Assembly (NCBI RefSeq): GCF_003202235.1
Contig: NZ_MASU01000008.1
Location: 1-64,000, forward strand
Direction of reading: 5' to 3'
DNA: 64,000 bases
Source of the DNA: Prauserella flavalba
Lineage (GTDB): Bacteria > Actinomycetota > Actinomycetes > Mycobacteriales > Pseudonocardiaceae
Shown piece after piece: positions 1-64,000 of the stretch (position 1 is the first letter of the stretch; each line of letters starts with the position of its first letter). The notes beneath the pieces are model-generated. The model had not been told where the DNA came from, made no database searches, and saw only the letters and a program-made list of their open reading frames with translations. Position numbers and translations under genes: made by a program.

Positions 1-1
1 T

Positions 2-550
2 GTCGAGGATATTTGCCTCATCGCCTGTGACGGACTCAAGGGCCTGCCCGAAGCGTTGAACTCGTTGTGGCCGCGCGCGGACATCCAATGGTGCGTCGTA
101 CATTTGGTCCGGGCCTCGCTTCGATACGCGTCGAAGCGCTACTGGGGCCAGATCACGAAATCGCTGAGGTCCATTTACACCGCTTCCAACAGTGAGGCAG
201 CCCAAGTCCTATTCGAGGAATTCGCCGACGAATGGGAGGACCGGTGCCCGGCGATGATCCGAATGTGGCGCACAAGTTGGGAAAACTTCGTTCCCTTCCT
301 CGAGTTCCCACCCGATATCCGCAAACTCGTGTACACCACGAACCAGATCGAGAGCCTCAATGCGAGATTCCGTCAGGCGACCCGTCGGCGCGGCCATTTC
401 CCCACCGACCAAGCCGCACTGAAAGTGCTCTATCTCGTTATCAGAAAACCCCTCAAAAACCGCACCAACATCACCGGAAAGACGGTAGGCTGGATGCAGG
501 CATTGAACACACTGTCCATCTACTACGGTGACAGTATCAACGCTCAGTAA
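2..550 (+). CDS. IS256-family transposase, C-terminal part (5' end outside window)
   Basis: This is the C-terminal 182 residues of a mutator/IS256-type DDE transposase, open from base 2, so the N-terminus lies before the window. The second catalytic Asp is in the block ACDGLKGLPEA and the catalytic Glu is in TTNQIESLNARFRQ, both in the usual context, followed by RRRGHFPTDQAALK. The gene ends in TAA only 47 bp from the convergent end of the oxidase gene at 598. Its plus orientation matches the truncated IS256 transposase at 8183-8814, so the two pieces flank the biosynthetic operon as direct repeats of the same family. Whether this copy is complete cannot be judged here. Confidence 0.9.
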   Translation, partial: VEDICLIACDGLKGLPEALNSLWPRADIQWCVVHLVRASLRYASKRYWGQITKSLRSIYTASNSEAAQVLFEEFADEWEDRCPAMIRMWRTSWENFVPFLEFPPDIRKLVYTTNQIESLNARFRQATRRRGHFPTDQAALKVLYLVIRKPLKNRTNITGKTVGWMQALNTLSIYYGDSINAQ

Positions 551-597
551 CCAGGCAGGCGATCACCAGCCCGGCCACGAAGATCCTTACAGTCCCG

Positions 598-2343
598 TTA
601 AGGGTTGCCGATGAGGCGGGCGATGCGGTCGATGTAGTCGGTTCGTCCGATGAAGCCGCCAAGGCGTCCTGGGGGAACTGCGAGGCCGTCGATGAGTGTG
701 TTGAGGTGTTGGGTGACGTGTTTGGTGGCGGCCGCGTGGGCGTGGTGTAAGAGGTCGAGGTCGCCGGGGTGTAGTGAGCCGTGGTTGAGATGCCAGTTGG
801 CTGATTCCAGGAGGGCGTTGATTCCGTAGAGTCGGTGTGCGGCGCCGAGTGTGGTGTGCCACTGACCTTCGGAATCTGTGACCGCCTTGTCGAACTCCTG
901 GAGGGTTCGGCGTGTGATGTGTACGCGGGCGAGGTTCTCGATGTCGGGTAGGTGGGCGTTTGGGTTCTCGCGGTTGATGCGGTGCCGTAGTTGGTTGGCG
1001 AGGGCGTGTTCGTGGAGAGAGGCGAGGCGATACACCGAGCGCGGGTCCCCGAGGCTTGCGCTGGGGGCGTGGCGTCGGGCCTCGGCGTCGGTTCCTTCGA
1101 TAAGCTGTTTGCCCGCTTCCAGCAGGAGGAGTCGTGTGTCTCCGCCTGCGGCGTGGAAGCTGCGGGCCATGTCTTCGTAGACGGTGAGTCGGTTGGCGTG
1201 CAGGACGCCTTGGAAACCGCAGAGGCGCCGGCAGGTGGCAGCAACGGTTTCGAGCGTGGTGGTCGCGGCTGCCTTGGCGAGGGTGCGGTCGCGGTTGGCG
1301 GCGAGCCATGGGGCGTAGCTGGCATTGTCGGTTGTGTCGGTTGTGCCGGTGGTTGCGGTGCTGCGGCGTTCGTTGATGAAGTCCCGGCGCACCTTGTCGA
1401 CGTAGAAGCCGGTGGCGTAGACGTGAGCGACCGCTGATGCCAGTGCGATGCGGTGGGTGGTGAAGTCGAGTGCGGGTGTTCCGGGATGGCCGACGAGGCG
1501 TTGCGTGTTGTAGCGGGCGGCGATGGCGACCGTGGCGCGGGCGGCGGAGGCCAGGGCGACTGATGCTGAGGTGACGGCGGCGTTGACGCCGCCGAGGGAG
1601 CGGGCCAAGCGCTGCCCGGCCGAGAGGGGGTCGTTGACCTCGTTCCCGGTCAGGGTTGCGCTATCGGAAAGCCAGTAGCCGAAAGGGATTTCGGCGTTCT
1701 GAAACCGGATCACTGAGTAGTCCAGCGGCACCGGAGCGCCGCCGGGCAGCGTGGCGACGTGGGTGTGGGGGTGCGGGAACCGGAACGCGAAGGCGTGCAC
1801 TCCGTGGTCGGAGTCGTCGACGATGAGTCGCGCGTTGACGACGGCCGTCCGCGCCAGGCCGGTCCAGCCGACGTTGGGCATGATCTTCAGCGCAGCGTCG
1901 TCGGGGGTGTGCAGGGTGAAAACGGCGCGGTCGCGGTGGTAGCGGGCTTGGGTGCGGATGTTGACCTGTGAGCCGCCGCGCCCGAGTTCGGTGGCTACGA
2001 TCGCGCCGGGGGCGTCCATGGTGTCGAGGTCGGCGATGAGTGGATCCAGGTCGTCGTTGGGATGGCCGCATTCGACGAGGGCGGTGGTGGCGACTCCGTA
2101 GTGCACCATCGCGGCGTGCATCATCGCGGGGTCCACCATTCCGGCCCATTCCATTCCCGCGAGTAGCCGTTCGGGGCAACGATGCACTTCTCGGGCCGGC
2201 CCGAGTACCCGTCCGAAGGCTTGGAGCCGCTCGTAGGTGGCGTTGATGCCGGTGAGGTTCGGGTCGAACTCCGGTTTGCCGAGGAGTTGGTCGAGTTCGG
2301 CCCACACGGGCATGCGGTCGCCGAAGATCAGGTTATGCGTCAT
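598..2343 (-). CDS. acyl-CoA oxidase/dehydrogenase-family flavoprotein
   Basis: The 581-residue protein resembles FAD-dependent acyl-CoA oxidases. It has the substrate/FAD block ATELGRGGSQ, a beta-domain stretch ending in NVGWTGLARTAVVNARL, the segment IRFQNAEIPFGYWL and a helical C-terminal region rich in Ala and Arg. Such enzymes install a trans-2,3 double bond in an acyl thioester, passing electrons to oxygen or an electron carrier. The ATG overlaps the TGA of the upstream thioesterase-ketosynthase gene (ATGA), so the two are probably translationally coupled. Placement as the last gene of an ACP/KS/KR/TE-KS operon suggests it desaturates an ACP- or CoA-bound chain of that pathway. The family is clear; oxidase versus dehydrogenase and the substrate are not. 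Confidence 0.8.
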   Translation of the reverse strand: MTHNLIFGDRMPVWAELDQLLGKPEFDPNLTGINATYERLQAFGRVLGPAREVHRCPERLLAGMEWAGMVDPAMMHAAMVHYGVATTALVECGHPNDDLDPLIADLDTMDAPGAIVATELGRGGSQVNIRTQARYHRDRAVFTLHTPDDAALKIMPNVGWTGLARTAVVNARLIVDDSDHGVHAFAFRFPHPHTHVATLPGGAPVPLDYSVIRFQNAEIPFGYWLSDSATLTGNEVNDPLSAGQRLARSLGGVNAAVTSASVALASAARATVAIAARYNTQRLVGHPGTPALDFTTHRIALASAVAHVYATGFYVDKVRRDFINERRSTATTGTTDTTDNASYAPWLAANRDRTLAKAAATTTLETVAATCRRLCGFQGVLHANRLTVYEDMARSFHAAGGDTRLLLLEAGKQLIEGTDAEARRHAPSASLGDPRSVYRLASLHEHALANQLRHRINRENPNAHLPDIENLARVHITRRTLQEFDKAVTDSEGQWHTTLGAAHRLYGINALLESANWHLNHGSLHPGDLDLLHHAHAAATKHVTQHLNTLIDGLAVPPGRLGGFIGRTDYIDRIARLIGNP

Positions 2344-4394
2344 CGGGCGAGCACCTCGGTGTACCAGTAGCGGCGAAGGTTCCAGGAGCGCTGCGGGTGA
2401 CGTGGTCGCGCCGCGGTCTGGGTGGGCGGGGCGGCGATGATGGCGTGGGCGTTCGCGCCGGAGAGCCCGAACGAGGAGACGGCGGCGCGGCGGCGGCCGT
2501 CGAACGGCCACGGCTCCAGCCCCGTCGGCACGCGCAGCGCGGAGTGGTCCCAATCGATGACGGGCGCGGGTTCCTTGTGGTGCAGCGAAGCGGGAACCTG
2601 CCCGTGTCGTAGCGCGAGGACGGTTTTGAAGAGCCCCGCGATCCCGGCGGCCGGTTCGAGGTGGCCGATGTTGGTCTTCACCGACCCGACGAGGCACGGA
2701 TGGGGGTTTGCTCCGTATACCTCGTGCAGGGCGGTGAGCTCGACGGTGTCTCCGACTGTGGTGCCGGGACCGTGGGCTTCGATGTAGCCGATTTCGCTGG
2801 GGCGGCATCCGGCGTCGGTGAGGGCTTCTCGCATCATGCGAACCTGTCCCGGTACGCTGGTGGTGACGATGTTGCGGCCGGATCGGCCGTTGGCGTTGAT
2901 GGCTGAGCCTTCGACGACGGCGTGGATCGGGTCGCGGTCGCGCACGGCGTCGGCGAGTCGTTTGAGCAGGACGACCGCGACGCCTTCGGCTCGGGCGTAG
3001 CCGTCGGCGTCGGCGCTGGCGAACGCGGAACGCCCCCGCGGGGACAGAGCCTTCGCAAGGCCGTGAGAGGGCCCGGCGTCGGGATTGAGAATGAGGTGGG
3101 CCCCGGCGGCGAACGCGGCGTCGACTTCGCCGCTGCGCAGGGCCTGGCATGCGGTGTGGATCGCGGTGAGCGACGCCGAACACGAGGTATCGAGCGTGAT
3201 GGACGGGCCTTGGAGGTCGAAAAAATACGACACCCTGCCGGACAGGAAGCTCTTCAGCCCTCCGCCGGACAGCGAGTACATGTTCGGCGGTACGACGGGC
3301 GCGGACAGATCCCAGTAGTCGGAATGACTCTCACCGACCCAAACTCCGGTGCGAGGTCCCGCAAGGTCGGGCTGCTCGAGCCCGGCGTCGTCGATGGCTT
3401 CCTGTACGGCCATGAGCAGCAGCCGCAACCTGGGATCGGAGCGGTGCGCCTCCCTGGTGCTGAAGGCGAAGTGCTCGGCATCGAACTGGTCTACGCCAGT
3501 GACGAACCCGCCGGCCCGCATGATCGGTTGGTCGCGGTTGGCGACGCGGTCGGCAGGTACCGGTCCGACGGCGGTGCGGCCGTCGTGAAGCAGGTCCCAG
3601 AACTCGCCAGGGTTTTCGGCTCCAGGAAAGCGGCATGCCATGCCGATCACTGCGATCGGGCCGAGGTGGCGTGTGGCGGTGTGCGTATCGCGCGCGGTGA
3701 TGCGGATGATCTCGTCGCGTTGTTCGTTGACGGTGAAATGTCCGGCGTCGAGGAGGTGGAGCGAGACGTTGGCGTACGTCGTTTCATGCCACGCGACAAG
3801 GTCGTCGAGCCCGAACAGGGGATCGCTGGTACCGCTGATGACGGTGATTGGGCAGGACATCGTGCGCCCCGTGGGACGGTAGTGACCGACCGCGGTGGCA
3901 TCGGCGCGGATCACGTTGACATTGGCGTGGATCGCGTCACGGGCGGATGCTGGCGCCCCGCCAAGCCTGATGACTTCGGCGACGATGTCGGCATCGGGCA
4001 ACTCGTGCAGGGACGAGAACCGGCGCGGCGGCAGCTGAGGTGACGGGGCCGACAGAATGAACAGCCGGTCCGGTCCGGGATTCGCGCGTTCAATGAGGGC
4101 GGTGGTGACGGCATGCGCCAGCCACGCGCCCATGGAGTGGCCGAGAAAGTAGTATCGACCGGTGAGCCGCGGGATGACCTGGTCGGCGATATCTTCGGCG
4201 AGCTTCCACAGGGATTGGGAGAGTAGTTCGTGGCCACGTGGTCCCCGGCCTGGTAAGACCACCGGGAGCACGTCGACTCCGGGGATACGCCACGCGTCGA
4301 ACAGCGACACGGGCGCTCCGGAATAGGGAAAGCAGACCAGGTGCGCCCCGGCATTGGGGTTAGGGTCATGGCGCAGCCAGGAAATGGACGACAC
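2340..4394 (-). CDS. thioesterase-ketosynthase fusion protein
   Basis: Residues about 1-235 form a type-II-like thioesterase: LVCFPYSGAP near the N-terminus, nucleophile elbow GHSMGA, Asp in SGTSDPLFG and His in LDAGHFTV, so a complete Ser-Asp-His triad. A short linker leads into a modular-type ketosynthase (IAVIGMACRFPGAENPGEFW onward) with active-site Cys in DTSCSAS, first His in EAHGPGTT (usual HGTGT) and second His in KTNIGHLEP. The protein stops just after the ketosynthase; no acyltransferase, reductase or carrier domain follows. I chose GTG at 4394, preceded by GGAGAGG at 8 bp; an in-frame ATG at 4442 would overlap the upstream reductase. A TE placed N-terminal to a lone KS is unusual. 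It may prime, proofread or release chains for the operon's ACP; this is inference. Confidence 0.88.
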   Translation of the reverse strand: MSSISWLRHDPNPNAGAHLVCFPYSGAPVSLFDAWRIPGVDVLPVVLPGRGPRGHELLSQSLWKLAEDIADQVIPRLTGRYYFLGHSMGAWLAHAVTTALIERANPGPDRLFILSAPSPQLPPRRFSSLHELPDADIVAEVIRLGGAPASARDAIHANVNVIRADATAVGHYRPTGRTMSCPITVISGTSDPLFGLDDLVAWHETTYANVSLHLLDAGHFTVNEQRDEIIRITARDTHTATRHLGPIAVIGMACRFPGAENPGEFWDLLHDGRTAVGPVPADRVANRDQPIMRAGGFVTGVDQFDAEHFAFSTREAHRSDPRLRLLLMAVQEAIDDAGLEQPDLAGPRTGVWVGESHSDYWDLSAPVVPPNMYSLSGGGLKSFLSGRVSYFFDLQGPSITLDTSCSASLTAIHTACQALRSGEVDAAFAAGAHLILNPDAGPSHGLAKALSPRGRSAFASADADGYARAEGVAVVLLKRLADAVRDRDPIHAVVEGSAINANGRSGRNIVTTSVPGQVRMMREALTDAGCRPSEIGYIEAHGPGTTVGDTVELTALHEVYGANPHPCLVGSVKTNIGHLEPAAGIAGLFKTVLALRHGQVPASLHHKEPAPVIDWDHSALRVPTGLEPWPFDGRRRAAVSSFGLSGANAHAIIAAPPTQTAARPRHPQRSWNLRRYWYTEVLAR

Positions 4395-4419
4395 GGTCGG
4401 GTCCTCTCCAATGAACAGG

Positions 4420-5184
4420 CTAGTACTGGGTGAAGCCGCCATCGATGCTGATCGCCGCTCCGGAGATCGACCCTCCCTGAGGGGACGCGAGTACCGAGAC
4501 GAAGGCCGCGACTTCGGAGGGTTCGACCATGCGGCCGAGATCCCCGGTGTAGTAGGCCGCGGCCTGACCGAAGTCGGCACCGGAAGTTTCGATGGCGCCC
4601 TGGAGTTCACGGGGAATCATGTCGGTGTCGGTGATGCCAGGGCAGACCGCGTTGGCGGTGACGCCCCGCGTGGTGACTTCTTTCGCGAGGGTTTTGGTGA
4701 AACCGATCAGAGCATGCTTGGCGGTGGTGTAACCGGCTAGCCCCGCGGCACCTGTTTTGCCCGCGATTGAGGACATGTTGACGATCCGGCCGTAGCCGCG
4801 CGGCAGCATGTGTCCGAGCACGGCGCGACAAGCCCAGAACGCCGAGTTTACATTCAGGGTGAACGCGCGATTGAGCGCATCATCATCCACGTCGGACACT
4901 GGTTTGCCTTCGTCGGTGACACCTCCGGCGTTGTTGATCAGCACGTCGATCCGCCGGTACTCGTCGACGGTCTCTTCGATCAGGCTGGTAATCTGTTGGG
5001 GATCGGTGACATCGCACGGGATGTAGCGGGCCCGGTCTCCCGCCCCGAGCTCGGCGATGGCCTTGCGACCCCGCTCGGCGGAACGTCCGGAGATCACGAC
5101 GGTGCCCCCGTCGTCGAGGAGCTTTCTGGCGCAGGCCAAGCCAATGCCCGCGGTGCCACCGGTGATGACAGCGATCTGCCCCAT
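4420..5184 (-). CDS. 3-oxoacyl-ACP reductase-like SDR (FabG type)
   Basis: This 254-residue short-chain dehydrogenase has the NAD(P) motif TGGTAGIG, NNAG at the end of the fourth strand, and the catalytic Ser of VNMSSIAGK with the Tyr/Lys pair in YTTAKHALIG. The layout matches FabG-type ketoreductases, which reduce 3-oxoacyl-ACP with NADPH. It is preceded by GGAAAGGAA and lies 20 bp after the FabF-like ketosynthase gene, so one reduction step per extension is the natural role in this operon. The ATG at 5184 fits the ribosome binding site; a longer upstream reading frame is a shadow of the ketosynthase gene. Confidence 0.9.
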   Translation of the reverse strand: MGQIAVITGGTAGIGLACARKLLDDGGTVVISGRSAERGRKAIAELGAGDRARYIPCDVTDPQQITSLIEETVDEYRRIDVLINNAGGVTDEGKPVSDVDDDALNRAFTLNVNSAFWACRAVLGHMLPRGYGRIVNMSSIAGKTGAAGLAGYTTAKHALIGFTKTLAKEVTTRGVTANAVCPGITDTDMIPRELQGAIETSGADFGQAAAYYTGDLGRMVEPSEVAAFVSVLASPQGGSISGAAISIDGGFTQY

Positions 5185-5204
5185 TCGGGGTTCCTTTCCG
5201 TTGG

Positions 5205-6449
5205 TCAGGCTGCGGTGAAGGCCAGGACGGCGTTGTGTCCACCGAAGCCGAAGCTGCTGGAGATGGCGGTCTCGAAGCGGCCGGTGCGGACACTGGAGGT
5301 GACAAGGTCGAGTTCGCCTGCCTTGTCGCACGGAACCTGAAGATTCGCGGTCGGAGGCACCTTCTGCGCGCGCAGCGCGAGCGCGGTGTACGCGGCCTCG
5401 ATGGCGCCGGCCGCGCCGAGCGTGTGGCCGGTGACGCCCTTGGTGGAGGTCACGGCTGCGCGGGGCATGAGGTCGGCGATCACGGCGGCCTCGACCGCGT
5501 CCCCGGTAGGGGTGGAGGTGGCATGTGCGTTGACATGGTCGATCTCGCGAGGATCGAGCCCCGCGTCGCGGCACGCGGCACGCACCGCTGCCTTGGCTCC
5601 GTGCCCTTCAGGGTGGGGCGCGGTGACGTGGTGGGCGTCGGCACTTGCCCCGTACCCGGCGAGCCGGGCGTAGGGTTTGACACCGCGGGCGACAGCGTCG
5701 GCATCGCGCTCGAGCACGAGGATCCCCGCACCTTCGGCCATGACAAAGCCATCGTGGTCGCGGTCGAACGGGCGAGATGCGCGAGCGGGTGTGTGTTTGC
5801 GGGCCCTTGTCAGCGCACGGAGTTTGTTGAACCCGGCCACGTGTAGCGGCGTGACACTGGCGTCCGTGCCCCCACAGACCACGAGATCGGCAACGTCGGA
5901 ACGCAGCAAACCGAGTCCGATGCCGATCGCGGTAGCCCCGGACGCGCAGGCCGTGGAGACGACCATGTTGGGCCCCGTTGCGCCCAACTCGATCGACAGA
6001 ATTCCGGAGACCATGTTCACCAAGCCCTTAGGCAAAAAGCGGGCGTTCACCGCGCCCGGCCCCTCGGTCAAGAGCATGGCGTGATTGGCTTCGAACGTTT
6101 GCGCCCCACCGAACGCGGTACCGATGATGACCGCAACGCGGGCTCCGTCGAGCACGGACGCTGTGATCCGCGCGTCGTTCAACGCGGCTCGCGCGGCGAC
6201 GAGCGCGAACTGGGTGCTGCGGTCGTAGAGGCGGGACACCCGGCGCCCGGCGAGCCGGTCGACGTCGAACGTGTCCGGCACAATGCTGGCGAACCCTACC
6301 GGTGCATCGCCAAGCGCATCGACGAACCTGGTGGTCGGGCGTGCGGCGCAAACGGTGGCCCAGTTCGCGGTGCGCCCGACACCGGCCGGAGTGACGAGTC
6401 CGATCCCCGTGATCGAGGCGGGAGCGCTACCAGCCACGGCGCTATCCAC
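5205..6449 (-). CDS. FabF-like beta-ketoacyl-ACP synthase
   Basis: The protein is a 414-residue condensing enzyme of the KAS II type. Nucleophile Cys is in VSTACASG, first His in NAHATSTPTGD and second His in GVTGHTLGAAG, with the C-terminal SSSFGFGGHN loop. All three catalytic residues are intact, so it is a chain-elongating synthase and not a chain-length factor. The GTG at 6449 overlaps the acyl carrier protein stop by 8 bp. The operon has only one enzyme of this type plus the KS in the TE-KS fusion, so it is not a standard KS/CLF aromatic polyketide set. Housekeeping duty is possible but the mobile-element context argues for a dedicated pathway. Confidence 0.9.
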   Translation of the reverse strand: MDSAVAGSAPASITGIGLVTPAGVGRTANWATVCAARPTTRFVDALGDAPVGFASIVPDTFDVDRLAGRRVSRLYDRSTQFALVAARAALNDARITASVLDGARVAVIIGTAFGGAQTFEANHAMLLTEGPGAVNARFLPKGLVNMVSGILSIELGATGPNMVVSTACASGATAIGIGLGLLRSDVADLVVCGGTDASVTPLHVAGFNKLRALTRARKHTPARASRPFDRDHDGFVMAEGAGILVLERDADAVARGVKPYARLAGYGASADAHHVTAPHPEGHGAKAAVRAACRDAGLDPREIDHVNAHATSTPTGDAVEAAVIADLMPRAAVTSTKGVTGHTLGAAGAIEAAYTALALRAQKVPPTANLQVPCDKAGELDLVTSSVRTGRFETAISSSFGFGGHNAVLAFTAA

Positions 6450-6678
6450 CCACCTTCGCCGTGATGGTCTCGACCACCTGATTCACGGTGTTCTTATTGG
6501 TCAGCTCTTCATCGGCGATCTTGATGCCGAACGCCTGTTGCAGGATGTCGACAAGCTCGATCGTCGCGACAGAATCCACGCCGAGATCGTCCAAAGTGGT
6601 CTCTGGAGCGATGTCGTCGGCGAGGACATCGAAGTTGTTGCAGAGAACAGCGGAAAGATAGCGGGAAACGTTAGACAT
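6442..6678 (-). CDS. acyl carrier protein
   Basis: This 78-residue protein has the acyl carrier fold signature: acidic helix I, then the phosphopantetheine attachment Ser in LGVDSVATIELV (about residue 36), followed by the usual helix II/III region. It is the first gene of the minus-strand operon, with AGGAGAC a few bases upstream of the ATG. It would carry the growing chain for the FabF-like synthase, the reductase and the TE-KS protein. No phosphopantetheinyl transferase is seen in the window, so activation must depend on one elsewhere. Confidence 0.92.
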   Translation of the reverse strand: MSNVSRYLSAVLCNNFDVLADDIAPETTLDDLGVDSVATIELVDILQQAFGIKIADEELTNKNTVNQVVETITAKVGG

Positions 6679-7258
6679 GGTTTGCTGTCTCCTGTGAAGC
6701 GAGGGACATTGCCGGACACCGGCTGAGCTTCATCACCTTGGCACGCGGCAGCAGCTCGCCGGTAGCCGCCGATCGTGTGCACTGACAGTGGTCGCCTGGT
6801 TACACATCGATGCAAACCCGAGAGTAGTTCGCAGAGCAATGCCTGCGCCGACTCGCGCCCTCACTCGGAAACGTTAACCCCGGTCACCGGCAGGTTGCGC
6901 TCGCAAGCTGACAGAAGAGGACCACAGGTACCGAGGACGTCAACCACCAACCCGGCCGTGCGAAGAGACAGCTATCACATCCTTTCGGGACAACTCCGTA
7001 ATGGTCCGGCGTCAAGAATTTGCCCGGTATTTCGGCTAAAGAAATCAAAATGCCGGATGGGCGTGCTCACGGTCGACGTCGGGCTTTCGGCGGCAAATCG
7101 GCAGGACGACCATGATCCCGGCCTTGTGCACCTCGTCGAGCCCGCCGGACGCCCAAGTCGCGGTCCAACACGCGCTTCGCTCACCCGGACTCCGTGTGAT
7201 CGACAACCCCGAGTGCCAAACCTTCTCCCGCAGTCCTAGATGATTGATTCCTGGGTTC
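6679..7258. other. intergenic region upstream of the ACP operon
   Basis: About 580 bp hold no recognisable gene on either strand; the short frames have no family features. The operon promoter must lie here, but I could not pick a convincing -35/-10 pair. The stretch around 6990-7060 is less G+C-rich than the surroundings, which fits a regulatory or transferred segment. Confidence 0.5.
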
Positions 7259-8115
7259 TCAGTGGTCGTAGGCGGTGAGGGAGCGTTTGGCTGGAGTGTC
7301 GGTGGCCCAGTTGTGCCAGATGGCGGCGGCGAGTGCGAGGACGCGCTGGGCGGTGCGGGCCAGGACGCCAGCGGGTGTGCGTGCGCCGTGGCGTTCTAGC
7401 GATAGCTGGGCCTTGGTGGTGTTGATGATCGACTCGATGCGTTGCCGGATGAGGGCGAGGTTGCCGTGGCGCCGGTTCTCGTCACGGCGGTCGGGCCGCA
7501 CGAAGGTGATGCCGAGCGCAAGCATGTCACGTTGAAAGTCCTTGCCAGCGAAGCCTTTGTCTCCGATCACGACAACCCCGGCAGGAAGGGCGGCGAGGTC
7601 GCGGGCGTGGCCCAGCAGTTCGGCGGCGACTTCGCGTTCGCCGATCTTGGGGTCGGCCAGGCACCACGCCAGCGGCATGCCGTCCAGGGTGGTGACCAGG
7701 TACAGCTTCAGGCCCAGTAGAAGCGCGAGTGCGAGGCGCAGTAGCCGTAGCCTGCCCACCCCGCCAGTGCGGAGCGTTTCACGGTTTCCCGGGACGATCC
7801 GCAGGGCACCGGCGTGGCGTCGATCAGGCGGAATTGGTCGGCAGCGGACGGGACTTGGCTGGCCAGCAGTTGGGTGGCGCGCATGATCAGCGGGGCTGCC
7901 GCGATCAGACGCTTGTGGTAGCCGGGTTGTTTGGGCAGGTAGGGAAACAGGTGCCCGAGCCTGCCGTAGCAGAACCGCAGCCAGTGGTGCTGGGACGGGT
8001 ATCCCAGCAGGACCTGGGCCACGGCCAGGCAGATCAGTTCGGCGTCGGAGAGCTGCTTGCGCCGTCCGGGCCGTCGGTGCTCGGGCGGAACCACGCAGTC
8101 ATCAGGCCGTGTCAT
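7259..8115 (-). pseudogene. IS982-type transposase, frameshifted
   Basis: Two overlapping frames together give one transposase. The 5' part (8115-7708) contains PPEHRRPGRRKQLSDAELIC, AVAQVLLGYPSQHHWLRF, LIDATPVPCGSSRETV and GWAGYGYCASHSRFYW. The 3' part (entered before about 7713, ending 7259) continues LKLYLVTTLDGMPLAWCLAD, IGDKGFAGKDF, RPDRRDENRR and IWHNW. Adding one G in the G-run at 7713-7716 would restore a continuous protein reading W-G-L-K-L-Y, the expected family sequence. It is therefore a point-deletion pseudogene or a sequencing error. The start at 8115 (MTRPDDCVV) may not be the native one, and I did not find convincing terminal repeats. Confidence 0.8.
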
Positions 8116-8120
8116 GACAA

Positions 8121-8167
8121 CCGTGTAAGCCACGGATGGACCAAGATCGGATCGCGCGACGCGATCC
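8121..8167. repeat. two short hairpins between the IS982 and IS256 transposase genes
   Basis: CCGTGTAAGCCACGG at 8121-8135 is an imperfect hairpin whose reverse complement recurs inside the palindrome at 8815-8861. A perfect 8-bp inverted repeat with a 3-base loop, GGATCGCG-CGA-CGCGATCC, follows at 8149-8167. The first probably belongs to the 5' end of the IS982-type element and the second to the IS256-type end. Confidence 0.6.
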
Positions 8168-8182
8168 AGAAGGGCTCCATCT

Positions 8183-8814
8183 GTGACCGACAACACATCT
8201 CCTCAGGCTGGTGATTCCGAGGTGGGTAAGGCGCTCGCCGGTGCGTTATCGCCGGAGACCCTTGATGCTTTGGTGAAAGACGCCTACGCCAATGGTGGCG
8301 CTTTGGGTGCCCAGGAATTGCTGAATCGCATGACCAAGGCGGTGCTGGAGCGCTCGCTGGAAACCGAGATGACACATCATCTCGGTTATGAGAAAGGCGA
8401 CCCCGCCGGCAACGGGAGCGGTAATTCGCGCAATGGGCGGTCAACGAAAACCGTATCCACGACGAATGGGCCGGTCGAGGTGTCGGTGCCGCGTGACCGG
8501 AACGGCTCGTTCGAACCCGCGATCGTGCCGAAACGGGCCCGCCGGCTCGGCAATATCGACGAGGCGATCCTGTCACTGTATTCACGTGGCATGACCACCC
8601 GCGATATTGAATCCCACCTGCATGAAATATATGGAGTAAACGCGTCACGAGAATTGATTTCCAATGTGACCGAGGTGGTGACCGACGAAATCGCGCTGTG
8701 GCAATCCCGTCCTTTGGGCGAGGTGTATCCCATCCTTTACGTGGACGGGCTGCGACTGCGGGTCAAGGACAAGGGCGTGGTCACCACCAAGGTCGGCTAC
8801 CTGGCCGTCGGCGT
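8183..8814 (+). pseudogene. IS256-family transposase, N-terminal half, truncated
   Basis: The frame starting at GTG 8183 gives the N-terminal half of a mutator-type transposase: GALGAQELLNRMTKAVLERS, HHLGYEKGDPAGNGSGNSRN, the block VSVPRDRNGSFEPAIVPKR, SLYSRGMTTRDIESHL and the first catalytic Asp in YPILYVDGLRLRVKD. Homology stops at VGYLAVGV (about 8814); the next bases belong to the palindrome at 8815-8861 and the frame closes shortly after. The second Asp and the Glu are lost, so it cannot be active. Confidence 0.88.
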
Positions 8815-8861
8815 GGCCCTGTCACGGTTTCCGTGGCTTACACGGAAACCGTGACAGGGCC
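8815..8861. repeat. perfect 21-bp inverted repeat with 5-base loop
   Basis: Arms at 8815-8835 and 8841-8861 are exact reverse complements around the loop GCTTA. The structure starts at the base where the IS256 transposase homology ends. Its centre CCGTGGCTTACACGG is the reverse complement of 8121-8135, and both copies are followed, six bases on (read in the same orientation), by TGACA. It is probably the end of an inserted element or a deletion join. Confidence 0.85.
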
Positions 8862-8890
8862 AGTCATCACAGAACACGTAAAGTGCGGTC

Positions 8891-8940
8891 AGGAGGGTGT
8901 CAAGGTCGGTCTGCACAAACCTGATCTTCGACACCCTCCT
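8891..8940. repeat. inverted repeat downstream of the transposase break
   Basis: AGGAGGGTGTC at 8891-8901 pairs with GACACCCTCCT at 8930-8940, and the pairing continues imperfectly inward (AAGGTC against GATCTT). It looks like a mobile-element remnant or transcription stop; no gene is recognisable between 8862 and about 9030. Confidence 0.6.
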
Positions 8941-9029
8941 CTCGCATCTCGCGCCGCCCCACTGCCCAAGATCCATTAGGAATCAGTCATCTAGGGGTTC
9001 GGGGCTGTACGACTGCGTGTCATCCCCAT

Positions 9030-9325
9030 ACGACAGCCGCACAGCTCGGCCTGCGGACCGGACCCGGCAACGCCATGTTCGGAACCCTCGGCAACGTTGA
9101 GGTCAATCCCGCGGCGGGGCTGCTCTTCCCTGACGGGGAGACCGGCAGCACACTCCAGCTCACCGGGACGCGCAGGTCGACCGGGACTCCGACCGGGCAG
9201 CGGCTGTCCCAGGAGCGCAGCGACTGGTCGAATTCACGATCACTGAGGTCGTCGAGATTCTTGGATCCAGCCCGTTGCGCTGGAGCGCACCGGTCTATTC
9301 ACCCTTCAACCCCCTAGCCACGTAG
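9030..9325 (+). pseudogene. remnant of a pyridoxamine-phosphate-oxidase-like flavin-binding protein
   Basis: One frame reads LGLRTGPGNAMFGTLGNVEV followed by NPAAGLLFPDGETGSTLQLTG, the conserved core of the PPOX-like flavin-binding fold. At about 9170 one base is missing; in the next frame the protein resumes as AQVDRDSDRAAAVPGAQRLV, then EFTITEVVEI and ends SPFNPLAT at TAG 9323-9325. The 5' part is absent or unrecognisable, so this is a 3' gene fragment with a frameshift. It sits just before a decayed ferredoxin, and the two may once have formed a redox unit. Confidence 0.7.
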
Positions 9326-9360
9326 TCGGTGCTCGAGCCCCGAACCCGTGAGGATCGACC

Positions 9361-9545
9361 ATGAGAATCCATGTGGACATGGATCGGCTGCCGGAGCCAC
9401 GGTCAGTGCGTTTTCGCCGCACCCGGGGTCTTCTCTTTCGACGACGACAATCTGGCCACGTGCAGATCGCCGACAAAACCCTGCGGGATGCCGTGGTCAA
9501 GGCAGCCGTGCCTGTCCCGTCCGGGGCCATCGCGTCGACGGCCCT
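9361..9545 (+). pseudogene. decayed small ferredoxin (P450-associated type)
   Basis: Read with frame changes this is a complete small ferredoxin: MRIHVDMD in frame one, then CRSHGQCVFAAPGVFSFDDD in the second (from about 9389), VQIADKTLRDAVVKAAV back in the first (from 9460), and a Cys-Pro-Val in another frame at about 9513. The C-x5-C spacing and the late CPV are typical of 3Fe-4S/4Fe-4S ferredoxins that serve cytochromes P450. At least three shifts within under 200 bp make a sequencing artefact unlikely; the gene is dead. No P450 gene is present in the window. Confidence 0.7.
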
Positions 9546-9646
9546 GACCGCGGCGACGTCACTGGTGACGCTGTCGCCTCGGACTAGCGAATCGACACTT
9601 ATCAGCTCGCCCGCGCCCGGAGTCGAATTGTGCGTGTGGACTCAGG

Positions 9647-10534
9647 TCAGTCCGACAGTGACAACAGCTCCCGTGGGTTGTCGTGCACGATCTGGCGCAG
9701 GTCCTTCTCGGGCAGGCCGAGGTCGAGCAGGGCTTCGGCCACCCGGCGGAACGCGTCTACCGGCCGTGGGAAGCCGGCCTGGCCGAGGTCGGAGCCGATG
9801 AGGGTGTTTTCGGGTCCGAGGGCGGAGATCCACTCCATCAGCTGCTCGACCGGCCATCGCATCTTCGCGCCCGGGTCGTACATGTGCAGCTCGTGCTCGA
9901 TGCGAGCCCCGGCCTCGATGTACTGGGAGCACTGGCCGGGATCGGCGCCGATGACGAAGTCAGGGTGGGAGACGACGAATCGGCGGACGCCCCGCTCGCG
10001 GGCGGCCGCGAAGCAGGCGCTGATGTCGTCCGGGTGTAGGTGTCCGCCGTTGAGGACGGCGTCGTGCTCGGCGATCAGGTCGAAAATCGGTGCCAGCTCA
10101 GGAACGACCTCCCCGTCGCGGACGACCTCGATCCGCTCGGCGGTCAGTTTGACCGTCGGAGTGGGGAAACCCAGGTTCTCGGCGTGGCAGTCGATGTGCC
10201 GTCCGGAGGACACCGTCGGCAGGTAGACGACCTTGCCACCCAGCCCGAGGCAGAGTTGCACCTGGGCGAGGTTCAGCCCGCCGACCGTCGTGTTCAGCGC
10301 GACCGCGCCGATGACCTCCGTGGGGATGTCGGCAAGAAGCGGGCGCTGGGCAAGTACGTCCATCTGGGTGTTGTGGTGGTGGCATTTGGCCACCATCGCG
10401 CGCATCCGGAGGCGCTCCCAGCCGTCGCGCGCGCCGCCGGCGTGGTCGAACTCGCGGGGCATGGGGGAGGGGCCGGAGTGGCAGTGCATGTCGACGAGGC
10501 CGTCGAGAACCGCGGCGATGGCGTCTGTGGTCAT
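9647..10534 (-). CDS. DUF6282-like metal-dependent hydrolase
   Basis: This 295-residue protein begins with VDMHCHSGPSPMPREFDHAG, a metal-binding His-x-His at the end of strand one as in amidohydrolase-type TIM barrels. Further candidate ligands are in MVAKCHHHNTQ, GGHLHPDD, VVSHPDF and the final Asp of LIGSDLGQ. I recall this family as DUF6282; no reaction is assigned. The ATG at 10534 overlaps the aldolase stop (ATGA), making it the third gene of a tightly coupled minus-strand operon with the cupin and the aldolase. A ring-opening or decarboxylating hydrolytic step on the pathway's substrate is plausible but inferred. Confidence 0.75.
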   Translation of the reverse strand: MTTDAIAAVLDGLVDMHCHSGPSPMPREFDHAGGARDGWERLRMRAMVAKCHHHNTQMDVLAQRPLLADIPTEVIGAVALNTTVGGLNLAQVQLCLGLGGKVVYLPTVSSGRHIDCHAENLGFPTPTVKLTAERIEVVRDGEVVPELAPIFDLIAEHDAVLNGGHLHPDDISACFAAARERGVRRFVVSHPDFVIGADPGQCSQYIEAGARIEHELHMYDPGAKMRWPVEQLMEWISALGPENTLIGSDLGQAGFPRPVDAFRRVAEALLDLGLPEKDLRQIVHDNPRELLSLSD

Positions 10535-11307
10535 CGGTCTGCTCCGTTCTGAGTGGTGTCGCGGTGGGCGTCGGTGACGAGTTCGCGTGCGGCCTGGCCG
10601 AGCAGCGACGCGTCGTTGGCGATCAGGACGAAGTCGTGGTGGTCGGCGAGCTCGCGGGCGGCCGCGGCCGTTCCCACGGCGGTGCCGAGTGGGAGCTCGA
10701 GTGCCTTGGCGGCGCTGGCCACGTCGTCGAGCAGTGCGGCGAACGCCGCGGAACCGGTGGTCAGCCCGGTGGCGACGGCGAGGTCGGCCGGGCCGACGAA
10801 GAGGGCGGCGACGCCATCCACCGCGCCGATCTCTCGGACGGCGTCGATCGCCTCGCGACTCTCCAGCTGCGGGATCACCGCGATCTCCTCGCCGGAGGCC
10901 CGGTAGCCGGCGACGTCGGCGCCCCACGCGCCAGCGCGCACGGTCGGGCCGTATCCACGGGTGCCCTGCGGGGGGAACCGGCCGGCGGAGACGACCGTGC
11001 GGGCGTCGGCTGCGGTGTCGACATGCGGGACCAGCACTCCGCTCGCGCCGGAGTCGAGGACCCGCGAGATCGTCGACGGCGTCCGGTCCGAGACGCGGAC
11101 GAGAGCCGGGACCCCGCAGCCGCGTGCGGCGCCGAGCAACTGGTGCACGGTGAGGACGTCGAGCGGCGAATGCTCCATGTCCACGACGAGGAAGTCGAAC
11201 CCGGCCTGGGCCAGCAGCTCGACGCTGTCGATGGTGGGCAGCTTGATCCAGGTGCCGAACGCCGTCCGTCCGAGGGAGACCAGGAGTTCGCGGAACGTGG
11301 TGATCAC
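10531..11307 (-). CDS. HpcH/HpaI-family aldolase
   Basis: The 258-residue protein is a class II pyruvate-type aldolase of the HpcH/HpaI family, usually cleaving 4-hydroxy-2-oxo acids to pyruvate plus an aldehyde with a divalent metal. Landmarks are FGTWIKLPTIDSVELLAQAG, the metal/acid block VVDMEHSPLD, the pyruvate-binding region GVLVPHVDTAADA, the RGYGP loop and IPQLESREAID. The GTG at 11307 overlaps the cupin stop as GTGA, and the 3' end overlaps the DUF6282 gene. It is the most interpretable enzyme of the operon and points to catabolism of an oxo-acid. Confidence 0.85.
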   Translation of the reverse strand: MITTFRELLVSLGRTAFGTWIKLPTIDSVELLAQAGFDFLVVDMEHSPLDVLTVHQLLGAARGCGVPALVRVSDRTPSTISRVLDSGASGVLVPHVDTAADARTVVSAGRFPPQGTRGYGPTVRAGAWGADVAGYRASGEEIAVIPQLESREAIDAVREIGAVDGVAALFVGPADLAVATGLTTGSAAFAALLDDVASAAKALELPLGTAVGTAAAARELADHHDFVLIANDASLLGQAARELVTDAHRDTTQNGADR

Positions 11308-12215
11308 GGCTGCTCCGGCGCGGGGTATTCGGCGGCGTTGATGACCCAGCCCGGCTTGGCGGAGAAGTCGTGGCGCGGCGGGCAGAAAATGTCGATGAGC
11401 TGGTTGCGGACCTGGCTGACGGACTGGCTGGTGTGCACGGTTGGCGGCGGGATGATCGCGACCGACGGGCTGGCGACGTGCACGTGCTCGTCTTCGCGCC
11501 AGTCGGCCATGTCCGGGGTCCAGGGACTGCGGATGTGGTGGATGTACTGGCCGTCGACGGCGAGCGAGCACTGCTCGAAGTCGTCGTGGTGGTGCGGGGA
11601 CAGCTTGGCGGGGTCGCGGGGGCCGAAGTCCGGGTCGAAAAGGTTCACCATGAAGGTGCTGCAGCGGAACAGGCGGCCGAAGCGGTTCTGTTCGTAGGGG
11701 TGCTCGGCGACGGGATAGACGCGTAGTGCGGGGCCGTCGACGGGGTCCGGCCATGGTGCGAACGGGGCGACGTTGGCGTGCGGTTCGGCGTAGTCGGCGT
11801 GGTTGCGGCAGCGGGCGAGCAGGTCGGGTGAGGCGGCGGAGAACAACCGGACGATGGCGGTGTCGGCGGTGACGTCCACTCGGCTCTCCCCAGCGGGGAC
11901 GACAACCATCGCGGCGCCCTGCACAGTGGACTCGTCGCTGTCGGCGGTGAGCTTGGCGACCGCCGTGTCCTGGGGGAAGAGGACGACGTACTCGTCGGGC
12001 TGGCCGGTGCGCTCGAGGATCTCACCGGCGCGAGCCTGGGTGTAGGCGAGGGCGAAGTTCTGTCCGCGCACCCACCACGAGCGGCTGCCCTGGTCGCTGA
12101 TTTCGTCCGGCTCCAGCGAGGTGAAGTCGAGGTACTGCGCGGCCGCGTTCGGCTCGGCCGCCCGGGCGGGGGAGGCGGTGAGCTGGCTGCGCGGGTCATC
12201 GGGTCCGTAGGCCAT
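11304..12215 (-). CDS. cupin-type protein, first gene of catabolic operon
   Basis: The 303-residue protein appears to be a bicupin. The C-terminal half carries a His-rich metal-binding strand, SPHHHDDFEQCSLAVDGQYI, then a second histidine motif PPPTVHTSQ. The N-terminal half (EILERTGQPDEYVVLFPQD, MVVVPAGESRVDVTADTAIV) looks like a second barrel lacking ligands. Arrangement and length recall sugar-acid isomerase or dioxygenase cupins, but I cannot name the reaction. ATG 12215 is preceded by GAGGAG at 6 bp. The gene is transcribed away from the IclR regulator, and GAACATCGTGTTC lies upstream at 12319-12331. Confidence 0.7.
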   Translation of the reverse strand: MAYGPDDPRSQLTASPARAAEPNAAAQYLDFTSLEPDEISDQGSRSWWVRGQNFALAYTQARAGEILERTGQPDEYVVLFPQDTAVAKLTADSDESTVQGAAMVVVPAGESRVDVTADTAIVRLFSAASPDLLARCRNHADYAEPHANVAPFAPWPDPVDGPALRVYPVAEHPYEQNRFGRLFRCSTFMVNLFDPDFGPRDPAKLSPHHHDDFEQCSLAVDGQYIHHIRSPWTPDMADWREDEHVHVASPSVAIIPPPTVHTSQSVSQVRNQLIDIFCPPRHDFSAKPGWVINAAEYPAPEQP

Positions 12216-12318
12216 GTCGGGCTCCTCAGTCCTCGAGGGGGGCGCCACGATCGCTGCGTCGGAGGAGGGAAGCGCGCCGCCGAGACATGGGCGTCACCTC
12301 TGACTCCGTGGACATCGT

Positions 12319-12514
12319 GAACATCGTGTTCGGGTTTTGAACAAGCGCAGCCTGTCACAGCGCCTGCGGGCGCGCAAGAGCGTCCCGCAGGCGCGATCCT
12401 CGTCGCTTCGTCCGCAGAAGGCGACGGAACCGGCTCATCGGATTTCCCGGCTACTCTTGTCGTCGCGAGCCGATGGACCTACCGTATGACGAACATGATG
12501 GTCATATGACGAAC
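12319..12514. promoter_or_regulatory. divergent control region with candidate IclR operators
   Basis: GAACATCGTGTTC at 12319-12331 is a near-perfect palindrome about 100 bp upstream of the cupin operon. GAACATGATGGTC at 12491-12503 matches it at 10 of 13 positions and lies just before the IclR gene. Around the second copy, TATGACGAAC occurs at 12485-12494 and again at 12505-12514, exactly 20 bp apart (two helical turns). The layout suits an autoregulated IclR protein controlling both directions. Confidence 0.55.
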
Positions 12515-12522
12515 GGATTGTG

Positions 12523-13320
12523 ATGACAGAGTCGTCAGCCAGCCGCCCTGATGCGTCGCAGGGAGACATCCAGGCGGTGATGCGCGCGAGTCAGATTCTC
12601 GGGCTGTTCCGGCCCAGCCGCCCTGTGCTGACGGTCGCCGACGCCGCGGCCGAGCTGGGCCTGAACCGCACCACGACCCACCGCTACTTCACCACGCTGA
12701 TCTCGGCAGGGCTTTTGGAACGTAGCCGGGACGGCTCGGCGTTCGTCCCCGGTGGTCTCCTGGTCCAGCTCGGTACTTTCTCGCTGGGCCGGCGGGCGGT
12801 GGTCGACATGGCGCCGCCACACCTCGTCGCCCTGGCCCGGACCACCCGGTTGTCCGCGGCGCTGAGTCTCTGGGGAGCGAGCGGCCCGGTTGTCGCGCGG
12901 GTCGAGGAGGACAACAGCAATCCCGTCGTCGTGTCCGTGCGGATCGGTCATCAACTTCCGGTCGACTCCGCGCAGTGCAAGGTTTTCATGGCCTTCATGG
13001 CCGACCAACTGCACGCCGACCGGCTCATGGCCTCCGCCGCCGGAACCGAGCGGCGCAGGCTCGCCGAGGACGTGGCACGAGCCCGCGAGACGGGGCTGGC
13101 CTCCACCCATATCGTCGACACCGACATCACCGCGGTCGGAGCGCCCGTGTTCGACGAGTCCGGCATCGCTGCGACCGTGGCTGTCATCGGCACCGCGCGC
13201 ACCCTGCCCGTGCACACATCCGGCCCGGCGTGGCGCGACCTCGCCGTTGCCGCCTACGAGCTCAGCAAGGAGCTCGGTGGTGAGCACCACTACCCGCAGG
13301 ATTTCACCGCCCTGCTCTGA
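12523..13320 (+). CDS. IclR-family transcriptional regulator
   Basis: The 265-residue protein has an N-terminal winged helix (LTVADAAAELGLNRTTTHRY, about residues 33-60) and a C-terminal effector domain with RVEEDNSNPVVVSVRIG, the ARETGLASTHIVD segment and AVGAPVFDESGIAATVAVIG, as in IclR proteins. GTG at 12520 immediately precedes the ATG; no good ribosome binding site is visible, so the transcript may be leaderless. It is divergent from the cupin/aldolase/DUF6282 operon and upstream of the transporter, the usual position for an IclR protein responding to the pathway substrate. Confidence 0.9.
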   Translation: MTESSASRPDASQGDIQAVMRASQILGLFRPSRPVLTVADAAAELGLNRTTTHRYFTTLISAGLLERSRDGSAFVPGGLLVQLGTFSLGRRAVVDMAPPHLVALARTTRLSAALSLWGASGPVVARVEEDNSNPVVVSVRIGHQLPVDSAQCKVFMAFMADQLHADRLMASAAGTERRRLAEDVARARETGLASTHIVDTDITAVGAPVFDESGIAATVAVIGTARTLPVHTSGPAWRDLAVAAYELSKELGGEHHYPQDFTALL

Positions 13321-13476
13321 ACCGACGCCGCATTCCGGTCTCGGACGATGGGCCCGGACGGCGCGACGACACCCCTGAACTCCCCGTCTGCGGCTTCGGG
13401 CCGCCGTCGCGGCCGTCCCCTTTCCACGCGCGTGTTGCCGCTACTCGGGAACGCTCGGTTCACTTCGGAGAACACC

Positions 13477-14841
13477 ATGACCGACACCGCTCACAGCCTG
13501 CATCTAAACCCACCCGACTCGGGCGCCGACGAGAAGACCAAGCGTCGCCGGGCGCTGGTCGGAGGGATCGTCGGGTACTTCGTCGACCAGTTCGACATCT
13601 ACCTGCCCGTTATCGTCCTCGCACCGGCCATGAGCTACTTCGTGCCGAGCGACCTGGACGCCGGCACCGCCACGATCATCGCTGCGTTCGTCTTCACGGC
13701 AACGCTCATCGGCCGGCCGGTCGGTGCGGCGATCTTCGGAGTGATCGCCGACCGCACCGGCCGCCGCAAGGCGACGATCATCGCGATAGCCGGGATCGCG
13801 GTCACGACGCTGCTCATCGGGCTCCTCCCGGGACACGCGAGCGTCGGGCTCTGGGGCATCGCCCTCGTGATCCTGCTCCGCCTTGTCGACGGGATCTTCC
13901 TCGGCGGCGAGTACACCGCTGCGATCCCACTGGCTATGGAATGGACGCCGAAGCGGCGTCGCGGCCTGGCGAGCGGATTGATCACGATGACCTCGCCCGG
14001 GGCACTCTGCCTGATCTCCGCGCTCACCCTCCTGCTGCTGCAGATCTTCCCGGCCGGGACGCCGGACTCGCCCTACGCGGTGTGGGGCTGGCGAATTCCC
14101 TTCATCATCGGAGCGGCACTCGCTGCCGGCTTCCTCGTCTACTTCGTCCGTCACGTACCCGAGTCGGAAGCGTGGGAGAACTCCGAACCCGCCGCCAAGC
14201 GGATGTCCCCACTGCGCCAGCTGTTCACCGGAAGCAACCGCCGCAGCCTCGCGCAGGTGTTCGTCCTCATGACCGGCGTGTGGATCGCCCTGAACATCTC
14301 CGCCTCCGTCCTCCCCAGCCTGACCTCCAGGGTCGCCGGACTCACCCCGACCCAGCTGACCATCGCGATCATCATCGCCTCCGCCGCCAGCACCCTCACT
14401 TACCCAGTGGCCGGGCTGGTGAGCCAGCGCATCGGGCGGCGGCCGTTCTACATCGGCGTCGGACTGCTCGTCGCCATCGTGGGAGGCGGTGCCACCGCCC
14501 TGCTCGCGGGAGCCGACGAGCCCGGCTTCGGGCTTGCCGTCCTACTGCTGACCATCGCCTTCGCCATCGGGATTCTCGCCTTCGGGCCCATCGCCGCGTA
14601 CATGACCGAGCGCTTCCCGGCCGCCCTGCGATCGACCGGGTACGGCATCGGCTACAGCCTCGCCTTGGTCATCCCGGCCTTCTATGCCTACTACCTCGTC
14701 GGGCTCGGGGACCTCTTCGGCCCCACTTACGCATCGGCGATCCTGATGGCGCTCGGCGGGCTGCTGATCACAATGGGAGCTGTTCTCGGACCGGAGACGC
14801 GGGACGTCGACATGGGTGCCCCCGCACCGTCCCGTCAGTGA
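13477..14841 (+). CDS. MFS transporter of the metabolite:H+ symporter (MHS) type
   Basis: The 454-residue protein has about 12 hydrophobic segments, the loop 2-3 motif DRTGRRKATIIAI and the repeated loop 8-9 version SQRIGRRPFYIG, as in the MHS branch (shikimate, proline/betaine, dicarboxylate and aromatic acid symporters). RLVDGIFLGGEYTAAIPLAM resembles the conserved helix 4-5 region of that branch. ATG 13477 follows GGAG at a 6-bp space. It lies 156 bp after the IclR gene and probably imports the substrate of the divergent catabolic operon. Substrate unknown; an organic acid is likely. Confidence 0.88.
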   Translation: MTDTAHSLHLNPPDSGADEKTKRRRALVGGIVGYFVDQFDIYLPVIVLAPAMSYFVPSDLDAGTATIIAAFVFTATLIGRPVGAAIFGVIADRTGRRKATIIAIAGIAVTTLLIGLLPGHASVGLWGIALVILLRLVDGIFLGGEYTAAIPLAMEWTPKRRRGLASGLITMTSPGALCLISALTLLLLQIFPAGTPDSPYAVWGWRIPFIIGAALAAGFLVYFVRHVPESEAWENSEPAAKRMSPLRQLFTGSNRRSLAQVFVLMTGVWIALNISASVLPSLTSRVAGLTPTQLTIAIIIASAASTLTYPVAGLVSQRIGRRPFYIGVGLLVAIVGGGATALLAGADEPGFGLAVLLLTIAFAIGILAFGPIAAYMTERFPAALRSTGYGIGYSLALVIPAFYAYYLVGLGDLFGPTYASAILMALGGLLITMGAVLGPETRDVDMGAPAPSRQ

Positions 14842-15757
14842 CACCCACTAGGAAGTGTGGAAGAGGCAGCCGCAGCTGGCTGGCGGCTGAATTCCGCAGG
14901 CCGACTGCAGCCTTCGACGCCGACGCTAGTTTCACGTTGTGACTCGCACCAAGCGGCTGTCGGCGACGGCCCAGCTTGGCGTAGTGCCCACGCGGACATA
15001 GACCGGCAACAGCCAGGCGGCTGAATCCCACATCGGTCAGTCACCATCGTCGCCGCTCAGCGCATTGGTCAATACTGGGCCAGTTGGTTTCATGCACGTA
15101 CTCGGACCTGTCGCTGCCCGGACCGGTCTATGACAAGTGTCGACGGTCGCTGGTGCGGTTCTGCTGCATGGGCGCGGCGATCCTGCCTGCCGTCGTGCGC
15201 CAGGCCAACGAACGACTCGAAACGACGGGCGTTCGGATCTTGGAGTAACCCCTGAACCGTCGCGACGTGACGGGGATGGCGTCCGTGGTCGAGCGGGCCA
15301 CCACGCTGAGCGTCATGGTGGACAAAACCGGGTGCCGCCCCCACGATGCCTAACCGCCGCCTTGACGCGCTCAGGGGATGCGGTGTCGGTCAGGCTGGGC
15401 AAGGCCGGGGGCCTGCACGCTGAGGTGCAGGTTGCCGTGATCGTCGGCGAGGTGCTACGGCGGAACCGCGATCAAAAACGTTCATCGGCGCCGCCGCCGC
15501 GGCGCCCGTCTTCGCGACCCCGAGTTGGACCTGGGGCTGCGAGCTCATCGGACCGCCCTGCGCTGTCAGGACATCACGACCGAACCCGTGCGATACGACA
15601 ACGGCACCTCGTGATGCTCCAGGGCCCGGGGCTGGGGTCGACGTGGATGGAACCAGGTCGGCCGGTTCGCCCAGCGGGCGGACCAGCCGTTTCGCGGACG
15701 ACGGACGACGGCCTGGTGCCGCCCCTGGCCCAGGGGCAGCACCAGGCCGAGGAGGAA
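14842..15757. other. gene-poor region with possible gene debris
   Basis: Some 900 bp contain no gene I can support. Short frames on either strand, for example plus 15096-15247 ending ANERLETTGVRILE, have plausible codon use but stop without context, and frame changes occur through 15100-15620. I read it as decayed coding DNA between two catabolic loci. Promoters for neither neighbour are expected here, as both flanking genes end at this region. Confidence 0.5.
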
Positions 15758-16651
<894 letters not shown>

Positions 16652-16768
16652 TCAGGGCGGTGTGAACCGATGGGAAACGGCGCGGCGTCCGCGCTTTCGC
16701 CCCGGTTCACGGGCTTGGCGGAACCTTCTGTGCGGAGGGGCAGGACTGGACGAAGGAGTGCGGGTGCC

Positions 16769-17350
16769 ATGGACAGGAACGAGTTCCGGCGGGTTGCCGG
16801 GCATTTCGCCAGCGGTGTGACGGTCGTGACCGCCCGCCACGAGGGTGCCGACTACGGGATCACGCTCAGCGCCATGTCCTCGTTGAGCCTCGACCCGCCG
16901 ATGGCGCTCATCTGCGTGAACCGGTCGGTTCCCTCACACGACGCGATCAAGAACAGCGGGGTGTTCGTCGCACACGTGCTGGGCCGGCACCAGAAGCGGC
17001 TCGCGGGCCAGTTCTCCCGCCCGTCGGCGGACAAGTTCGCGGGCGTCGACTGCACGCGCAGCGATGCGGGCCCGCTCGTCATCGCACGGACCCTCGCCCA
17101 CTTCGTGTGCCGCGTCGCGCATACGGTTCCCGCCGGCACCCACACCGTGTTCCTGAGCGACGTGGTGTCGGCGAACGCGACAGCGGGACTGGAGCCGCTG
17201 GTCTACTACCGGGGCGGCTTCGGCCGGCTCGCCGCGGAGCCGGAGGTGGCGGCGCCGAAGGCCTACCTCCCCCCGGAGCACGAGGACGATCTCGTCGCGG
17301 CGGGTGTCGTTCCGGCGGCCTTCCGTCTCGGTTCGTTCTACCTGTCCTGA
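16769..17350 (+). CDS. flavin reductase (HpaC/PheA2-like)
   Basis: This 193-residue protein has the flavin reductase fold: RVAGHFASGVTVVTARHEG, GITLSAMSSLSLDPPMALIC and a core ending PAGTHTVFLSDVV. Such proteins use NAD(P)H to supply reduced FAD or FMN to a separate oxygenase. A C-terminal extension of about 25 residues is slightly longer than the minimal family. ATG 16769 has GGAG upstream. The HpaB-type oxygenase at 21242-22831 is the obvious partner. It is divergently transcribed from catA across 156 bp. Confidence 0.88.
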   Translation: MDRNEFRRVAGHFASGVTVVTARHEGADYGITLSAMSSLSLDPPMALICVNRSVPSHDAIKNSGVFVAHVLGRHQKRLAGQFSRPSADKFAGVDCTRSDAGPLVIARTLAHFVCRVAHTVPAGTHTVFLSDVVSANATAGLEPLVYYRGGFGRLAAEPEVAAPKAYLPPEHEDDLVAAGVVPAAFRLGSFYLS

Positions 17351-17357
17351 TCTGCGC

Positions 17358-20300
17358 TCAGCGGCGCAGGTCATCGCGTAGCCGGCGGGTGCTGGGCGCG
17401 GGTTCCGCGCCCAGCTGGCGGAGTGCATCCTCGCACGCGCGGTACGTCGCCATCACCCGGTCCGCGTCTCCCACGGCGTCGGCCACCCGCATTTTCAGCC
17501 GCCACATCGATTCCCGGAAGGGATCGGTCGCCAGCACCTCCTCGGCGAGCGCGTGGGCGCGACGGAAATCCCCGGTCGCGAACGCCGTTTCAGCGGCTTC
17601 GCACCGGCTGTCGGTGCACAGCACCGCCAGTTCCTCCCGGCGTTGTTCGACCCACGGTGACTGGAATTCCGGCAGGTACTCGCCGGATGCGATCGACAGC
17701 GCCGACGACAGGGCCGTCAAACGGTCCTCGCCGCGCAGGCCGGCCGCCTGTGAGACCAGGCACTGGAGACGACCCGAATCGCTTCCGACAACGACGTGCT
17801 CGGCCAGCCGGATGCGGTTTCCCTCGGCCCGGACGGAATCCTCGGGCAGCACCTCACGCAGTTTGCGCAGGGCCTGCCGGAGGTAGGCGGCCGTCGAGTC
17901 GTCGTGCCGCCCGTCGAAGAGGGCCTCCACGAGCTCGTCCTTGGTGGCTTCGCGCTGACGGCGGGTGGCGAGGTAGGCGATCAGCTCGTAACTCTTCTTG
18001 ATCCTGGGCCGCACCTCCCGTCCGTTGACCTGGATCGCCACGCGGCCGAACTCGGTCAGCTGGATCGTGGTCGCCAGCGGAGCGGCCGGCTGCACACCCC
18101 GTGCCATCAGGGCCCGGCCCAGTTCGTGCCAGGGTGAGTCGGCGTCCGGCTCGGCGTCGAGCCGGCGTGACAGCACGAGCGGGAAGCTGGTCAGGGCGTC
18201 GAGCAGGAGGTGGTTCGACCCCTGTTGTTCCGCCGCAGCGAGGGCCAGGTCGGTGGCACGGTCGGAGTCGTCCTCGTTTCCGGTGCGCCATTCGGCCTCG
18301 GCCAGGTAGATCGCGGCGGCCGGCAGCGAGAGAATGCGCTGCCCGCGCTGCATGCTGGCCGTGGCCTGGCGCAGGCACCGCGCCGCTGCCTGGTCGTCGC
18401 CGTCCAGGAGCAGGGCGAGGCCGAGCCAGGTCGCGGCCTGCTCCGCGATGAACGCGTACTGGCGGCCCACGGGATGGCTCTGCACCCGTTCGAGCGCGAC
18501 CCGTGCGCTGGCCGTGTCCCGGTTGAACCGCAGCTCGAGCGCGGCCTCCTCGACATAGCTCAGGAGTTCGAGCATGACCGCTCCACTCGCGCGCAGGCGT
18601 TCCCGTCCCTTGAGCAGGGCGCGCCAGGCGTGGTCCGGCTCGCCGAGCTGACGCTGCAGCTCGACGCTGAACAGCGAGTACAGCCACACTCCGGGGTCGC
18701 GCTCGGCGCAGATCGTCCGGTACAGCTCGGCTGCCTCGTCGACGTGCCCCATCGCGAGGAGTGCGCCGAGTCGCCACGACTCGGTCGCCCTGATCGCCCA
18801 GGGCAAGACCGGGGGGTCGAGCAGACGAGTGAGGTCGCCGCGGTAGTAGTGAACTCGCATGACCAGCGCGTCGAGGGGCCCGCCGCTGAGCGCGCCCGCG
18901 GTGCGCCGCTCGGGCGCGTCGTCGAGCAGGGTCATGCAGTACCGCATGGCGTCGAGGTCCGCTCCGGACCGTCCCACGGCGAGGACCGCTCTGATGTCGT
19001 CGAGTCGTCCGGCGTGCAGGTAGCACCAGGCCATCATCGCGGCGAGCTTGCTCGACGACGCGGCCACCTCGTCCCGGCGGCCGGCAGCGGCCAGCCGGTC
19101 GGCGATCTGCACGCCGAGCCGGTAGTTCTCCTCGGATATGGCCAGCATCAGCTCCGCGCCGGTGAGCCGGATGTGCTTCTCGCGCCGGACCGGCGCCAAC
19201 TGTTCGAGCCAGCGTTTCGCCACTGCGAAGTCCGCGCGTTCCATCACCGTGTCGACGACCTGCTCGGCCACGGGGAGCGCTTCGCCGAGTTCGCCGGCCC
19301 GCAGGAACTCCTCGACCGCTTCCTCGAAGTGCTTCTCCCGCGCGAGCAGGCGGGCGTGCGCGACGCGTAGGGCGCGTTGCGTGGTGGCGTCCAGTCGGGT
19401 GGCACAGGCCAGGAGGTATTCGCGGAACCGCGGGTGGCAACGCAGGGCGAGACCGTCCCACGCGGCAGGCAGGCGCTTCTGCCGTAGGCCATGCATCCGG
19501 GAGGCCGCGTCCACCACACCGAGCGCTTCGGCCCGGGCCGGCGTGACCTCGTCGAGCAGGGCGGTGAAGACCAGGAAGCGCCGTTCCTCTTCGGACAGCT
19601 GGGCGAGGATGTGGGTCGCCAGGTAGCCGTGCAACGGATCGGCCTCGCCCCCCAGGCCCGAGGCGTGGTCGGCGGACCGCCACGCCTCGAACAGCACCCC
19701 GGTGACCCAGCCACCGGTCACCGCGACGGCGCGTTCCGGGTCCACACCGGGAAAGTCCGAACGCGCCAGGGCGATCGCGGCTTCCTCGGCCGTGAAGGCG
19801 AGGTCCTGCTCGCCCAGCACCGGAAGCCACGCCACCCGGCTGACCCTGCTTGTCAGGAAATCCAGTTCCTGGCGGCTGACGAGCACGGTCCGGATGCTCG
19901 GGGGCGTGTATTCCAGGAAGGCCCCGATGACCGCCAGCGCCTCGCGGGCGCCGGCGAGGCATTCCACGTTGTCCAGGACGAGGAGCAATTCCCGGTCGCC
20001 GAGTGAGTCGGCGAGCAGCCCGGCGACCTCGGTGTGGGCCAGGCCCGCGGTGAGCGCTCGTCTGGTCAGTCCTGCGAGGGACGGTACCCGGACCGCGAGC
20101 GCGGCTTCCAGGTAGCTGAGCAGTCGGCCGGTCGCGGCCTCCGTGCCATCCACCGACAACCAGCAGGTCGGACGGCCGATCCGCCGGCTGGTCTGAGCGA
20201 CCGCGGTGGTCTTCCCGGCACCGGCGGTGGCGTACACGCAGACGATCCGGTTGCGCTGGATCAAGCGGGTGAGCTGGGCCTCCAGCCGGGGGCGCGCGAC

Positions 20301-20426
20301 CGCGGAGCCCGGGATGGGAGGCGGCACGATCTTGCGCCGGATGATCCTCGAAGCCATCGGCCCGGGGTCACCGGCGGGTTCCGGCGAGCGGGGAACGGGG
20401 AGGTCTTGAGCCGCCATAGCCACCAT
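17358..20426 (-). CDS. large ATPase regulator with BTAD output (MalT/SARP-like)
   Basis: The 1022-residue protein joins a STAND ATPase to a transcription-activator region. The P-loop is YATAGAGKTTAVAQ (about residues 66-80) and a Walker B-like strand reads LLLVLDNVE. A long helical TPR-like section follows (about 340-770), then a winged-helix-like segment from IQLTEFGRVAIQVNGREVRP and a C-terminal bacterial transcriptional activator domain (AAETAFATGDFRRAHALAEE, ATYRACEDALRQLGAEP). In MalT the helix-turn-helix is LuxR-type; here the DNA-binding part resembles AfsR/SARP proteins. It sits between the flavin reductase/catA pair and the oxidoreductase/HpaB pair, so phenolic-inducible control of both is likely. 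MVAM gives two close start choices (20426 or 20417). Confidence 0.82.
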   Translation of the reverse strand: MVAMAAQDLPVPRSPEPAGDPGPMASRIIRRKIVPPPIPGSAVARPRLEAQLTRLIQRNRIVCVYATAGAGKTTAVAQTSRRIGRPTCWLSVDGTEAATGRLLSYLEAALAVRVPSLAGLTRRALTAGLAHTEVAGLLADSLGDRELLLVLDNVECLAGAREALAVIGAFLEYTPPSIRTVLVSRQELDFLTSRVSRVAWLPVLGEQDLAFTAEEAAIALARSDFPGVDPERAVAVTGGWVTGVLFEAWRSADHASGLGGEADPLHGYLATHILAQLSEEERRFLVFTALLDEVTPARAEALGVVDAASRMHGLRQKRLPAAWDGLALRCHPRFREYLLACATRLDATTQRALRVAHARLLAREKHFEEAVEEFLRAGELGEALPVAEQVVDTVMERADFAVAKRWLEQLAPVRREKHIRLTGAELMLAISEENYRLGVQIADRLAAAGRRDEVAASSSKLAAMMAWCYLHAGRLDDIRAVLAVGRSGADLDAMRYCMTLLDDAPERRTAGALSGGPLDALVMRVHYYRGDLTRLLDPPVLPWAIRATESWRLGALLAMGHVDEAAELYRTICAERDPGVWLYSLFSVELQRQLGEPDHAWRALLKGRERLRASGAVMLELLSYVEEAALELRFNRDTASARVALERVQSHPVGRQYAFIAEQAATWLGLALLLDGDDQAAARCLRQATASMQRGQRILSLPAAAIYLAEAEWRTGNEDDSDRATDLALAAAEQQGSNHLLLDALTSFPLVLSRRLDAEPDADSPWHELGRALMARGVQPAAPLATTIQLTEFGRVAIQVNGREVRPRIKKSYELIAYLATRRQREATKDELVEALFDGRHDDSTAAYLRQALRKLREVLPEDSVRAEGNRIRLAEHVVVGSDSGRLQCLVSQAAGLRGEDRLTALSSALSIASGEYLPEFQSPWVEQRREELAVLCTDSRCEAAETAFATGDFRRAHALAEEVLATDPFRESMWRLKMRVADAVGDADRVMATYRACEDALRQLGAEPAPSTRRLRDDLRR

Positions 20427-20510
20427 CCAACGCGGCGGAACCGGATTTGCGCAGTACGGGTTGCGCCGGACGGGCGGTCCGGGTGCTCCGGACCGCCCAT
20501 CCGGCGGCGG

Positions 20511-21194
20511 TCACGCGTGTGCCGAAACCCGTGCCGGGAACGGCAGGGGCTGGGTGGGCAGGATCTTCAGGCCGGCTTCGAAGTTCAGCCCGTAGCGGCC
20601 CTGCAGCTCCACCATCAGCAGCGCGCTCTGCTCGAGCACCCGCGAGTTGCGCAGGGCGCCCGCGTCGATCGGGCGCAGCCCGCTCGACTCCACCAGGGCG
20701 GCCGCCCTCGCCTTGGCGTCCTCGGAGTCGGAGGCGAGGAAGACGTCGACGACCGTGCCGTCGAAGACGTCGCCGGCGAGCACGGGTGCGAACGTGGTGT
20801 TGAACGCCTTCACCACGTGTGCGCCCGGCATGCGGCGCTGGATCTCCTCGCCCGCACTGGTGTCGTAGTCCGTGATCAGTCCGTCGAAGGTCTCGTTGAA
20901 GGGATTCGCGATGTCCACGACGACCTTGCCGCGCAACACCTCGCTGAGTTCGACCGCAATGCGCGTCGAATCGGAGTACCAGGTGGCCAGTACGACGATG
21001 TCGCAGCCGGAGGCGAGCGCGTCCTTGGTCGCAGCGGCTTCGATTGTCCCGGGGCCGCGGCCGCCCAGCTCCTCGACGAGGGCCCTGCCCTTCTCCTGGG
21101 TGGAACCGGTGACGAACACCTGGTGCCCCCCGTGGATCAGCCGCCGCGAAATGGCCCGGGCCATGTTGCCGGTGCCGATGATGCCGATCTTCAT
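20511..21194 (-). CDS. NADP oxidoreductase, F420-dependent-reductase-like
   Basis: This 227-residue Rossmann protein begins MKIGIIGTGNMARAISRRLI and continues FVTGSTQEKGRALVEEL, the pattern of NADP-dependent F420 reductases and their paralogues. DIVVLATWYSD, VVVDIANPFN and AHVVKAFNTTFAPVLAGDVF match conserved blocks of that group, and the GALRNSRVLEQSALLMVEL helix is the C-terminal cap. ATG 21194 follows GAGAGGAA. It starts 47 bp after the HpaB-type gene on the same strand, so the two are probably co-transcribed. Whether it reduces F420, flavin or another substrate is open. Confidence 0.82.
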   Translation of the reverse strand: MKIGIIGTGNMARAISRRLIHGGHQVFVTGSTQEKGRALVEELGGRGPGTIEAAATKDALASGCDIVVLATWYSDSTRIAVELSEVLRGKVVVDIANPFNETFDGLITDYDTSAGEEIQRRMPGAHVVKAFNTTFAPVLAGDVFDGTVVDVFLASDSEDAKARAAALVESSGLRPIDAGALRNSRVLEQSALLMVELQGRYGLNFEAGLKILPTQPLPFPARVSAHA

Positions 21195-21241
21195 GGTTGT
21201 TCCTCTCTTCCGAAGTCGTGGTAGTGACAGACGCATGCCGA

Positions 21242-22831
21242 TCACAGGTGGGCCCGCGCGTCCCCGATGGCCTGCCAGCGGGGCCAGGTGGAGCCGGTCC
21301 AGCCGTTGAGGTCGTACTCGCTCATGCACTGGTCGACCATCGCGCGCAGCCGGTCGTTGTCGCCGAGTGCTTCACCCGTGAAGTAGGTCTCGACGCGGTT
21401 GCCCTCGTAGCTGCCGGAGAAGTTGCGCTCGTGCACCTCGGCGCGTCCGGCGAACTCCGTGGCGAACTCGTCCCAGATCAGCCGGACCAGCTTGACCCGG
21501 TCTTCGGCCGACATGGTGGCCGACTTCCAGTACCGGTCGAGCCAGTGCCGGATGGCCGGGTTCTTGAAGTCCTCGGCGGAGGACGGGATCTGGATGAACC
21601 CGCCGGCCATCAGGTTGTGGAAGACGGTGCGCACCTTGGTGAAGATGTCGCCGTAGCAGTTGCGCCATTGCAGGGCGTACCTGATGTTCGGGTGCACGTA
21701 GGGTTCGCCGCTGGGCACCGGGTCCGGTTCGGCCGCCATCGCCCCGACCAGGGCCCACAACTGGTGCCGCAGGCCCAGGACCTCCCCTATGGACGCCTGC
21801 ACGCCGCGGAAGTTGGAGATCTGGTTCATGTCCGTCACCTTCAGCAGGAGACCGCACAGGAAGTCGAGCTTGACCGCCGTGCGGGTGCAGGCGTGGAAGC
21901 AGAACCGGGCGGCGAAGTCCCGGGGGAGCAGGCCGTTGACGACCTCCGGGTTGCGGTAGGCGGTGACGTTCTCCCACGGGATCAGCACGTCGTCGAGGAC
22001 GACCGAGTAGTCGGTCTCGTCGAACCGGCTGGACAGCGGGTAGTCGAAGGGGGTGCCGACCTTCTTCGCCAGGTACTCGTAGGAGTACCGGCCGATCAGC
22101 TTCACGCCCGGTGCGTCGAAGGGCACGAAGAACCCGAGTGCGAAGTCCTTGTCGTCCGCTCCCAGCCCGGCTGCGGGGATGTACTGGCTAACGTAGGTCA
22201 CGTGGCTGAACGCCGCGCCGGTGGAGATCATCCGGGCGCCGCGCACCACGATCCCGTCGTCCCGCTCCTTCACCACGTGCATGTAGGTGTCCCGCTGTTG
22301 CGCGATCGGCTTGAGGCGATCGCCGGCCGGGTTGAGCAGGCTGAGGTTGACGAACATGACGTCGTCGGTGACCTTCTCGTACCACCGGCGGACGTTGCCG
22401 GCGAACTCTCCGTAGAAGTCGGCGTCGGCCGCCAGACCGGCGACCAGCGCGGCCTTGTAGTCCGGGCCGCGGGACAAGCTGCCGTAGCTCATGCGCGCCC
22501 ACTCCGCGATCGCGTCTCGTGACTCGAATAGATCCTGCGACGAGGTGGGGATCTTGTAGAACTTGTGCGAGCGGGTGCCGCGTTCGGTCTCGAACGTCAG
22601 GACGTCCCGTTTGGCGGGGTCGTGCAGCGAGTCGTACATCCGTGCGACCGAGTGCGCGGCGTTGGTGAACGCGGGGTGGGTGGTGACGTCGTCGACCCGC
22701 TTGCCGTCAAGGTAGAAGACCCGGCCGTCCCGCAGGCTCTCCAGGTACTGCGCCCCAGTGGGCGGCTCCTTCGCGCGGCGCGGTGGTGCGAGGGCCCGGG
22801 TGACTTCTGGCCGGTCTGCGATGGCGGTCAT
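21242..22831 (-). CDS. HpaB/PheA1-family flavin-dependent aromatic hydroxylase
   Basis: The 529-residue protein is the oxygenase of a two-component aromatic monooxygenase (4-hydroxyphenylacetate 3-hydroxylase family). Visible blocks include PTGAQYLESLRDGRVFYLDG, the flavin/substrate region YGSLSRGPDY, the segment GIVVRGARMISTGAAFSHVT, the DDVLIPWENV strand and the helical C-terminal domain with GGFIQIPSSAEDF. It needs reduced FAD, presumably from the flavin reductase at 16769. With a catechol dioxygenase nearby, the best guess is phenol hydroxylation to catechol, as in the actinobacterial PheA1/PheA2 systems; 4-hydroxyphenylacetate or a chlorophenol are alternatives. Confidence 0.85.
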   Translation of the reverse strand: MTAIADRPEVTRALAPPRRAKEPPTGAQYLESLRDGRVFYLDGKRVDDVTTHPAFTNAAHSVARMYDSLHDPAKRDVLTFETERGTRSHKFYKIPTSSQDLFESRDAIAEWARMSYGSLSRGPDYKAALVAGLAADADFYGEFAGNVRRWYEKVTDDVMFVNLSLLNPAGDRLKPIAQQRDTYMHVVKERDDGIVVRGARMISTGAAFSHVTYVSQYIPAAGLGADDKDFALGFFVPFDAPGVKLIGRYSYEYLAKKVGTPFDYPLSSRFDETDYSVVLDDVLIPWENVTAYRNPEVVNGLLPRDFAARFCFHACTRTAVKLDFLCGLLLKVTDMNQISNFRGVQASIGEVLGLRHQLWALVGAMAAEPDPVPSGEPYVHPNIRYALQWRNCYGDIFTKVRTVFHNLMAGGFIQIPSSAEDFKNPAIRHWLDRYWKSATMSAEDRVKLVRLIWDEFATEFAGRAEVHERNFSGSYEGNRVETYFTGEALGDNDRLRAMVDQCMSEYDLNGWTGSTWPRWQAIGDARAHL

Positions 22832-22939
22832 CCGCTCTCTCCTTCTCCTCGGTTTGGCTCCGATGCCGCAGAGAGTGCGACCGTGACGTGAACCACACCG
22901 AAACCGCGAGGTCGCCGCCCGGTGGACCGGTCGTGCCCC

Positions 22940-23400
22940 AGACCGCCAACCAGGCGAGCGCGGCCACGGTTCGCGCTAACTCCGGTGTCCAGCGTGGCTG
23001 GATGCCGGGGAACCAGGGGTTCCGGTTGGCCGGGATGTCACGGGCCAGGGCGCCGCGCTTCTCGGTTTCGGCGTCTTTGGCGGGGTCGTATTGCCGAAGC
23101 TCCAGTAGGTGAACCGTGCACCGAACGGCCGCGAGATCAGGCTCAAGTCCTCGCTCGCAGTCTGCAGGTCGATGGTGTGCGTCTCACCGATGTGGTCGGC
23201 GAACGCGGCCGCGACGCGGCGGGTGGGTTCCTCGTCGTCGATCGTGGGACGGGAACGAAGCATCCGCCGGATCACCGGTGCCTCCAGGGGCCCGGAGGCC
23301 GCGCCTTCCGCCCGCGTGATCCGCTCGATCGCCTCCAGCACGTGTGAGCGGGTGGCGTGGTCGTAGGTGCGCACGTTGAGTCGCGGGTTTTCGAGCAAAG
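22940..23400 (-). pseudogene. C-terminal remnant of an M20-type amidohydrolase
   Basis: In one frame the DNA encodes NPRLNVRTYDHATRSHVLEA, IERITRAEGAASG and LQTASEDLSLISRPFGARF, the C-terminal half of a hippurate-hydrolase-like metallopeptidase. Near 23090 the frame shifts and continues YDPAKDAETEKRGALARDIP and NPWFPGIQPRWTPELARTVA, again typical of the family's C-terminus. The metal-binding N-terminal half is missing, so this is dead. It lies directly upstream of the HpaB-type gene, whose promoter must fall in or near this debris. Confidence 0.7.
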
Positions 23401-23656
23401 CGAGCGCGTACCTCGCGTACTGCTCGGCGAGGGCCTTCCGGGAGAGGGGCCTGTCCGCGGTCTTCTGGGTGGTTCGGCGGTGGCACGTGACGAAACTGCA
23501 CTCCACGCTCGTCCAGCGTGCTCAGGTCGACCTCGCCGATGGTCACAATGCCGTCACGGGCGCCGGTAGCCGGTGGCTTCAAGGGTGAACACAGATGGCA
23601 TGAACACAGTAAGGCAAGATCAACGCCTCCCATTTTTCCTCCCAGCAACGACGAAA

Positions 23657-23686
23657 CCCCCAACCGGTGATGATCACCGTTGGGGG
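23657..23686 (-). terminator. rho-independent terminator of the tRNA operon
   Basis: On the minus strand a stem CCCCCAACGGTGAT pairs with ATCACCGGTTGGGGG (one bulge) and is followed by TTTCGTCG. It lies about 20 bp past the 3' end of tRNA-Val, as expected for the terminator of the Gly-Cys-Val transcript. Confidence 0.8.
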
Positions 23687-23705
23687 TCTGAACTGGGAAA
23701 ACAGG

Positions 23706-23780
23706 TGGTGCGCGATACTGGGATCGAACCAGTGACCTCTACCGTGTCAAGGTAGCGCTCTCCCGCTGAGCTAATCGCGC
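23706..23780 (-). tRNA. tRNA-Val (GAC anticodon)
   Basis: The cloverleaf is complete: acceptor GCGCGAT/ATCGCGC, D-arm GCTC/GAGC, anticodon loop TTGACAC (GAC), T-arm ACTGG-TTCGATC-CCAGT, discriminator A with encoded CCA. It is the last of three minus-strand tRNA genes and shares most of its sequence with the plus-strand tRNA-Val at 24884. Confidence 0.96.
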
Positions 23781-23781
23781 G

Positions 23782-23852
23782 AGGTGGAGACGGGATTCGA
23801 ACCCGTGTACACGGCTTTGCAGGCCGTTGCCTCGCCTCTCGGCCACTCCACC
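23782..23852 (-). tRNA. tRNA-Cys (GCA anticodon)
   Basis: Acceptor GGTGGAG pairs with CTCCACC, the anticodon loop is CTGCAAA (GCA), and the T-arm CGGG-TTCGAAT-CCCG is standard. CCA is not encoded. It is separated from tRNA-Val by a single base and is in the same transcript. Confidence 0.96.
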
Positions 23853-23877
23853 GTACGGGCCCGAGTGGGCACTTCCG

Positions 23878-23950
23878 AGCGGACGACGGGACTCGAACCC
23901 GCGACCCTCACCTTGGCAAGGTGATGCGCTACCAGCTGCGCTACGTCCGC
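23878..23950 (-). tRNA. tRNA-Gly (GCC anticodon)
   Basis: Acceptor GCGGACG pairs with CGTCCGC, the anticodon loop is TTGCCAA (GCC) with stem CACCT/AGGTG, and the T-arm reads GCGGG-TTCGAGT-CCCGT. It is the first gene of the Gly-Cys-Val set; CCA is not encoded. Confidence 0.96.
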
Positions 23951-24062
23951 ATTCCGTGACTCCGGGGCTCGCACCCCGTCGTCGTGGTGTGTGCAGAACT
24001 GTAGCGGACCGCCGAAACGCCGTGTGCACTGGGGGTGTCCATAACGTTTCGCGAGCCCGCCA

Positions 24063-24488
24063 TCAGCTCAGATCGTTCGGGATGAGGTGGGTCAGTGCGT
24101 CGTCGACGTCGACCCACAGGTGCTCGTTGCCGGGCAGCACGACGTCGTAGGTGCGGTCGAGGAAGTCGGCGAGCTCCTGAGCCGACGCCTCGAACATGGC
24201 GTGCCCCGACGGCGAGTTCAGCTCGATGAGCACGGACTCCGGGTCCTCGACCGACGGGCGGATGCGCACATCGCCGTCGCCCGCGTCGGCCAGCAGGCCG
24301 TCGGCGAGGAGGTCGCGTGCGTAGACCCACTCGACCCACCCGGCGCGGCCGGTGCGGAACGCCGCGACGACGGCGTACGGGTCGCGGGTGTCGTAGCGCA
24401 GCTCCACCTTCACCGGAACGGGAGGCGTTCGCGGTGCCAGCAGGTCGAAGACCGCTGTGGACCGGAGCGTCACGTGATCGTTTCGCAT
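24063..24488 (-). CDS. SsgA/SsgB-family sporulation and cell division regulator
   Basis: The 141-residue protein has the SsgA-like layout seen only in actinomycetes: a variable N-terminus, then PPVPVKVELRYDTRDPYAVV, GWVEWVYARDLLADGL, a segment with DGDVRIRP, and SGHAMFEASAQELADFLDRT. These small proteins guide FtsZ placement during sporulation septation or morphological division. ATG 24488 follows AAGGG at 7 bp. Among the paralogues, SsgB is the most widely conserved and the short C-terminus here fits it, but I would not fix the subtype. Confidence 0.9.
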   Translation of the reverse strand: MRNDHVTLRSTAVFDLLAPRTPPVPVKVELRYDTRDPYAVVAAFRTGRAGWVEWVYARDLLADGLLADAGDGDVRIRPSVEDPESVLIELNSPSGHAMFEASAQELADFLDRTYDVVLPGNEHLWVDVDDALTHLIPNDLS

Positions 24489-24834
24489 GGTCGTACCCTT
24501 CTGCTCCCTTCCCGGCCGGTTGGCCGAGTCTGATGGTGAGACGCAACCGGGCCCCGGCTCGCTCGCCGTTCCGGCCGATATCACACTTCCGTGTCCTGAT
24601 CGGCTCCGTCTCGTCATCACTCTCGGCTCATCGGCCTCCGTGCGTGGCCCCGTGATCGCTCACGCGTACATAGTGCTCGGTTTGGCTCGCGGGCGATAGA
24701 ACCGTGTCGCGAATGTTGCGGGTGACCTCCGTCCCCCTCGCGCCGTCACCCCTCTGGCCGTATGCCCGCTAGCTGGCACTTCTACGCTGAGTGCCGACCG
24801 GTGTGCGGACGGTGCGGGCTTGGGGACCACCCGT

Positions 24835-24865
24835 TTGCCGGGGGCCGAACGGCGTCCGGTAGAGT
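24835..24865 (+). promoter_or_regulatory. candidate promoter of plus-strand tRNA-Val
   Basis: TTGCCG at 24835-24840 and TAGAGT at 24860-24865 form a weak sigma-70-like pair with a long 19-bp spacer, 19 bp before the tRNA. The rest of 24489-24834 shows no gene. Confidence 0.4.
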
Positions 24866-24883
24866 TCCCTTCACACCGCGAGG

Positions 24884-24955
24884 GGGCGATTAGCTCAGCG
24901 GGAGAGCGCTTCGTTCACACCGAAGAGGTCACTGGTTCGATCCCAGTATCGCCCA
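24884..24955 (+). tRNA. tRNA-Val (CAC anticodon)
   Basis: Acceptor GGGCGAT pairs with ATCGCCC, the D-arm is GCTC/GAGC, the anticodon loop is TTCACAC (CAC) and the T-arm is ACTGG-TTCGATC-CCAGT. CCA is not fully encoded (CCG follows). It lies in inverted orientation to the GAC isoacceptor about 1.1 kb away. Confidence 0.96.
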
Positions 24956-24976
24956 CCGGAAGTTCCCCTCTGGTCA

Positions 24977-25002
24977 GGCCCGGCAGCAATGCCGGGCCTT
25001 TT
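24977..25002 (+). terminator. terminator of plus-strand tRNA-Val
   Basis: GGCCCGGCA (24977-24985), loop GCAA and TGCCGGGCC (24990-24998) form a perfect 9-bp stem followed by TTTTCC, a standard intrinsic terminator. Confidence 0.88.
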
Positions 25003-25415
25003 CCATACCCGCGGCATGTCGGGGATTCCCGGCCCCGCTCTCGTTCAACCGCGTGCCGCCCGTCGTCATTCCAAGGGCGACACCCGTCACGGCTGTGACC
25101 TGGTCCACAGAGGACAAGGGGTGACGGGAAGAGGGTTCTGTCATTGATCAACTGACTACGTTAAGTAGTTGGTTGGGCCGCACCCATGATCACTGGTTGT
25201 CACCAATCCGTAATGGCGCCCCACGCTTGGGTGTCGCTGAAACGGACGCGAATCCAGGCTCAATCCGTGTAACAACCCGCTGAGCGTGACCGATACCACC
25301 GCATGTATTCCCCGTTTGGTTACTGAGTGTGTATCAACGCTGGTTACTCTGTGGAGTCGTTTTCGGCGCCGGGCGCGTGTCGTGAGACCCACAACCGAAG
25401 GACGCGGGAGGCTCC
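25003..25415. other. intergenic region upstream of the glycosylphosphotransferase gene
   Basis: No gene is seen here. The centre (about 25140-25350) is clearly richer in A+T than its surroundings and holds the small inverted repeat ACTAC-GTTAA-GTAGT near 25155, as well as GGTTACT twice 25 bp apart near 25317 and 25342. It probably carries the promoter of the gene at 25416. Confidence 0.45.
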
Positions 25416-26924
25416 ATGGAAGAGTCGGTGTGGCCGTCGACGGGGCCTGAGCGTGGCCTGCCTCCCCTCGGCTCCCGACCGGCTTCCCGCTCGCTGCGTG
25501 TCGTCGACGGCAAGTCGGGCCGCGCGGCACCCAGTCCCGTCATGGCGTGGGAGCGGCGTTACCGGTCGTGGGTCATCTTCTCCGACATCCTCGCCACGGT
25601 GCTCGTCGTCGTGGTCGGTGCCCTGGTGATCGGGGACTTCCAGCGGTTCGACGAGCCGCACACACTCGGCACCGCCGCCGCGATCCTGTGCTCGCTGCCC
25701 GCGTGCCGGGCGTGGAACCGGGCCGTGCTCGGCGAGGGCGCCGACGAGTTCCGCGCGGTCGGCAGGGGGCTGGTGATCGCGGGCGTGCTCGTGGCACTCG
25801 GCGGCCTGCTCGCGGGCGCGCTCGAGGTCAAACCGTGGGTCTTCTACGTGGTGCCCACCGTCGCACTCGTGCTCCTGCCCACGCGGTACCTGCTCCGGAG
25901 GCTGCTGCACCGCTTCCGCAGGCAGGGCCAGTACCTGCTGCCCGTGATGGCGGCGGGCGGCGCCGACACGGTCAACGACCTCATCGAGCGCACCCGGGCC
26001 ATGTCCCACGTCGGCTGGAAGGTCGAGGCCGTCTGCACCCCGGCGGGTTCCGGCGATCGGGGCGAGGTGCAAGGCGTGCCCGTGATCGGCACCCTCGACG
26101 AGCTGTCCGAGCACGTGCGCAGGGGCGGCTACCGCGTCGTGGCCGTCACGCCCGACCCTTACTGGACGCCGAAACGGCTGCAACAGCTCGCGTGGGACCT
26201 CGAGGGGACCTCGGCCGAGCTCGTCGTCGCACCCGTGCTGATGGAGATCGCCGGCCCCCGCCTCAACGTCTCCGGGGTGTTCGGGATGCCGTTGCTGCGG
26301 GTCGCGGCGCCCACGTTCACCGGGGGCCGCCGCGTGGTCAAGGAGATCGTGGACCGCTGCGGGGCCACGCTGCTCCTCCTCGCCGCCTCACCGTTCATGC
26401 TCGGCATCGCGGCCGCGATCAAACTGGGAGACCGGGGGCCCGTGATCTACCGCCAGCAGCGGGTCGGCCGTGACGGCGACGCCTTCACGATGTTCAAGTT
26501 CCGCACGATGGTCACCGACGCCGACCGCGTGCGGCAGAAGCTGCTGGGCGACAACGAGGGTGCGGGCCCGCTGTTCAAGATCCGCAACGATCCGCGCGTG
26601 ACGCGAGTGGGTGCCCTGCTGCGCCGCTACTCGCTCGACGAGCTGCCCCAGCTGTTCAACGTGCTCGCCGGGCAGATGTCGCTCGTGGGCCCGAGGCCGC
26701 CGCTGCCGGAGGAGACCCTGCAATACGCGCCCGAGGTGCACCGCAGGCTGCTCGTGAAGCCGGGGCTCACCGGCCTGTGGCAGGTCAGCGGACGCAGTGA
26801 GCTGTCGTGGGAGGAGAGCGTGCGGCTCGACCTGCGCTACGTGGAGGACTGGTCGCTCGCGCTCGACATGGTGATCCTCTGGAAGACGCTGCGCGCCGTC
26901 ACCTACGGTCGGGGTGCCTACTGA
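25416..26924 (+). CDS. exopolysaccharide polyprenyl glycosylphosphotransferase
   Basis: The 502-residue membrane protein starts polysaccharide repeat-unit synthesis by moving a sugar-1-phosphate to undecaprenyl phosphate. N-terminal hydrophobic segments (about residues 52-160) are followed by a Rossmann-like cytoplasmic domain (VMAAGGADTVNDLIER to VVAVTPDPYW). The C-terminal catalytic domain has one entry helix (LLLLAASPFMLGIAAAIK), then RQQRVGRDGDAFTMFKFRTM, the KIRNDPRVTRVG region and LVGPRPPLPEE through GLTGLWQVSGRS. ATG 25416 follows GGGAGG. It stands alone, without other polysaccharide genes nearby. Confidence 0.93.
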   Translation: MEESVWPSTGPERGLPPLGSRPASRSLRVVDGKSGRAAPSPVMAWERRYRSWVIFSDILATVLVVVVGALVIGDFQRFDEPHTLGTAAAILCSLPACRAWNRAVLGEGADEFRAVGRGLVIAGVLVALGGLLAGALEVKPWVFYVVPTVALVLLPTRYLLRRLLHRFRRQGQYLLPVMAAGGADTVNDLIERTRAMSHVGWKVEAVCTPAGSGDRGEVQGVPVIGTLDELSEHVRRGGYRVVAVTPDPYWTPKRLQQLAWDLEGTSAELVVAPVLMEIAGPRLNVSGVFGMPLLRVAAPTFTGGRRVVKEIVDRCGATLLLLAASPFMLGIAAAIKLGDRGPVIYRQQRVGRDGDAFTMFKFRTMVTDADRVRQKLLGDNEGAGPLFKIRNDPRVTRVGALLRRYSLDELPQLFNVLAGQMSLVGPRPPLPEETLQYAPEVHRRLLVKPGLTGLWQVSGRSELSWEESVRLDLRYVEDWSLALDMVILWKTLRAVTYGRGAY

Positions 26925-27037
26925 CCAACCCCGGACGCGGTTCGTGATCTAGTCCACAGACCCATCGCGAAATAGTCAAGCGCTCAACAAGGTTGACGCA
27001 GACGAGCAACACCCCCGCGATGGAAGAGGATCGATCG

Positions 27038-27649
27038 ATGACGTCTGTGTCTGTCCAGGACGCGCTGCAGCTGCCGGCCGACGTGCAGGACCTGCTGTTC
27101 CGCGAGGCCCGCACCGCCAACTCGTTCAGCTCCGAGCCGGTCACCGAGGAGCAGTTCCAGGCCATCTACGACCTGGTGAAGTGGGCGCCGACCTCCATGA
27201 ACATCCAGCCGCTCCGCGCGCTGGTGGTGCGTACCGAGGAGGGCAAGCAGCGCCTGCTGCCGCACCTGGCCGAGGGCAACCGGGCCAAGACCGAGAGCGC
27301 GCCAGCCACCGTGGTGCTGGCCGCCGACACCGAGTTCCACGAGAACCTGCCGAAGGTGTTCCCGCCCAAGCCGGACGCGAAGGACCTCTTCAGTGACGCC
27401 GCCCAGCGCGAGCGGACCGCGAAGTTCAACGCGCTGCTGCAGGTCGGCTACTTCATCCTGGGCGTGCGCGCCGCCGGGCTCGCCGCGGGCCCGATGACCG
27501 GCTTCGACGCCGACGGCGTCGACCGCGAGTTCTTCGCGGGCAAGCCGTGGAAGTCCCTCGTCGTGGTGAACGTCGGCAGGCCCGGCGAGAACCCGTGGTT
27601 CGACCGGCTGCCCCGCCTCGGCTACGACGAGGTCGTCACGGCCGCCTGA
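27038..27649 (+). CDS. nitroreductase-family protein (RutE-like malonic semialdehyde reductase)
   Basis: The 203-residue protein belongs to the FMN nitroreductase fold, and its pattern is closest to RutE/malonic semialdehyde reductase proteins. Evidence is ARTANSFSSEPVTEEQFQAI, the FMN-binding YDLVKWAPTSMNIQPLRALV, NALLQVGYFILGVRAAGLAA and GPMTGFDADGVDREFF. I prefer ATG 27038, with AGAGGA about 9 bp upstream; ATG 27020 is also in frame. No pyrimidine-degradation (rut) genes are adjacent, so the role may be general quinone or nitro reduction. Confidence 0.85.
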   Translation: MTSVSVQDALQLPADVQDLLFREARTANSFSSEPVTEEQFQAIYDLVKWAPTSMNIQPLRALVVRTEEGKQRLLPHLAEGNRAKTESAPATVVLAADTEFHENLPKVFPPKPDAKDLFSDAAQRERTAKFNALLQVGYFILGVRAAGLAAGPMTGFDADGVDREFFAGKPWKSLVVVNVGRPGENPWFDRLPRLGYDEVVTAA

Positions 27650-27723
27650 CCCAGGTGGGCCGACGGGCGGCGGATAGCATCGACGGGTAAACACACCTGT
27701 TCATGCGTTCTAGGGAGTCCACC

Positions 27724-29772
27724 GTGTCCCAGTCGTCGTCGGCCCAGCTCGTACCCGCCGCACGCGTGGTGGTACCGGCAGGCACTACGGCGGGTACCGC
27801 GGTGCGCGAGGCCGGGCTCCCCGGCAAGGGCGCCGACGCCGTCGTGGTCGTGCGCGACCCCGACGGCGCCCTGCGCGACCTCGCCTGGGTCCCGGCCGCC
27901 GACGTCGAGGTGGAGCCCGTCGCGGCCAACACCGAGGACGGCCGCGCCGTCATCCGGCACTCCGCGGCCCACGTGCTCGCCCAGGCCGTGCAGCAGCAGT
28001 TCCCCGAGGCCAAGCTCGGCATCGGCCCGCCGGTCAGGGACGGCTTCTACTACGACTTCGCCGTCGACAAGCCGTTCACCCCGGAGGACCTGCAGGCGCT
28101 CGAGAAGCGCATGAAGCAGATCATCAAGGGCTCCCAGCAGTTCTCGCGCCGCGTCGTCGAGTCGGTCGAGGCGGCCAAGGAGGAGCTGGCGAGCGAGCCG
28201 TTCAAGCTCGAGCTGGTCGACCTGAAATCCGAACCGGACACAGTGGACACCTCCGAGGTGATGGAGGTCGGCAGTGATCCTGCCGGCGAGCTGACGATCT
28301 ACGACAACCTCGACCCGCGCACCAAGGAGCGCGTGTGGAGCGATTTGTGCCGGGGCCCGCACGTGCCGACCACCAAGCACATCCCGGCGTTCAAGCTCAC
28401 CCGCGTCGCGGCGGCCTACTGGCGCGGGGACGAGAAGAACCCGCAGCTGCAACGGATCTACGGCACCGCGTGGGAGTCGGCCGAGGCCCAGGACGCCTAC
28501 CTGGAGATGCTCGCCGAGGCCGAGCGGCGCGACCACCGCAAGCTCGGCGCGGAGCTCGACCTGTTCTCGTTCCCCGAGGAGATCGGCTCCGGGCTGCCCG
28601 TCTTTCACCCGAAGGGCGGCATCATCCGGCGCGAGCTCGAGAACTACTCGCGGCGCCGGCACGAGGAGTCCGGCTACGAGTTCGTGAACACCCCGCACAT
28701 CACCAAGAGCGGGCTGTTCCACACCTCGGGGCACCTGCCGTACTACGCCGACACGATGTTTCCGCCGATCCCGTTCGAGGGTGAGGACTACTACCTCAAG
28801 GCGATGAACTGCCCGATGCACCACCTGATCTTCCGCTCGCGCGGACGGTCCTACCGCGAGCTGCCGCTGCGGCTGTTCGAGTTCGGGACGGTGTACCGGT
28901 ACGAGAAGTCCGGTGTGGTGCACGGCCTCACGCGCGTGCGCGGGCTCACAATGGACGACTCGCACATCTACTGCACCAAGGAGCAGATGCCGGGCGAGCT
29001 GCGCTCGCTGCTGCGCTTCGTGCTCGACCTGCTCGCCGACTACGGCCTCTCCGACTTCTACCTCGAGCTCTCGACCCGCGGCGAGGGTGGCAAGTTCATC
29101 GGCGAGGACTGGGAATGGGAGGAGGCGACCCAGACCCTGCGCGAGGCCGCGGAGGAGTCCGGGCTCGAGCTCGTCCCCGACCCGGGCGGCGCCGCCTACT
29201 ACGGCCCGAAGATCTCCGTGCAGGCGCGCGACGCGATCGGGCGCACGTGGCAGATGTCGACGATCCAGCTCGACTTCAACCACCCCAAGCGGTTCGAGCT
29301 GCAGTACACGGCCGCGGACGGCTCCCGGCAGATGCCGGTGGTGATCCACCGCGCGTTGTTCGGCTCGATCGAGCGGTTCTTCGGTGTGCTCACCGAGCAC
29401 TACGCCGGTGCGTTCCCGGCGTGGCTCGCGCCGGTGCAGGTGGTGGGCATCCCGATCGCCGACGAGCACGCCGAGCACCTGTACGGCGTCGAGAAGGCGT
29501 TGCGCGCCAAGGGAATCCGCGCCGAGGTGGACACCGGCGACGACCGGATGCAGAAGAAGATCCGCAACCACACCACGCAAAAGGTGCCGTTCCTGCTCCT
29601 GGCCGGCGGCAAGGACGTGGAGGCGGGCGCGGTGTCGTTCCGGTTCCGCGACGGCAGTCAGATCAACGGGGTTCCGGTGGCGACGGCGGTCGACGCGATC
29701 GCGGACTGGATCGGTCGCAGGGAGAACGCCTCGCCGACGGCGGAAGCGCTGGAGGCTCTCGTTGGGCAGTGA
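27724..29772 (+). CDS. thrS: threonyl-tRNA synthetase
   Basis: The 682-residue class II synthetase charges tRNA-Thr. The editing domain has [20 protein letters not shown] and the later [14 protein letters not shown]. The catalytic core has the zinc-binding Cys in KAMNCPMHH, motif 2 around [35 protein letters not shown] and motif 3 at [17 protein letters not shown]-terminal anticodon-binding domain follows ([15 protein letters not shown] on). GTG 27724 has AGGGAG upstream; an ATG at 27703 is in frame but less well placed. Its 3' end overlaps the HIT gene by 11 bp, the same pairing as in mycobacteria. Confidence 0.96.
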
Positions 29773-30322
29773 GGACGGCGCGCCCGAGGTCCCCGAGGTC
29801 GGGGTCCAGGACGGAGTGGGGGTCGAGGACCAGCTGCAGCGGTTGTGGACCCCGCACCGCCTCGCCTACATCAAGGGCGAGAACAAGCCTGAGGGCGACG
29901 AACCGCAGGGCTGCCCGTTCTGCCGCCTCGTGGAGATGGACGACGAGGCGGCGCTGATCCTCGCGCGCGGCACGAGCGTGTACGCGGTGCTGAACCTGTA
30001 CCCGTACAACCCGGGGCACCTGATGGTCGTACCGTACCGGCACGTCGCCGACTACACGGAGCTGACGGCGGAGGAGACCGCGGAGGTCGCCGGGTTCACC
30101 CAGCGCGCCATGACGGTGGTGCGGTCGGTGTCCGGCGCCCACGGTTTCAACATCGGCATGAACCAGGGCGTGATCGCCGGCGCCGGCATCGCCGCCCACC
30201 TCCATCAGCACGTGGTGCCGAGGTGGGGCGGCGACGCCAACTTCATGCCGGTGGTCGGCCACACCAAGGTGCTGCCGCAGCTCCTGGGCGAGACCCGCGA
30301 ACTGCTGGCGAGCGCCTGGTAG
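29762..30322 (+). CDS. HIT-family protein (Ap4A phosphorylase-like)
   Basis: The 186-residue histidine-triad protein has [40 protein letters not shown] and the active-site motif [12 protein letters not shown] (His-x-His-x-His). HIT proteins of this size act as nucleotidylyl hydrolases or Ap4A phosphorylases. TTG 29762, preceded by GGAGG at 7 bp, is the best start and overlaps the thrS end by 11 bp, suggesting translational coupling. A zinc-type CxxC precedes the domain. Confidence 0.92.
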
Positions 30323-30329
30323 CCGGGGC

Positions 30330-30878
30330 TCAGGCCTGCAGGCCGGCCTCGATGTTCAGCTCGATCTTGATCTTGTCGCTGACCACGGCGGTCGGGATGG
30401 TGGCGCCGACGCCGAAGTCGGACCGGCTGATCTCGGTGGTGGCGGAGACGCCCAGCACCTTGCTGCCCTCGGTCATGCCGTCGCCGAAGCCGCCGAGCTC
30501 GGCGTTCAGGGTGACGGGCTTGGTGACGCCGTGCAGGGTCAGCTCACCGTCGATGAGGAAGTCCTCGCCGTCGGCGCGGATGCCCTTGGTGTGGAAGGTC
30601 AGCGTCGGGAACTGCTCGACGTCGAGGAAGTCGCCGCCCTTGACGTGGGCGTCGCGCTGCTCGTTGTTGGTGTCGACGCTGTGCGCCTGGATGGTGGCCG
30701 TCACCGACGAGTCGGCGATGTTCTCGGCGGTGACGATCTCGCCGCCGAACTCGCCGAACCGGCCGCGCACCTTCGAGACGCCCAGGTGGCGCACGGTGAA
30801 GGTGACGTCGGAGTGGACGGCGTCGATGGTCCAGGTACCGACGATGTAGCCGGGGATCTCGGTCGTGGGGGCGCTCAT
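30330..30878 (-). CDS. YceI-family lipid-binding protein
   Basis: The 182-residue protein starts YIVGTWTIDAVHSDVTFTVR, the hallmark of the YceI family, then KVRGRFGEFGGEIVTAENIA, DFLDVEQFPTLTFHTKGI and LTLHGVTKPVTLNAELGGFG. Family members bind polyisoprenoid-like ligands in a lipocalin barrel; no secretion signal is seen, so it is probably cytoplasmic, as in other actinobacteria. The start follows AGAAGGAG. Its promoter lies under two MarR boxes, so the divergent MarR protein is the likely repressor. Confidence 0.92.
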   Translation of the reverse strand: MSAPTTEIPGYIVGTWTIDAVHSDVTFTVRHLGVSKVRGRFGEFGGEIVTAENIADSSVTATIQAHSVDTNNEQRDAHVKGGDFLDVEQFPTLTFHTKGIRADGEDFLIDGELTLHGVTKPVTLNAELGGFGDGMTEGSKVLGVSATTEISRSDFGVGATIPTAVVSDKIKIELNIEAGLQA

Positions 30879-30925
30879 GGTGCTCCTTCTCGAAATGGGG
30901 TTCTTGTTCGTGGGGAGCTCGTTGG

Positions 30926-30973
30926 TTGAGCCCTCAAGCAACAATGTAGCGCAGTTTAGTTGAGGGCTCAACT
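30926..30973. promoter_or_regulatory. two MarR-type boxes over the yceI promoter
   Basis: TTGAGCCCTCAA (30926-30937) and AGTTGAGGGCTCAACT (30958-30973) are inverted-repeat boxes with TTGAG/CTCAA arms. On the minus strand TTGAGC (30971-30966) and TACATT (30948-30943), 17 bp apart, form a good promoter for yceI. One box covers its -35 and the other its start point. The same boxes lie just ahead of the MarR gene, so it should also control itself. Confidence 0.65.
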
Positions 30974-30982
30974 AGGGGTAGT

Positions 30983-31507
30983 ATGGGTCTCATGTCCCAA
31001 CCGCGATGGCTCACCGACGAGGAGCAGCGCACCTGGCGCGACTTCTCGGCCGCCGTCGGCATGCTCAAAGCACATCTGGAGACCCAGCTGCAGCAGGACG
31101 CCGGCATGCCGCACACGTACTACGAGCTGCTGGTCGTGCTGTCCGAAGCACCGGGCCAGGTGATGCGGATGAGCGACCTCGCCATCGCCACCCGGTCCTC
31201 CCGCAGCAGGCTCTCCCACGCGATCGCGCGCATGGAAGCGGCGGGCTGGGTTCGCAGGGAGGCCTGCGAGACCGACAAGCGCGGCGCGTTCGCCCACCTC
31301 ACCCAGGCAGGGCTGGAGGCGCTCGAGGCGGCCGCGCCCGGCCACGTCGAGGCCGTCCGCACCAGCCTGTTCGACCCGCTCACACCCGAGCAGGTCCGGC
31401 AGCTCGGGGAGATCAGCGCCACGATCATCGACCAGCTCACCCCCCGCTGCGCCGCCGCGGCGGCCGAGGAACTGGAGCGCCTCGAGCACGACGCCGCCGG
31501 AACCTGA
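30983..31507 (+). CDS. MarR-family transcriptional regulator
   Basis: The 174-residue protein has the MarR winged helix: LLVVLSEAPGQVMRMSDLAI, TRSSRSRLSHAIARMEAAGW and the wing VRREACETDKRGAFAHLT, flanked by dimerisation helices. It is divergent from yceI and starts 10 bp after a TTGAG/CTCAA palindrome. ATG 30983 has AGGGG at about 6 bp; ATG 30992 is an alternative. A lone Cys sits in the wing (ACETDKRG), a position that could sense oxidants, though this is speculative. Confidence 0.92.
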   Translation: MGLMSQPRWLTDEEQRTWRDFSAAVGMLKAHLETQLQQDAGMPHTYYELLVVLSEAPGQVMRMSDLAIATRSSRSRLSHAIARMEAAGWVRREACETDKRGAFAHLTQAGLEALEAAAPGHVEAVRTSLFDPLTPEQVRQLGEISATIIDQLTPRCAAAAAEELERLEHDAAGT

Positions 31508-31624
31508 GAGGCCCGGCGCGGGGATCACACGCGACACCAGGGCATCCGTGCAGGTCGGTTCGGTACGGCTCGATAGGGTTTGCCTCAGCAACCCGACCAC
31601 GCGCAACCTGCACCCGTAGGAACG

Positions 31625-32233
31625 ATGCTCAACATCTTCGCTCGCGCTTCCGTCTCCCGCGTCACCGATCCGATCGGTGCTGCGCTGGTCAGGGCCGGCC
31701 TCACCCCGAACGCCATGACGCTGATCGGGACGGCTGGCGCGTTCGCCTGCGCCCTTATCTTCTTCCCGCAGGGGATGCTGCTGGTCGGCACGTTCACGGT
31801 GTGGGGCTTCGCGATGCTCGACCTCCTCGACGGCGCGATGGCCAGGGCCAAGGGCAGCACCCCGTTCGGCGCCGTGCTCGACGCCACGTGCGACCGACTC
31901 GTCGACGGCGCCCTGTTCGCCGCCATCGCGTGGTGGGCCTTCGTCGTCGAGGGCAATCAGCGGGCCGCGGCCGCCGCGCTGATCTGCCTCGTGCTCGCGC
32001 AGGTGATCTCCTACGTCAAGGCCCGCGCCGAGGCCTCCGGGCTCTCCGCGGAAGGCGGGCTCGTCGAGCGCGCCGAGCGGCTGATCATCGCGCTCGTCGG
32101 CACCGGTATCCAGGGGTTCGGCGTGCCGTACTCGGTCGAGGTCTCCCAGTGGCTGCTCGCCGCGCTGTCCCTCGTCACCCTGGTCCAGCGGGTCGCGGCG
32201 GTGTCGAAGGGCGCGCGGGAGGCCCGCTCGTGA
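31625..32233 (+). CDS. pgsA: phosphatidylinositol phosphate synthase (CDP-alcohol phosphatidyltransferase)
   Basis: The 202-residue integral membrane enzyme has the CDP-alcohol phosphotransferase signature D-x2-D-G-x2-A-R-x8-G-x3-D-x3-D in the stretch DLLDGAMARAKGSTPFGAVL followed by DATCDR. In actinobacteria the gene at this place makes phosphatidylinositol phosphate from CDP-diacylglycerol and inositol phosphate, the start of PI and PIM synthesis. ATG 31625 follows TAGGAACG. It overlaps the acyltransferase gene (GTGA) and is followed by pimA, so the assignment is strongly supported by context. Confidence 0.93.
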   Translation: MLNIFARASVSRVTDPIGAALVRAGLTPNAMTLIGTAGAFACALIFFPQGMLLVGTFTVWGFAMLDLLDGAMARAKGSTPFGAVLDATCDRLVDGALFAAIAWWAFVVEGNQRAAAAALICLVLAQVISYVKARAEASGLSAEGGLVERAERLIIALVGTGIQGFGVPYSVEVSQWLLAALSLVTLVQRVAAVSKGAREARS

Positions 32234-33126
32234 GCGGCCTCGCGGGCAGGCTCGCCGACCTCGGCTACGCCGCGGGCTGGCGCTTCGTGCCCAGGCTGCC
32301 CGCGAAGCGCTCCGCGCCGCTGTTCTCCTTCGCCGCCGACCTCGCCGCCCGCCGCGACGGCAAGGGCGTCCGGCAGCTGCGCGGTAACCTGGCCAGGGTG
32401 GTGCCGCAGGCGGACCAGGCCGAGCTCGACGACCTCACCCGGCGCGCCATGCGGTCCTACGCCCGGTACTGGCACGAGGCGTTCCTGCTGCCCTCGCTGC
32501 CTCCGAAGACCGTGATCGAGCACGTCGACATCTCCGGCACCGAGTACCTCGACGCAGCCCTCGCGGAGGGCAACGGCGCCGTGCTCGCGCTGCCGCACAC
32601 CGGCAACTGGGACGTGGCCGGGGTGTGGCTGGTGAACCACTCCGGCTCGTTCATCACCGTCGTGGAGCGGCTGGAGCCGGAGTCGCTCTACGAGCGGTTC
32701 GTCGGCTACCGCGAGTCGCTCGGCTTCGAGGTCGTGCCCTCCGACGGCAGCGTGTCGTTCCGGGCGCTGCTGCGCGGGCTGCGCGACAACAAGGTGGTGT
32801 GCCTCGTCGGTGACCGCGACCTGAGCAACTCGGGCCTGCCCGTGACGTTCTTCGGGGAGGAGGCCCGGTTCCCTGCCGGACCCGCGCGCCTGGCGGCGAG
32901 CACGGGCGCGGCGCTGCTGCCGGTGGGCGTCTGGTTCACCGACGGCGGCTGGGGCGTGCGCATCCACCCGCGGATCCGCGTGAACGCCCGCGACGAGATC
33001 CATCCCGCCACCCAGGCGCTCGCGGAGGTCTTCGCCGCGGACATCGCGGCGCACCCCACCGACTGGCACATGCTGCAGAAGTTCTGGGTGAGCGACCTGA
33101 CCGAGCACGCACGCGCCGCGGGGTGA
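32230..33126 (+). CDS. phosphatidylinositol mannoside acyltransferase (PatA-like)
   Basis: The 298-residue protein belongs to the lauroyl/myristoyl acyltransferase (HtrB-like) family. The catalytic His/Glu-type block is AVLALPHTGNWDVAGVWLVN, with the substrate motif LVGDRDLSNSGLPVTFFGEE and PAGPARLAASTGAALLPVG downstream. In this locus the enzyme acylates the mannose of PIM1/PIM2 at the membrane. It starts with GTG overlapping the pgsA stop and ends 4 bp before pimA, a compact three-gene lipid operon. Confidence 0.92.
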   Translation: MSGLAGRLADLGYAAGWRFVPRLPAKRSAPLFSFAADLAARRDGKGVRQLRGNLARVVPQADQAELDDLTRRAMRSYARYWHEAFLLPSLPPKTVIEHVDISGTEYLDAALAEGNGAVLALPHTGNWDVAGVWLVNHSGSFITVVERLEPESLYERFVGYRESLGFEVVPSDGSVSFRALLRGLRDNKVVCLVGDRDLSNSGLPVTFFGEEARFPAGPARLAASTGAALLPVGVWFTDGGWGVRIHPRIRVNARDEIHPATQALAEVFAADIAAHPTDWHMLQKFWVSDLTEHARAAG

Positions 33127-33130
33127 GCCC

Positions 33131-34273
33131 ATGAAGGTCGGCATCGTCTGTCCGTACTCCTTCGACGTTCCCGGCGGCGTCCAGGGGCACGTCGTGGACC
33201 TCGCCAAGGCTCTGCTCGCGCGGGGGCACACGGTCTCGGTGCTCGCCCCCGCCGACGAGGACTCCGACGTGCCGCCGTTCGTGCACCCGGCGGGCCGCGC
33301 GCTCGGCATCCCGTACAACGGCTCGGTGGCCAGGCTCCAGTTCGGACCGGTGTCGTACGCGCGGGTGCGCCGGTGGATCCGCGAGAACGACTTCGACGTG
33401 CTGCACCTGCACGAGCCCGCGGCGCCGAGCCTGTCGCTGCTGGCGCTGAAGGTCGCCGACGGGCCGATCGTGGCGACGTTCCACACGTCGACCCCGCGCT
33501 CGCGGACCCTCTCGGCCTTCCAGCCGGTGCTGCGCCCGCTGCTGGAGAAGGTCACCGCGCGCATCGCGGTCTCCGCGCTCGCCCGGCGCGTCCAGGTCGA
33601 GCACTCCGGCGGCGACGCGGTGGAGATCCCCAACGGCGTCGACGTGGGCTTCTTCGCCGGAGCCGCGCCGCTGGAGGGCTACCCGCGCGCGGGCGGCACC
33701 ATCGGCTTCGTCGGCCGCTACACCGAACCGCGCAAGGGCATGGCGGTGCTACTCGGCGCGCTGCGCCTGCTCGCGCCCGGGCAGCCGGGGCTGCGCCTGC
33801 TCGTGGTGGGCAGGGGAGACGCCGACACGCTGCGCCGCGAGGCGGGTCCCGAGCTCGCCCGGCGGATCGACGTGCTCGGGCAGGTCGACGACGCCACCAA
33901 GGCGCGGGCGCTGCGCAGCGTCGACGTCTACTGCGCGCCCAACACCGGCGGTGAGAGCTTCGGCATGATCCTCACCGAGGCGATGGCGGCGGGAACCCCC
34001 GTGGTGGCCAGCGATCTCGACTCGTTCCGCCGCGTCCTCGACGACGGCCGCGCCGGGGTGCTCACACCCACCGGCGACCCGGCCGCGCTCGCCGACGCGC
34101 TGCGCGACGTGCTCGGCGACGACCAGCGCCGGGCGCGGCTCTCGGCGGCGGCCACCGAGCGCGTCGCGATGTTCGACTGGCAGACCGTGGTGAAGCAGGT
34201 GCTGCGGGTGTACGAGACCGCGATCGCCGCCGACCCGCGCAAGGTCAGCACCGATCAGGAAGTGCCGCGGTGA
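33131..34273 (+). CDS. pimA: phosphatidylinositol alpha-mannosyltransferase
   Basis: This 380-residue GT4 glycosyltransferase transfers the first mannose from GDP-mannose to phosphatidylinositol. Residues 1-20 carry the GGVQGHV loop (PYSFDVPGGVQGHVVDLAKA), and HLHEPAAPSLSLLALK and ATFHTSTPRS lie in the N-terminal domain. The C-terminal GDP-mannose domain has FVGRYTEPRKGMAVLLGALR and the EX7E-type motif in ESFGMILTEAMAAGTPVVAS. Position after pgsA and the acyltransferase matches mycobacteria. Its stop overlaps the next gene by 4 bp. Confidence 0.95.
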   Translation: MKVGIVCPYSFDVPGGVQGHVVDLAKALLARGHTVSVLAPADEDSDVPPFVHPAGRALGIPYNGSVARLQFGPVSYARVRRWIRENDFDVLHLHEPAAPSLSLLALKVADGPIVATFHTSTPRSRTLSAFQPVLRPLLEKVTARIAVSALARRVQVEHSGGDAVEIPNGVDVGFFAGAAPLEGYPRAGGTIGFVGRYTEPRKGMAVLLGALRLLAPGQPGLRLLVVGRGDADTLRREAGPELARRIDVLGQVDDATKARALRSVDVYCAPNTGGESFGMILTEAMAAGTPVVASDLDSFRRVLDDGRAGVLTPTGDPAALADALRDVLGDDQRRARLSAAATERVAMFDWQTVVKQVLRVYETAIAADPRKVSTDQEVPR

Positions 34274-35259
34274 ACACCCTCGTCGTGCTGCTCGCCGTGC
34301 TGGCCGCGCTCGTCGTGGCCGGCGGCCTCTTCCTGGTGGCGACCGCCAACCGCCTCGACCGGCTGCACGTGCGCATGGACGCGGGCTGGGCGGCGCTCGA
34401 CGCCGCGCTCGCCCGCAGGGCCGTGGTCGCGAGAACCGTCGCGGCGAGCGTGCTGCCGGCCGGGCAGGCGGGGATGTTGCGCGCGACCGCGGAGGGCGCG
34501 GAGTCCGCGCCCCGCCCGGAGCGCGAGCTCGCCGAGAACGAGCTGACCCGGCAGCTGGCCGACGTGGACCGGAGCGTGCTGCCCGCGCCGCTGGCCGACG
34601 AGCTGAGCGACGCCGAGCACCGCGTCGTGATCGCGCGCAGGGTCTACAACGACGCCGTGCGCGACACGCTCGCGCTGCGGCGGCGGCGGAAGGTGCGCTA
34701 CTTCAAGCTTGCCGGCAAGGCGAAGCAGCCGGAGTACTTCGAGATCGCGGAGCCGGAGCTGGACACGGCGGCGGCGCTGCCGACGCCCCGCACGTCCGCC
34801 AGGGTGCTGCTCGTCGACGCCGGTGGCCGCGTGCTGCTGTTCAACGGCCGTGACCCCGGCGAGGACGGCTCCTCGTTCTGGTTCACCGTCGGCGGCGGCG
34901 TCGAGGACGGTGAGGACCTGCGCTCGGCGGCGGTGCGCGAGCTGAAGGAGGAGACCGGCCTCGACACGGCGGCCGAGCGGCTCGTCGGCCCTGTGTGGCG
35001 CAGGCGCGTCGAGTTCAGCTTCGACGGCCGCCGCTACGACGGCACGGAGTGGTTCTTCCTCGCCGAAGTGGATGGTGACCTCGCCGTGGACACCTCCGGG
35101 TTCAACGAGGTCGAGGTGGCCACCATCGACGAGCACCGGTGGTGGAGCGCCGACGAGCTGCGGGAGACCGGCGAGGTCGTGTACCCGGAGCAGCTCGGGG
35201 AGCTGCTGCCGTCGCTGCTGGACGCGGGCTGGGACGGGAGGCTGCGCTCGGTTCGCTGA
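34270..35259 (+). CDS. membrane-anchored LemA-like / NUDIX hydrolase fusion
   Basis: The 329-residue protein starts with a membrane helix (LVVLLAVLAALVVAGGLFLV). Next is a coiled region with NRLDRLHVRMDAGWAALDAA and IARRVYNDAVRDT, which looks like a LemA domain (about residues 25-140). A NUDIX domain follows from SARVLLVDAGGRVLLFNGRD, with the full NUDIX box within GGGVEDGEDLRSAAVRELKE and EETGLD. NUDIX proteins hydrolyse nucleoside diphosphate derivatives. The GTG overlaps pimA (GTGA). The pairing with pimA is conserved in related genera as I recall, but its substrate is unknown to me. Confidence 0.82.
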   Translation: MNTLVVLLAVLAALVVAGGLFLVATANRLDRLHVRMDAGWAALDAALARRAVVARTVAASVLPAGQAGMLRATAEGAESAPRPERELAENELTRQLADVDRSVLPAPLADELSDAEHRVVIARRVYNDAVRDTLALRRRRKVRYFKLAGKAKQPEYFEIAEPELDTAAALPTPRTSARVLLVDAGGRVLLFNGRDPGEDGSSFWFTVGGGVEDGEDLRSAAVRELKEETGLDTAAERLVGPVWRRRVEFSFDGRRYDGTEWFFLAEVDGDLAVDTSGFNEVEVATIDEHRWWSADELRETGEVVYPEQLGELLPSLLDAGWDGRLRSVR

Positions 35260-35286
35260 GCGCGCCGGTGTGCCAGACTGGCCGGC

Positions 35287-35796
35287 ATGGCGCAGAATCC
35301 GGAGTCCGATCCCGCCTGCGATGTCGCGCACGGCAAGGCCGAGGGCGGCACGGCCGAGCGCACGCTGGTGGCGGTGTTCGCCTCGCCCGTCGCGGAGTAC
35401 CTGCTCCGCTACGGCCGGGATCTCGGCTTCACGCCGGTGCTCGTGGACCCGGATCCGGAGCGCGCGCGGGCGGCGGGAGCGGTCACCGCGGTGCCCGGGC
35501 TCGACGGCACCGCCGACGTCGTCGTCACCGATCACCACCGTGAGGAGCTCGGGGAGGTGCTGCGCGACGCGCTGGCGCAGCCTGCCCGCTGGATCGGCGT
35601 GCTCGGCAACCCGCGCCACAAGGGCCCGCACGTGGCCGCGTTGCAGGCGCTCGGCGTGGACACCGCCGACATCGCCCGCGTGCACCGGCCCGTCGGCCTC
35701 AACATCGGCTCCCGCACGCCGCCGGAGATCGCGATCGCGACCCTCGCCGGCCTGCTCGCCGACCGCAACGGCCGTCCCGGCGGCTTCCACTTCTGA
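35287..35796 (+). CDS. XdhC-like Rossmann-domain protein
   Basis: The 169-residue protein corresponds to the C-terminal Rossmann half of XdhC/CoxI maturation factors: FASPVAEYLLRYGRDLGFTP, VVTDHHREELGEVLRDAL, RWIGVLGNPRHKGPHVAAL and the ending PVGLNIGSRTPPEIAIATLA. Full XdhC proteins insert the sulfurated molybdenum cofactor into xanthine dehydrogenase; this one lacks the usual N-terminal domain with the conserved Cys, and no molybdenum hydroxylase is nearby. It may act with a separate partner or do something else. The gene ends 13 bp before a strong palindrome. Confidence 0.8.
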   Translation: MAQNPESDPACDVAHGKAEGGTAERTLVAVFASPVAEYLLRYGRDLGFTPVLVDPDPERARAAGAVTAVPGLDGTADVVVTDHHREELGEVLRDALAQPARWIGVLGNPRHKGPHVAALQALGVDTADIARVHRPVGLNIGSRTPPEIAIATLAGLLADRNGRPGGFHF

Positions 35797-35809
35797 GGGG
35801 TACCAACCG

Positions 35810-35860
35810 CCCCCAAGGCCACCTTTGGTGCGTTGAGCGCAACAAAGGTGGCCTTGGGGG
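35810..35860. terminator. bidirectional palindromic terminator (family copy 1)
   Basis: Arms of 18 bp at 35810-35827 and 35843-35860 match exactly, with core AAGGCCACCTTTG / CAAAGGTGGCCTT, between the convergent XdhC-like and EF-G-like genes. The core AAGGCCACCTT recurs at 39112 and 56372. Confidence 0.85.
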
Positions 35861-35866
35861 CCGGGA

Positions 35867-37984
35867 TCAGCGGGCGGCGAGGCTTTCGGGCATGGGGTCG
35901 TAGCGGGCGTGGCGGCGCGTGAAGCTCGCCGTGCCCGAGGTCATCGACCGCAGGTCGATGGCGTAGCGCAGCAGCTCCGTCGCGGGCACCTCCGCGCGGA
36001 TCACGCTCCGGCCGTCGCCCGCCGACTCGGTGCCGAGCACCCTGCCCCGCCGCGACGACAGGTCGCCGAGCACGGCGCCCAGGTGGTCGTCGGGAAGCTG
36101 GACGAGCACCTCGTCGAGCGGTTCGAGCAGGATCACGCTCGTCTTCGCCGCCGCGTCCTTCAACGCGAGCGCGCCCGCGGTCTGGAACGCCGCGTCGGAG
36201 GAGTCCACGCTGTGCGCCTTGCCGTCGAACAGCGTCACGCGCACGTCGACGACGGGGTGGTCGTCGACGAGGCCCTTGCGCAGCTGCGCCCGCACGCCCT
36301 TCTCCACGCTCGGGATGAACTGGTGTGGCACGGCCCCGCCGACGACCTTGTCGACGAACTCGAACCCCGAACCGCGCGGCAGCGGCTCGACCTCGATGTC
36401 GCACACGGCGTACTGCCCGTGCCCTCCGGACTGCTTGACGTGCCTGCCGTGCCCGCTCGCCTTGCCGGCGAACGTCGAGCGCAGGCTGATGCGCACCGGT
36501 TCGGTGTCCACCTCGGCGCCGCCCGCGCGCAGGCGGGACAGCACCACGTCGGCGTGCGCCTCGCCCATGCACCACAGCACGAGCTGGTTGGTCTCCGGGT
36601 TGCGTTCCATGCGCAGCGTCGGGTCACCGGCCACGAGCCGTGACAGGTTGCGGGCGAGCGCGTCCTCGTCGCTGCGGGTCTTGGCCACCACGGCTACCGG
36701 CAGCAGCGGTTCCGGCATGGCCCACGGCCGCATCAGCAGCGGATCGTCCGGATAGGACACCGTGTCGCCGGTCTCCGCCGAGCCGATCTTGGTGAGGGCG
36801 CACAGGTCTCCCGCGACGCAGTAGGGCACCTCCCGCAGGCTCGCGCCCAGCGGCGAGTAGAGGTGGGCGACGCGCTCGTCGGTGTCGTGGTCGGCGTGCC
36901 CGCGCTCGGCGAGGCCGTGGCCCGACACGTGCACCGGCCGTTCCGGCCGCAGCGTCCCGGAGAACACGCGCACGAGCGAGACCCTGCCGACGTAGGAGTC
37001 CACCGCCGTCCGCACGACCTCGGCGGCGAGCGGGCCGCCAGGGTCGGGGGAGAGGCGGGGGTGCGGCACCCCGTCGGGAGAGGTCACCTCGGGCAGGTCG
37101 TGTTCCAGCGGTGACGGGAACGCGCGCGCGATGCCGTCGAGTACCTCGGCCAGTCCGACGCCGGTCTCCGCGCACACCGGGATCACCGGGTGGAAGGTGC
37201 CGCGCGCGACGGCGGTCTCGAGGTCGGCGATGAGTGTGTCCTCGGCGATCGGCTCGCCCGCGAGGTAGCGGTCCATGAGGGTCTCGTCCTCGCTCTCGGC
37301 GATGATTCCCTCGATCAGCTCGTTGCGGGCGTCGGTGAGCCGTTCCAGGTCGGCGGGATCCGGCTCGCCGATGGCGGGCGGGTAGCCGTTCGAGTAGTCG
37401 AAGAACCGCTGGGTGATCAGGCCGATCAGGCCCTGCTTGCCGCCGCCAGCGGGCAGGTACAGCGGAAGGACGCCGGAGCCGAACGCGTCCTGGCACGCCG
37501 CGATCTCGCCCTCGACGTCGGCCCGTGCGTGGTCGAGCCGGGACACGATCACGGCACGCGGCATGCCGACCTGGGCGCATTCCTCCCAGAGCGCGACGGT
37601 CGCCGGGTCGATGCCCTCGCCCGCGCTCACGACGAACAGGGCGGCGTCGGCGGCGCGCAGGCCCGCGCGCAGTTCGCCGACGAAGTCCGCGTAGCCGGGG
37701 GTGTCGATGAGGTTGATCTTGACGTCGCCGTAGACCACCGGGGCGACCGAGAGGCCCACCGAGCGCTGCTGCCGCACCGCGGCGGGGTCGTGGTCGCAGA
37801 CCGTGGTGCCCTCCACGACGGATCCGGCGCGGTTCACCGTCCCGGATGCGACGAGCAGGGCCTCGGTGAGGGTGGTCTTGCCGGAACCGGAGGGCCCGAC
37901 CAGTACCACGTTGCGTACCCTGCCGGGATCGTCTACAGCGACCGCGGCCCCGGCGTCGCCGTTCTTCGTCTGCTTCTCGGCCAT
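35867..37984 (-). CDS. EF-G paralogue (FusA2-like translational GTPase)
   Basis: The 705-residue protein has all five EF-G domains. The P-loop is GPSGSGKTTLTEALL (canonical EF-G has GHVDAGKTT), switch II DTPGYADF, and the guanine motif position reads VSRLDHARAD (Ser-Arg-Leu-Asp in place of Asn-Lys-x-Asp). Domain IV has KQSGGHGQYAVCDIEVEPLP and the C-terminal domain MTSGTASFTRRHARYDPMPE. These changes mark it as the second, non-essential EF-G type known in actinobacteria, with unclear duty in translation or ribosome recycling. ATG 37984 follows GGGAGA. It is divergent from pdxS across 196 bp. Confidence 0.88.
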   Translation of the reverse strand: MAEKQTKNGDAGAAVAVDDPGRVRNVVLVGPSGSGKTTLTEALLVASGTVNRAGSVVEGTTVCDHDPAAVRQQRSVGLSVAPVVYGDVKINLIDTPGYADFVGELRAGLRAADAALFVVSAGEGIDPATVALWEECAQVGMPRAVIVSRLDHARADVEGEIAACQDAFGSGVLPLYLPAGGGKQGLIGLITQRFFDYSNGYPPAIGEPDPADLERLTDARNELIEGIIAESEDETLMDRYLAGEPIAEDTLIADLETAVARGTFHPVIPVCAETGVGLAEVLDGIARAFPSPLEHDLPEVTSPDGVPHPRLSPDPGGPLAAEVVRTAVDSYVGRVSLVRVFSGTLRPERPVHVSGHGLAERGHADHDTDERVAHLYSPLGASLREVPYCVAGDLCALTKIGSAETGDTVSYPDDPLLMRPWAMPEPLLPVAVVAKTRSDEDALARNLSRLVAGDPTLRMERNPETNQLVLWCMGEAHADVVLSRLRAGGAEVDTEPVRISLRSTFAGKASGHGRHVKQSGGHGQYAVCDIEVEPLPRGSGFEFVDKVVGGAVPHQFIPSVEKGVRAQLRKGLVDDHPVVDVRVTLFDGKAHSVDSSDAAFQTAGALALKDAAAKTSVILLEPLDEVLVQLPDDHLGAVLGDLSSRRGRVLGTESAGDGRSVIRAEVPATELLRYAIDLRSMTSGTASFTRRHARYDPMPESLAAR

Positions 37985-38180
37985 CGCGGGTCTCCCTTGC
38001 GCCGACGTCGGTGTCGAGGTGTGCCCTCGATCACACACCCGTTGCGGACGCCCGGCAAGGCCATGCGGCGACCGGGCGAAAGTGGCCTGCCGAGATAGCC
38101 CGCTACTGGCACCTTTCAGCGGTCCACGTCGAACGTACGCTGGACCCGTAACCCCCTTTGTGTCGTGAAAGGCTCCCTCA

Positions 38181-39095
38181 GTGTCTGACGCCCAGTCCAC
38201 CAGCTCCCCCCTGCCCGAGACCGGCACCGCCCGCGTGAAGCGCGGCATGGCCGAGATGCTCAAGGGCGGTGTGATCATGGATGTCGTCACGCCCGAGCAG
38301 GCGAAGATCGCCGAGGACGCCGGTGCCGTCGCGGTGATGGCGCTGGAGCGCGTGCCCGCTGACATCCGCGCCCAGGGTGGCGTCGCCAGGATGAGCGACC
38401 CGGACCTGATCGACGGCATCATCTCCGCCGTCTCCATTCCCGTGATGGCCAAGGCCCGCATCGGCCACTTCGTCGAGGCGCAGGTGCTGCAGTCGCTCGG
38501 CGTCGACTACGTCGACGAGTCCGAGGTGCTCACCCCGGCCGACTACGCCAACCACATCGACAAGTGGGCGTTCACCGTGCCGTTCGTCTGCGGTGCGACC
38601 AACCTCGGCGAGGCGCTGCGCCGCATCAATGAGGGCGCGGCGATGATCCGCTCCAAGGGTGAGGCGGGCACCGGCGACGTCTCCAACGCCACCACGCACA
38701 TGCGCAAGATCCGCGCGGAACTGCGCAAGCTCACCGCCCTGCCGGAGGACGAGCTCTACGTCGCGGCCAAGGAGCTGCAGGCACCGTACGAGCTGGTCAA
38801 GGAGGTCGCGGCCACCGGCAAGTTGCCGGTCGTGCTGTTCACCGCCGGTGGCATCGCCACCCCCGCCGACGCCGCGATGATGATGCAGCTGGGCGCCGAG
38901 GGCGTGTTCGTGGGCTCGGGCATCTTCAAGTCCGGCGACCCGGCGAAGCGGGCCGAGGCGATCGTGAAGGCGACGACGTTCCACGACGACCCCGACGTAC
39001 TCGCGAAGGTCTCGCGCGGTCTCGGCGAGGCCATGGTCGGCATCAACGTCGACGACGTGCCCGAGCCGCACCGGCTCGCCGAGCGCGGCTGGTAA
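38181..39095 (+). CDS. pdxS: pyridoxal 5'-phosphate synthase, lyase subunit PdxS
   Basis: The 304-residue TIM-barrel protein makes pyridoxal phosphate from ribose 5-phosphate, glyceraldehyde 3-phosphate and ammonia. It shows [20 protein letters not shown], the [20 protein letters not shown] block, the first catalytic Lys in [13 protein letters not shown] and the second in [15 protein letters not shown] region; [20 protein letters not shown] binds phosphate. GTG 38181 is the start. The glutaminase partner pdxT lies 4 kb away at 43141, separated by transporter genes; they are usually close. A perfect palindrome follows the stop. Confidence 0.96.
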
Positions 39096-39111
39096 CCCCC
39101 TCGAGACAGCT

Positions 39112-39164
39112 GCAGTGAAGGCCACCTTGCCTGCGTTCAACGCAGGCAAGGTGGCCTTCACTGC
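39112..39164. terminator. perfect 24-bp palindromic terminator (family copy 2)
   Basis: Arms at 39112-39135 and 39141-39164 are exact complements around the loop TTCAA. The core AAGGCCACCTTGC is shared with the copies at 35810 and 56372. It separates pdxS from the convergent tetR-type gene. Confidence 0.9.
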
Positions 39165-39179
39165 GGTCGGGGTGGGTCA

Positions 39180-39836
39180 CTAGGGGTGCAGCTGGTGGAG
39201 GTCCGGCTCGCCCTGCAGTTGCCTGCTGTGCTCGACCAGGCGGGGATAGTCGGTCGCGATGCCCTGCAACAGGGTCTCCACCGCCCGCTCGATCTCGGCG
39301 TTGCTCGTGGCGGCGTGTCCGAACAGGGCGCGGTAGTGCACGAGTGAGCCGAGCAGGTCGAGGGTCAGGCCGAGGTCGAGATCGGCGCGCAGGTCGCCGC
39401 GGGCGATGGCGCGCGTGAGCGTCCGCTCCACCGCGGCGCGGGGCGGGGCGAACAGCATGGTCATGAAGTCGCCGCGCAGTCCCGGTTCCGCCGTGCAGTC
39501 GGCCAGCAGCGGGCCGAGCACGCCGGGCGGCATGCGGTCGAACGCCGCGACGAACACGCTGATGCACTCCGCCAGGTCGCACAGGGTGCAGTCGCTGTCG
39601 GGGACCGCGACCTCCCCGAGCCGCCGGGCGAGCGCGGCCAGCACGAGGTGCTGGCGGGTGGGCCAGCGCCGGTAGATGGCCGGCTTCGTGGTGCCGGCCC
39701 TGCGCGCGACCTCCTCGAGTGTGAAGCGCGTGTAGCCGGAGGCGTCGAGGACGGCGAGCGTCGCGTCGAGCACGGCGGCGTCGATCTGCGTGTTCCGCGG
39801 CCGTCCCGCGCGGGCCGGTTCGCGAGGGGATTGCAT
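39180..39836 (-). CDS. TetR-family transcriptional regulator
   Basis: The 218-residue protein carries an N-terminal helix-turn-helix: FTLEEVARRAGTTKPAIYRR within residues about 35-60, then a helical ligand domain with DCTLCDLAECISVFVAAFDR. It is divergent from an MFS exporter and separated from it by a 22-bp operator-like palindrome, so it should repress the exporter and itself and be released by a drug-like ligand. Two Cys in SDCTLCDL are unusual but of unknown meaning. Confidence 0.92.
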   Translation of the reverse strand: MQSPREPARAGRPRNTQIDAAVLDATLAVLDASGYTRFTLEEVARRAGTTKPAIYRRWPTRQHLVLAALARRLGEVAVPDSDCTLCDLAECISVFVAAFDRMPPGVLGPLLADCTAEPGLRGDFMTMLFAPPRAAVERTLTRAIARGDLRADLDLGLTLDLLGSLVHYRALFGHAATSNAEIERAVETLLQGIATDYPRLVEHSRQLQGEPDLHQLHP

Positions 39837-39878
39837 GCCCTCGATCCTACCCGATACATTACGAGTCGTATCGTAATG
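39831..39878 (+). promoter_or_regulatory. MFS exporter promoter with TetR operator
   Basis: TTGCAT (39831-39836) and TACATT (39855-39860), 18 bp apart, form the likely exporter promoter. Overlapping the -10, CATTACGA (39857-39864) and TCGTAATG (39871-39878) form a palindrome with a 6-bp spacer, the expected TetR-type operator. Confidence 0.65.
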
Positions 39879-39893
39879 AAAAGGGGGTCACCC

Positions 39894-41417
39894 ATGACCA
39901 CGGACACCACGGCGCCGCGACGAGCGGGTCGTCGCGAATGGCTCGGCCTGGCCGTGCTGGGCCTGCCGACGCTGTTGCTCTCGATCGACAACACCGTGCT
40001 CTTCCTCGCCCTCCCGCAGCTGAGTGCCGACCTCGCGCCGTCGCCCACCCAGGAGCTGTGGATCATGGACAGCTACGGCTTCCTCATCGCCGGGTTCCTG
40101 GTCACGATGGGCGGGCTGGGGGACCGGATCGGCAGGCGCAGGCTGCTGCTCATCGGCGCCGCCGCGTTCGGGGCCGCGTCGGTGCTCGCGGCCTACTCGG
40201 TCAGCCCGGAGATGCTCATCGCGGGCAGGGTGCTGCTCGGTATCGCGGCGGCGACGCTCATGCCGACCTCGCTGGGGCTGATCACCGAGATGTTCCCCGA
40301 GGGCGGGCAGCGCGGGCTCGCCATCGGCGTGTTCATCAGCTGTTTCATGGGCGGCGCCGCGCTGGGCCCCGTGGTCGGCGGCGTCCTGCTGGAGACGTTC
40401 TGGTGGGGCTCGGTGTTCCTCATCGGTGTGCCGGTGATGCTCCTGCTGCTGGTGGCCGGGCCACTGGTGCTGCCGGCCCACCGGGGCAGCGGGTCGGGCC
40501 GCCTCGACCTGCCGAGTGTGGCCCTGTCGCTGGCCACCGTGCTGCCCGCCGTCTACGGCCTCAAGGAGCTCGCCGGGGACGGGCCGTGGTGGCGCGCGCT
40601 GCTCGCCGTCGCCGTCGGCGCACTGGCCGGAGCCGTGTTCGTCCGCAGGCAGCGCAGGCTCACCGACCCGCTGCTGGACCCCAGGCTCTTCGGCAACAGG
40701 GCGTTCAGCATCGCGCTCGGGATCCTGCTCTGCGGGATGATCATGCAGGGCGGCGTGTATCTCGTCGTCGGGCAGTACCTGCAGTTCGTCGAGGGACTCT
40801 CACCGCTGGAGGCCGGGCTGTGGCTGGTCGCGCCCGCCCTCGCGCTCATCGCGGGCTCGCTGCTGGCCCCGGTGCTGGCCCGCCGGTTCCGGCCCTCGAC
40901 CGTGATCGGGGCCGGGATGGCGCTCTCGGCGGCGGGGTGGCTCATGCTCGCCCAGGCCGGTTCGGCAACGGGGTTGTCCCTGCTCGTCGTGGGCCTGGTC
41001 CTCGGGTTCCTCGGCTGCTCGCCCATCGGCGCGCTCGGCACGGAGCTCGTGGTCAGCTCGGCCCCGCCGGAGCGGGCGGGCTCGGCGTCCTCGGTGTCGG
41101 AGACCAGCGGCGAGCTGGGCATCGCACTGGGTGTCGCGACGCTGGGCAGTCTGCTCGGGATCGTCTACCGGGGCCAGGTCGCGGGCGCGCTCCCGGACGG
41201 GCTGCCCGCCGGGACGGCCGAGGCCGCGCGGGGCACGCTGGCCGGGGCCGTCACCTCCGCGCGGGAGCTGCCGCCCGGGCTCGCCGCCGACGTGCTCGAC
41301 GTCGCGCGGGCGGCGTTCACCTCGGGCCTGGGCGCGGTGGCCGTGGCCGCCGCGGTGCTCTCGGCCGGTCTCGCCGTGCTCGCGGTGACGATGCTGCGGG
41401 ACCTGCGGCGGGTGTGA
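39894..41417 (+). CDS. MFS drug:H+ antiporter, DHA2 (14-TMS) type
   Basis: The 507-residue protein has about 14 hydrophobic segments, DNTVLFLALPQLSADLAPSP in helix 1, the motif GGLGDRIGRRRLLLIGAAAF and the antiporter motif C region GGAALGPVVGGVLLETFWWG. This is the EmrB/QacA branch that exports lipophilic or cationic drugs. ATG 39894 has AAAGGGGG at 6 bp. Expression is likely controlled by the divergent TetR protein. Confidence 0.92.
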   Translation: MTTDTTAPRRAGRREWLGLAVLGLPTLLLSIDNTVLFLALPQLSADLAPSPTQELWIMDSYGFLIAGFLVTMGGLGDRIGRRRLLLIGAAAFGAASVLAAYSVSPEMLIAGRVLLGIAAATLMPTSLGLITEMFPEGGQRGLAIGVFISCFMGGAALGPVVGGVLLETFWWGSVFLIGVPVMLLLLVAGPLVLPAHRGSGSGRLDLPSVALSLATVLPAVYGLKELAGDGPWWRALLAVAVGALAGAVFVRRQRRLTDPLLDPRLFGNRAFSIALGILLCGMIMQGGVYLVVGQYLQFVEGLSPLEAGLWLVAPALALIAGSLLAPVLARRFRPSTVIGAGMALSAAGWLMLAQAGSATGLSLLVVGLVLGFLGCSPIGALGTELVVSSAPPERAGSASSVSETSGELGIALGVATLGSLLGIVYRGQVAGALPDGLPAGTAEAARGTLAGAVTSARELPPGLAADVLDVARAAFTSGLGAVAVAAAVLSAGLAVLAVTMLRDLRRV

Positions 41418-41418
41418 G

Positions 41419-41985
41419 TCAGACGTGCTCGGAGACGAGCACGGCGACCGTGTCGCGTTCGAGCGCCTCGAACACGTGCGGCACGTCGCCGGGGTAGCTG
41501 ATGTAGTCGCCGGGGCCGAGCTCGACGGGCTCCTCCGACAGCCCGACGAGCGCGCGGCCCCGGCTCAGCACCACGTGCTCGACCACGCCGGGCATGTGCG
41601 GATCGGACTCCCGGGGCTTGCCCGGCTGGGCCACGATCTGGAACACGTCGCGCCGGGCGTTGGGCGGGCACGCGCTGAGCATCGTCGCGACGTAGTCGGC
41701 GCGCTCGGCCGCGAACGTCGGGCCCTCGCCGGCCCGGATCAGCTGCACCTTCGGCCGGGTCGGCTCCACCAGCTGCGCGAACGGCACGTCGAGCGCCACG
41801 CTCAGCGCCCACAGCGTCTCGACGCTCGGGTTGCCGGTGCCCGCCTCGAGCTGGGAGAGCGTCGACTTCGCGATGCCGGCCCTGCGCGCGACCTCGGCCA
41901 GCGACAGCCCGGCACGGCGGCGCTCCCGCTGCAGTGACGCCGCGATCACCGCGAGTGGTGCTCCGTTCTCCCTGCTCTCCGGCAT
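41419..41985 (-). CDS. XRE-family regulator with C-terminal cupin domain
   Basis: The 188-residue protein has an N-terminal HTH (LSLAEVARRAGIAKSTLSQL, about residues 28-48, then EAGTGNPSVETLWALSVALD) and a C-terminal cupin barrel (VEHVVLSRGRALVGLSEEPV, ELGPGDYISYPGDVPHVFEA). Such HTH-cupin regulators often control amino acid or aldehyde metabolism genes. It is divergent from azlCD and convergent with the MFS gene, whose stop is 1 bp away. GTTCG repeats between it and azlC are its likely binding sites. Confidence 0.92.
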   Translation of the reverse strand: MPESRENGAPLAVIAASLQRERRRAGLSLAEVARRAGIAKSTLSQLEAGTGNPSVETLWALSVALDVPFAQLVEPTRPKVQLIRAGEGPTFAAERADYVATMLSACPPNARRDVFQIVAQPGKPRESDPHMPGVVEHVVLSRGRALVGLSEEPVELGPGDYISYPGDVPHVFEALERDTVAVLVSEHV

Positions 41986-41986
41986 A

Positions 41987-42048
41987 TCGTTCGCTCCAGA
42001 AGTCGGGTCGTTCGGCTTGACGAACGTCGGTCGTTCGTCCAGTATAGA
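41987..42048. promoter_or_regulatory. azlC promoter with GTTCG operator array
   Basis: TCGTTCG occurs at 41987, 42008 and 42031, with the inverted CGAACG at 42021. TTGACG (42017-42022) and TATAGA (42043-42048) form a loose promoter for azlC with a 20-bp spacer; transcription would begin at or next to the azlC ATG (42054), implying a leaderless message. The repeats cover this promoter, as expected for repression by the divergent HTH-cupin protein. Confidence 0.5.
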
Positions 42049-42053
42049 AGGCG

Positions 42054-42761
42054 ATGCGTTCGATATGGCGAACCCTGGACCGCGGACTCGCGCGTGACAT
42101 CGCGCTGGTCTGCCTCGCCGACGCGGTCGTCGGCGTCTCCTTCGGTGCGATCACGGTGAGCTCCGGCCTGCCGCTGTGGCTGCCGATGCTGCTGTCACTC
42201 GTCGTCTTCGCGGGCGCCGCGCAGTTCATGTTCGTCGGGCTGGTCGCCTCCGGCGGCAACCCGATCGCCGCCGTGGTCGCCGGGCTGCTGGTCAACGCCA
42301 GGCACCTGCCCTTCGGCTTCGCGGTCGGCGACGTCCTCGGCGACCGCTGGGCCCGCCGGATCGCCGGCACCCACCTGATGATCGACGAGACCGTCGCGTT
42401 CGCGCTGGCGCAGCGCGACGCCGAGCGCCGCAGGGCCGCCTACTGGGCGTGCGGCATCGGGCTGTTCGTCTGCTGGAACATCGGGGTCGTGCTCGGCGCG
42501 TTCGGCGGCACGGTGGTCAGCGACACCGACGCCTTCGGCCTCGACGCCGCGTTCCCCGCCGTGCTGCTCGCGCTCGTGCTGCCCTCCCTCAAGGACCAGG
42601 CGACCCGCAGGGCCGCGCTGGCCGGCGTGGTGATCGCGCTGGCCACGGCGCCGTTCCTGCCCGCGGGCCTGCCCGTGCTGCTCGCGCTCGCCGGGGTGCT
42701 CGTGAGCTTCGCGGGCGGGCAGGCCGAACCCGCTGAGAAGGAGAAGGAGGCGGCGTCGTGA
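42054..42761 (+). CDS. azlC: AzlC-family branched-chain amino acid exporter, large subunit
   Basis: The 235-residue membrane protein has the AzlC pattern: [40 protein letters not shown], the signature [16 protein letters not shown] and later hydrophobic helices. With AzlD it forms an exporter for branched-chain amino acids or analogues. No good ribosome binding site is present upstream of ATG 42054, which fits a leaderless transcript. The 3' end overlaps azlD as GTGA. Confidence 0.92.
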
Positions 42762-43081
42762 TCTCCGCGGCCACGCTCATCGTCGCCACCGTCGTGCTGG
42801 GCGCGGGCACCTTCGCGTTCCGCTTCGCCGGGCCCGTGCTGCGAGCCAGGGTCGAGCTGTCCCCGCGCGTCGAGAAACTCATGGCGATCTCCGCGGTGAC
42901 GCTGCTCGCGGCACTGGTCGCGACGGCGGCGCTGCTCGACGGCCACGAGTTCGTCGGGTTCGCCAGGCCCGCCGGGGTCGCGGTCGGCGGGCTGCTGGCG
43001 TGGCGCAAGGCGCCCTTCGTCGTGGTGGTCCTCGCTGCGGCCGCCACGGCCGCGCTCCTGCGGCTGCTCGGGGTGCCCTGA
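42758..43081 (+). CDS. azlD: AzlD-family exporter small subunit
   Basis: The 107-residue protein is nearly all membrane helices ([60 protein letters not shown]), as in AzlD, the small partner of AzlC. GTG 42758 overlaps the azlC stop, implying translational coupling and a fixed stoichiometry. Confidence 0.9.
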
Positions 43082-43140
43082 CCGGAGGCCCGCCTCCGCA
43101 CAGTAGGCTTGACCAGGGAGTTCCTGGAAGGTGCTGTTGC

Positions 43141-43761
43141 GTGTCGAAGAAGCGACCGGTCATCGGAGTGCTCGCCCTGCAGGGCGACGTGCGGGAGCAC
43201 GCCGCGATGCTGGAACGGGCGGGAGCCACCGCGGTGCCCGTGCGCAGGCCGCGTGAGCTCGCCGAGGTCGACGGCCTCGTGCTCCCGGGCGGTGAGTCCA
43301 CCACCATGTCGCGCCTGCTGGAGACGTTCGAGCTGCTGGAGCCGCTGCGCGGGCGGCTGGCCGACGGCATGCCCGCGTTCGGCTCGTGCGCGGGCATGAT
43401 CCTGCTGGCGAGGCAGGCGCTCGACGGCCGCGAGGACCAGCACCAGCTCGACGCGCTCGACATGGTGGTGCGGCGCAACGCGTTCGGCCGCCAGGTGGAC
43501 TCGTTCGAGGGCGACCTGGACTTCACCGGTGTCGAGGGCGGCTCGCTGCACGCCGTCTTCATCCGCGCCCCGTGGGTCGAGAAGACCGGCGACGGCGTGG
43601 AGGTGCTCGCCAGGATCCCGCACACCAGGGACGCCGGAGCGGCGGCGGATAGGATCGTCGCGGTCCGCCAGGGGACGGTGCTCGCCACCGCGTTCCACCC
43701 GGAGCTGACGGGGGACGAGCGCGTGCACCGGCTGTTCGTGGGCATCGTGCAGGAGAAGTGA
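43141..43761 (+). CDS. pdxT: pyridoxal 5'-phosphate synthase, glutaminase subunit PdxT
   Basis: The 206-residue class I glutamine amidotransferase supplies ammonia to PdxS. Evidence: [20 protein letters not shown] at the N-terminus, [20 protein letters not shown], the nucleophile Cys in [13 protein letters not shown], and the His-x-Glu pair in [19 protein letters not shown] 43141 is preceded by GGAAGG. It lies 13 bp before yebC, an order shared with mycobacteria, but is separated from pdxS by four inserted genes and the azlD gene. Confidence 0.95.
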
Positions 43762-43774
43762 TTTTGGAGGAGAG

Positions 43775-44524
43775 ATGAGCGGCCACTCCAAGTGGGCCAC
43801 CACCAAGCACAAGAAGGCCGCCCTCGACGCCAAGCGTGGCAAGCTGTTCGCGAGACTGATCAAGAACATCGAGGTCGCCGCGCGGACCGGCGGGGGCGAC
43901 CCGGACGGCAACCCGACGCTGTACGACGCCATCCAGAAGGCGAAGAAGAACTCCGTCCCCCAGGACAACATCGAGCGCGCGCGCAAGCGCGGCGCCGGTG
44001 AGGAGGCCGGTGGCGCCGACTGGCAGAACATCACGTACGAGGGCTACGGCCCCAACGGCGTGGCCGTGCTGATCGAATGCCTCACCGACAACAAGAACCG
44101 CGCCGCCTCCGAGGTGCGCACCGCGCTGACCCGCAACGGCGGCTCGCTCGCCGACCCCGGCTCGGTCGCGTACCTGTTCAACCGCAAGGGCGTCGTGCTC
44201 ATGCCCAAGGGCGAGCTGTCCGAGGACGACGTGCTCATGGCCGTGCTCGACGCGGGCGCGGAGGAGGTCAACGACCTCGGGGAGAGCTTCGAGATCGTCT
44301 CGGAGGCCGGTGACCTCGTCGGCGTGCGGTCGGCACTGCAGGAGGCCGGGTACGACTACGAGTCGGCGGAGGCGAACTTCCTGCCGTCGGTCAACGTGCC
44401 GCTGGACGCCGAGGGCGCCAAGAAGGTCTTCCGGCTGATCGACGCGCTCGAGGACTGCGACGACGTGCAGAACGTCTACGCGAACTTCGACGTTTCCGAC
44501 GAGGTCATGGCCGAGGTCGGCTGA
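43775..44524 (+). CDS. YebC/PmpR-family protein (TACO1-like)
   Basis: The 249-residue protein starts [20 protein letters not shown], the invariant opening of the YebC family, followed by [20 protein letters not shown] and the later blocks [19 protein letters not shown] and [20 protein letters not shown]. Family members act as transcription regulators or aid translation of difficult peptides. GGAGGAGAG precedes the ATG. Location just upstream of ruvCAB, with small genes between, matches the common pdxT-yebC-ruv order. Confidence 0.95.
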
Positions 44525-44530
44525 CGTCCG

Positions 44531-44704
44531 TCAGCGCGGGCAGGAGGAGCAGCCGCCGGAGAACACGGTGTAGGCCAGCAGGCGCTCCTCCGTGGAGTTG
44601 AGCCGCTCACCGGTCATGAGCTTGAGCTCGGCGGCCAGGATCTGGTCCTGCAGGTCCTCGCTGCCGCCCTGCGGCGGCGGGGACTTCAGCGTGGGGTCGG
44701 TCAT
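44531..44704 (-). CDS. small protein with C-terminal CxxC motif
   Basis: The frame encodes 57 residues: a Pro/Gly-rich start, an amphipathic helix (EDLQDQILAAELKLMTGERL) and the tail LLAYTVFSGGCSSCPR. ATG 44704 has GGGAAG upstream. I do not recognise a family. The GG-CSSCPR tail might bind metal or, more speculatively, be a processed peptide; no maturation genes are adjacent. It is convergent with yebC (6 bp apart). Confidence 0.55.
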   Translation of the reverse strand: MTDPTLKSPPPQGGSEDLQDQILAAELKLMTGERLNSTEERLLAYTVFSGGCSSCPR

Positions 44705-44853
44705 GGGGTCTTCCCGTGGGGTCGGGTGCGGGTTGGTCGATGGTAGGCGCCCTCGGCCGCCGGAGCGTAGGAACTGCGTCACGTCCGGCGGTCCGGGATT
44801 CCCACTCGGGTCTCCGTTGAACCCCTTGGGGGCTCGCGCGGCCGTACGGCACA

Positions 44854-45378
44854 ATGGCCGCCGTGACGTCCGAAACCGTTGCCGACGACAAAGACCAGCA
44901 GCTGCGTGAGTGGATCGTCGCGCAAGCGGAGAAACGCGGCAACGCGGTGATCACCGTGGCCGCGGACGGCAACGGGGCCGGCTTTGCCTTCACCGTGTGC
45001 GCGTGGGCGATGCACGAGGTGCCGGAGGCGGTGGTGGTCGGGCTCCCCGGCGAGTTCGCGCCCGTGCTCCTCGACGCCTACGTCGACCGCGCGGCCGCGG
45101 GCGAGAAGTTCGAATTCGGCAAGCTGTACAACGATTTCTTCGAGGGTGTGCCGGTGACCTTCGAGCAGGTCGCGCCGGGGCACTACCCCGAATTCTTCGG
45201 CAGCGCGTTCCTCGTCTACCCCGACGGCGACTTCCCCGCCGTGCAGATCATCGTGCCGACCCCCTCGGGCCACTGGCCGTGGCAGGAGGGTGCGCCGGAG
45301 GGGTTCGCCGCGTGGCAGCCGGTGCTGACGATGACCGGCAGGCCGGAGAGCTGGACGCCGGGCGTCGACGGGCCCTGA
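44854..45378 (+). CDS. DUF4262-like hypothetical protein
   Basis: The 174-residue soluble protein reads GNAVITVAADGNGAGFAFTV, HEVPEAVVVGLPGEFAPVLL, AAGEKFEFGKLYNDF and HYPEFFGSAFLVYPDGDFPA. The pattern of an N-terminal strand-rich segment followed by a conserved Tyr/Pro region is that of DUF4262, known from many actinobacteria, with no assigned activity. ATG 44854 or GTG 44863 could be the start. Confidence 0.75.
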   Translation: MAAVTSETVADDKDQQLREWIVAQAEKRGNAVITVAADGNGAGFAFTVCAWAMHEVPEAVVVGLPGEFAPVLLDAYVDRAAAGEKFEFGKLYNDFFEGVPVTFEQVAPGHYPEFFGSAFLVYPDGDFPAVQIIVPTPSGHWPWQEGAPEGFAAWQPVLTMTGRPESWTPGVDGP

Positions 45379-45510
45379 CCGTCCACATCGGATAGACAGG
45401 GGGTGGAATTCGGCCCCCGTTCTCCTCGTGCTCGCCCGCACGCCGGGCGCCGCTCATGAGCGACCACGAAAGTCCTCCCGGGCACCGTGCCCGCAGGTGA
45501 GGAGGATGTC

Positions 45511-46434
45511 GTGGAACAGAGCGGAATCTCGAGACGTGGGGCGCTCGGACTGGCGGGCGTCGCGGGGGCCGCGGGGCTCGTTGTCGCCTCGGGGACGGCG
45601 AACGCCGCGGGCCAGGGCAAGGCCGTCATCGGCGAGGCCAAGGGCACGAATCTGCACGTGATGTCGTTCAACATCCGGCTGGACACCAAGGCCGCGCCCG
45701 GCACGCCGGACTCCTGGACCGACCGGCGCCCGGTGCTGGCGCGCTTCCTCGACGTGGAGCGGCCGACCGTGCTCGGCGTCCAGGAGGCGCTGTACCACCA
45801 GGTGAAGCAGGTGAGTGCCGACCTGCCGGGGCACTACGACTGGATCGGGCTCGGCCGCGAGGGCGGCGGCCGCGGCGAGTTCATGGCGATCTACTACGAC
45901 GCCCGCAGGCTCGAACCGCTCGATCTCGACCACTTCTGGCTCTCCGACACCCCGAACGTCATCGGCTCGACGTCGTGGGGCAACAACGTGATCAGGATGG
46001 TCACGTGGGTGCGCTTCGCGGACCGCCGCACCGGCACCGAGTTCGTCCACGTCAACACGCACTTCGACCACCAGTCCGAACCCTCGCGCCAGCGCAGCGC
46101 CGCGCTCGTGCGCGACCGGATCGCCGGCTTCGACCCCGCGCTGCCCGTGGTGCTCACCGGCGACTTCAACACCCCGGCACCCGGCTCCGAGTCCTACCGC
46201 GTCCTCGTCACCGACGGCGGGCTCACCGACACGTGGCTGGCGGGCAGGCAGTTGACCCCGGAATGGGGAACGTTCCCGAACTACCGGGACCCGGTGCTCG
46301 GCGCGAACCGCATCGACTGGGTGCTCGCCAGCGCCCGCGTCGACGTGCTCGCCGCCGCGATCAACACGTTCCGCCTGCGTGGCCGCTACCCGTCCGACCA
46401 CACGCCCGTGCAGGCGCTCGTGCGCTGCGCCTGA
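45511..46434 (+). CDS. exported endonuclease/exonuclease/phosphatase-family protein
   Basis: The 307-residue protein has a twin-arginine signal (ISRRGALGLAGVAGAAGLVV, then ASGTANA as a likely cleavage site) and the full metal-dependent phosphodiesterase/phosphatase fold: VMSFNIRLD, LGVQEALYHQ, FVHVNTHFDH, VVLTGDFNTP, NRIDWVLAS and PSDHTPVQAL. Relatives include secreted nucleases and sphingomyelinase-like or inositol-phosphatase-like enzymes; the substrate is unknown. GTG 45511 is chosen because GAGGAGG lies 5 bp upstream; an ATG at 45487 is also in frame. Confidence 0.9.
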   Translation: MEQSGISRRGALGLAGVAGAAGLVVASGTANAAGQGKAVIGEAKGTNLHVMSFNIRLDTKAAPGTPDSWTDRRPVLARFLDVERPTVLGVQEALYHQVKQVSADLPGHYDWIGLGREGGGRGEFMAIYYDARRLEPLDLDHFWLSDTPNVIGSTSWGNNVIRMVTWVRFADRRTGTEFVHVNTHFDHQSEPSRQRSAALVRDRIAGFDPALPVVLTGDFNTPAPGSESYRVLVTDGGLTDTWLAGRQLTPEWGTFPNYRDPVLGANRIDWVLASARVDVLAAAINTFRLRGRYPSDHTPVQALVRCA

Positions 46435-46516
46435 CCCGGCGCGCCTCGTCCTCCCCTCGCCGCGCAGCGGGTAGCCTTCGTGCTCGAACTGGTGTTCGTG
46501 GCGAGAGGGAGGCCCG

Positions 46517-47116
46517 TTGCGCGTGCTCGGTGTCGACCCCGGGCTGACCCGATGCGGGCTCGGTGTCGTGGACGGCGGCCTCGGCCGCACGGTCACCTGC
46601 GTGGCCGTCGACGTCGTGCGCACGCCGCCCGACGCCGACCTCGCGGGCAGGCTGCTTCAGGTCGCCGACGCCGTCGAGGAGTGGCTCGACACGTACCGAC
46701 CCGAGGCCGTCGCCGTCGAGCGGGTGTTCAGCCAGCACAACGTGCGCACCGTGATGGGCACCGCGCAGGCGGGCGGAGTCGTGGCGCTCAGCGCGGCGCG
46801 CCGGGGCCTTCCGGTCGTCTTCCACACGCCCAGTGAGGTCAAGGCCGCCGTCACCGGCTCGGGCCGGGCCGACAAGGCGCAGGTCACCGGCATGGTGACC
46901 CGGCTGCTCAAGCTCGCGCAGGCGCCGAGCCCCGCCGACGCCGCCGACGCGCTCGCGCTCGCCATCTGCCACCTGTGGCGGGAGCCGATGCGCGCGCGAC
47001 TGGCCGAGGCGGAGGCGCGGGCGGCGCAGCTCGCCAGGACCCACCGCGCGCGGCTGGCCGCCGCGGCGAAGCAGAAGCCCGGGCAGGGCGGGAAAACGCT
47101 GGGAGCGAAGCGATGA
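46517..47116 (+). CDS. ruvC: Holliday junction resolvase RuvC
   Basis: The 199-residue endonuclease resolves Holliday junctions with RuvAB. Catalytic acids are the Asp in [13 protein letters not shown], the Glu in [12 protein letters not shown] and the pair in [16 protein letters not shown]-terminal basic tail of about 35 residues is longer than in E. coli but normal for this group. TTG 46517 follows AGGGAGG. The stop overlaps ruvA (ATGA). Confidence 0.96.
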
Positions 47117-47712
47117 TCTCCTCGGTGCGCGGAGAGGTGCTCTCCGTCGGGCTCGACCACGTGGTGGTGGAGGTGGGCGGGGTCGGGCTCGCCGTGCAGG
47201 CCACGCCCTCGACGCTTGCGACCCTGCGCCGGGGCGAGGAGACGCGCCTGTTCACCTCGCTCGTGGTGCGGGAGGACTCGCTGACGCTCTTCGGGTTCGC
47301 CGACGCCGAGGCGCGCGAGCTGTTCGGCCTGCTCCAGACCGTCTCGGGCATCGGTCCCCGGCTCGCGCTCGCCGCGCTGGCCGTGCTCGATCCCGACAAG
47401 CTGCGCACCGCGCTGGCCGAGGGCAACATCACCGTGCTCACGCAGGTGCCGGGCATCGGGCGCAAGGGCGCCGAGCGGCTCACGCTGGAGCTGCGGGACA
47501 AGGTGCTCGCCGCTGAGCCCTCGGGTGCGGCCGCGGGCGGCGCCACCGCCGCGAGCGCCGTGCGCTCCGAGGTCGTCGAGGCGCTCGTGGGGCTGGGCTT
47601 TCCCGTCAAACAGGCCGAGCAGGCGGTGGACAAGGTCGTCGCGGCCGACGCGGGAGCCGACACCTCCAGCGTGCTGCGGGCCGCGCTCACCACCCTCGGC
47701 CGAAAGCGCTGA
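47113..47712 (+). CDS. ruvA: Holliday junction DNA helicase subunit RuvA
   Basis: The 199-residue protein binds four-way junctions. [20 protein letters not shown] starts the OB-fold domain; two helix-hairpin-helix motifs are in [20 protein letters not shown] and [20 protein letters not shown]; a Gly/Ala linker leads to the RuvB-binding domain III ([20 protein letters not shown]). Start codon overlaps ruvC; ruvB follows. Confidence 0.96.
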
Positions 47713-47721
47713 CCCGGAACC

Positions 47722-48792
47722 ATGGACGATGGTCACATGACCGACTTCGAGCCCGACGAAGCGGCGCTGTCGGCGTTGCCGCAGACCGGGGAGCGCGAGG
47801 TCGAGACGGCGCTGCGGCCCCGCCTGCTCGCCGACTTCGTGGGCCAGCCGCGCGTGCGCGAGCAGCTCAGCCTCGTGCTGGAGAGCGCTCGCAAGCGGGG
47901 CGTCCCGCCCGACCACGTGCTGCTCTCCGGCCCGCCGGGGCTCGGCAAGACGAGCATGGCGATGATCATCGCGGCGGAGCTCGGCGCCTCGATCCGCATC
48001 ACGTCCGGCCCCGCGCTGGAGCGCGCGGGCGACCTCGCCGCGATGCTGTCCAACCTCGCCGAGGGCGACGTGCTGTTCATCGACGAGATCCACCGCATCG
48101 CGCGGCCGGCCGAGGAGATGCTGTATCTGGCGATGGAGGACTTCCGCGTCGACGTGGTGGTCGGCAAGGGACCGGGCGCGACGAGCATCCCGCTGGAGAT
48201 CGCGCCGTTCACGCTGGTCGGCGCTACCACGCGGTCCGGGGCGCTGACGGGTCCGCTGCGCGACCGGTTCGGTTTCACCGGCCAGATGGAGTTCTACACG
48301 CCGGAGGAGCTGGAGCAGGTCGTGCAGCGCTCGGCCGACCTGCTCGGCATCTCCGTCGACCCGCAGGGCCGCGCCGAGATCGCCCGGCGCTCGCGCGGGA
48401 CCCCGCGGATCGCGAACCGGCTGCTGCGCCGCGTCCGGGACTACGCGGAGGTGCGGGCCGACGGCACCGGCACGCTCGACGTGGTCAGGGCGGCGCTGGC
48501 GGTCTACGACGTCGACGAGCTGGGACTCGACCGGCTCGACCGCGCGGTGCTGGCCGCGCTCGTGCGGTCCTTCGGTGGTGGCCCGGTGGGCGTGTCCACG
48601 CTCGCGGTGGCCGTGGGGGAGGAGCCGACGACGGTCGAAGAGGTGTGTGAGCCTTATCTCGTGCGCGCGGGTATGCTCGCGCGCACCCCGCGTGGTCGCG
48701 TCGCTACCGCGGCCGCGTGGGAGCACCTTGGGCTGCAGGCACCGGCCGACGTCACCGGGGTTGACGCGGTGGCGCCGACCCTGTTCGACTGA
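47722..48792 (+). CDS. ruvB: Holliday junction branch migration ATPase RuvB
   Basis: The 356-residue AAA+ motor drives branch migration. Walker A is [20 protein letters not shown], Walker [21 protein letters not shown], sensor region [20 protein letters not shown] and a C-terminal winged helix ([20 protein letters not shown]). MDDGHMTD gives two close starts, 47722 and 47737. The first spaces the gene 9 bp after ruvA. Confidence 0.96.
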
Positions 48793-48916
48793 GAAAGCGC
48801 GAGGTGCGCGTGCCGGGCGGTGCTGGCATTCCCGGCGGTACCTGGCACACTCGACAGAGCACATTCAGACAAACTCGGACGTTTCGCTACCGGCGGCGTC
48901 CTCCGAATGGAGAACC

Positions 48917-49321
48917 ATGGAAGGCCTTTTCCTGCCGCTGCTGCTGATGCTCGTCGTCGCGATTCCCCTGGTCATGGGTACGCGCAAGCAGAAGCGGATG
49001 ATGGCGCAGCAGCAGGAGCTGCAGAACAGCCTGGCCCCCGGTGACCGCGTGATGACCACCTCCGGTCTGTACGCGACCGTGGCCGACGCCAGCGACGAGA
49101 CCACGATCGACCTCGAGATCGCCGACGGCGTGGTCACCACCTGGCTGCGGCAGGCCGTGCGCGAGAAGATCAACCCGGTCGCCGACGACGAGCCGGCCTC
49201 CGACGAGGAGGGCGACACGGCACTCGTTGAGGACTCCACGGTCGCCGAGGCCGACGAGAAGGAGACCGAGGCCGCCAAGGGCCCGCAGGTCGCCCCGCCG
49301 CTCGAGCACGGCAAGAAGTAG
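48917..49321 (+). CDS. yajC: preprotein translocase subunit YajC
   Basis: The 134-residue protein has one N-terminal membrane helix (LFLPLLLMLVVAIPLVMGTR), the conserved segment QQELQNSLAPGDRVMTTSGL and an acidic C-terminal tail typical of actinobacterial YajC. It associates with SecDF at the translocon. The gene precedes secD and secF, the usual order. ATG 48917 follows GGAGAACC. Confidence 0.94.
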   Translation: MEGLFLPLLLMLVVAIPLVMGTRKQKRMMAQQQELQNSLAPGDRVMTTSGLYATVADASDETTIDLEIADGVVTTWLRQAVREKINPVADDEPASDEEGDTALVEDSTVAEADEKETEAAKGPQVAPPLEHGKK

Positions 49322-49364
49322 AGGCTCGACCCGTTCACGTCGGTGCGCCACGCTCCGGCGCGGG

Positions 49365-49419
49365 GCGAACACGGCGTTCACGCAGCACCGAGTACTGTCT
49401 CGGTGCTGCGTGTGTTCGC
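49365..49419. repeat. nested hairpin between yajC and secD
   Basis: GCAGCACCGAG (49382-49392) and CTCGGTGCTGC (49399-49409) form an 11-bp perfect stem; GCGAACAC (49365-49372) and GTGTTCGC (49412-49419) can close an outer stem. No T-run follows, so it may be an attenuator or an RNA stability element rather than a plain terminator. Confidence 0.6.
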
Positions 49420-49494
49420 TGTCTCACCAAGGCGGCGGGCGTGTGCGGTGCGACCCGTTAGCCGCTGTACCCAGTTCGAGGAGACCGACCGACC

Positions 49495-51189
49495 GTGGCA
49501 CCACCGGCCGGGCAGATCCGCCCGGGACGCTACCTCAGCTTTTTCGTCCTGATCATCGTCGTGCTGTACGGACTGGTGTTTCTCACCGGTGACCGGCAGC
49601 CAACGCCGAAGCTGGGCATCGACCTGCAGGGCGGAACCCGGGTCACCCTGACCGCGCGCACCCCGGACGGCTCCGAGCCGTCGCGGGAGCAGCTGCAGCA
49701 GGCCCGCCAGATCATCGAGACCCGCGTCAACGGAATCGGCGTGAGCGGCGCCGAGGTGCTCCTCGACGGCAGCAACGTCGTCATCACCGTGCCCGGCGAC
49801 GAGGGCGAGCAGGCCAAGACCCTCGGCCGGACCGCGAAACTGGGCTTCCGCCAGGTCCTCTACGCGGAACCCGCGGGCGCCGCCCCGCAGCAGCAGCAGC
49901 CCGGTACCGGACAGGCCCCGGAGTCCTCGACGCCGCCGACGGGCGAGTCCCAGCCACCCGCCGACGGCGGTGGCAGCGCGCCGCAGGCGGCCCAGCAGCA
50001 GGACGACGACCAGACGCCGGAGCAGAAGGCCGCAGCCGAGATCAGGGCGGCGAAAGAGGCCCGGCAGAACCAGGCGCTGGTGCCCGCCAACCCGGGCGAC
50101 CAGGCCGCCGTCGCCGCCGCGCAGCAGCTCCAGGCGCAGACGCTCGCCGAGCTGCAGTGCAGGCCCGGCTCGGCCGACCCGCTCGTCGGCAACGACGATC
50201 CGAAGCTGCCGCTGGCGACCTGCAACGAGGACGGCACGGAGAAGTACATCCTCGGGCCGGTGTTCCTGGAGGGCACCGAGATCGAGGACGCCTCGTCCGG
50301 CTACAACCAGCAGCGCGGTGGCTGGGTCGTGAACCTGACCTTCAAGAGCGGTGGCGCCGACACCTGGGCCGACTTCACCGCCGCCAACGTCAACCAGCGC
50401 GCCGCGTTCGTGCTCGACACCAAGGTCGTGTCGGCGCCGAACATCACCGAGGCCATCCCCAACGGCCAGACGGAGATCAACGGCCAGTTCACGCAGCAGG
50501 AGGCCAAGAACCTGGCCGACGTGCTGAAGTACGGCTCGCTGCCGCTGTCGTTCTCGTCCTCGGACGCCACCACCGTGTCGGCGACCCTGGGACTCGCCTC
50601 CCTGGAGGCCGGGCTGATCGCGGGCGCGATCGGGATCGCGCTGGTGTTCGTCTACTGCCTGATCTACTACCGCATGCTCGGCGTGCTGACGGTGCTGTCG
50701 CTCGCGCTGTCGGCCGCGATCGTCTACGCGGTGCTGGTGCTGCTCGGCCGCTGGGTCGGGTTCACCCTCGACCTCGCGGGCGTCGCCGGGTTCATCATCG
50801 CCATCGGTGTCACCGCCGACTCGTTCGTCGTCTACTTCGAACGGCTCAAGGACGAGATGCGTGAGGGCAGGACGTTCCGCTCCGCGGTGCCGCGAGGCTG
50901 GCTGCGGGCCAGGCGGACCATTCTCGCCTCCGACGCGATCATGTTCCTGGCCGCGGGCGTGCTCTACGTGCTCGCGGTCGGCGAGGTGAAGGGCTTCGCC
51001 TTCACCCTGGGCATGTCGACGGTGCTCGACCTGATCGTCGTCTTCCTCGTGACCCATCCGCTCGTGGCGCTCATCGCGAAGTCGAAGAGGCTGTCGAGCC
51101 CGAAGCTCTCGGGACTGGGTGCCGTGCAGAAACTCGGGGCCAAACGCAGGTCCACCAGCCATGTCGGCGCGACCGCGAAGGAGGCGTGA
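49495..51189 (+). CDS. secD: protein translocase subunit SecD
   Basis: The 564-residue SecD uses the proton gradient to help protein export. One N-terminal helix is followed by the P1 region beginning KLGIDLQGGTRVTLTARTPD, then the conserved P4 segment and five C-terminal helices (GLIAGAIGIALVFVYCLIYY on). A Gln/Pro/Glu-rich low-complexity insert fills about residues 120-215 (APQQQQPGTGQAPESSTPPT and onward), typical in position but long. GTG 49495 is the start. secF follows after 1 bp. Confidence 0.95.
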   Translation: MAPPAGQIRPGRYLSFFVLIIVVLYGLVFLTGDRQPTPKLGIDLQGGTRVTLTARTPDGSEPSREQLQQARQIIETRVNGIGVSGAEVLLDGSNVVITVPGDEGEQAKTLGRTAKLGFRQVLYAEPAGAAPQQQQPGTGQAPESSTPPTGESQPPADGGGSAPQAAQQQDDDQTPEQKAAAEIRAAKEARQNQALVPANPGDQAAVAAAQQLQAQTLAELQCRPGSADPLVGNDDPKLPLATCNEDGTEKYILGPVFLEGTEIEDASSGYNQQRGGWVVNLTFKSGGADTWADFTAANVNQRAAFVLDTKVVSAPNITEAIPNGQTEINGQFTQQEAKNLADVLKYGSLPLSFSSSDATTVSATLGLASLEAGLIAGAIGIALVFVYCLIYYRMLGVLTVLSLALSAAIVYAVLVLLGRWVGFTLDLAGVAGFIIAIGVTADSFVVYFERLKDEMREGRTFRSAVPRGWLRARRTILASDAIMFLAAGVLYVLAVGEVKGFAFTLGMSTVLDLIVVFLVTHPLVALIAKSKRLSSPKLSGLGAVQKLGAKRRSTSHVGATAKEA

Positions 51190-51190
51190 C

Positions 51191-52408
51191 GTGGCCGGGA
51201 AGGAGCACAAGGAGTCCGTGTTCACCCGCCTCTACACGGGCACCGGCGCGTTCGACATCGTCGGGCACCGCAAGCGGTGGTTCATCGCCTTCGGGATCCT
51301 GATGCTCGTGTGCATCGGCTCGATGGGCATCAAGGGCTTCAACCTCGGGATCGAGTTCGAGGGCGGCACCCAGATCCAGCTGCCGGCCCAGGGCGCGCAG
51401 GGGCCCATCGACCCCGACGAGGCGAAACAGGTCTTCTCGAGCGCGATCGGCGAGAACGCCTCCGAGGCCCAGCAGGTCGGTGTCGGCGAGGCCGCCACCA
51501 TCCAGCTGCGCTCCAGCACCCTTGACACGGCCCAGGTCGACCAGGTCAAGCAGGCGCTGTTCACCGAGCTGCAGCCGCTGGACTCCAGCGGGCAGCCGAG
51601 CAGGGCCGTCATCAGCGACAGCGCGGTCAGCGCGTCGTGGGGCGGGGAGATCTCGCAGCAGGCACTGATCGCGCTCGCCGTGTTCATCGTGCTGGTGACG
51701 ATCTTCCTGATCCTCTACTTCGAGAAGTGGATGGCCGTCGCGGCGCTCATCGCGCTCATCCACGACATCGTGGTCACCGCGGGTGTCTACTCGCTGGTGG
51801 GCTTCGAGGTGACGCCCGCGACCGTGATCGGTCTGCTGACGATCCTCGGCTTCTCGCTGTACGACACGGTGGTGGTGTTCGACAAGGTCAAGGAGAACAC
51901 CCGTGGCCTGCTGAACCTCACCCGGCGCACGTATCCCGAGGCCGCCAACCTCGCGTTGAACCAGACGCTGATGCGCTCGATCAACACGTCGGTCATCGCG
52001 CTGCTGCCGGTGCTCGGCCTGCTGATCGTCGGCTACGTGCTGCTCGGTGCGGGTACCCTGCAGGACCTCGCGCTCGTGCAGCTCACCGGCATGCTCGCCG
52101 GCGTGCTGTCGTCGGTGCTGCTGGCCACGCCGCTGCTGGTGTTCTTCAAGATGCGCGACCCGAAGTACCAGCAGCAGGCCGAGCGCGTGCACGCCCGCCG
52201 CGCGAACCAGGCCCGCAAGGCGACCGAGCGCGAGGCTGACGAGGCCTTCGACCCCGCCGACGACGAGGCGCTGGCCACCGAGCTGCGCCGCGAGGAGGCG
52301 TACGCGGCGGCCGCGAGCGTCCCCGCGCGCCACCCGAAGGCGGCGGAGAAGCGGCAGCAGCGCGGCGGCAGGCCCACCGGCAAGCCGACGGGCAAGCGCA
52401 GGCGATGA
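51191..52408 (+). CDS. secF: protein translocase subunit SecF
   Basis: The 405-residue SecF partner has IKGFNLGIEFEGGTQIQLPA after the first helix and the conserved block GLLTILGFSLYDTVVVFDKV, followed by NQTLMRSINTSVIALLPVLG. Six membrane helices are visible. A charged C-terminal tail rich in Arg, Ala and Glu (about residues 315-405) is longer than the core family. GTG 51191 starts one base after the secD stop; apt overlaps its end by 4 bp. Confidence 0.95.
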   Translation: MAGKEHKESVFTRLYTGTGAFDIVGHRKRWFIAFGILMLVCIGSMGIKGFNLGIEFEGGTQIQLPAQGAQGPIDPDEAKQVFSSAIGENASEAQQVGVGEAATIQLRSSTLDTAQVDQVKQALFTELQPLDSSGQPSRAVISDSAVSASWGGEISQQALIALAVFIVLVTIFLILYFEKWMAVAALIALIHDIVVTAGVYSLVGFEVTPATVIGLLTILGFSLYDTVVVFDKVKENTRGLLNLTRRTYPEAANLALNQTLMRSINTSVIALLPVLGLLIVGYVLLGAGTLQDLALVQLTGMLAGVLSSVLLATPLLVFFKMRDPKYQQQAERVHARRANQARKATEREADEAFDPADDEALATELRREEAYAAAASVPARHPKAAEKRQQRGGRPTGKPTGKRRR

Positions 52409-52923
52409 AGCTCGACGAGGCACTGGATCTCGTCGCGGAGGTTCCCGACTTCCCCGAGCCGGGCGTGCTTTTCCGTGACCTGACGCCGCTGTTCGGCAGC
52501 GCGGCCGGGTTCGCCGCCGTCGTCGACGCGCTCGGCGAGGCCGTCGGCGACGGCGTGGACCGCCTGGCCGCGGTGGAGGCACGGGGCTTCGTGCTGGCCG
52601 CGGCGGTCGGCTACGCGCGCGGGCTCGGGGTGGCGCTGGTGCGCAAGCCGGGCAAGCTGCCCTCCGTGGCGGGCCGGGTCGACTACGCGCTCGAATACGG
52701 CACCGCGACGCTGGAACTGCCGTCCGGTTCCGTGGCCGCGGGCGAGCGGGTCGCCATCGTCGACGACGTGCTCGCCACCGGCGGCACCGTCGCCGCCACG
52801 GCCGAGCTGATCAAGGGCGCGGGGGCCGAGGCGACCGGCGTGGCCGTGGTGCTGGAGCTGGCGGCCCTCGGCGGCAGGGCGCGGCTGGCCGGCCTGCCGG
52901 TGCACGCGCTGCGCACCCTCTAG
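52405..52923 (+). CDS. apt: adenine phosphoribosyltransferase
   Basis: The 172-residue enzyme salvages adenine to AMP with PRPP. It shows VPDFPEPGVLFRDLTPLFGS, the AAVEARGFVLAAAVGYARGL block, the flexible loop LVRKPGKLPSVAG, EYGTATLELPSGSV and the PRPP site VAIVDDVLATGGTVAATAEL. ATGA overlap with secF. Its TAG stop at 52921-52923 lies inside the CTAG that begins a MITE-like element, so the insertion may have replaced the original end. Confidence 0.95.
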   Translation: MKLDEALDLVAEVPDFPEPGVLFRDLTPLFGSAAGFAAVVDALGEAVGDGVDRLAAVEARGFVLAAAVGYARGLGVALVRKPGKLPSVAGRVDYALEYGTATLELPSGSVAAGERVAIVDDVLATGGTVAATAELIKGAGAEATGVAVVLELAALGGRARLAGLPVHALRTL

Positions 52924-53088
52924 GAGCGTGCTGAACAACCCCGCCCGTAGCGAGCGGCGATCCAGGCGGCGGCGTCGCAAGGCGGAGGGAAGCCCTCGTA
53001 CCGGGTCGTACTCGGGCTTTCCGACAACGCAGCGAGGCGCCGTCTGGGCGTCGCGCAGTAGGGCAGCGATTGTTCAGCGCGCTCCTAG
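52920..53088. mobile_element. MITE-like element with 19-bp terminal inverted repeats
   Basis: CTAGGAGCGTGCTGAACAA at 52920-52938 and TTGTTCAGCGCGCTCCTAG at 53070-53088 are inverted repeats with one mismatch, bounding 169 bp with no coding capacity. The interior holds GGAAGCCC and GGGCTTTCC, so the whole unit can fold into a long hairpin. CTAG at both ends may be the duplicated target. It lies between apt and relA and probably acts as a terminator too. Confidence 0.75.
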
Positions 53089-53166
53089 CGGCGGGGAGGG
53101 CACGGACGGGCGTCATCGCGGGTTACGCTAGGTGTCTAGCAACCGCGCGATGAGCTGGAGGTGCGG

Positions 53167-55542
53167 GTGGGCCAAGAGCTCGATTCCGTCGTGGCAGCCC
53201 GTTCGGACGGTGACGCGCGCGAGCCGCAGCAGACACCGGGTGCACCGTCCGCGCAGCAGGCGCGCCCGGTCGTGAACGGCGGCGCCACCAGGGCGCCCTC
53301 GGCGACCCGGCGGGTGAGGGCACGGCTGGCGCGGCGCATCACCGCGCAGCGCGCCGCGTCCGTGAAGCAGGTGCTCGAACCGCTCGCCGCGATCCACCGC
53401 GAGCTGCACCCCAACGCCGACCTCACGCTGCTCCAGCGCGCCTACGACGTGGCCGAGGAGCTGCACCGCGACCAGCGCCGCAAGTCCGGCGACCCCTACA
53501 TCACCCACCCGCTCGCGGTGGCTACCATCCTCGCCGAGCTGGGCATGGACACCACGACGCTGGTGGCCGCCCTGCTGCACGACACCGTCGAGGACACCGG
53601 CTACTCGCTGGAACAGCTGGGCGCCGACTTCGGTGAGAAGGTCGCCCAGCTCGTCGACGGCGTGACCAAGCTCGACAAGGTCAAGCTCGGTCACGCCGCC
53701 GAGGCCGAGACCATCCGCAAGATGGTGATCGCGATGGCGCGCGACCCGCGCGTGCTGGTGATCAAGCTGGCCGACCGGCTGCACAACATGCGCACGATGC
53801 GCTTCCTGCCGCCCGAGAAGCAGGCCCGCAAGGCGAAGGAGACCCTGGAGGTACTCGCCCCGCTCGCGCACCGGCTCGGCATGGCCACGGTCAAGTGGGA
53901 GCTGGAGGACCTCGCGTTCGCGATCCTGCAGCCCAAGAAGTACGACGAGATCGTGCGCCTGGTCGCCGACCGCGCGCCGTCCCGCGACACGTACCTGCGC
54001 TGGGTGATCGGGGAGCTCACCAAACAGCTGGAGTCCTCGCGCATCACCGCGAAGGTCGAGGGCAGGCCGAAGCACTACTACTCGATCCACCAGAAGATGA
54101 TCGTGCGCGGCCGCGACCTCGACGACATTCACGACCTGGTGGGCGTGCGCATCCTCGTCGAGGACGTGCGCGACTGCTACGCCGCGATGGGCGTGGTGCA
54201 CGCGCTGTGGCAGCCGATGCCCGGCCGGTTCAAGGACTACATCGCCCAGCCCCGCTTCGGCGTCTACCAGTCGCTGCACACCACGGTGATCGGGCCGGAC
54301 GGCAAGCCGCTGGAAGTGCAGATCCGCACGCACGAGATGCACCGCACCGCGGAGTACGGCATCGCCGCGCACTGGCGGTACAAGGAGACCAGGGGCACGC
54401 ACAGCGGCAACGCCGTCGACATCGACGAGATGGCGTGGATGCGGCAGCTGCTCGACTGGCAGCGGGAGGCGGCCGACCCTGGCGAGTTCCTGGAGTCGCT
54501 GCGTTACGACCTCGCGACGCGGGAGATCTTCGTGTTCACGCCCAAGGGCGACGTGATCACGCTGCCCGTCGGGTCCACGCCGGTGGACTTCGCCTACGCC
54601 GTGCACACCGAGGTCGGCCACCGCTGCATCGGCGCCCGCGTCAACGGCAGGCTCGTCGCGCTCGAGCGCAAGCTGGAGAACGGCGAGGTCGTCGAGATCT
54701 TCACGTCCAAGGCCGAGGGCGCGGGTCCCAGCCGCGACTGGCTGTCGTTCGCCGGGTCGCCGAAGGCGCGGGCCAAGATCCGCCAGTGGTTCGCCAAGGA
54801 GCGGCGCGACGAGGCGATCGAGGCGGGCAAGGACGCCATCACCAAGGAGGTCCGCAAGGTCGGGTTGCCGATCCAGCGCCTGGTGTCGGCCGACTCGATG
54901 GGCGCGGTCGCCAAGGAGTTGCGGCACGGCGACATCAGCTCGCTCTACGCCGCGGTCGGCGAGGGGCACACGAGCGCCAAGCACGTCGTGCAGCGGCTCG
55001 TCGCGCTGATCGGCGGTGTGGAGGAGGCCGAGGAGGAGCTCGCCGAGCGGGCCACGCCGTCCACGGTCACCCGCAGGCGCGGCGCGGGCGACGTCGGCGT
55101 GATCGTCAAGGGCGAGAGCGACATCTGGGCCAAGCTCGCGCGCTGCTGCACCCCGGTGCCCGGCGACGAGATCCTCGGCTTCGTCACCCGCGGCGGCGGC
55201 GTCAGCGTCCACCGCACCGACTGCACCAACGCCGACGACCTGCGTCAGCAGCCGGAGCGCCTGGTCGAGGTGGAGTGGGCGCCGTCGGAGTCGTCGGTGT
55301 TCCTCGTGGCGATCCAGGTGGAGGCGCTCGACCGGCACCGCCTGCTCTCCGACGTCACCAAGGTGCTCGCCGACGAGCGCGTGAACATCCTCTCGGCGTC
55401 GGTCACCACCTCGCGCGACCGCGTGGCCGTCAGCCGGTTCACCTTCGAGATGGGCGACCCGAAGCACCTCGGTCACGTGCTCAAGGTCGTGCGCAATGTC
55501 GAGGGTGTGTACGACGTGTACCGGGTCACGTCCGCATCCTGA
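53167..55542 (+). CDS. relA: bifunctional (p)ppGpp synthetase/hydrolase
   Basis: The 791-residue Rel protein controls the stringent response. The HD hydrolase domain has [20 protein letters not shown] and [20 protein letters not shown]; the synthetase domain has [32 protein letters not shown] and [23 protein letters not shown] ([20 protein letters not shown]), a zinc-finger-like Cys/His segment ([20 protein letters not shown]) and ACT domains follow. A 45-residue variable N-terminus precedes the HD domain. GTG 53167 has GGAG at a 6-bp space; GTG 53161 is less well placed. Confidence 0.95.
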
Positions 55543-55565
55543 GCCGCGCGCCTAGGGTGTGGCTC

Positions 55566-56345
55566 ATGACCGACGGGATCGAGCTCGAGCGTGACGGGGA
55601 GGTCGCGCGGCTGACGCTGCGCAGGCCGGAGAAGATGAACGCCATCAGCTTCGGCATGTGGTCGGCGATCCCCGGCATCGTCGCCGACGTCGAACGCGAC
55701 CCGGCGGTGACGGTGCTCGTGCTGACCGGTGCGGGCACGGACTTCTCGGCGGGCGCCGACATCGGCGAGTTCCGCGACCTGCGCTCGTCGGCCGACGGCG
55801 CCGCCACCTACGACAAGGCCGTGGAGGCCGCGGTCGCGGCGCTGGCGTCGATGCGTAAGCCGAGCGTCGCGATGATCAGGGGCAACTGCATCGGCGGCGG
55901 CTGCCAGCTCGCGGTGGCCAGCGACTTCCGGTTCGCCGCCGAGGGTTCCCGCTTCGGCATCACGCCGTCGAAGCTCGGCATCGTCTACCACTTCGACTCC
56001 ACCCGTCAGCTCGTGTCGCTCGTCGGGCCGGCGAACGCGCGGTACTTCCTGTTGTCGGGGCTGCTCGTGGACGCCGTGCGGGCGCGCGAGATGGGTCTGG
56101 TCAACGAGGTGTTCCCCGCCGGCGCGCTCGAGGAGTCCACACTGGACTTCGTGCGGACGCTCGGCTCGCGCTCGCAGGCCTCGATCCGGGGAATGAACCG
56201 CATCATCGAGAAGATCGTGGCGGGGCAGGCGGAGCCGGACTCCGAAGTGGACGAGCTCCGCGCCGCCGCGGTGCACGGCGAGGACTACGCCGAGGGCGTC
56301 GCCGCGTTCCTCGAACGCCGCCCGCCGAACTTCACCTTCCGCTGA
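55566..56345 (+). CDS. enoyl-CoA hydratase/isomerase-family protein
   Basis: The 259-residue crotonase-fold protein shows LTLRRPEKMNAISFGMW, the oxyanion-hole segments FSAGADIGEF and IRGNCIGGGCQLAVASDFRF and the GITPSKLGIVYHFDSTRQLV region. Glu residues usual in hydratases are not obvious at the expected places, so isomerase, hydrolase or decarboxylase activity is equally possible. It stands alone between relA and a palindromic terminator. Confidence 0.88.
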   Translation: MTDGIELERDGEVARLTLRRPEKMNAISFGMWSAIPGIVADVERDPAVTVLVLTGAGTDFSAGADIGEFRDLRSSADGAATYDKAVEAAVAALASMRKPSVAMIRGNCIGGGCQLAVASDFRFAAEGSRFGITPSKLGIVYHFDSTRQLVSLVGPANARYFLLSGLLVDAVRAREMGLVNEVFPAGALEESTLDFVRTLGSRSQASIRGMNRIIEKIVAGQAEPDSEVDELRAAAVHGEDYAEGVAAFLERRPPNFTFR

Positions 56346-56371
56346 CCCACCTGCCCCAGCCGCAGCCATCC

Positions 56372-56424
56372 GCAGTGAAGGCCACCTTCACTGCGCTGAA
56401 CGCAGGCAAGGTGGCCTTCACTGC
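56372..56424. terminator. palindromic terminator (family copy 3)
   Basis: Arms of 17 bp at 56372-56388 and 56408-56424 pair exactly, with the shared core AAGGCCACCTT / AAGGTGGCCTT; the centre (CACTGCGCTGAACGCAGGC) differs from copy 2 and is only partly paired. It follows the hydratase gene. Confidence 0.85.
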
Positions 56425-56446
56425 GGACGGGGTGCGCTTGACCATC

Positions 56447-56479
56447 ATGAGTAGTGCATGTAGTAATGAGTGATGCATG
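56447..56479 (+). promoter_or_regulatory. tandem repeat over the MarR-type gene start
   Basis: ATGAGTAGTGCATG (56447-56460) and ATGAGTGATGCATG (56466-56479) repeat with a 19-bp period; the second covers the start codon of the gene at 56473. They are candidate autoregulatory sites, and the local A+T richness suits a promoter. Confidence 0.45.
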
Positions 56480-56997
56480 ATACGGGGCGGACCGCGAACC
56501 TGCTCGGCGCGACCGCGCTCGCGCTGACCGACCTGGCGCTCGGCGGCGCGACCGAGGCCGCGAAGGTCAGCGCGAGCGCCGCCGCCGCGCTGGTCTCGCT
56601 GGCGGCACACCCCGGCGTGAGCGTGACCGAGCTGGGGCGGCGCGTCGGGCTGACCCAGTCGGCCGCGGCGCGGATGGTCGACTCGCTGGTGGCGGACGGC
56701 CTGGTGGAGCGGCGCGCGAGCCCGTGGCACAGCAGGATGACGATGGTGTACCCGACCCGGGCGGGCGGCCGGGCCGCGCGGAAGGTGCTCGCCGCGCGGG
56801 CGAGCCAGCTGACCGACCTCGTCGGCGTACTCGACGAGGACGACCAGCGTACCCTCGACCGGCTGCTCACCACACTGCTCACCCGGCTCTACGAGGAGGT
56901 GGGCAACGCCCAGTACCTGTGCAGGCTGTGCGACCGGACGTGCTGCACCACCGACGCGGCGTGCCCGGTGGGACAGGCGGAACGGGACCGGGCATGA
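56473..56997 (+). CDS. MarR-family regulator with C-terminal cysteine cluster
   Basis: The 174-residue protein has a MarR winged helix (HPGVSVTELGRRVGLTQSAA, MVDSLVADGLVERRASPWHS) and a C-terminal tail with CRLCDRTCCTTDAACPVGQA, five cysteines in C-x2-C-x3-C-C-x6-C order. That tail suggests an iron-sulfur, zinc or thiol sensor. ATG 56473 is in frame after a GTG at 56470. The 3' end overlaps the hydrolase gene (ATGA), so regulator and enzyme form an operon. Confidence 0.87.
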   Translation: MHDTGRTANLLGATALALTDLALGGATEAAKVSASAAAALVSLAAHPGVSVTELGRRVGLTQSAAARMVDSLVADGLVERRASPWHSRMTMVYPTRAGGRAARKVLAARASQLTDLVGVLDEDDQRTLDRLLTTLLTRLYEEVGNAQYLCRLCDRTCCTTDAACPVGQAERDRA

Positions 56998-57824
56998 ACG
57001 CGTGGCGGCTGCGGGAGTCCTGGCCCAGCAGGCTCGGCACGGTGTGCTGGGACCGGTTCGGCGAACCGGACGGCGAACCCGTGGTACTCCTGCACGGCAC
57101 GCCGTTCTCGTCCTACGTCTGGCGTGGCCTCGCCCGCGCGCTCACCGGGCGCCGGGTGTACGTGTGGGACATGCCGGGCTACGGCGCTTCCGAGAAGTTC
57201 GCGGGCCAGGACCTCTCGCTCGCCGCGCTCAGCGAGGTGTTCCGGGACCTGTTGGAGCACTGGGCCCTCACCGGGCCCGACGTCGTCGCCCACGACTCGG
57301 GCGGCGCCGTGGCCCTGGGCGCCCACCTGCTGCACGGCGTGCCCTACCGCAGCCTCGCCCTGGTCGACGCGGTTGCGCTGGGGCCGTGGGGAAGCCCGTT
57401 CTCCCGGCTCGCGGGTGAGCACGCGGACGTGTTCGAACGCCTGCCGCCCGCGTTGCACCGGGCGCTCGTGCGGGAGTACGTCCGCTCGGCGGCCGCGCGC
57501 GAGCTGCGGCCGGAGGTGCTGGACACCCTCGTCGCACCGTGGCTCGGGGAGGACGGGCAGCGGGCGTTCTACCGGCAGCTCGCCCAGCGCACGGCCGACG
57601 CGGAATACACCGCCGCGATGCGGGATCGCTACGCCACGATCGACCTGCCGGTGCTGGTGTGCTGGGGCGCCGACGACGCGTGGGTCCCCGCCGAGCGGGG
57701 CCCCGAGCTCGCCGCTCTGATCCCCGGCGCCCGGCTGGAGGTCCTGCCCGGGGCGGGACACCTCGTCCACGAGGACAGCCCCGTCGCGCTGACCGTTGCC
57801 CTGACCGGATTCCTGCGGGGCTAG
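56994..57824 (+). CDS. alpha/beta hydrolase with Asp nucleophile (dehalogenase/epoxide-hydrolase-like)
   Basis: The 276-residue protein has the oxyanion motif LLHGTPFSSYVWRGLARALT, DMPGYGASEKF and a nucleophile elbow VVAHDSGGAVALG. Aligning this with G-H-S-M-G-G puts Asp, not Ser, at the nucleophile position, as in haloalkane dehalogenases, fluoroacetate dehalogenase and epoxide hydrolases. Later acid and base are likely in CWGADDAWVPAERG and LPGAGHLVHED. It is coupled to the Cys-rich MarR gene and convergent with the aminotransferase (4-bp overlap). Substrate unknown. Confidence 0.85.
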   Translation: MNAWRLRESWPSRLGTVCWDRFGEPDGEPVVLLHGTPFSSYVWRGLARALTGRRVYVWDMPGYGASEKFAGQDLSLAALSEVFRDLLEHWALTGPDVVAHDSGGAVALGAHLLHGVPYRSLALVDAVALGPWGSPFSRLAGEHADVFERLPPALHRALVREYVRSAAARELRPEVLDTLVAPWLGEDGQRAFYRQLAQRTADAEYTAAMRDRYATIDLPVLVCWGADDAWVPAERGPELAALIPGARLEVLPGAGHLVHEDSPVALTVALTGFLRG

Positions 57825-58612
57825 ATCCGCTCCGGAGGGTTGGTCTCGTAGGCGCGCCGCAGCAACGCGGTGAGCGCGGGATCCACCGTCAGCTCCGCGT
57901 CGTCGATCGCGGACACCGGCAGGCCCGGGTTACCGGAGTTGCACAGGAACGCGCTGCGCTGGATCCGTGCCCGCTCCAGCGGCACCGGCCGGGTGACACT
58001 GGGGACGCCCAGTCCCTCGAGGCCCCGTTCGAGCAGGAGCCGCATCGTGCCGCTCAGCTGGGGCGCCTGCGGCCACACCACGGTGCCGCCGTCGAAGAAC
58101 CCGGCGTTCCAGATCGAGGCCTCGGAGACGTTGCCCTCGGCGGTCACGAACAGCGCGTCGTCGTAGCCGGCGAGCCGCGCCTGCCGGGTGTGGTGCAGCA
58201 GCCCGAACGTGCCGACGTGCTTCACCTCCGGCAGCGGCCGCTGGTAGCGCACCGAGCGCAACCGCACCGGCGTGGTGGGCGCGGCGCTCGGCGCCCGCAG
58301 CGTCACCAGCACGTCCGGGTCCACCGGCTCGGGCCGCCCGCCGGGCGCGGCGAGGGAGAAGAGCGTGACCCTGGCGGTGACGTCGCCCGCGCCGTCGACA
58401 GCGCGACGCAGGTACTCCCGCACCCGCTCGGTGTCGAGTTCGCTGCCGAACAGCACCCGGGTGCCCTCGGCGAGCCTGCGCAGGTGCGCGTCCAGGCCGC
58501 GGGTGTGCCCGTCCCGCACCTGCAGCGAGGTGAAGTGGCCGTAGTTGACCACCGCGGGCACCGCGAGCTGCTCCGCCGTCGCCGGTGCTCCGTTGACGTG
58601 CGTGAGCAGCAT
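57821..58612 (-). CDS. class IV PLP-dependent aminotransferase/lyase
   Basis: The 263-residue protein belongs to the branched-chain aminotransferase / aminodeoxychorismate lyase fold. The PLP Lys is in LPEVKHVGTFGLLHHTRQAR, the PLP-binding Glu in EGNVSEASIWNAGFFD, and phosphate-binding LSGTMRLLLERG follows. It may be a 4-amino-4-deoxychorismate lyase (folate) or a D-amino acid aminotransferase. ATG 58612 shares bases with the cyclophilin stop (TGATG), implying coupling. Confidence 0.88.
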   Translation of the reverse strand: MLLTHVNGAPATAEQLAVPAVVNYGHFTSLQVRDGHTRGLDAHLRRLAEGTRVLFGSELDTERVREYLRRAVDGAGDVTARVTLFSLAAPGGRPEPVDPDVLVTLRAPSAAPTTPVRLRSVRYQRPLPEVKHVGTFGLLHHTRQARLAGYDDALFVTAEGNVSEASIWNAGFFDGGTVVWPQAPQLSGTMRLLLERGLEGLGVPSVTRPVPLERARIQRSAFLCNSGNPGLPVSAIDDAELTVDPALTALLRRAYETNPPERI

Positions 58613-59463
58613 CAACCGACGGTGACGCCGGTGAACTTCACCTCGGTGTTGGGCTTGCCGCCGCCGGGGCTCGGCTCGAACGCGCCGTCGTGGCCGCCGC
58701 GGGCGACGTCGTCGATGACCTTGAGGCCCTCGTCGGAAATCGTCCCGAACACGGTGTAGTCGGGGGAGAGCGGCGCCTCACCGAAGACCATGAAGAACTG
58801 GCTGCCGTTGGTGTCAGGGCCCGAGTTGGCCATCGCCAGGATGCCGCGGCCGTACTTCAGCTGCTGGAACGTCTCGTCGGCAAAGGTGTAGCCGGGCCCG
58901 CCGCTGCCGCTGCCGGTCGGGTCGCCGCACTGGAGCATCTGCAGGCCGGTGGTGCCGATGCGGTGGCACGAGGTGTCGGTGTAGAAGCCCTGCTCGGCCA
59001 AGCTCACGAAGCTGTTCACCGTGCACGGCGCGAGCGCGCGGTCGAGCGTCAGCGGGATGTCGCCGACCGTGCTCTGCAGCGTCACGTTCACCGTGCCCTG
59101 CGCGGAGACGTTCTGGCCGTTCGGCGGGTTCACCGGCTTCGCGGGCTCCCCGGAGGTGGGGTAGTCACACGTGGCCGGGTTGGGCAGCGGCCCGGGCCTG
59201 GCGGCGGGCTGCACGCGCTGGGTCGGGATGTCGATCTGCTCGGACGACGGCGCGGCCGACGACGACTCGTTCGGCTGCTGCCCGGCGGCGTCGTCGCCAC
59301 CCTGGGTGGAGAGGACCACGACGAGGCCCGCCACGACCACCACCACGCCGACCGTCACGCCGACGCCGATGATCTTGCGTCGCTTCGCCCGCTCGGCCCT
59401 GCGGACGAGCTGCCGCTCGAGCTTGCGCTTCGCGGCCTCGCGGCGCTGCTGGTTGGTCGCCAC
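58612..59463 (-). CDS. membrane-anchored cyclophilin-type peptidyl-prolyl isomerase
   Basis: The 283-residue protein has a basic cytoplasmic N-terminus (RREAAKRKLERQLVRRAERA), one membrane helix (IIGVGVTVGVVVVVAGLVVV), a Ser/Pro-rich linker and a cyclophilin domain: IPLTLDRALAPCTVNSFVSL, TSCHRIGTTGLQMLQCGDPT, GRGILAMANSGPDTNGSQFF and LSPDYTVFGTISDEG. The active domain faces outside, consistent with folding of exported proteins. In mycobacteria ppiB lies next to relA; here three genes intervene. Confidence 0.92.
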   Translation of the reverse strand: MATNQQRREAAKRKLERQLVRRAERAKRRKIIGVGVTVGVVVVVAGLVVVLSTQGGDDAAGQQPNESSSAAPSSEQIDIPTQRVQPAARPGPLPNPATCDYPTSGEPAKPVNPPNGQNVSAQGTVNVTLQSTVGDIPLTLDRALAPCTVNSFVSLAEQGFYTDTSCHRIGTTGLQMLQCGDPTGSGSGGPGYTFADETFQQLKYGRGILAMANSGPDTNGSQFFMVFGEAPLSPDYTVFGTISDEGLKVIDDVARGGHDGAFEPSPGGGKPNTEVKFTGVTVG

Positions 59464-59589
59464 CTGCCCTCCCAGATCTTCTCGATGTCACCCGCCTGGC
59501 AGTAGGCGGCAGTCTATGGGCACTGTCTGTGAGGACCCTGTACAGGGGCGGCTAGGGTGGGGCAGATCCCAATCGTGGAGGTGGATTTC

Positions 59590-60255
59590 GTGCTCGTCGT
59601 CGGGTTCCCGGCCGGCGCGTTCCAGGCGAACTGCTACTTGCTGGCCGCCGACACCGGCCACGACTGCGTGATCGTGGACCCCGGCGAGGGCGCCCGCGAG
59701 CACGTCGACGCCGCGCTCACCGAGCACCGGCTCACCCCGGCGGCCGTGCTCGCCACGCACGGGCACTTCGACCACGTCCACTCGGCGGCCGAGATCGCCG
59801 ACGCCCACGGCATCCCGGTGTGGATCCGGTCCGAGGACCGCGTCCTGCTCTCCGACCCGCTGAAGGGGCTCGGCCCCGAGCTCGCGGCCGCGTTCGCCTC
59901 CGTCAGCCTCACCGAGCCGCGGGACGTCCGCGAGCTGGGCGACGGCCCACTCGAGCTGGCCGGGCTGCGGATCACGACCGACCACACGCCGGGGCACACC
60001 CCCGGCTCCGCCGTGTTCCGGCTCGACAGCGACGAGGGCGGGCAGCTCGCGCTCACCGGCGACACGCTGTTCGCGGGCTCCATCGGCCGCACCGACCTGC
60101 CCGGCGGTGACGTCAGGGAGATCGCCAGGTCGCTGCGCACCCTGCTGACCTACCCCGACGACACCGTCGTCCTGCCGGGGCACGGCCCCACCACGACCAT
60201 CGGCCGCGAGCGGGCCACCAATCCGTTTCTGGGAGACGGCGGGGGGATGTCATGA
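59590..60255 (+). CDS. MBL-fold hydrolase (glyoxalase II-like)
   Basis: The 221-residue metallo-beta-lactamase-fold protein has the dinuclear metal motif LATHGHFDHVHSAAEIADAH, HTPGHTPGSAVF, LTGDTLFAGSIGRTDLPGGD and VVLPGHGPTTTIG. This matches hydroxyacylglutathione-hydrolase-like proteins; in actinomycetes without glutathione it may act on mycothiol conjugates. GTG 59590 follows GGAGG. It is divergent from the cyclophilin gene and overlaps the next gene (ATGA). Confidence 0.92.
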   Translation: MLVVGFPAGAFQANCYLLAADTGHDCVIVDPGEGAREHVDAALTEHRLTPAAVLATHGHFDHVHSAAEIADAHGIPVWIRSEDRVLLSDPLKGLGPELAAAFASVSLTEPRDVRELGDGPLELAGLRITTDHTPGHTPGSAVFRLDSDEGGQLALTGDTLFAGSIGRTDLPGGDVREIARSLRTLLTYPDDTVVLPGHGPTTTIGRERATNPFLGDGGGMS

Positions 60256-60920
60256 CCGAACCGGAACCTGCCCAGCGCGAGCCGGGTCCCGAGCCGGACC
60301 GGATCCCGCTCTACGGGGAGAACGCGGCGCTGCGCCGCAAGCGCCTGGTGTCCGGGCTCGTCGGCGTCGTGCTGTTCGCGGCGGCGTTCGGCGGCATCGC
60401 CGGCCTCATCGGCGGTCAGGTGGCTGGCCTCGTCGTGGCCGGGATCATCGCGCTGCCCCTGCTGTACCTCGTGACGTACAACGCGCGGCGCCAGGTGTGG
60501 CTCGAGGGTAAGACCGTGGTGGTGCGCAACTGGGGCAGCAGGCGCATCGACCTCGTCGCGGCGGGACGGATCGACCTGCTGGTCTCCGACGTGCGGGGCA
60601 CCCGCACGGTGAGCCTGCTGGTCAACTCCGCCGCGCGGGGCAAGGCCATCAAGATCGACCTCGCCGTCTACGCCGGCACCGGCGGCCGGGAGCTGGGCAT
60701 CCTCGCGCTGCGCAGGCTCGCCGACGCGCTGCTGAACAACATCGACGCCAACGGCATGGTGTTCTCGGAGCTGCTCGTGGCGCAGCTGCGGTCGGAGGCG
60801 CGCGGCGACGCCGCGGCCGACCGCCCGCTCTACCGGCTCGCCTCGGCGGCGCCGTCCGGCAAGCTGGTCCAGCGCTTCACGATGGACGCCGTGAGCCGGT
60901 TCGTGGCGACTCTGGAGTGA
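60252..60920 (+). CDS. hypothetical membrane protein
   Basis: The 222-residue protein has a hydrophilic N-terminus, two adjacent membrane helices (LVSGLVGVVLFAAAFGGIAG, QVAGLVVAGIIALPLLYLVT) and a soluble domain with QVWLEGKTVVVRNWGSRRID. The layout resembles PH-like (bPH) membrane proteins, but I cannot name a family with confidence. It is coupled to the MBL gene by an ATGA overlap. The 3' end overlaps the convergent small gene by 44 bp. Confidence 0.7.
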   Translation: MTEPEPAQREPGPEPDRIPLYGENAALRRKRLVSGLVGVVLFAAAFGGIAGLIGGQVAGLVVAGIIALPLLYLVTYNARRQVWLEGKTVVVRNWGSRRIDLVAAGRIDLLVSDVRGTRTVSLLVNSAARGKAIKIDLAVYAGTGGRELGILALRRLADALLNNIDANGMVFSELLVAQLRSEARGDAAADRPLYRLASAAPSGKLVQRFTMDAVSRFVATLE

Positions 60921-61170
60921 CGGTCCGCTCGTCGGCGGCCGTCAGCCTGCGTTCGATCGCCGTCAGCTGCGCGCGCACGGCCTCCAGCTGGTAGACGATC
61001 TCCGGCAGCTCCTGCGCGGCGAACACCGACAGCCGTTCCAGCTGCTTGCCCGTCTCCCGCAGGTCGCCGAGCAGCGACGCGATCCTCGGCAGCGCCTCGA
61101 TCGCCGCGCGCCCCGTTCCGAGGGCCGTGTCCAGCGCCCGGAGAGGGCGGGCGAGCGCTGAGCCGAACAT
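60877..61170 (-). CDS. small helical hypothetical protein
   Basis: The 97-residue protein is helical and amphipathic (ARPLRALDTALGTGRAAIEA, LPEIVYQLEAVRAQLTAIER), without membrane segments or known motifs. The coiled-coil-like heptads suggest oligomer formation. It overlaps the end of the previous gene on the other strand, which lowers confidence. Confidence 0.5.
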   Translation of the reverse strand: MFGSALARPLRALDTALGTGRAAIEALPRIASLLGDLRETGKQLERLSVFAAQELPEIVYQLEAVRAQLTAIERRLTAADERTVTPESPRTGSRRPS

Positions 61171-61266
61171 GGCGCCTCCAGCCGGGAAGGTTGCCTGGAC
61201 ACGCCACTTCGTACCGCACCGGCGGCGGCTCCAGGGAGCCGGGGCGCGGCGCTGAGGCTGGTGTGA

Positions 61267-62727
61267 CTAGGGACTACTCGCGGGACTGATGTGGTCCGGC
61301 AGGTCCTCGCGGACCACGATCAGCGCGGCCAGGACCGTGGTCACCGGCACCGCGGCGACGATGCCGATACTGCCGGCGAGCGTGCGCACGATCTCCGAGG
61401 CGATGTCCTGCGAGCCCAGGATCGAGCCGAGCCCCACACCCGATAGCGACGCCAGCAGCAGCACCGGCAGCGCGGCGCCCGCGTAGGCCATCACGAGCGT
61501 GTTGACCGCCGAGCCCACGTGGTCGCGGCCGATGCGCAGGCCCGAGCCGTAGAGCTCGCGCCAGCCCAGCGACGGGTTCGCCCTGCGCAGCTCCCACACG
61601 GCACTGGTCTGCGTCACGGTCACGTCGTCGAGCACGCCGAGCGCGCCGATCACGACCCCGGCCAGCAGCAGGCCGCGCGCGTCGATGCCGTGGCCCAGCG
61701 ACGCGATGAGCGTGGACGTGTCGTCGCTGAGCCCGGTCAGGTCCGACATTGCGGAGAAGATCGCCGACAGGATTCCGATGAGCGTCAGCGACACCATCGT
61801 GCCGAGCACGGCGACCGACGTCCGCGCCGACAGGCCATGGGTGAGGTACAGGGCGACGAACATGATCAGCCCGGAGCCCGCGATCGCCACCAGCAGCGGG
61901 TTCTCGCCATGCAGGATCGCGGGCAGCACGAACACGGCGAGCACGACGAAGCTCAGTCCCAGCGCGACGAGGGCCGCGAGCCCGCGCCAGCGGCCGAGCA
62001 CGATCACCGCGAGCGCGAACAGCCCGGCGAGGATCAGCAGCGGCGTGCCCCGCTGGAAGTCCTGGAGCTGGTAGGACTCCGAGTCCTCCGGCTGCGCGCC
62101 GCTGTAGGCCAGCACTACGGCGTCGCCGGTGGCGAACCGCGGCGTGCTCGGCTCCAGCGGCATCGTCTTGCGGATCGTGGTGCCGGCCGCGTCGCCGTCG
62201 GTGAGCAGGATGTCCACGGCGAGGCACTGGCTGCCGCCCTCCGGCGGTTCCCCCACCTGCACCTGCCCCGGCGCGAGGCACGGCCCCGCCTCGGTGGCGG
62301 TCACGTCGCCGTGCACGGGAATCCCGACGGCGTTGGCGCCGTGCGCCGCCGGCTCGCCCCACGGGTACAGCAGCGCGACCCCGGCCACGGTCGCCAGCGC
62401 GAACGGGGCGAGCAGCGCGAGCAGCAGCAGCTTCACCCTGCGGGAGGCGGGTTCGGCGGGCCCGTGGCCGTGGCCGTGGCCGACCGGGAGCGCGGGTTTC
62501 CCGCCTTTCCCGGGTTCCTCGGGCTCCGTGGGGCGCCGGGGCGCGCGCCGCGGCCGCTCGGCCCGCGGCGTGCGGTCGCGCTCCGGTGCCGGGCGCCGGG
62601 TGGCTCTTCCGGAGGCGTGCCCGCGTGGCTCCGGGTCACGGCTGGACCGTGACCCGGCGGGGACCCGGCGGATGGGGCCGGTGTCGTCGTCGGAGATGTC
62701 GCGTGGCACCGGCCTATCTTGCGCCAA
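61267..62727 (-). CDS. YibE/F-like multi-pass membrane protein
   Basis: The 486-residue frame has a long Arg/Pro-rich N-terminus with a His-Gly run (PVGHGHGHGPAEPASRRVKL), one membrane helix, an extracytoplasmic stretch (about residues 125-215) and a C-terminal region of about seven helices with LILAGLFALAVIVLGRWRGL and ARGLLLAGVVIGALGVLDDV. The latter is the YibE/F signature. Function is unknown for the family. TTG 62727 or GTG 62710 may be the start; neither has a strong ribosome binding site. Confidence 0.82.
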   Translation of the reverse strand: MAQDRPVPRDISDDDTGPIRRVPAGSRSSRDPEPRGHASGRATRRPAPERDRTPRAERPRRAPRRPTEPEEPGKGGKPALPVGHGHGHGPAEPASRRVKLLLLALLAPFALATVAGVALLYPWGEPAAHGANAVGIPVHGDVTATEAGPCLAPGQVQVGEPPEGGSQCLAVDILLTDGDAAGTTIRKTMPLEPSTPRFATGDAVVLAYSGAQPEDSESYQLQDFQRGTPLLILAGLFALAVIVLGRWRGLAALVALGLSFVVLAVFVLPAILHGENPLLVAIAGSGLIMFVALYLTHGLSARTSVAVLGTMVSLTLIGILSAIFSAMSDLTGLSDDTSTLIASLGHGIDARGLLLAGVVIGALGVLDDVTVTQTSAVWELRRANPSLGWRELYGSGLRIGRDHVGSAVNTLVMAYAGAALPVLLLASLSGVGLGSILGSQDIASEIVRTLAGSIGIVAAVPVTTVLAALIVVREDLPDHISPASSP

Positions 62728-62982
62728 CTCGCCGGAACCGCCCCGCGGGCCCCCGCGTCAGAGCAGATCGAGAACGGAGTCCGGACGGCGGCGTGGCGCG
62801 GGCCCTGTCCCGTCGCTCACGTCCGGCTGGGGGTCGGACGTGACCGGGCGGGCCGCCGCCACGCCGTCCCGTTCTCACCCGGCCCCGGCCCGGCCGGATT
62901 CCGGCGAGCGAAACGGCCCCGTTGTCGCCGGTGCCGCCCGCCCGGGACCCTCCCGCGTACACCGAACGCGAGGAGGCCGGAC

Positions 62983-63237
62983 GTGGACGAGCGGACGCCG
63001 CAGCCGCCGGGGCACAACGAGTTCCGGGTGCGCAGAAGGATCGCGCTGGCCGGCGGTGCGCTCACTCTGGTCGTGTACCTCGCGGTTCCCGCCCTCACGG
63101 CGTTCACGACCCTGTTCGACGGGCACCTCGGCCCCGTCGGGCTCGGCTACGTGGCGGCCGCGTTCGCGATCCTGTTCCCGCTCGGCGGCGCCTACGCCTA
63201 CGGCCGGTGGGCCAACCGCAGGGAGGGGGCGCCGTGA
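62983..63237 (+). CDS. small two-helix membrane protein (DUF485-like symporter partner)
   Basis: The 84-residue protein has two membrane helices (ALAGGALTLVVYLAVPALTA, GLGYVAAAFAILFPLGGAYA) and overlaps the following symporter gene (GTGA). This gene pair is typical of actinobacterial cation/acetate symporter loci, where a DUF485-type small protein precedes the transporter. GTG 62983 follows GGAGG. Upstream 62728-62982 shows no gene. Confidence 0.78.
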   Translation: MDERTPQPPGHNEFRVRRRIALAGGALTLVVYLAVPALTAFTTLFDGHLGPVGLGYVAAAFAILFPLGGAYAYGRWANRREGAP

Positions 63238-64000
63238 ACGTCCTCGCCGTGGTGGTGGTGATCGGGATCGTCGCGATCACTCTCGGTCTCACCAGCTTCG
63301 CCGCGCGCCGCAACCGCAGCACCGACGACCACTACATCGCGGGCAGGCGCGTCAGCGGCTGGCAGAACGGTCTCGCACTCGCGGGCGACCAGCTGTCCGC
63401 CGCGTCGTTCCTCGGCATCACCGGGGCGGTCGCGCTGTCCGGGTTCGAGGGGATGTACCTCGCGCTGGGCATCCCGGTGGCCTACCTGCTGGTGCTGCTG
63501 GTGATCGCCGAACCGCTGCGCAACCTCGGCCGGTTCACCCTCGCCGACGCCGTCGGCGCGCGGTTCGACGGCAGGCTGCTGCGTGGGGTGCTCGCGGTGG
63601 CGTCGCTGATCCTGTCCGTGGTCTACATGCTCATCCAGTTCGTCGGCGCCGGCCTGCTCGCGCAACTGTTGCTGGGCCTCGATTTCACGGTCGCCGTGCT
63701 GCTGATCGGCGCGCTCATGACCGTCTACACCTTCCTCGGCGGAATGGTCGGGACCACCTACATTCAGGTGTTCAAAGCGGTTCTGCTGCTCGCGACCGTG
63801 CTCGTGATGCTCGGCATCGTGATGTCGCGGACCGGCTGGAACCCCGTCGGCCCGATGATCGAGGCCGAGCGCCGGTTCGGTGGCGAGGTGGTCGTGCCCC
63901 GGCACGACGACACCACCGCGGGGCTCAACAATCTGTCCCTCAACCTCGGCGTGGCGCTCGGCATCATGGGCCTGCCGCACGTGATGATCCGGTTTCTGAC
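63234..64000 (+). CDS. sodium:solute symporter (cation acetate type), 3' end outside window
   Basis: The first 255 residues are visible, from GTG 63234 to the window edge. They show SSS-family features: TSFAARRNRSTDDHYIAGRR, VSGWQNGLALAGDQLSAASF, LGITGAVALSGFEGM and RFTLADAVGARFDG, then MVGTTYIQVFKAVLLLATVL. The ActP/MctC branch carries acetate, pyruvate or propionate, and the small upstream partner gene supports that. Substrate cannot be decided from the part seen. Confidence 0.9.
   Translation, partial: MNVLAVVVVIGIVAITLGLTSFAARRNRSTDDHYIAGRRVSGWQNGLALAGDQLSAASFLGITGAVALSGFEGMYLALGIPVAYLLVLLVIAEPLRNLGRFTLADAVGARFDGRLLRGVLAVASLILSVVYMLIQFVGAGLLAQLLLGLDFTVAVLLIGALMTVYTFLGGMVGTTYIQVFKAVLLLATVLVMLGIVMSRTGWNPVGPMIEAERRFGGEVVVPRHDDTTAGLNNLSLNLGVALGIMGLPHVMIRFL

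Follow-up and report, generated by a model that had tools for sequence, protein, structure and literature searches.

An in-frame thioesterase–ketosynthase fusion in a conserved five-gene acyl cassette of Prauserella flavalba

The window analyzed here is a stretch of 64,000 nucleotides from the soil bacterium Prauserella flavalba (contig NZ_MASU01000008.1, positions 1 to 64,000), in which five genes lie on the reverse strand in the order discrete acyl carrier protein (ACP; 6442–6678, 78 aa, GVDS motif identified by eye), FabF/KAS II-like ketosynthase (KAS; 5205–6449, 414 aa, Cys and two His motifs identified by eye), SDR/FabG-like putative ketoreductase (SDR; 4420–5184, 254 aa), thioesterase–ketosynthase fusion protein (TE-KS; 2340–4394, 684 aa), and acyl-CoA oxidase-like flavoprotein (ACOX; 598–2343, 581 aa), the ATG of the last gene overlapping the stop codon of TE-KS (ATGA). 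The C-terminal part of a Mutator-type transposase flanks the cassette at the contig end (2–550, forward strand; scanned stretch 56–550). On the other side lie transposase remnants in two frames (7259–8196, reverse strand), of which 7259–7759 matches DDE_Tnp_1 and 7708–8196 has no Pfam match, and the N-terminal part of a Mutator-type transposase identified by Pfam (8183–8854, forward strand). The acyl cassette, termed mobile here, has transposase fragments on its flanks in the window.

Translation of 2340–4394 on the reverse strand yields a single 684-aa open reading frame (ORF) with zero internal stops, beginning at a GTG codon with GGAGAGG just 5′ of it; the mechanical ORF opens at 4610, within the SDR gene, and the start at 4394 agrees with the N termini of the relatives. 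Pfam assigns residues 18–233 to the Thioesterase family PF00975 (E = 9.9e-25), residues 246–483 to the N-terminal part of the KS (ketoacyl-synt, E = 1.6e-69), and residues 491–606 to its C-terminal part (E = 4.8e-38), followed by a short tail to residue 684 that includes a partial KAsynt_C_assoc match (609–666). Motifs place the TE triad at Ser87 (GHSMG), Asp191, and His219 and the KS active site at Cys405, His541, Lys573, and His578. The Pfam scan of the chain in the window finds TE and KS and neither AT nor ACP, and no NCBIfam PKS model matches it at cut-off; TE-KS thus lacks the combination of KS, AT, and ACP in one chain that defines a type I PKS, and its TE belongs to PF00975 by fold family and Ser-Asp-His triad while departing from the stand-alone form in being fused to a KS at every locus examined. 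Treating the KS tail as a leftover post-AT linker gave a weak signal, 27 of 1000 shuffles scoring equally high, and AlphaFold models had pLDDT values of 34.8 and 42.0, too low for use. The original observation that a TE precedes a KS in a single protein, with catalytic residues intact, is confirmed, the KS being type I-like.

The same in-frame fusion is present in eight of eight distinct loci examined, 69–86% identical to the window. In a motif alignment the TE Ser and His and the KS Cys-His-Lys-His are retained in all eight, and the TE Asp is retained in seven and replaced by Glu in L008. The dN/dS values for the window versus L006 are 0.22 for the TE and 0.17 for the KS, those for both domains in comparisons of the window with L006 and L008 span 0.17–0.24, and both domains are under purifying selection. 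A stop or frameshift between TE and KS was looked for as a refutation, and none is found in the window, the fusion being in frame at all eight loci; because all carry it and dN/dS is low, chance, frameshift, and assembly artefact are rejected as origins of the join. The order ACP, KAS, SDR, TE-KS, ACOX is likewise found in eight of eight loci, over two families, and with the cassette constant around TE-KS the idea of an orphan KS is rejected: the KS initially described as lone or isolated adjoins a discrete ACP, a second KAS, an SDR, and an ACOX, to which it is fused in three loci. The further expectation that nothing follows the KS holds in five loci (the window, L006, L007, L008, and L073), which have no further domain there, but not in L009, L010, and L075, where ACOX continues the TE-KS ORF with no stop, giving a TE-KS-ACOX protein of ∼1291 aa. 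As all three belong to one family, the absence of a domain after the KS is lineage-specific. Three of the eight loci also have, upstream of the cassette, a regulator of the NsdA family.

ACOX matches ACOX_C_alpha1 (Pfam, E = 7.2e-11) and carries, as ATELGRGGSQ, the TE(L)GxG motif, which we take to be the flavin-site motif. In a sequence alignment to 5ys9, its Gly400 occupies the position of the canonical EGD-motif Glu, presumably the catalytic base in acyl-CoA oxidases and dehydrogenases. Gly stands at this position in seven of seven cassette ACOX proteins aligned, and the Glu is kept by 9 of the 27 rows of the alignment, which excludes L007 because it nearly duplicates L006. The reaction catalyzed by ACOX is uncertain because the usual catalytic Glu is absent.

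TE before KS had been called a rare order. Genomes with an unbroken match over the TE, linker, and KS start number 3 in the class sample of 394 (five candidates scored per genome), 4 in the family sample of 297 (seven), and 3 in the f31 family sample of 250 (eight), two of the last three being already counted in the class sample. One further genus gave no unbroken TE-KS among 151 genomes (14 candidates scored), both matches that reach the KS part holding a stop, and TE-KS was found in none of three same-genus genomes; two other genome searches scored six and three candidates per genome. With few candidates scored per genome, weaker or further copies may escape, and these rates are lower bounds; the contig scan was seeded on exact peptides and covers close relatives only. 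Many unrelated TE-KS fusions were also considered, and none was seen among the distant TE and KS matches checked at the junction, where in L130, L132, L076, and L077 a stop codon and a fresh start separate the two, indicating adjacent, unfused genes. A KS beside TE matches in other frames is absent in the four checked (L080, L135, L137, and L084), KS and TE of L084 standing apart on opposite strands; TE matches in other long open frames (e.g., G1261, G1263, G1193, G580, and G809) lie outside this check. The order is thus rare in the genomes sampled but not unknown, Dob2 (below) being a precedent.

Phylogenetic analysis groups the KS with those of type I PKSs, some of which have a TE gene directly upstream, and not with FabF, the cassette KAS being the sole FabF-like row, on a long branch outside. 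The fused KS is sister to a 20-row clade holding the TE-upstream KSs (support 97/94; the clade itself 90/74), and in the TE tree the fused and TE-upstream groups are joined with support of 93/91, below the starred level. These trees use TE matches of at least 170 residues and KS matches of at least 340, and leave out seven duplicate loci (L065, L066, L067, L068, L072, L101, and L103) and the identical TE row L006. Among the nearest unfused TEs are some whose genes immediately precede a type I PKS gene (L079, L082, and L083), which makes such pairs a plausible source of the fusion. These three loci share the TE-then-KS order and have a KS ∼47% identical, but their TE and PKS are two separate genes; the L079 PKS is KS-AT-DH-KR-ACP, unlike TE-KS, and L082 and L083 have open frames of like length. 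In the family search the TE-only matches are headed by G877 (6.4e-44, 1.8e-43) and G896 (1.2e-42), G353, from another genus (8.0e-43), ranks among the leading matches with these two, and the TEs of L070 and L084 score slightly above those of L082, L079, and L083 by BLAST. Because the place of G353, the BLAST ranks, and the tree supports are mixed, descent of TE-KS from exactly a TE gene and a downstream type I PKS is no more than suggested.

By its described domain order, TE-KS-AT-ACP, Dob2 of the DOBA/DAC diazo pathway resembles TE-KS in having an N-terminal TE directly before the KS, but it carries AT and ACP in cis, whereas TE-KS has neither and adjoins KAS, SDR, and ACOX. Dob2 receives its substrate from DobQ, a carrier protein separate from it, and has been proposed to form a C4 beta-keto acid by condensation and then to hydrolyse it, the TE step being a proposal; a coupled assay confirmed its part in the pathway, with no detectable product reported when the partner oxidase was omitted (PMC12154687). 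NRPS-PKS proteins with an N-terminal TE have been described in Entotheonella and, reportedly, in over 50 other bacteria. The lipopeptide side-chain genes FabH4, FabF3, and HxcO for CDA and CtmA-D for cystargamide are similar to the cassette in combining an ACP, a FabF-like KAS, and an ACOX/acyl-CoA-dehydrogenase-like flavoprotein, but they include a KASIII and supply an NRPS (PMC9136287). The TE-KS cassette instead has SDR and TE-KS and no NRPS beside it, and its ACOX lacks the catalytic Glu retained in 9 of the 27 aligned rows. A KASIII query (E < 1e-8) had no match in five of five loci queried (L035, L073, L074, L075, and L078; the window, L006, and L009 lay outside the query), and the HxcO-type arrangement of KASIII beside ACP, KAS II, and ACOX is accordingly absent from these five. 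Aco of the avenolide autoregulator pathway is likewise an acyl-CoA-oxidase homologue in small-molecule biosynthesis, but the description of its locus puts genes for a P450 and a receptor close by (PMC7554373), neither of which is in the five-gene block of the eight loci.

At the level of sequence, the locus presents a TE-KS fusion with intact active sites in a conserved cassette and, in one lineage, a TE-KS-ACOX ORF. We give about an even chance to the reading that TE-KS is a condense-and-release enzyme acting in trans on the discrete ACP, in a cassette that probably helps to make and release a small acyl compound; the order of steps, the substrates, the direction of the TE, and the product are what we infer. 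The FabF-like KAS and SDR would build an acyl chain on the ACP, and, since Pfam detects none of DH, ER, and AT in the five-gene cassette and the KASIII query had no match in the five loci queried, malonyl-ACP, and dehydration or enoyl reduction where these are missing, must be assumed to come from host fatty-acid enzymes. The KS, of type I PKS derivation, would then accept the ACP-bound chain for an additional condensation, possibly one left unreduced, and ACOX, physically joined in one lineage by a linker of ∼32 aa that suggests a shared intermediate, may oxidise an acyl or beta-ketoacyl intermediate. The N-terminal TE would release the product by hydrolysis and may also remove chains that have stalled. 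No thioesterase family match was found in the other four cassette proteins by Pfam and NCBIfam scans, so release falls most simply to the fused TE, for which product release is at least as likely as gatekeeping or editing.

A bolder version, which we regard as rather unlikely in its entirety, is that TE-KS(-ACOX) is a compact trans-acting machine that condenses, oxidises, and releases on a free ACP, derived from a TE and iterative-PKS pair through loss of AT, DH, KR, and ACP. Its Glu-less oxidase would act on a beta-ketoacyl chain, whose C-H acidity would make the usual base dispensable, and the product would be a diffusible small molecule, perhaps a signal given the NsdA-family regulator upstream of some loci.

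TEII-like domains often edit rather than release, and such editing is usual where a TE gene adjoins a type I PKS gene. The TE could accordingly be a KS-tethered proofreading hydrolase of type II that removes decarboxylated or wrong acyl groups from the ACP or the KS Cys, the product leaving by another route such as transfer or cyclisation; the PF00975 type of the domain and the position of some of its closest unfused relatives, encoded by genes of their own immediately ahead of type I PKS genes, are consistent with this. We consider it possible but somewhat unlikely, since none of the other four cassette proteins resembles a release enzyme and the N-terminal TE of Dob2 is proposed to release product (PMC12154687). 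The two ketosynthases per one ACP, of different ancestry in the tree, would also fit a KS serving as a non-elongating acyltransferase or priming domain while the FabF-like KAS performs all condensations, an improbable division of labor given that all eight loci retain the KS Cys and Lys together with the two His. That TE-KS is a functionless decayed PKS fragment on a mobile element, as the loss of AT, DH, KR, and ACP relative to L079, the transposase fragments on both flanks in the window, and the absence from the same-genus genomes might suggest, is contradicted by the dN/dS values of 0.17–0.24, by intact active sites, and by constant gene order over two families, and is hardly credible.

The condense-and-release reading places a type I PKS-like KS, already joined to a TE and in one lineage also to an oxidase, within an apparent type II (free-ACP) system. 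If active, TE-KS would be a small self-releasing KS unit for study or engineering, and the Glu-less oxidase of the cassette poses a clear question in enzymology. TE-KS also provides a genome-mining anchor for uncharacterised, patchily distributed biosynthetic cassettes.

The original prediction that a thioesterase (TE) and a ketosynthase (KS) with intact active sites share one chain is borne out: window positions 2340–4394 on the reverse strand form a single open frame of 684 aa, starting at a GTG codon with a good ribosome-binding sequence before it. Pfam places the thioesterase at residues 18–233 and the ketosynthase at 246–606, each with its classical catalytic residues recognisable by motif. 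The further claim that nothing follows the KS holds in the window, where Pfam finds only a partial KS extension, but fails at three related loci (L009, L010 and L075), where an acyl-CoA-oxidase-like protein (ACOX) lies in the same ORF. In the window the ACOX gene (598–2343) is separate, its ATG overlapping the TE-KS stop, and it runs in the same direction as TE-KS, as do genes for an SDR (4420–5184), a FabF-like KAS (5205–6449; fabF model 2.1e-124, under the model's cut-off) and an ACP (6442–6678).

This five-gene cassette looks acquired in the window, which begins at the end of its contig: both flanks carry transposase fragments, cassette GC is 0.666 versus 0.688 and 0.719 in two stretches to the right, and the fusion is absent from all three same-genus genomes searched. 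At the other loci, however, cassette GC is near that of the surroundings. Parts of Mutator-type transposases lie on opposite sides of the cassette, C-terminal at 2–550 and N-terminal at 8183–8854. A run at 9650–12248 on the reverse strand encodes a DUF6282 protein, an HpcH/HpaI aldolase and a third product, of 314 aa, that matches no Pfam family; the run has no evident link to the cassette.

A contig scan found five relatives, in Amycolatopsis orientalis DSM 43388, A. alkalitolerans, Prauserella shujinwangii, Streptomonospora alba and Nocardiopsaceae YIM 96095. Unbroken matches to a query of TE, linker and KS start put the fusion in at least 3 of the 394 class-sample genomes and at least 4 of the 297 in the family sample (each figure includes the window's own genome), and in at least 3 of 250 genomes of family f31. 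ACOX as query across the order gave a full-strength match in two of 397 genomes (G000 and G254). These results overlap the relatives' loci (G254 is L008, G662 is L010, G904 is L007), and genome G1083 has an exact 100-base stretch in common with L009. Eight distinct fusion loci result (the window, L006–L010, L073 in G771 and L075 in G626), all with the five genes in identical order; since L006 and L007 are near-identical, they represent about seven independent lines. These two loci, from differently named Amycolatopsis genomes, have about 14 kb in common including the cassette (approximately positions 1–14000; proteins 99–100% identical) and then diverge, a recombinase gene coming next in L007.

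Trees of both domains indicate a single origin of the fusion (support 100/100 in each). The top three TE-only matches of the family search (two loci of G877, one of G896) all have a KS-bearing gene directly downstream. At one of these loci, L079, a domain scan shows that this downstream gene encodes KS-AT-DH-KR-ACP; the corresponding open frames at the other two, L082 and L083, are similar in length. With the KS alone as query in 294 genomes, the unfused KSs of these TE-upstream loci rank 1, 2 and 4, with a small lead over other type I KSs. Weighing against an origin from such a pair, a TE match of comparable strength comes from another genus, and by BLAST two other TEs stand slightly above those of the TE-upstream loci. 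The TE tree ties the fusion to the TE-upstream pair with moderate strength; in the KS tree that tie is unspecific. Further TE-then-KS neighbours were rejected as fusions, the genes being separate at the junctions checked.

At L009, L010 and L075, one family, no stop intervenes between TE-KS and ACOX (junction at L009:12044–12139, with equivalents in the other two), and a single ORF of 1290–1292 aa gives the TE, KS and ACOX matches, whereas the remaining five loci have two overlapping or adjacent genes. In L009 an ATG and a possible ribosome site stand where the ACOX part begins, so that a separate ACOX could be made as well. Between L009 and L075, dN/dS is 0.19 for TE, 0.13 for KS, 0.25 for ACOX and 1.22 for the short linker, a pattern that fits, as expected, real domains on a loose linker.

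A gene for an NsdA-family TPR regulator (NF053720; 3.6e-99 in L008 and 2.3e-89 in L009, both above cut-off) precedes the ACP gene by no more than about 1.5 kb in three loci, at L008:6180–7532, L009:4970–6310 and L075:12922–14265. By tblastn none was found in the window or in the L006, L007 and L073 stretches; at L010 the contig holds some 770 bases upstream of the ACP gene, which limits the search there. G000 has one match, on another contig. A 30% relative adjoins a different ACOX gene set on an S. violaceusniger plasmid (L017:8034–9401).

ACOX matches acyl-CoA oxidases (ACOX_C_alpha1, 7.2e-11; PDB 1w07 and 5ys9), with Gly400 standing where the aligned oxidase has the Glu of an EGD motif, which we take to be the catalytic base. 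This Glu is kept in 9 of 27 aligned rows: beside KASIII, ACP and KAS (L040, L042, L046, L129), beside ACP and KAS (L127), beside KAS (L041), with none of these neighbours (L128), and in two presumed ordinary oxidases, L048 and L049 (the latter scoring 1.3e-46 with PF22924). The 18 rows without it comprise seven cassette members and L017–L019, L036–L039, L043–L045 and L047, some of which (L017, L036–L038) adjoin KASIII, SDR and AfsA-hotdog genes. At L017:10748–11182 a 144-aa KASIII copy aligns to residues 1–62 and 251–329 of its full-length neighbour and is thus internally deleted. By their description in PMC9136287, ACOX appears to resemble HxcO and CtmB, flavoproteins of lipopeptide side-chain gene sets.

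The TE-KS order, reported at least once before, is therefore not a new kind; no description of an AT- and ACP-free TE-KS in a free-ACP cassette, or of the TE-KS-ACOX form, was found in the open-licence literature searched. A precedent for elongation and release is Dob2 of the DOBA/DAC diazo pathway, a TE-KS-AT-ACP protein that thus has its own AT and ACP. According to PMC12154687, its TE is proposed to hydrolyse the beta-keto product, and a coupled assay confirmed the role of Dob2 in the pathway. The main rival explanation, that the TE edits, is less likely than the mechanism favoured here. The most likely mechanism, with about an even chance of being correct, is one in which the KS would elongate an acyl chain carried on the free ACP, ACOX would act next, and the TE would then release the chain.
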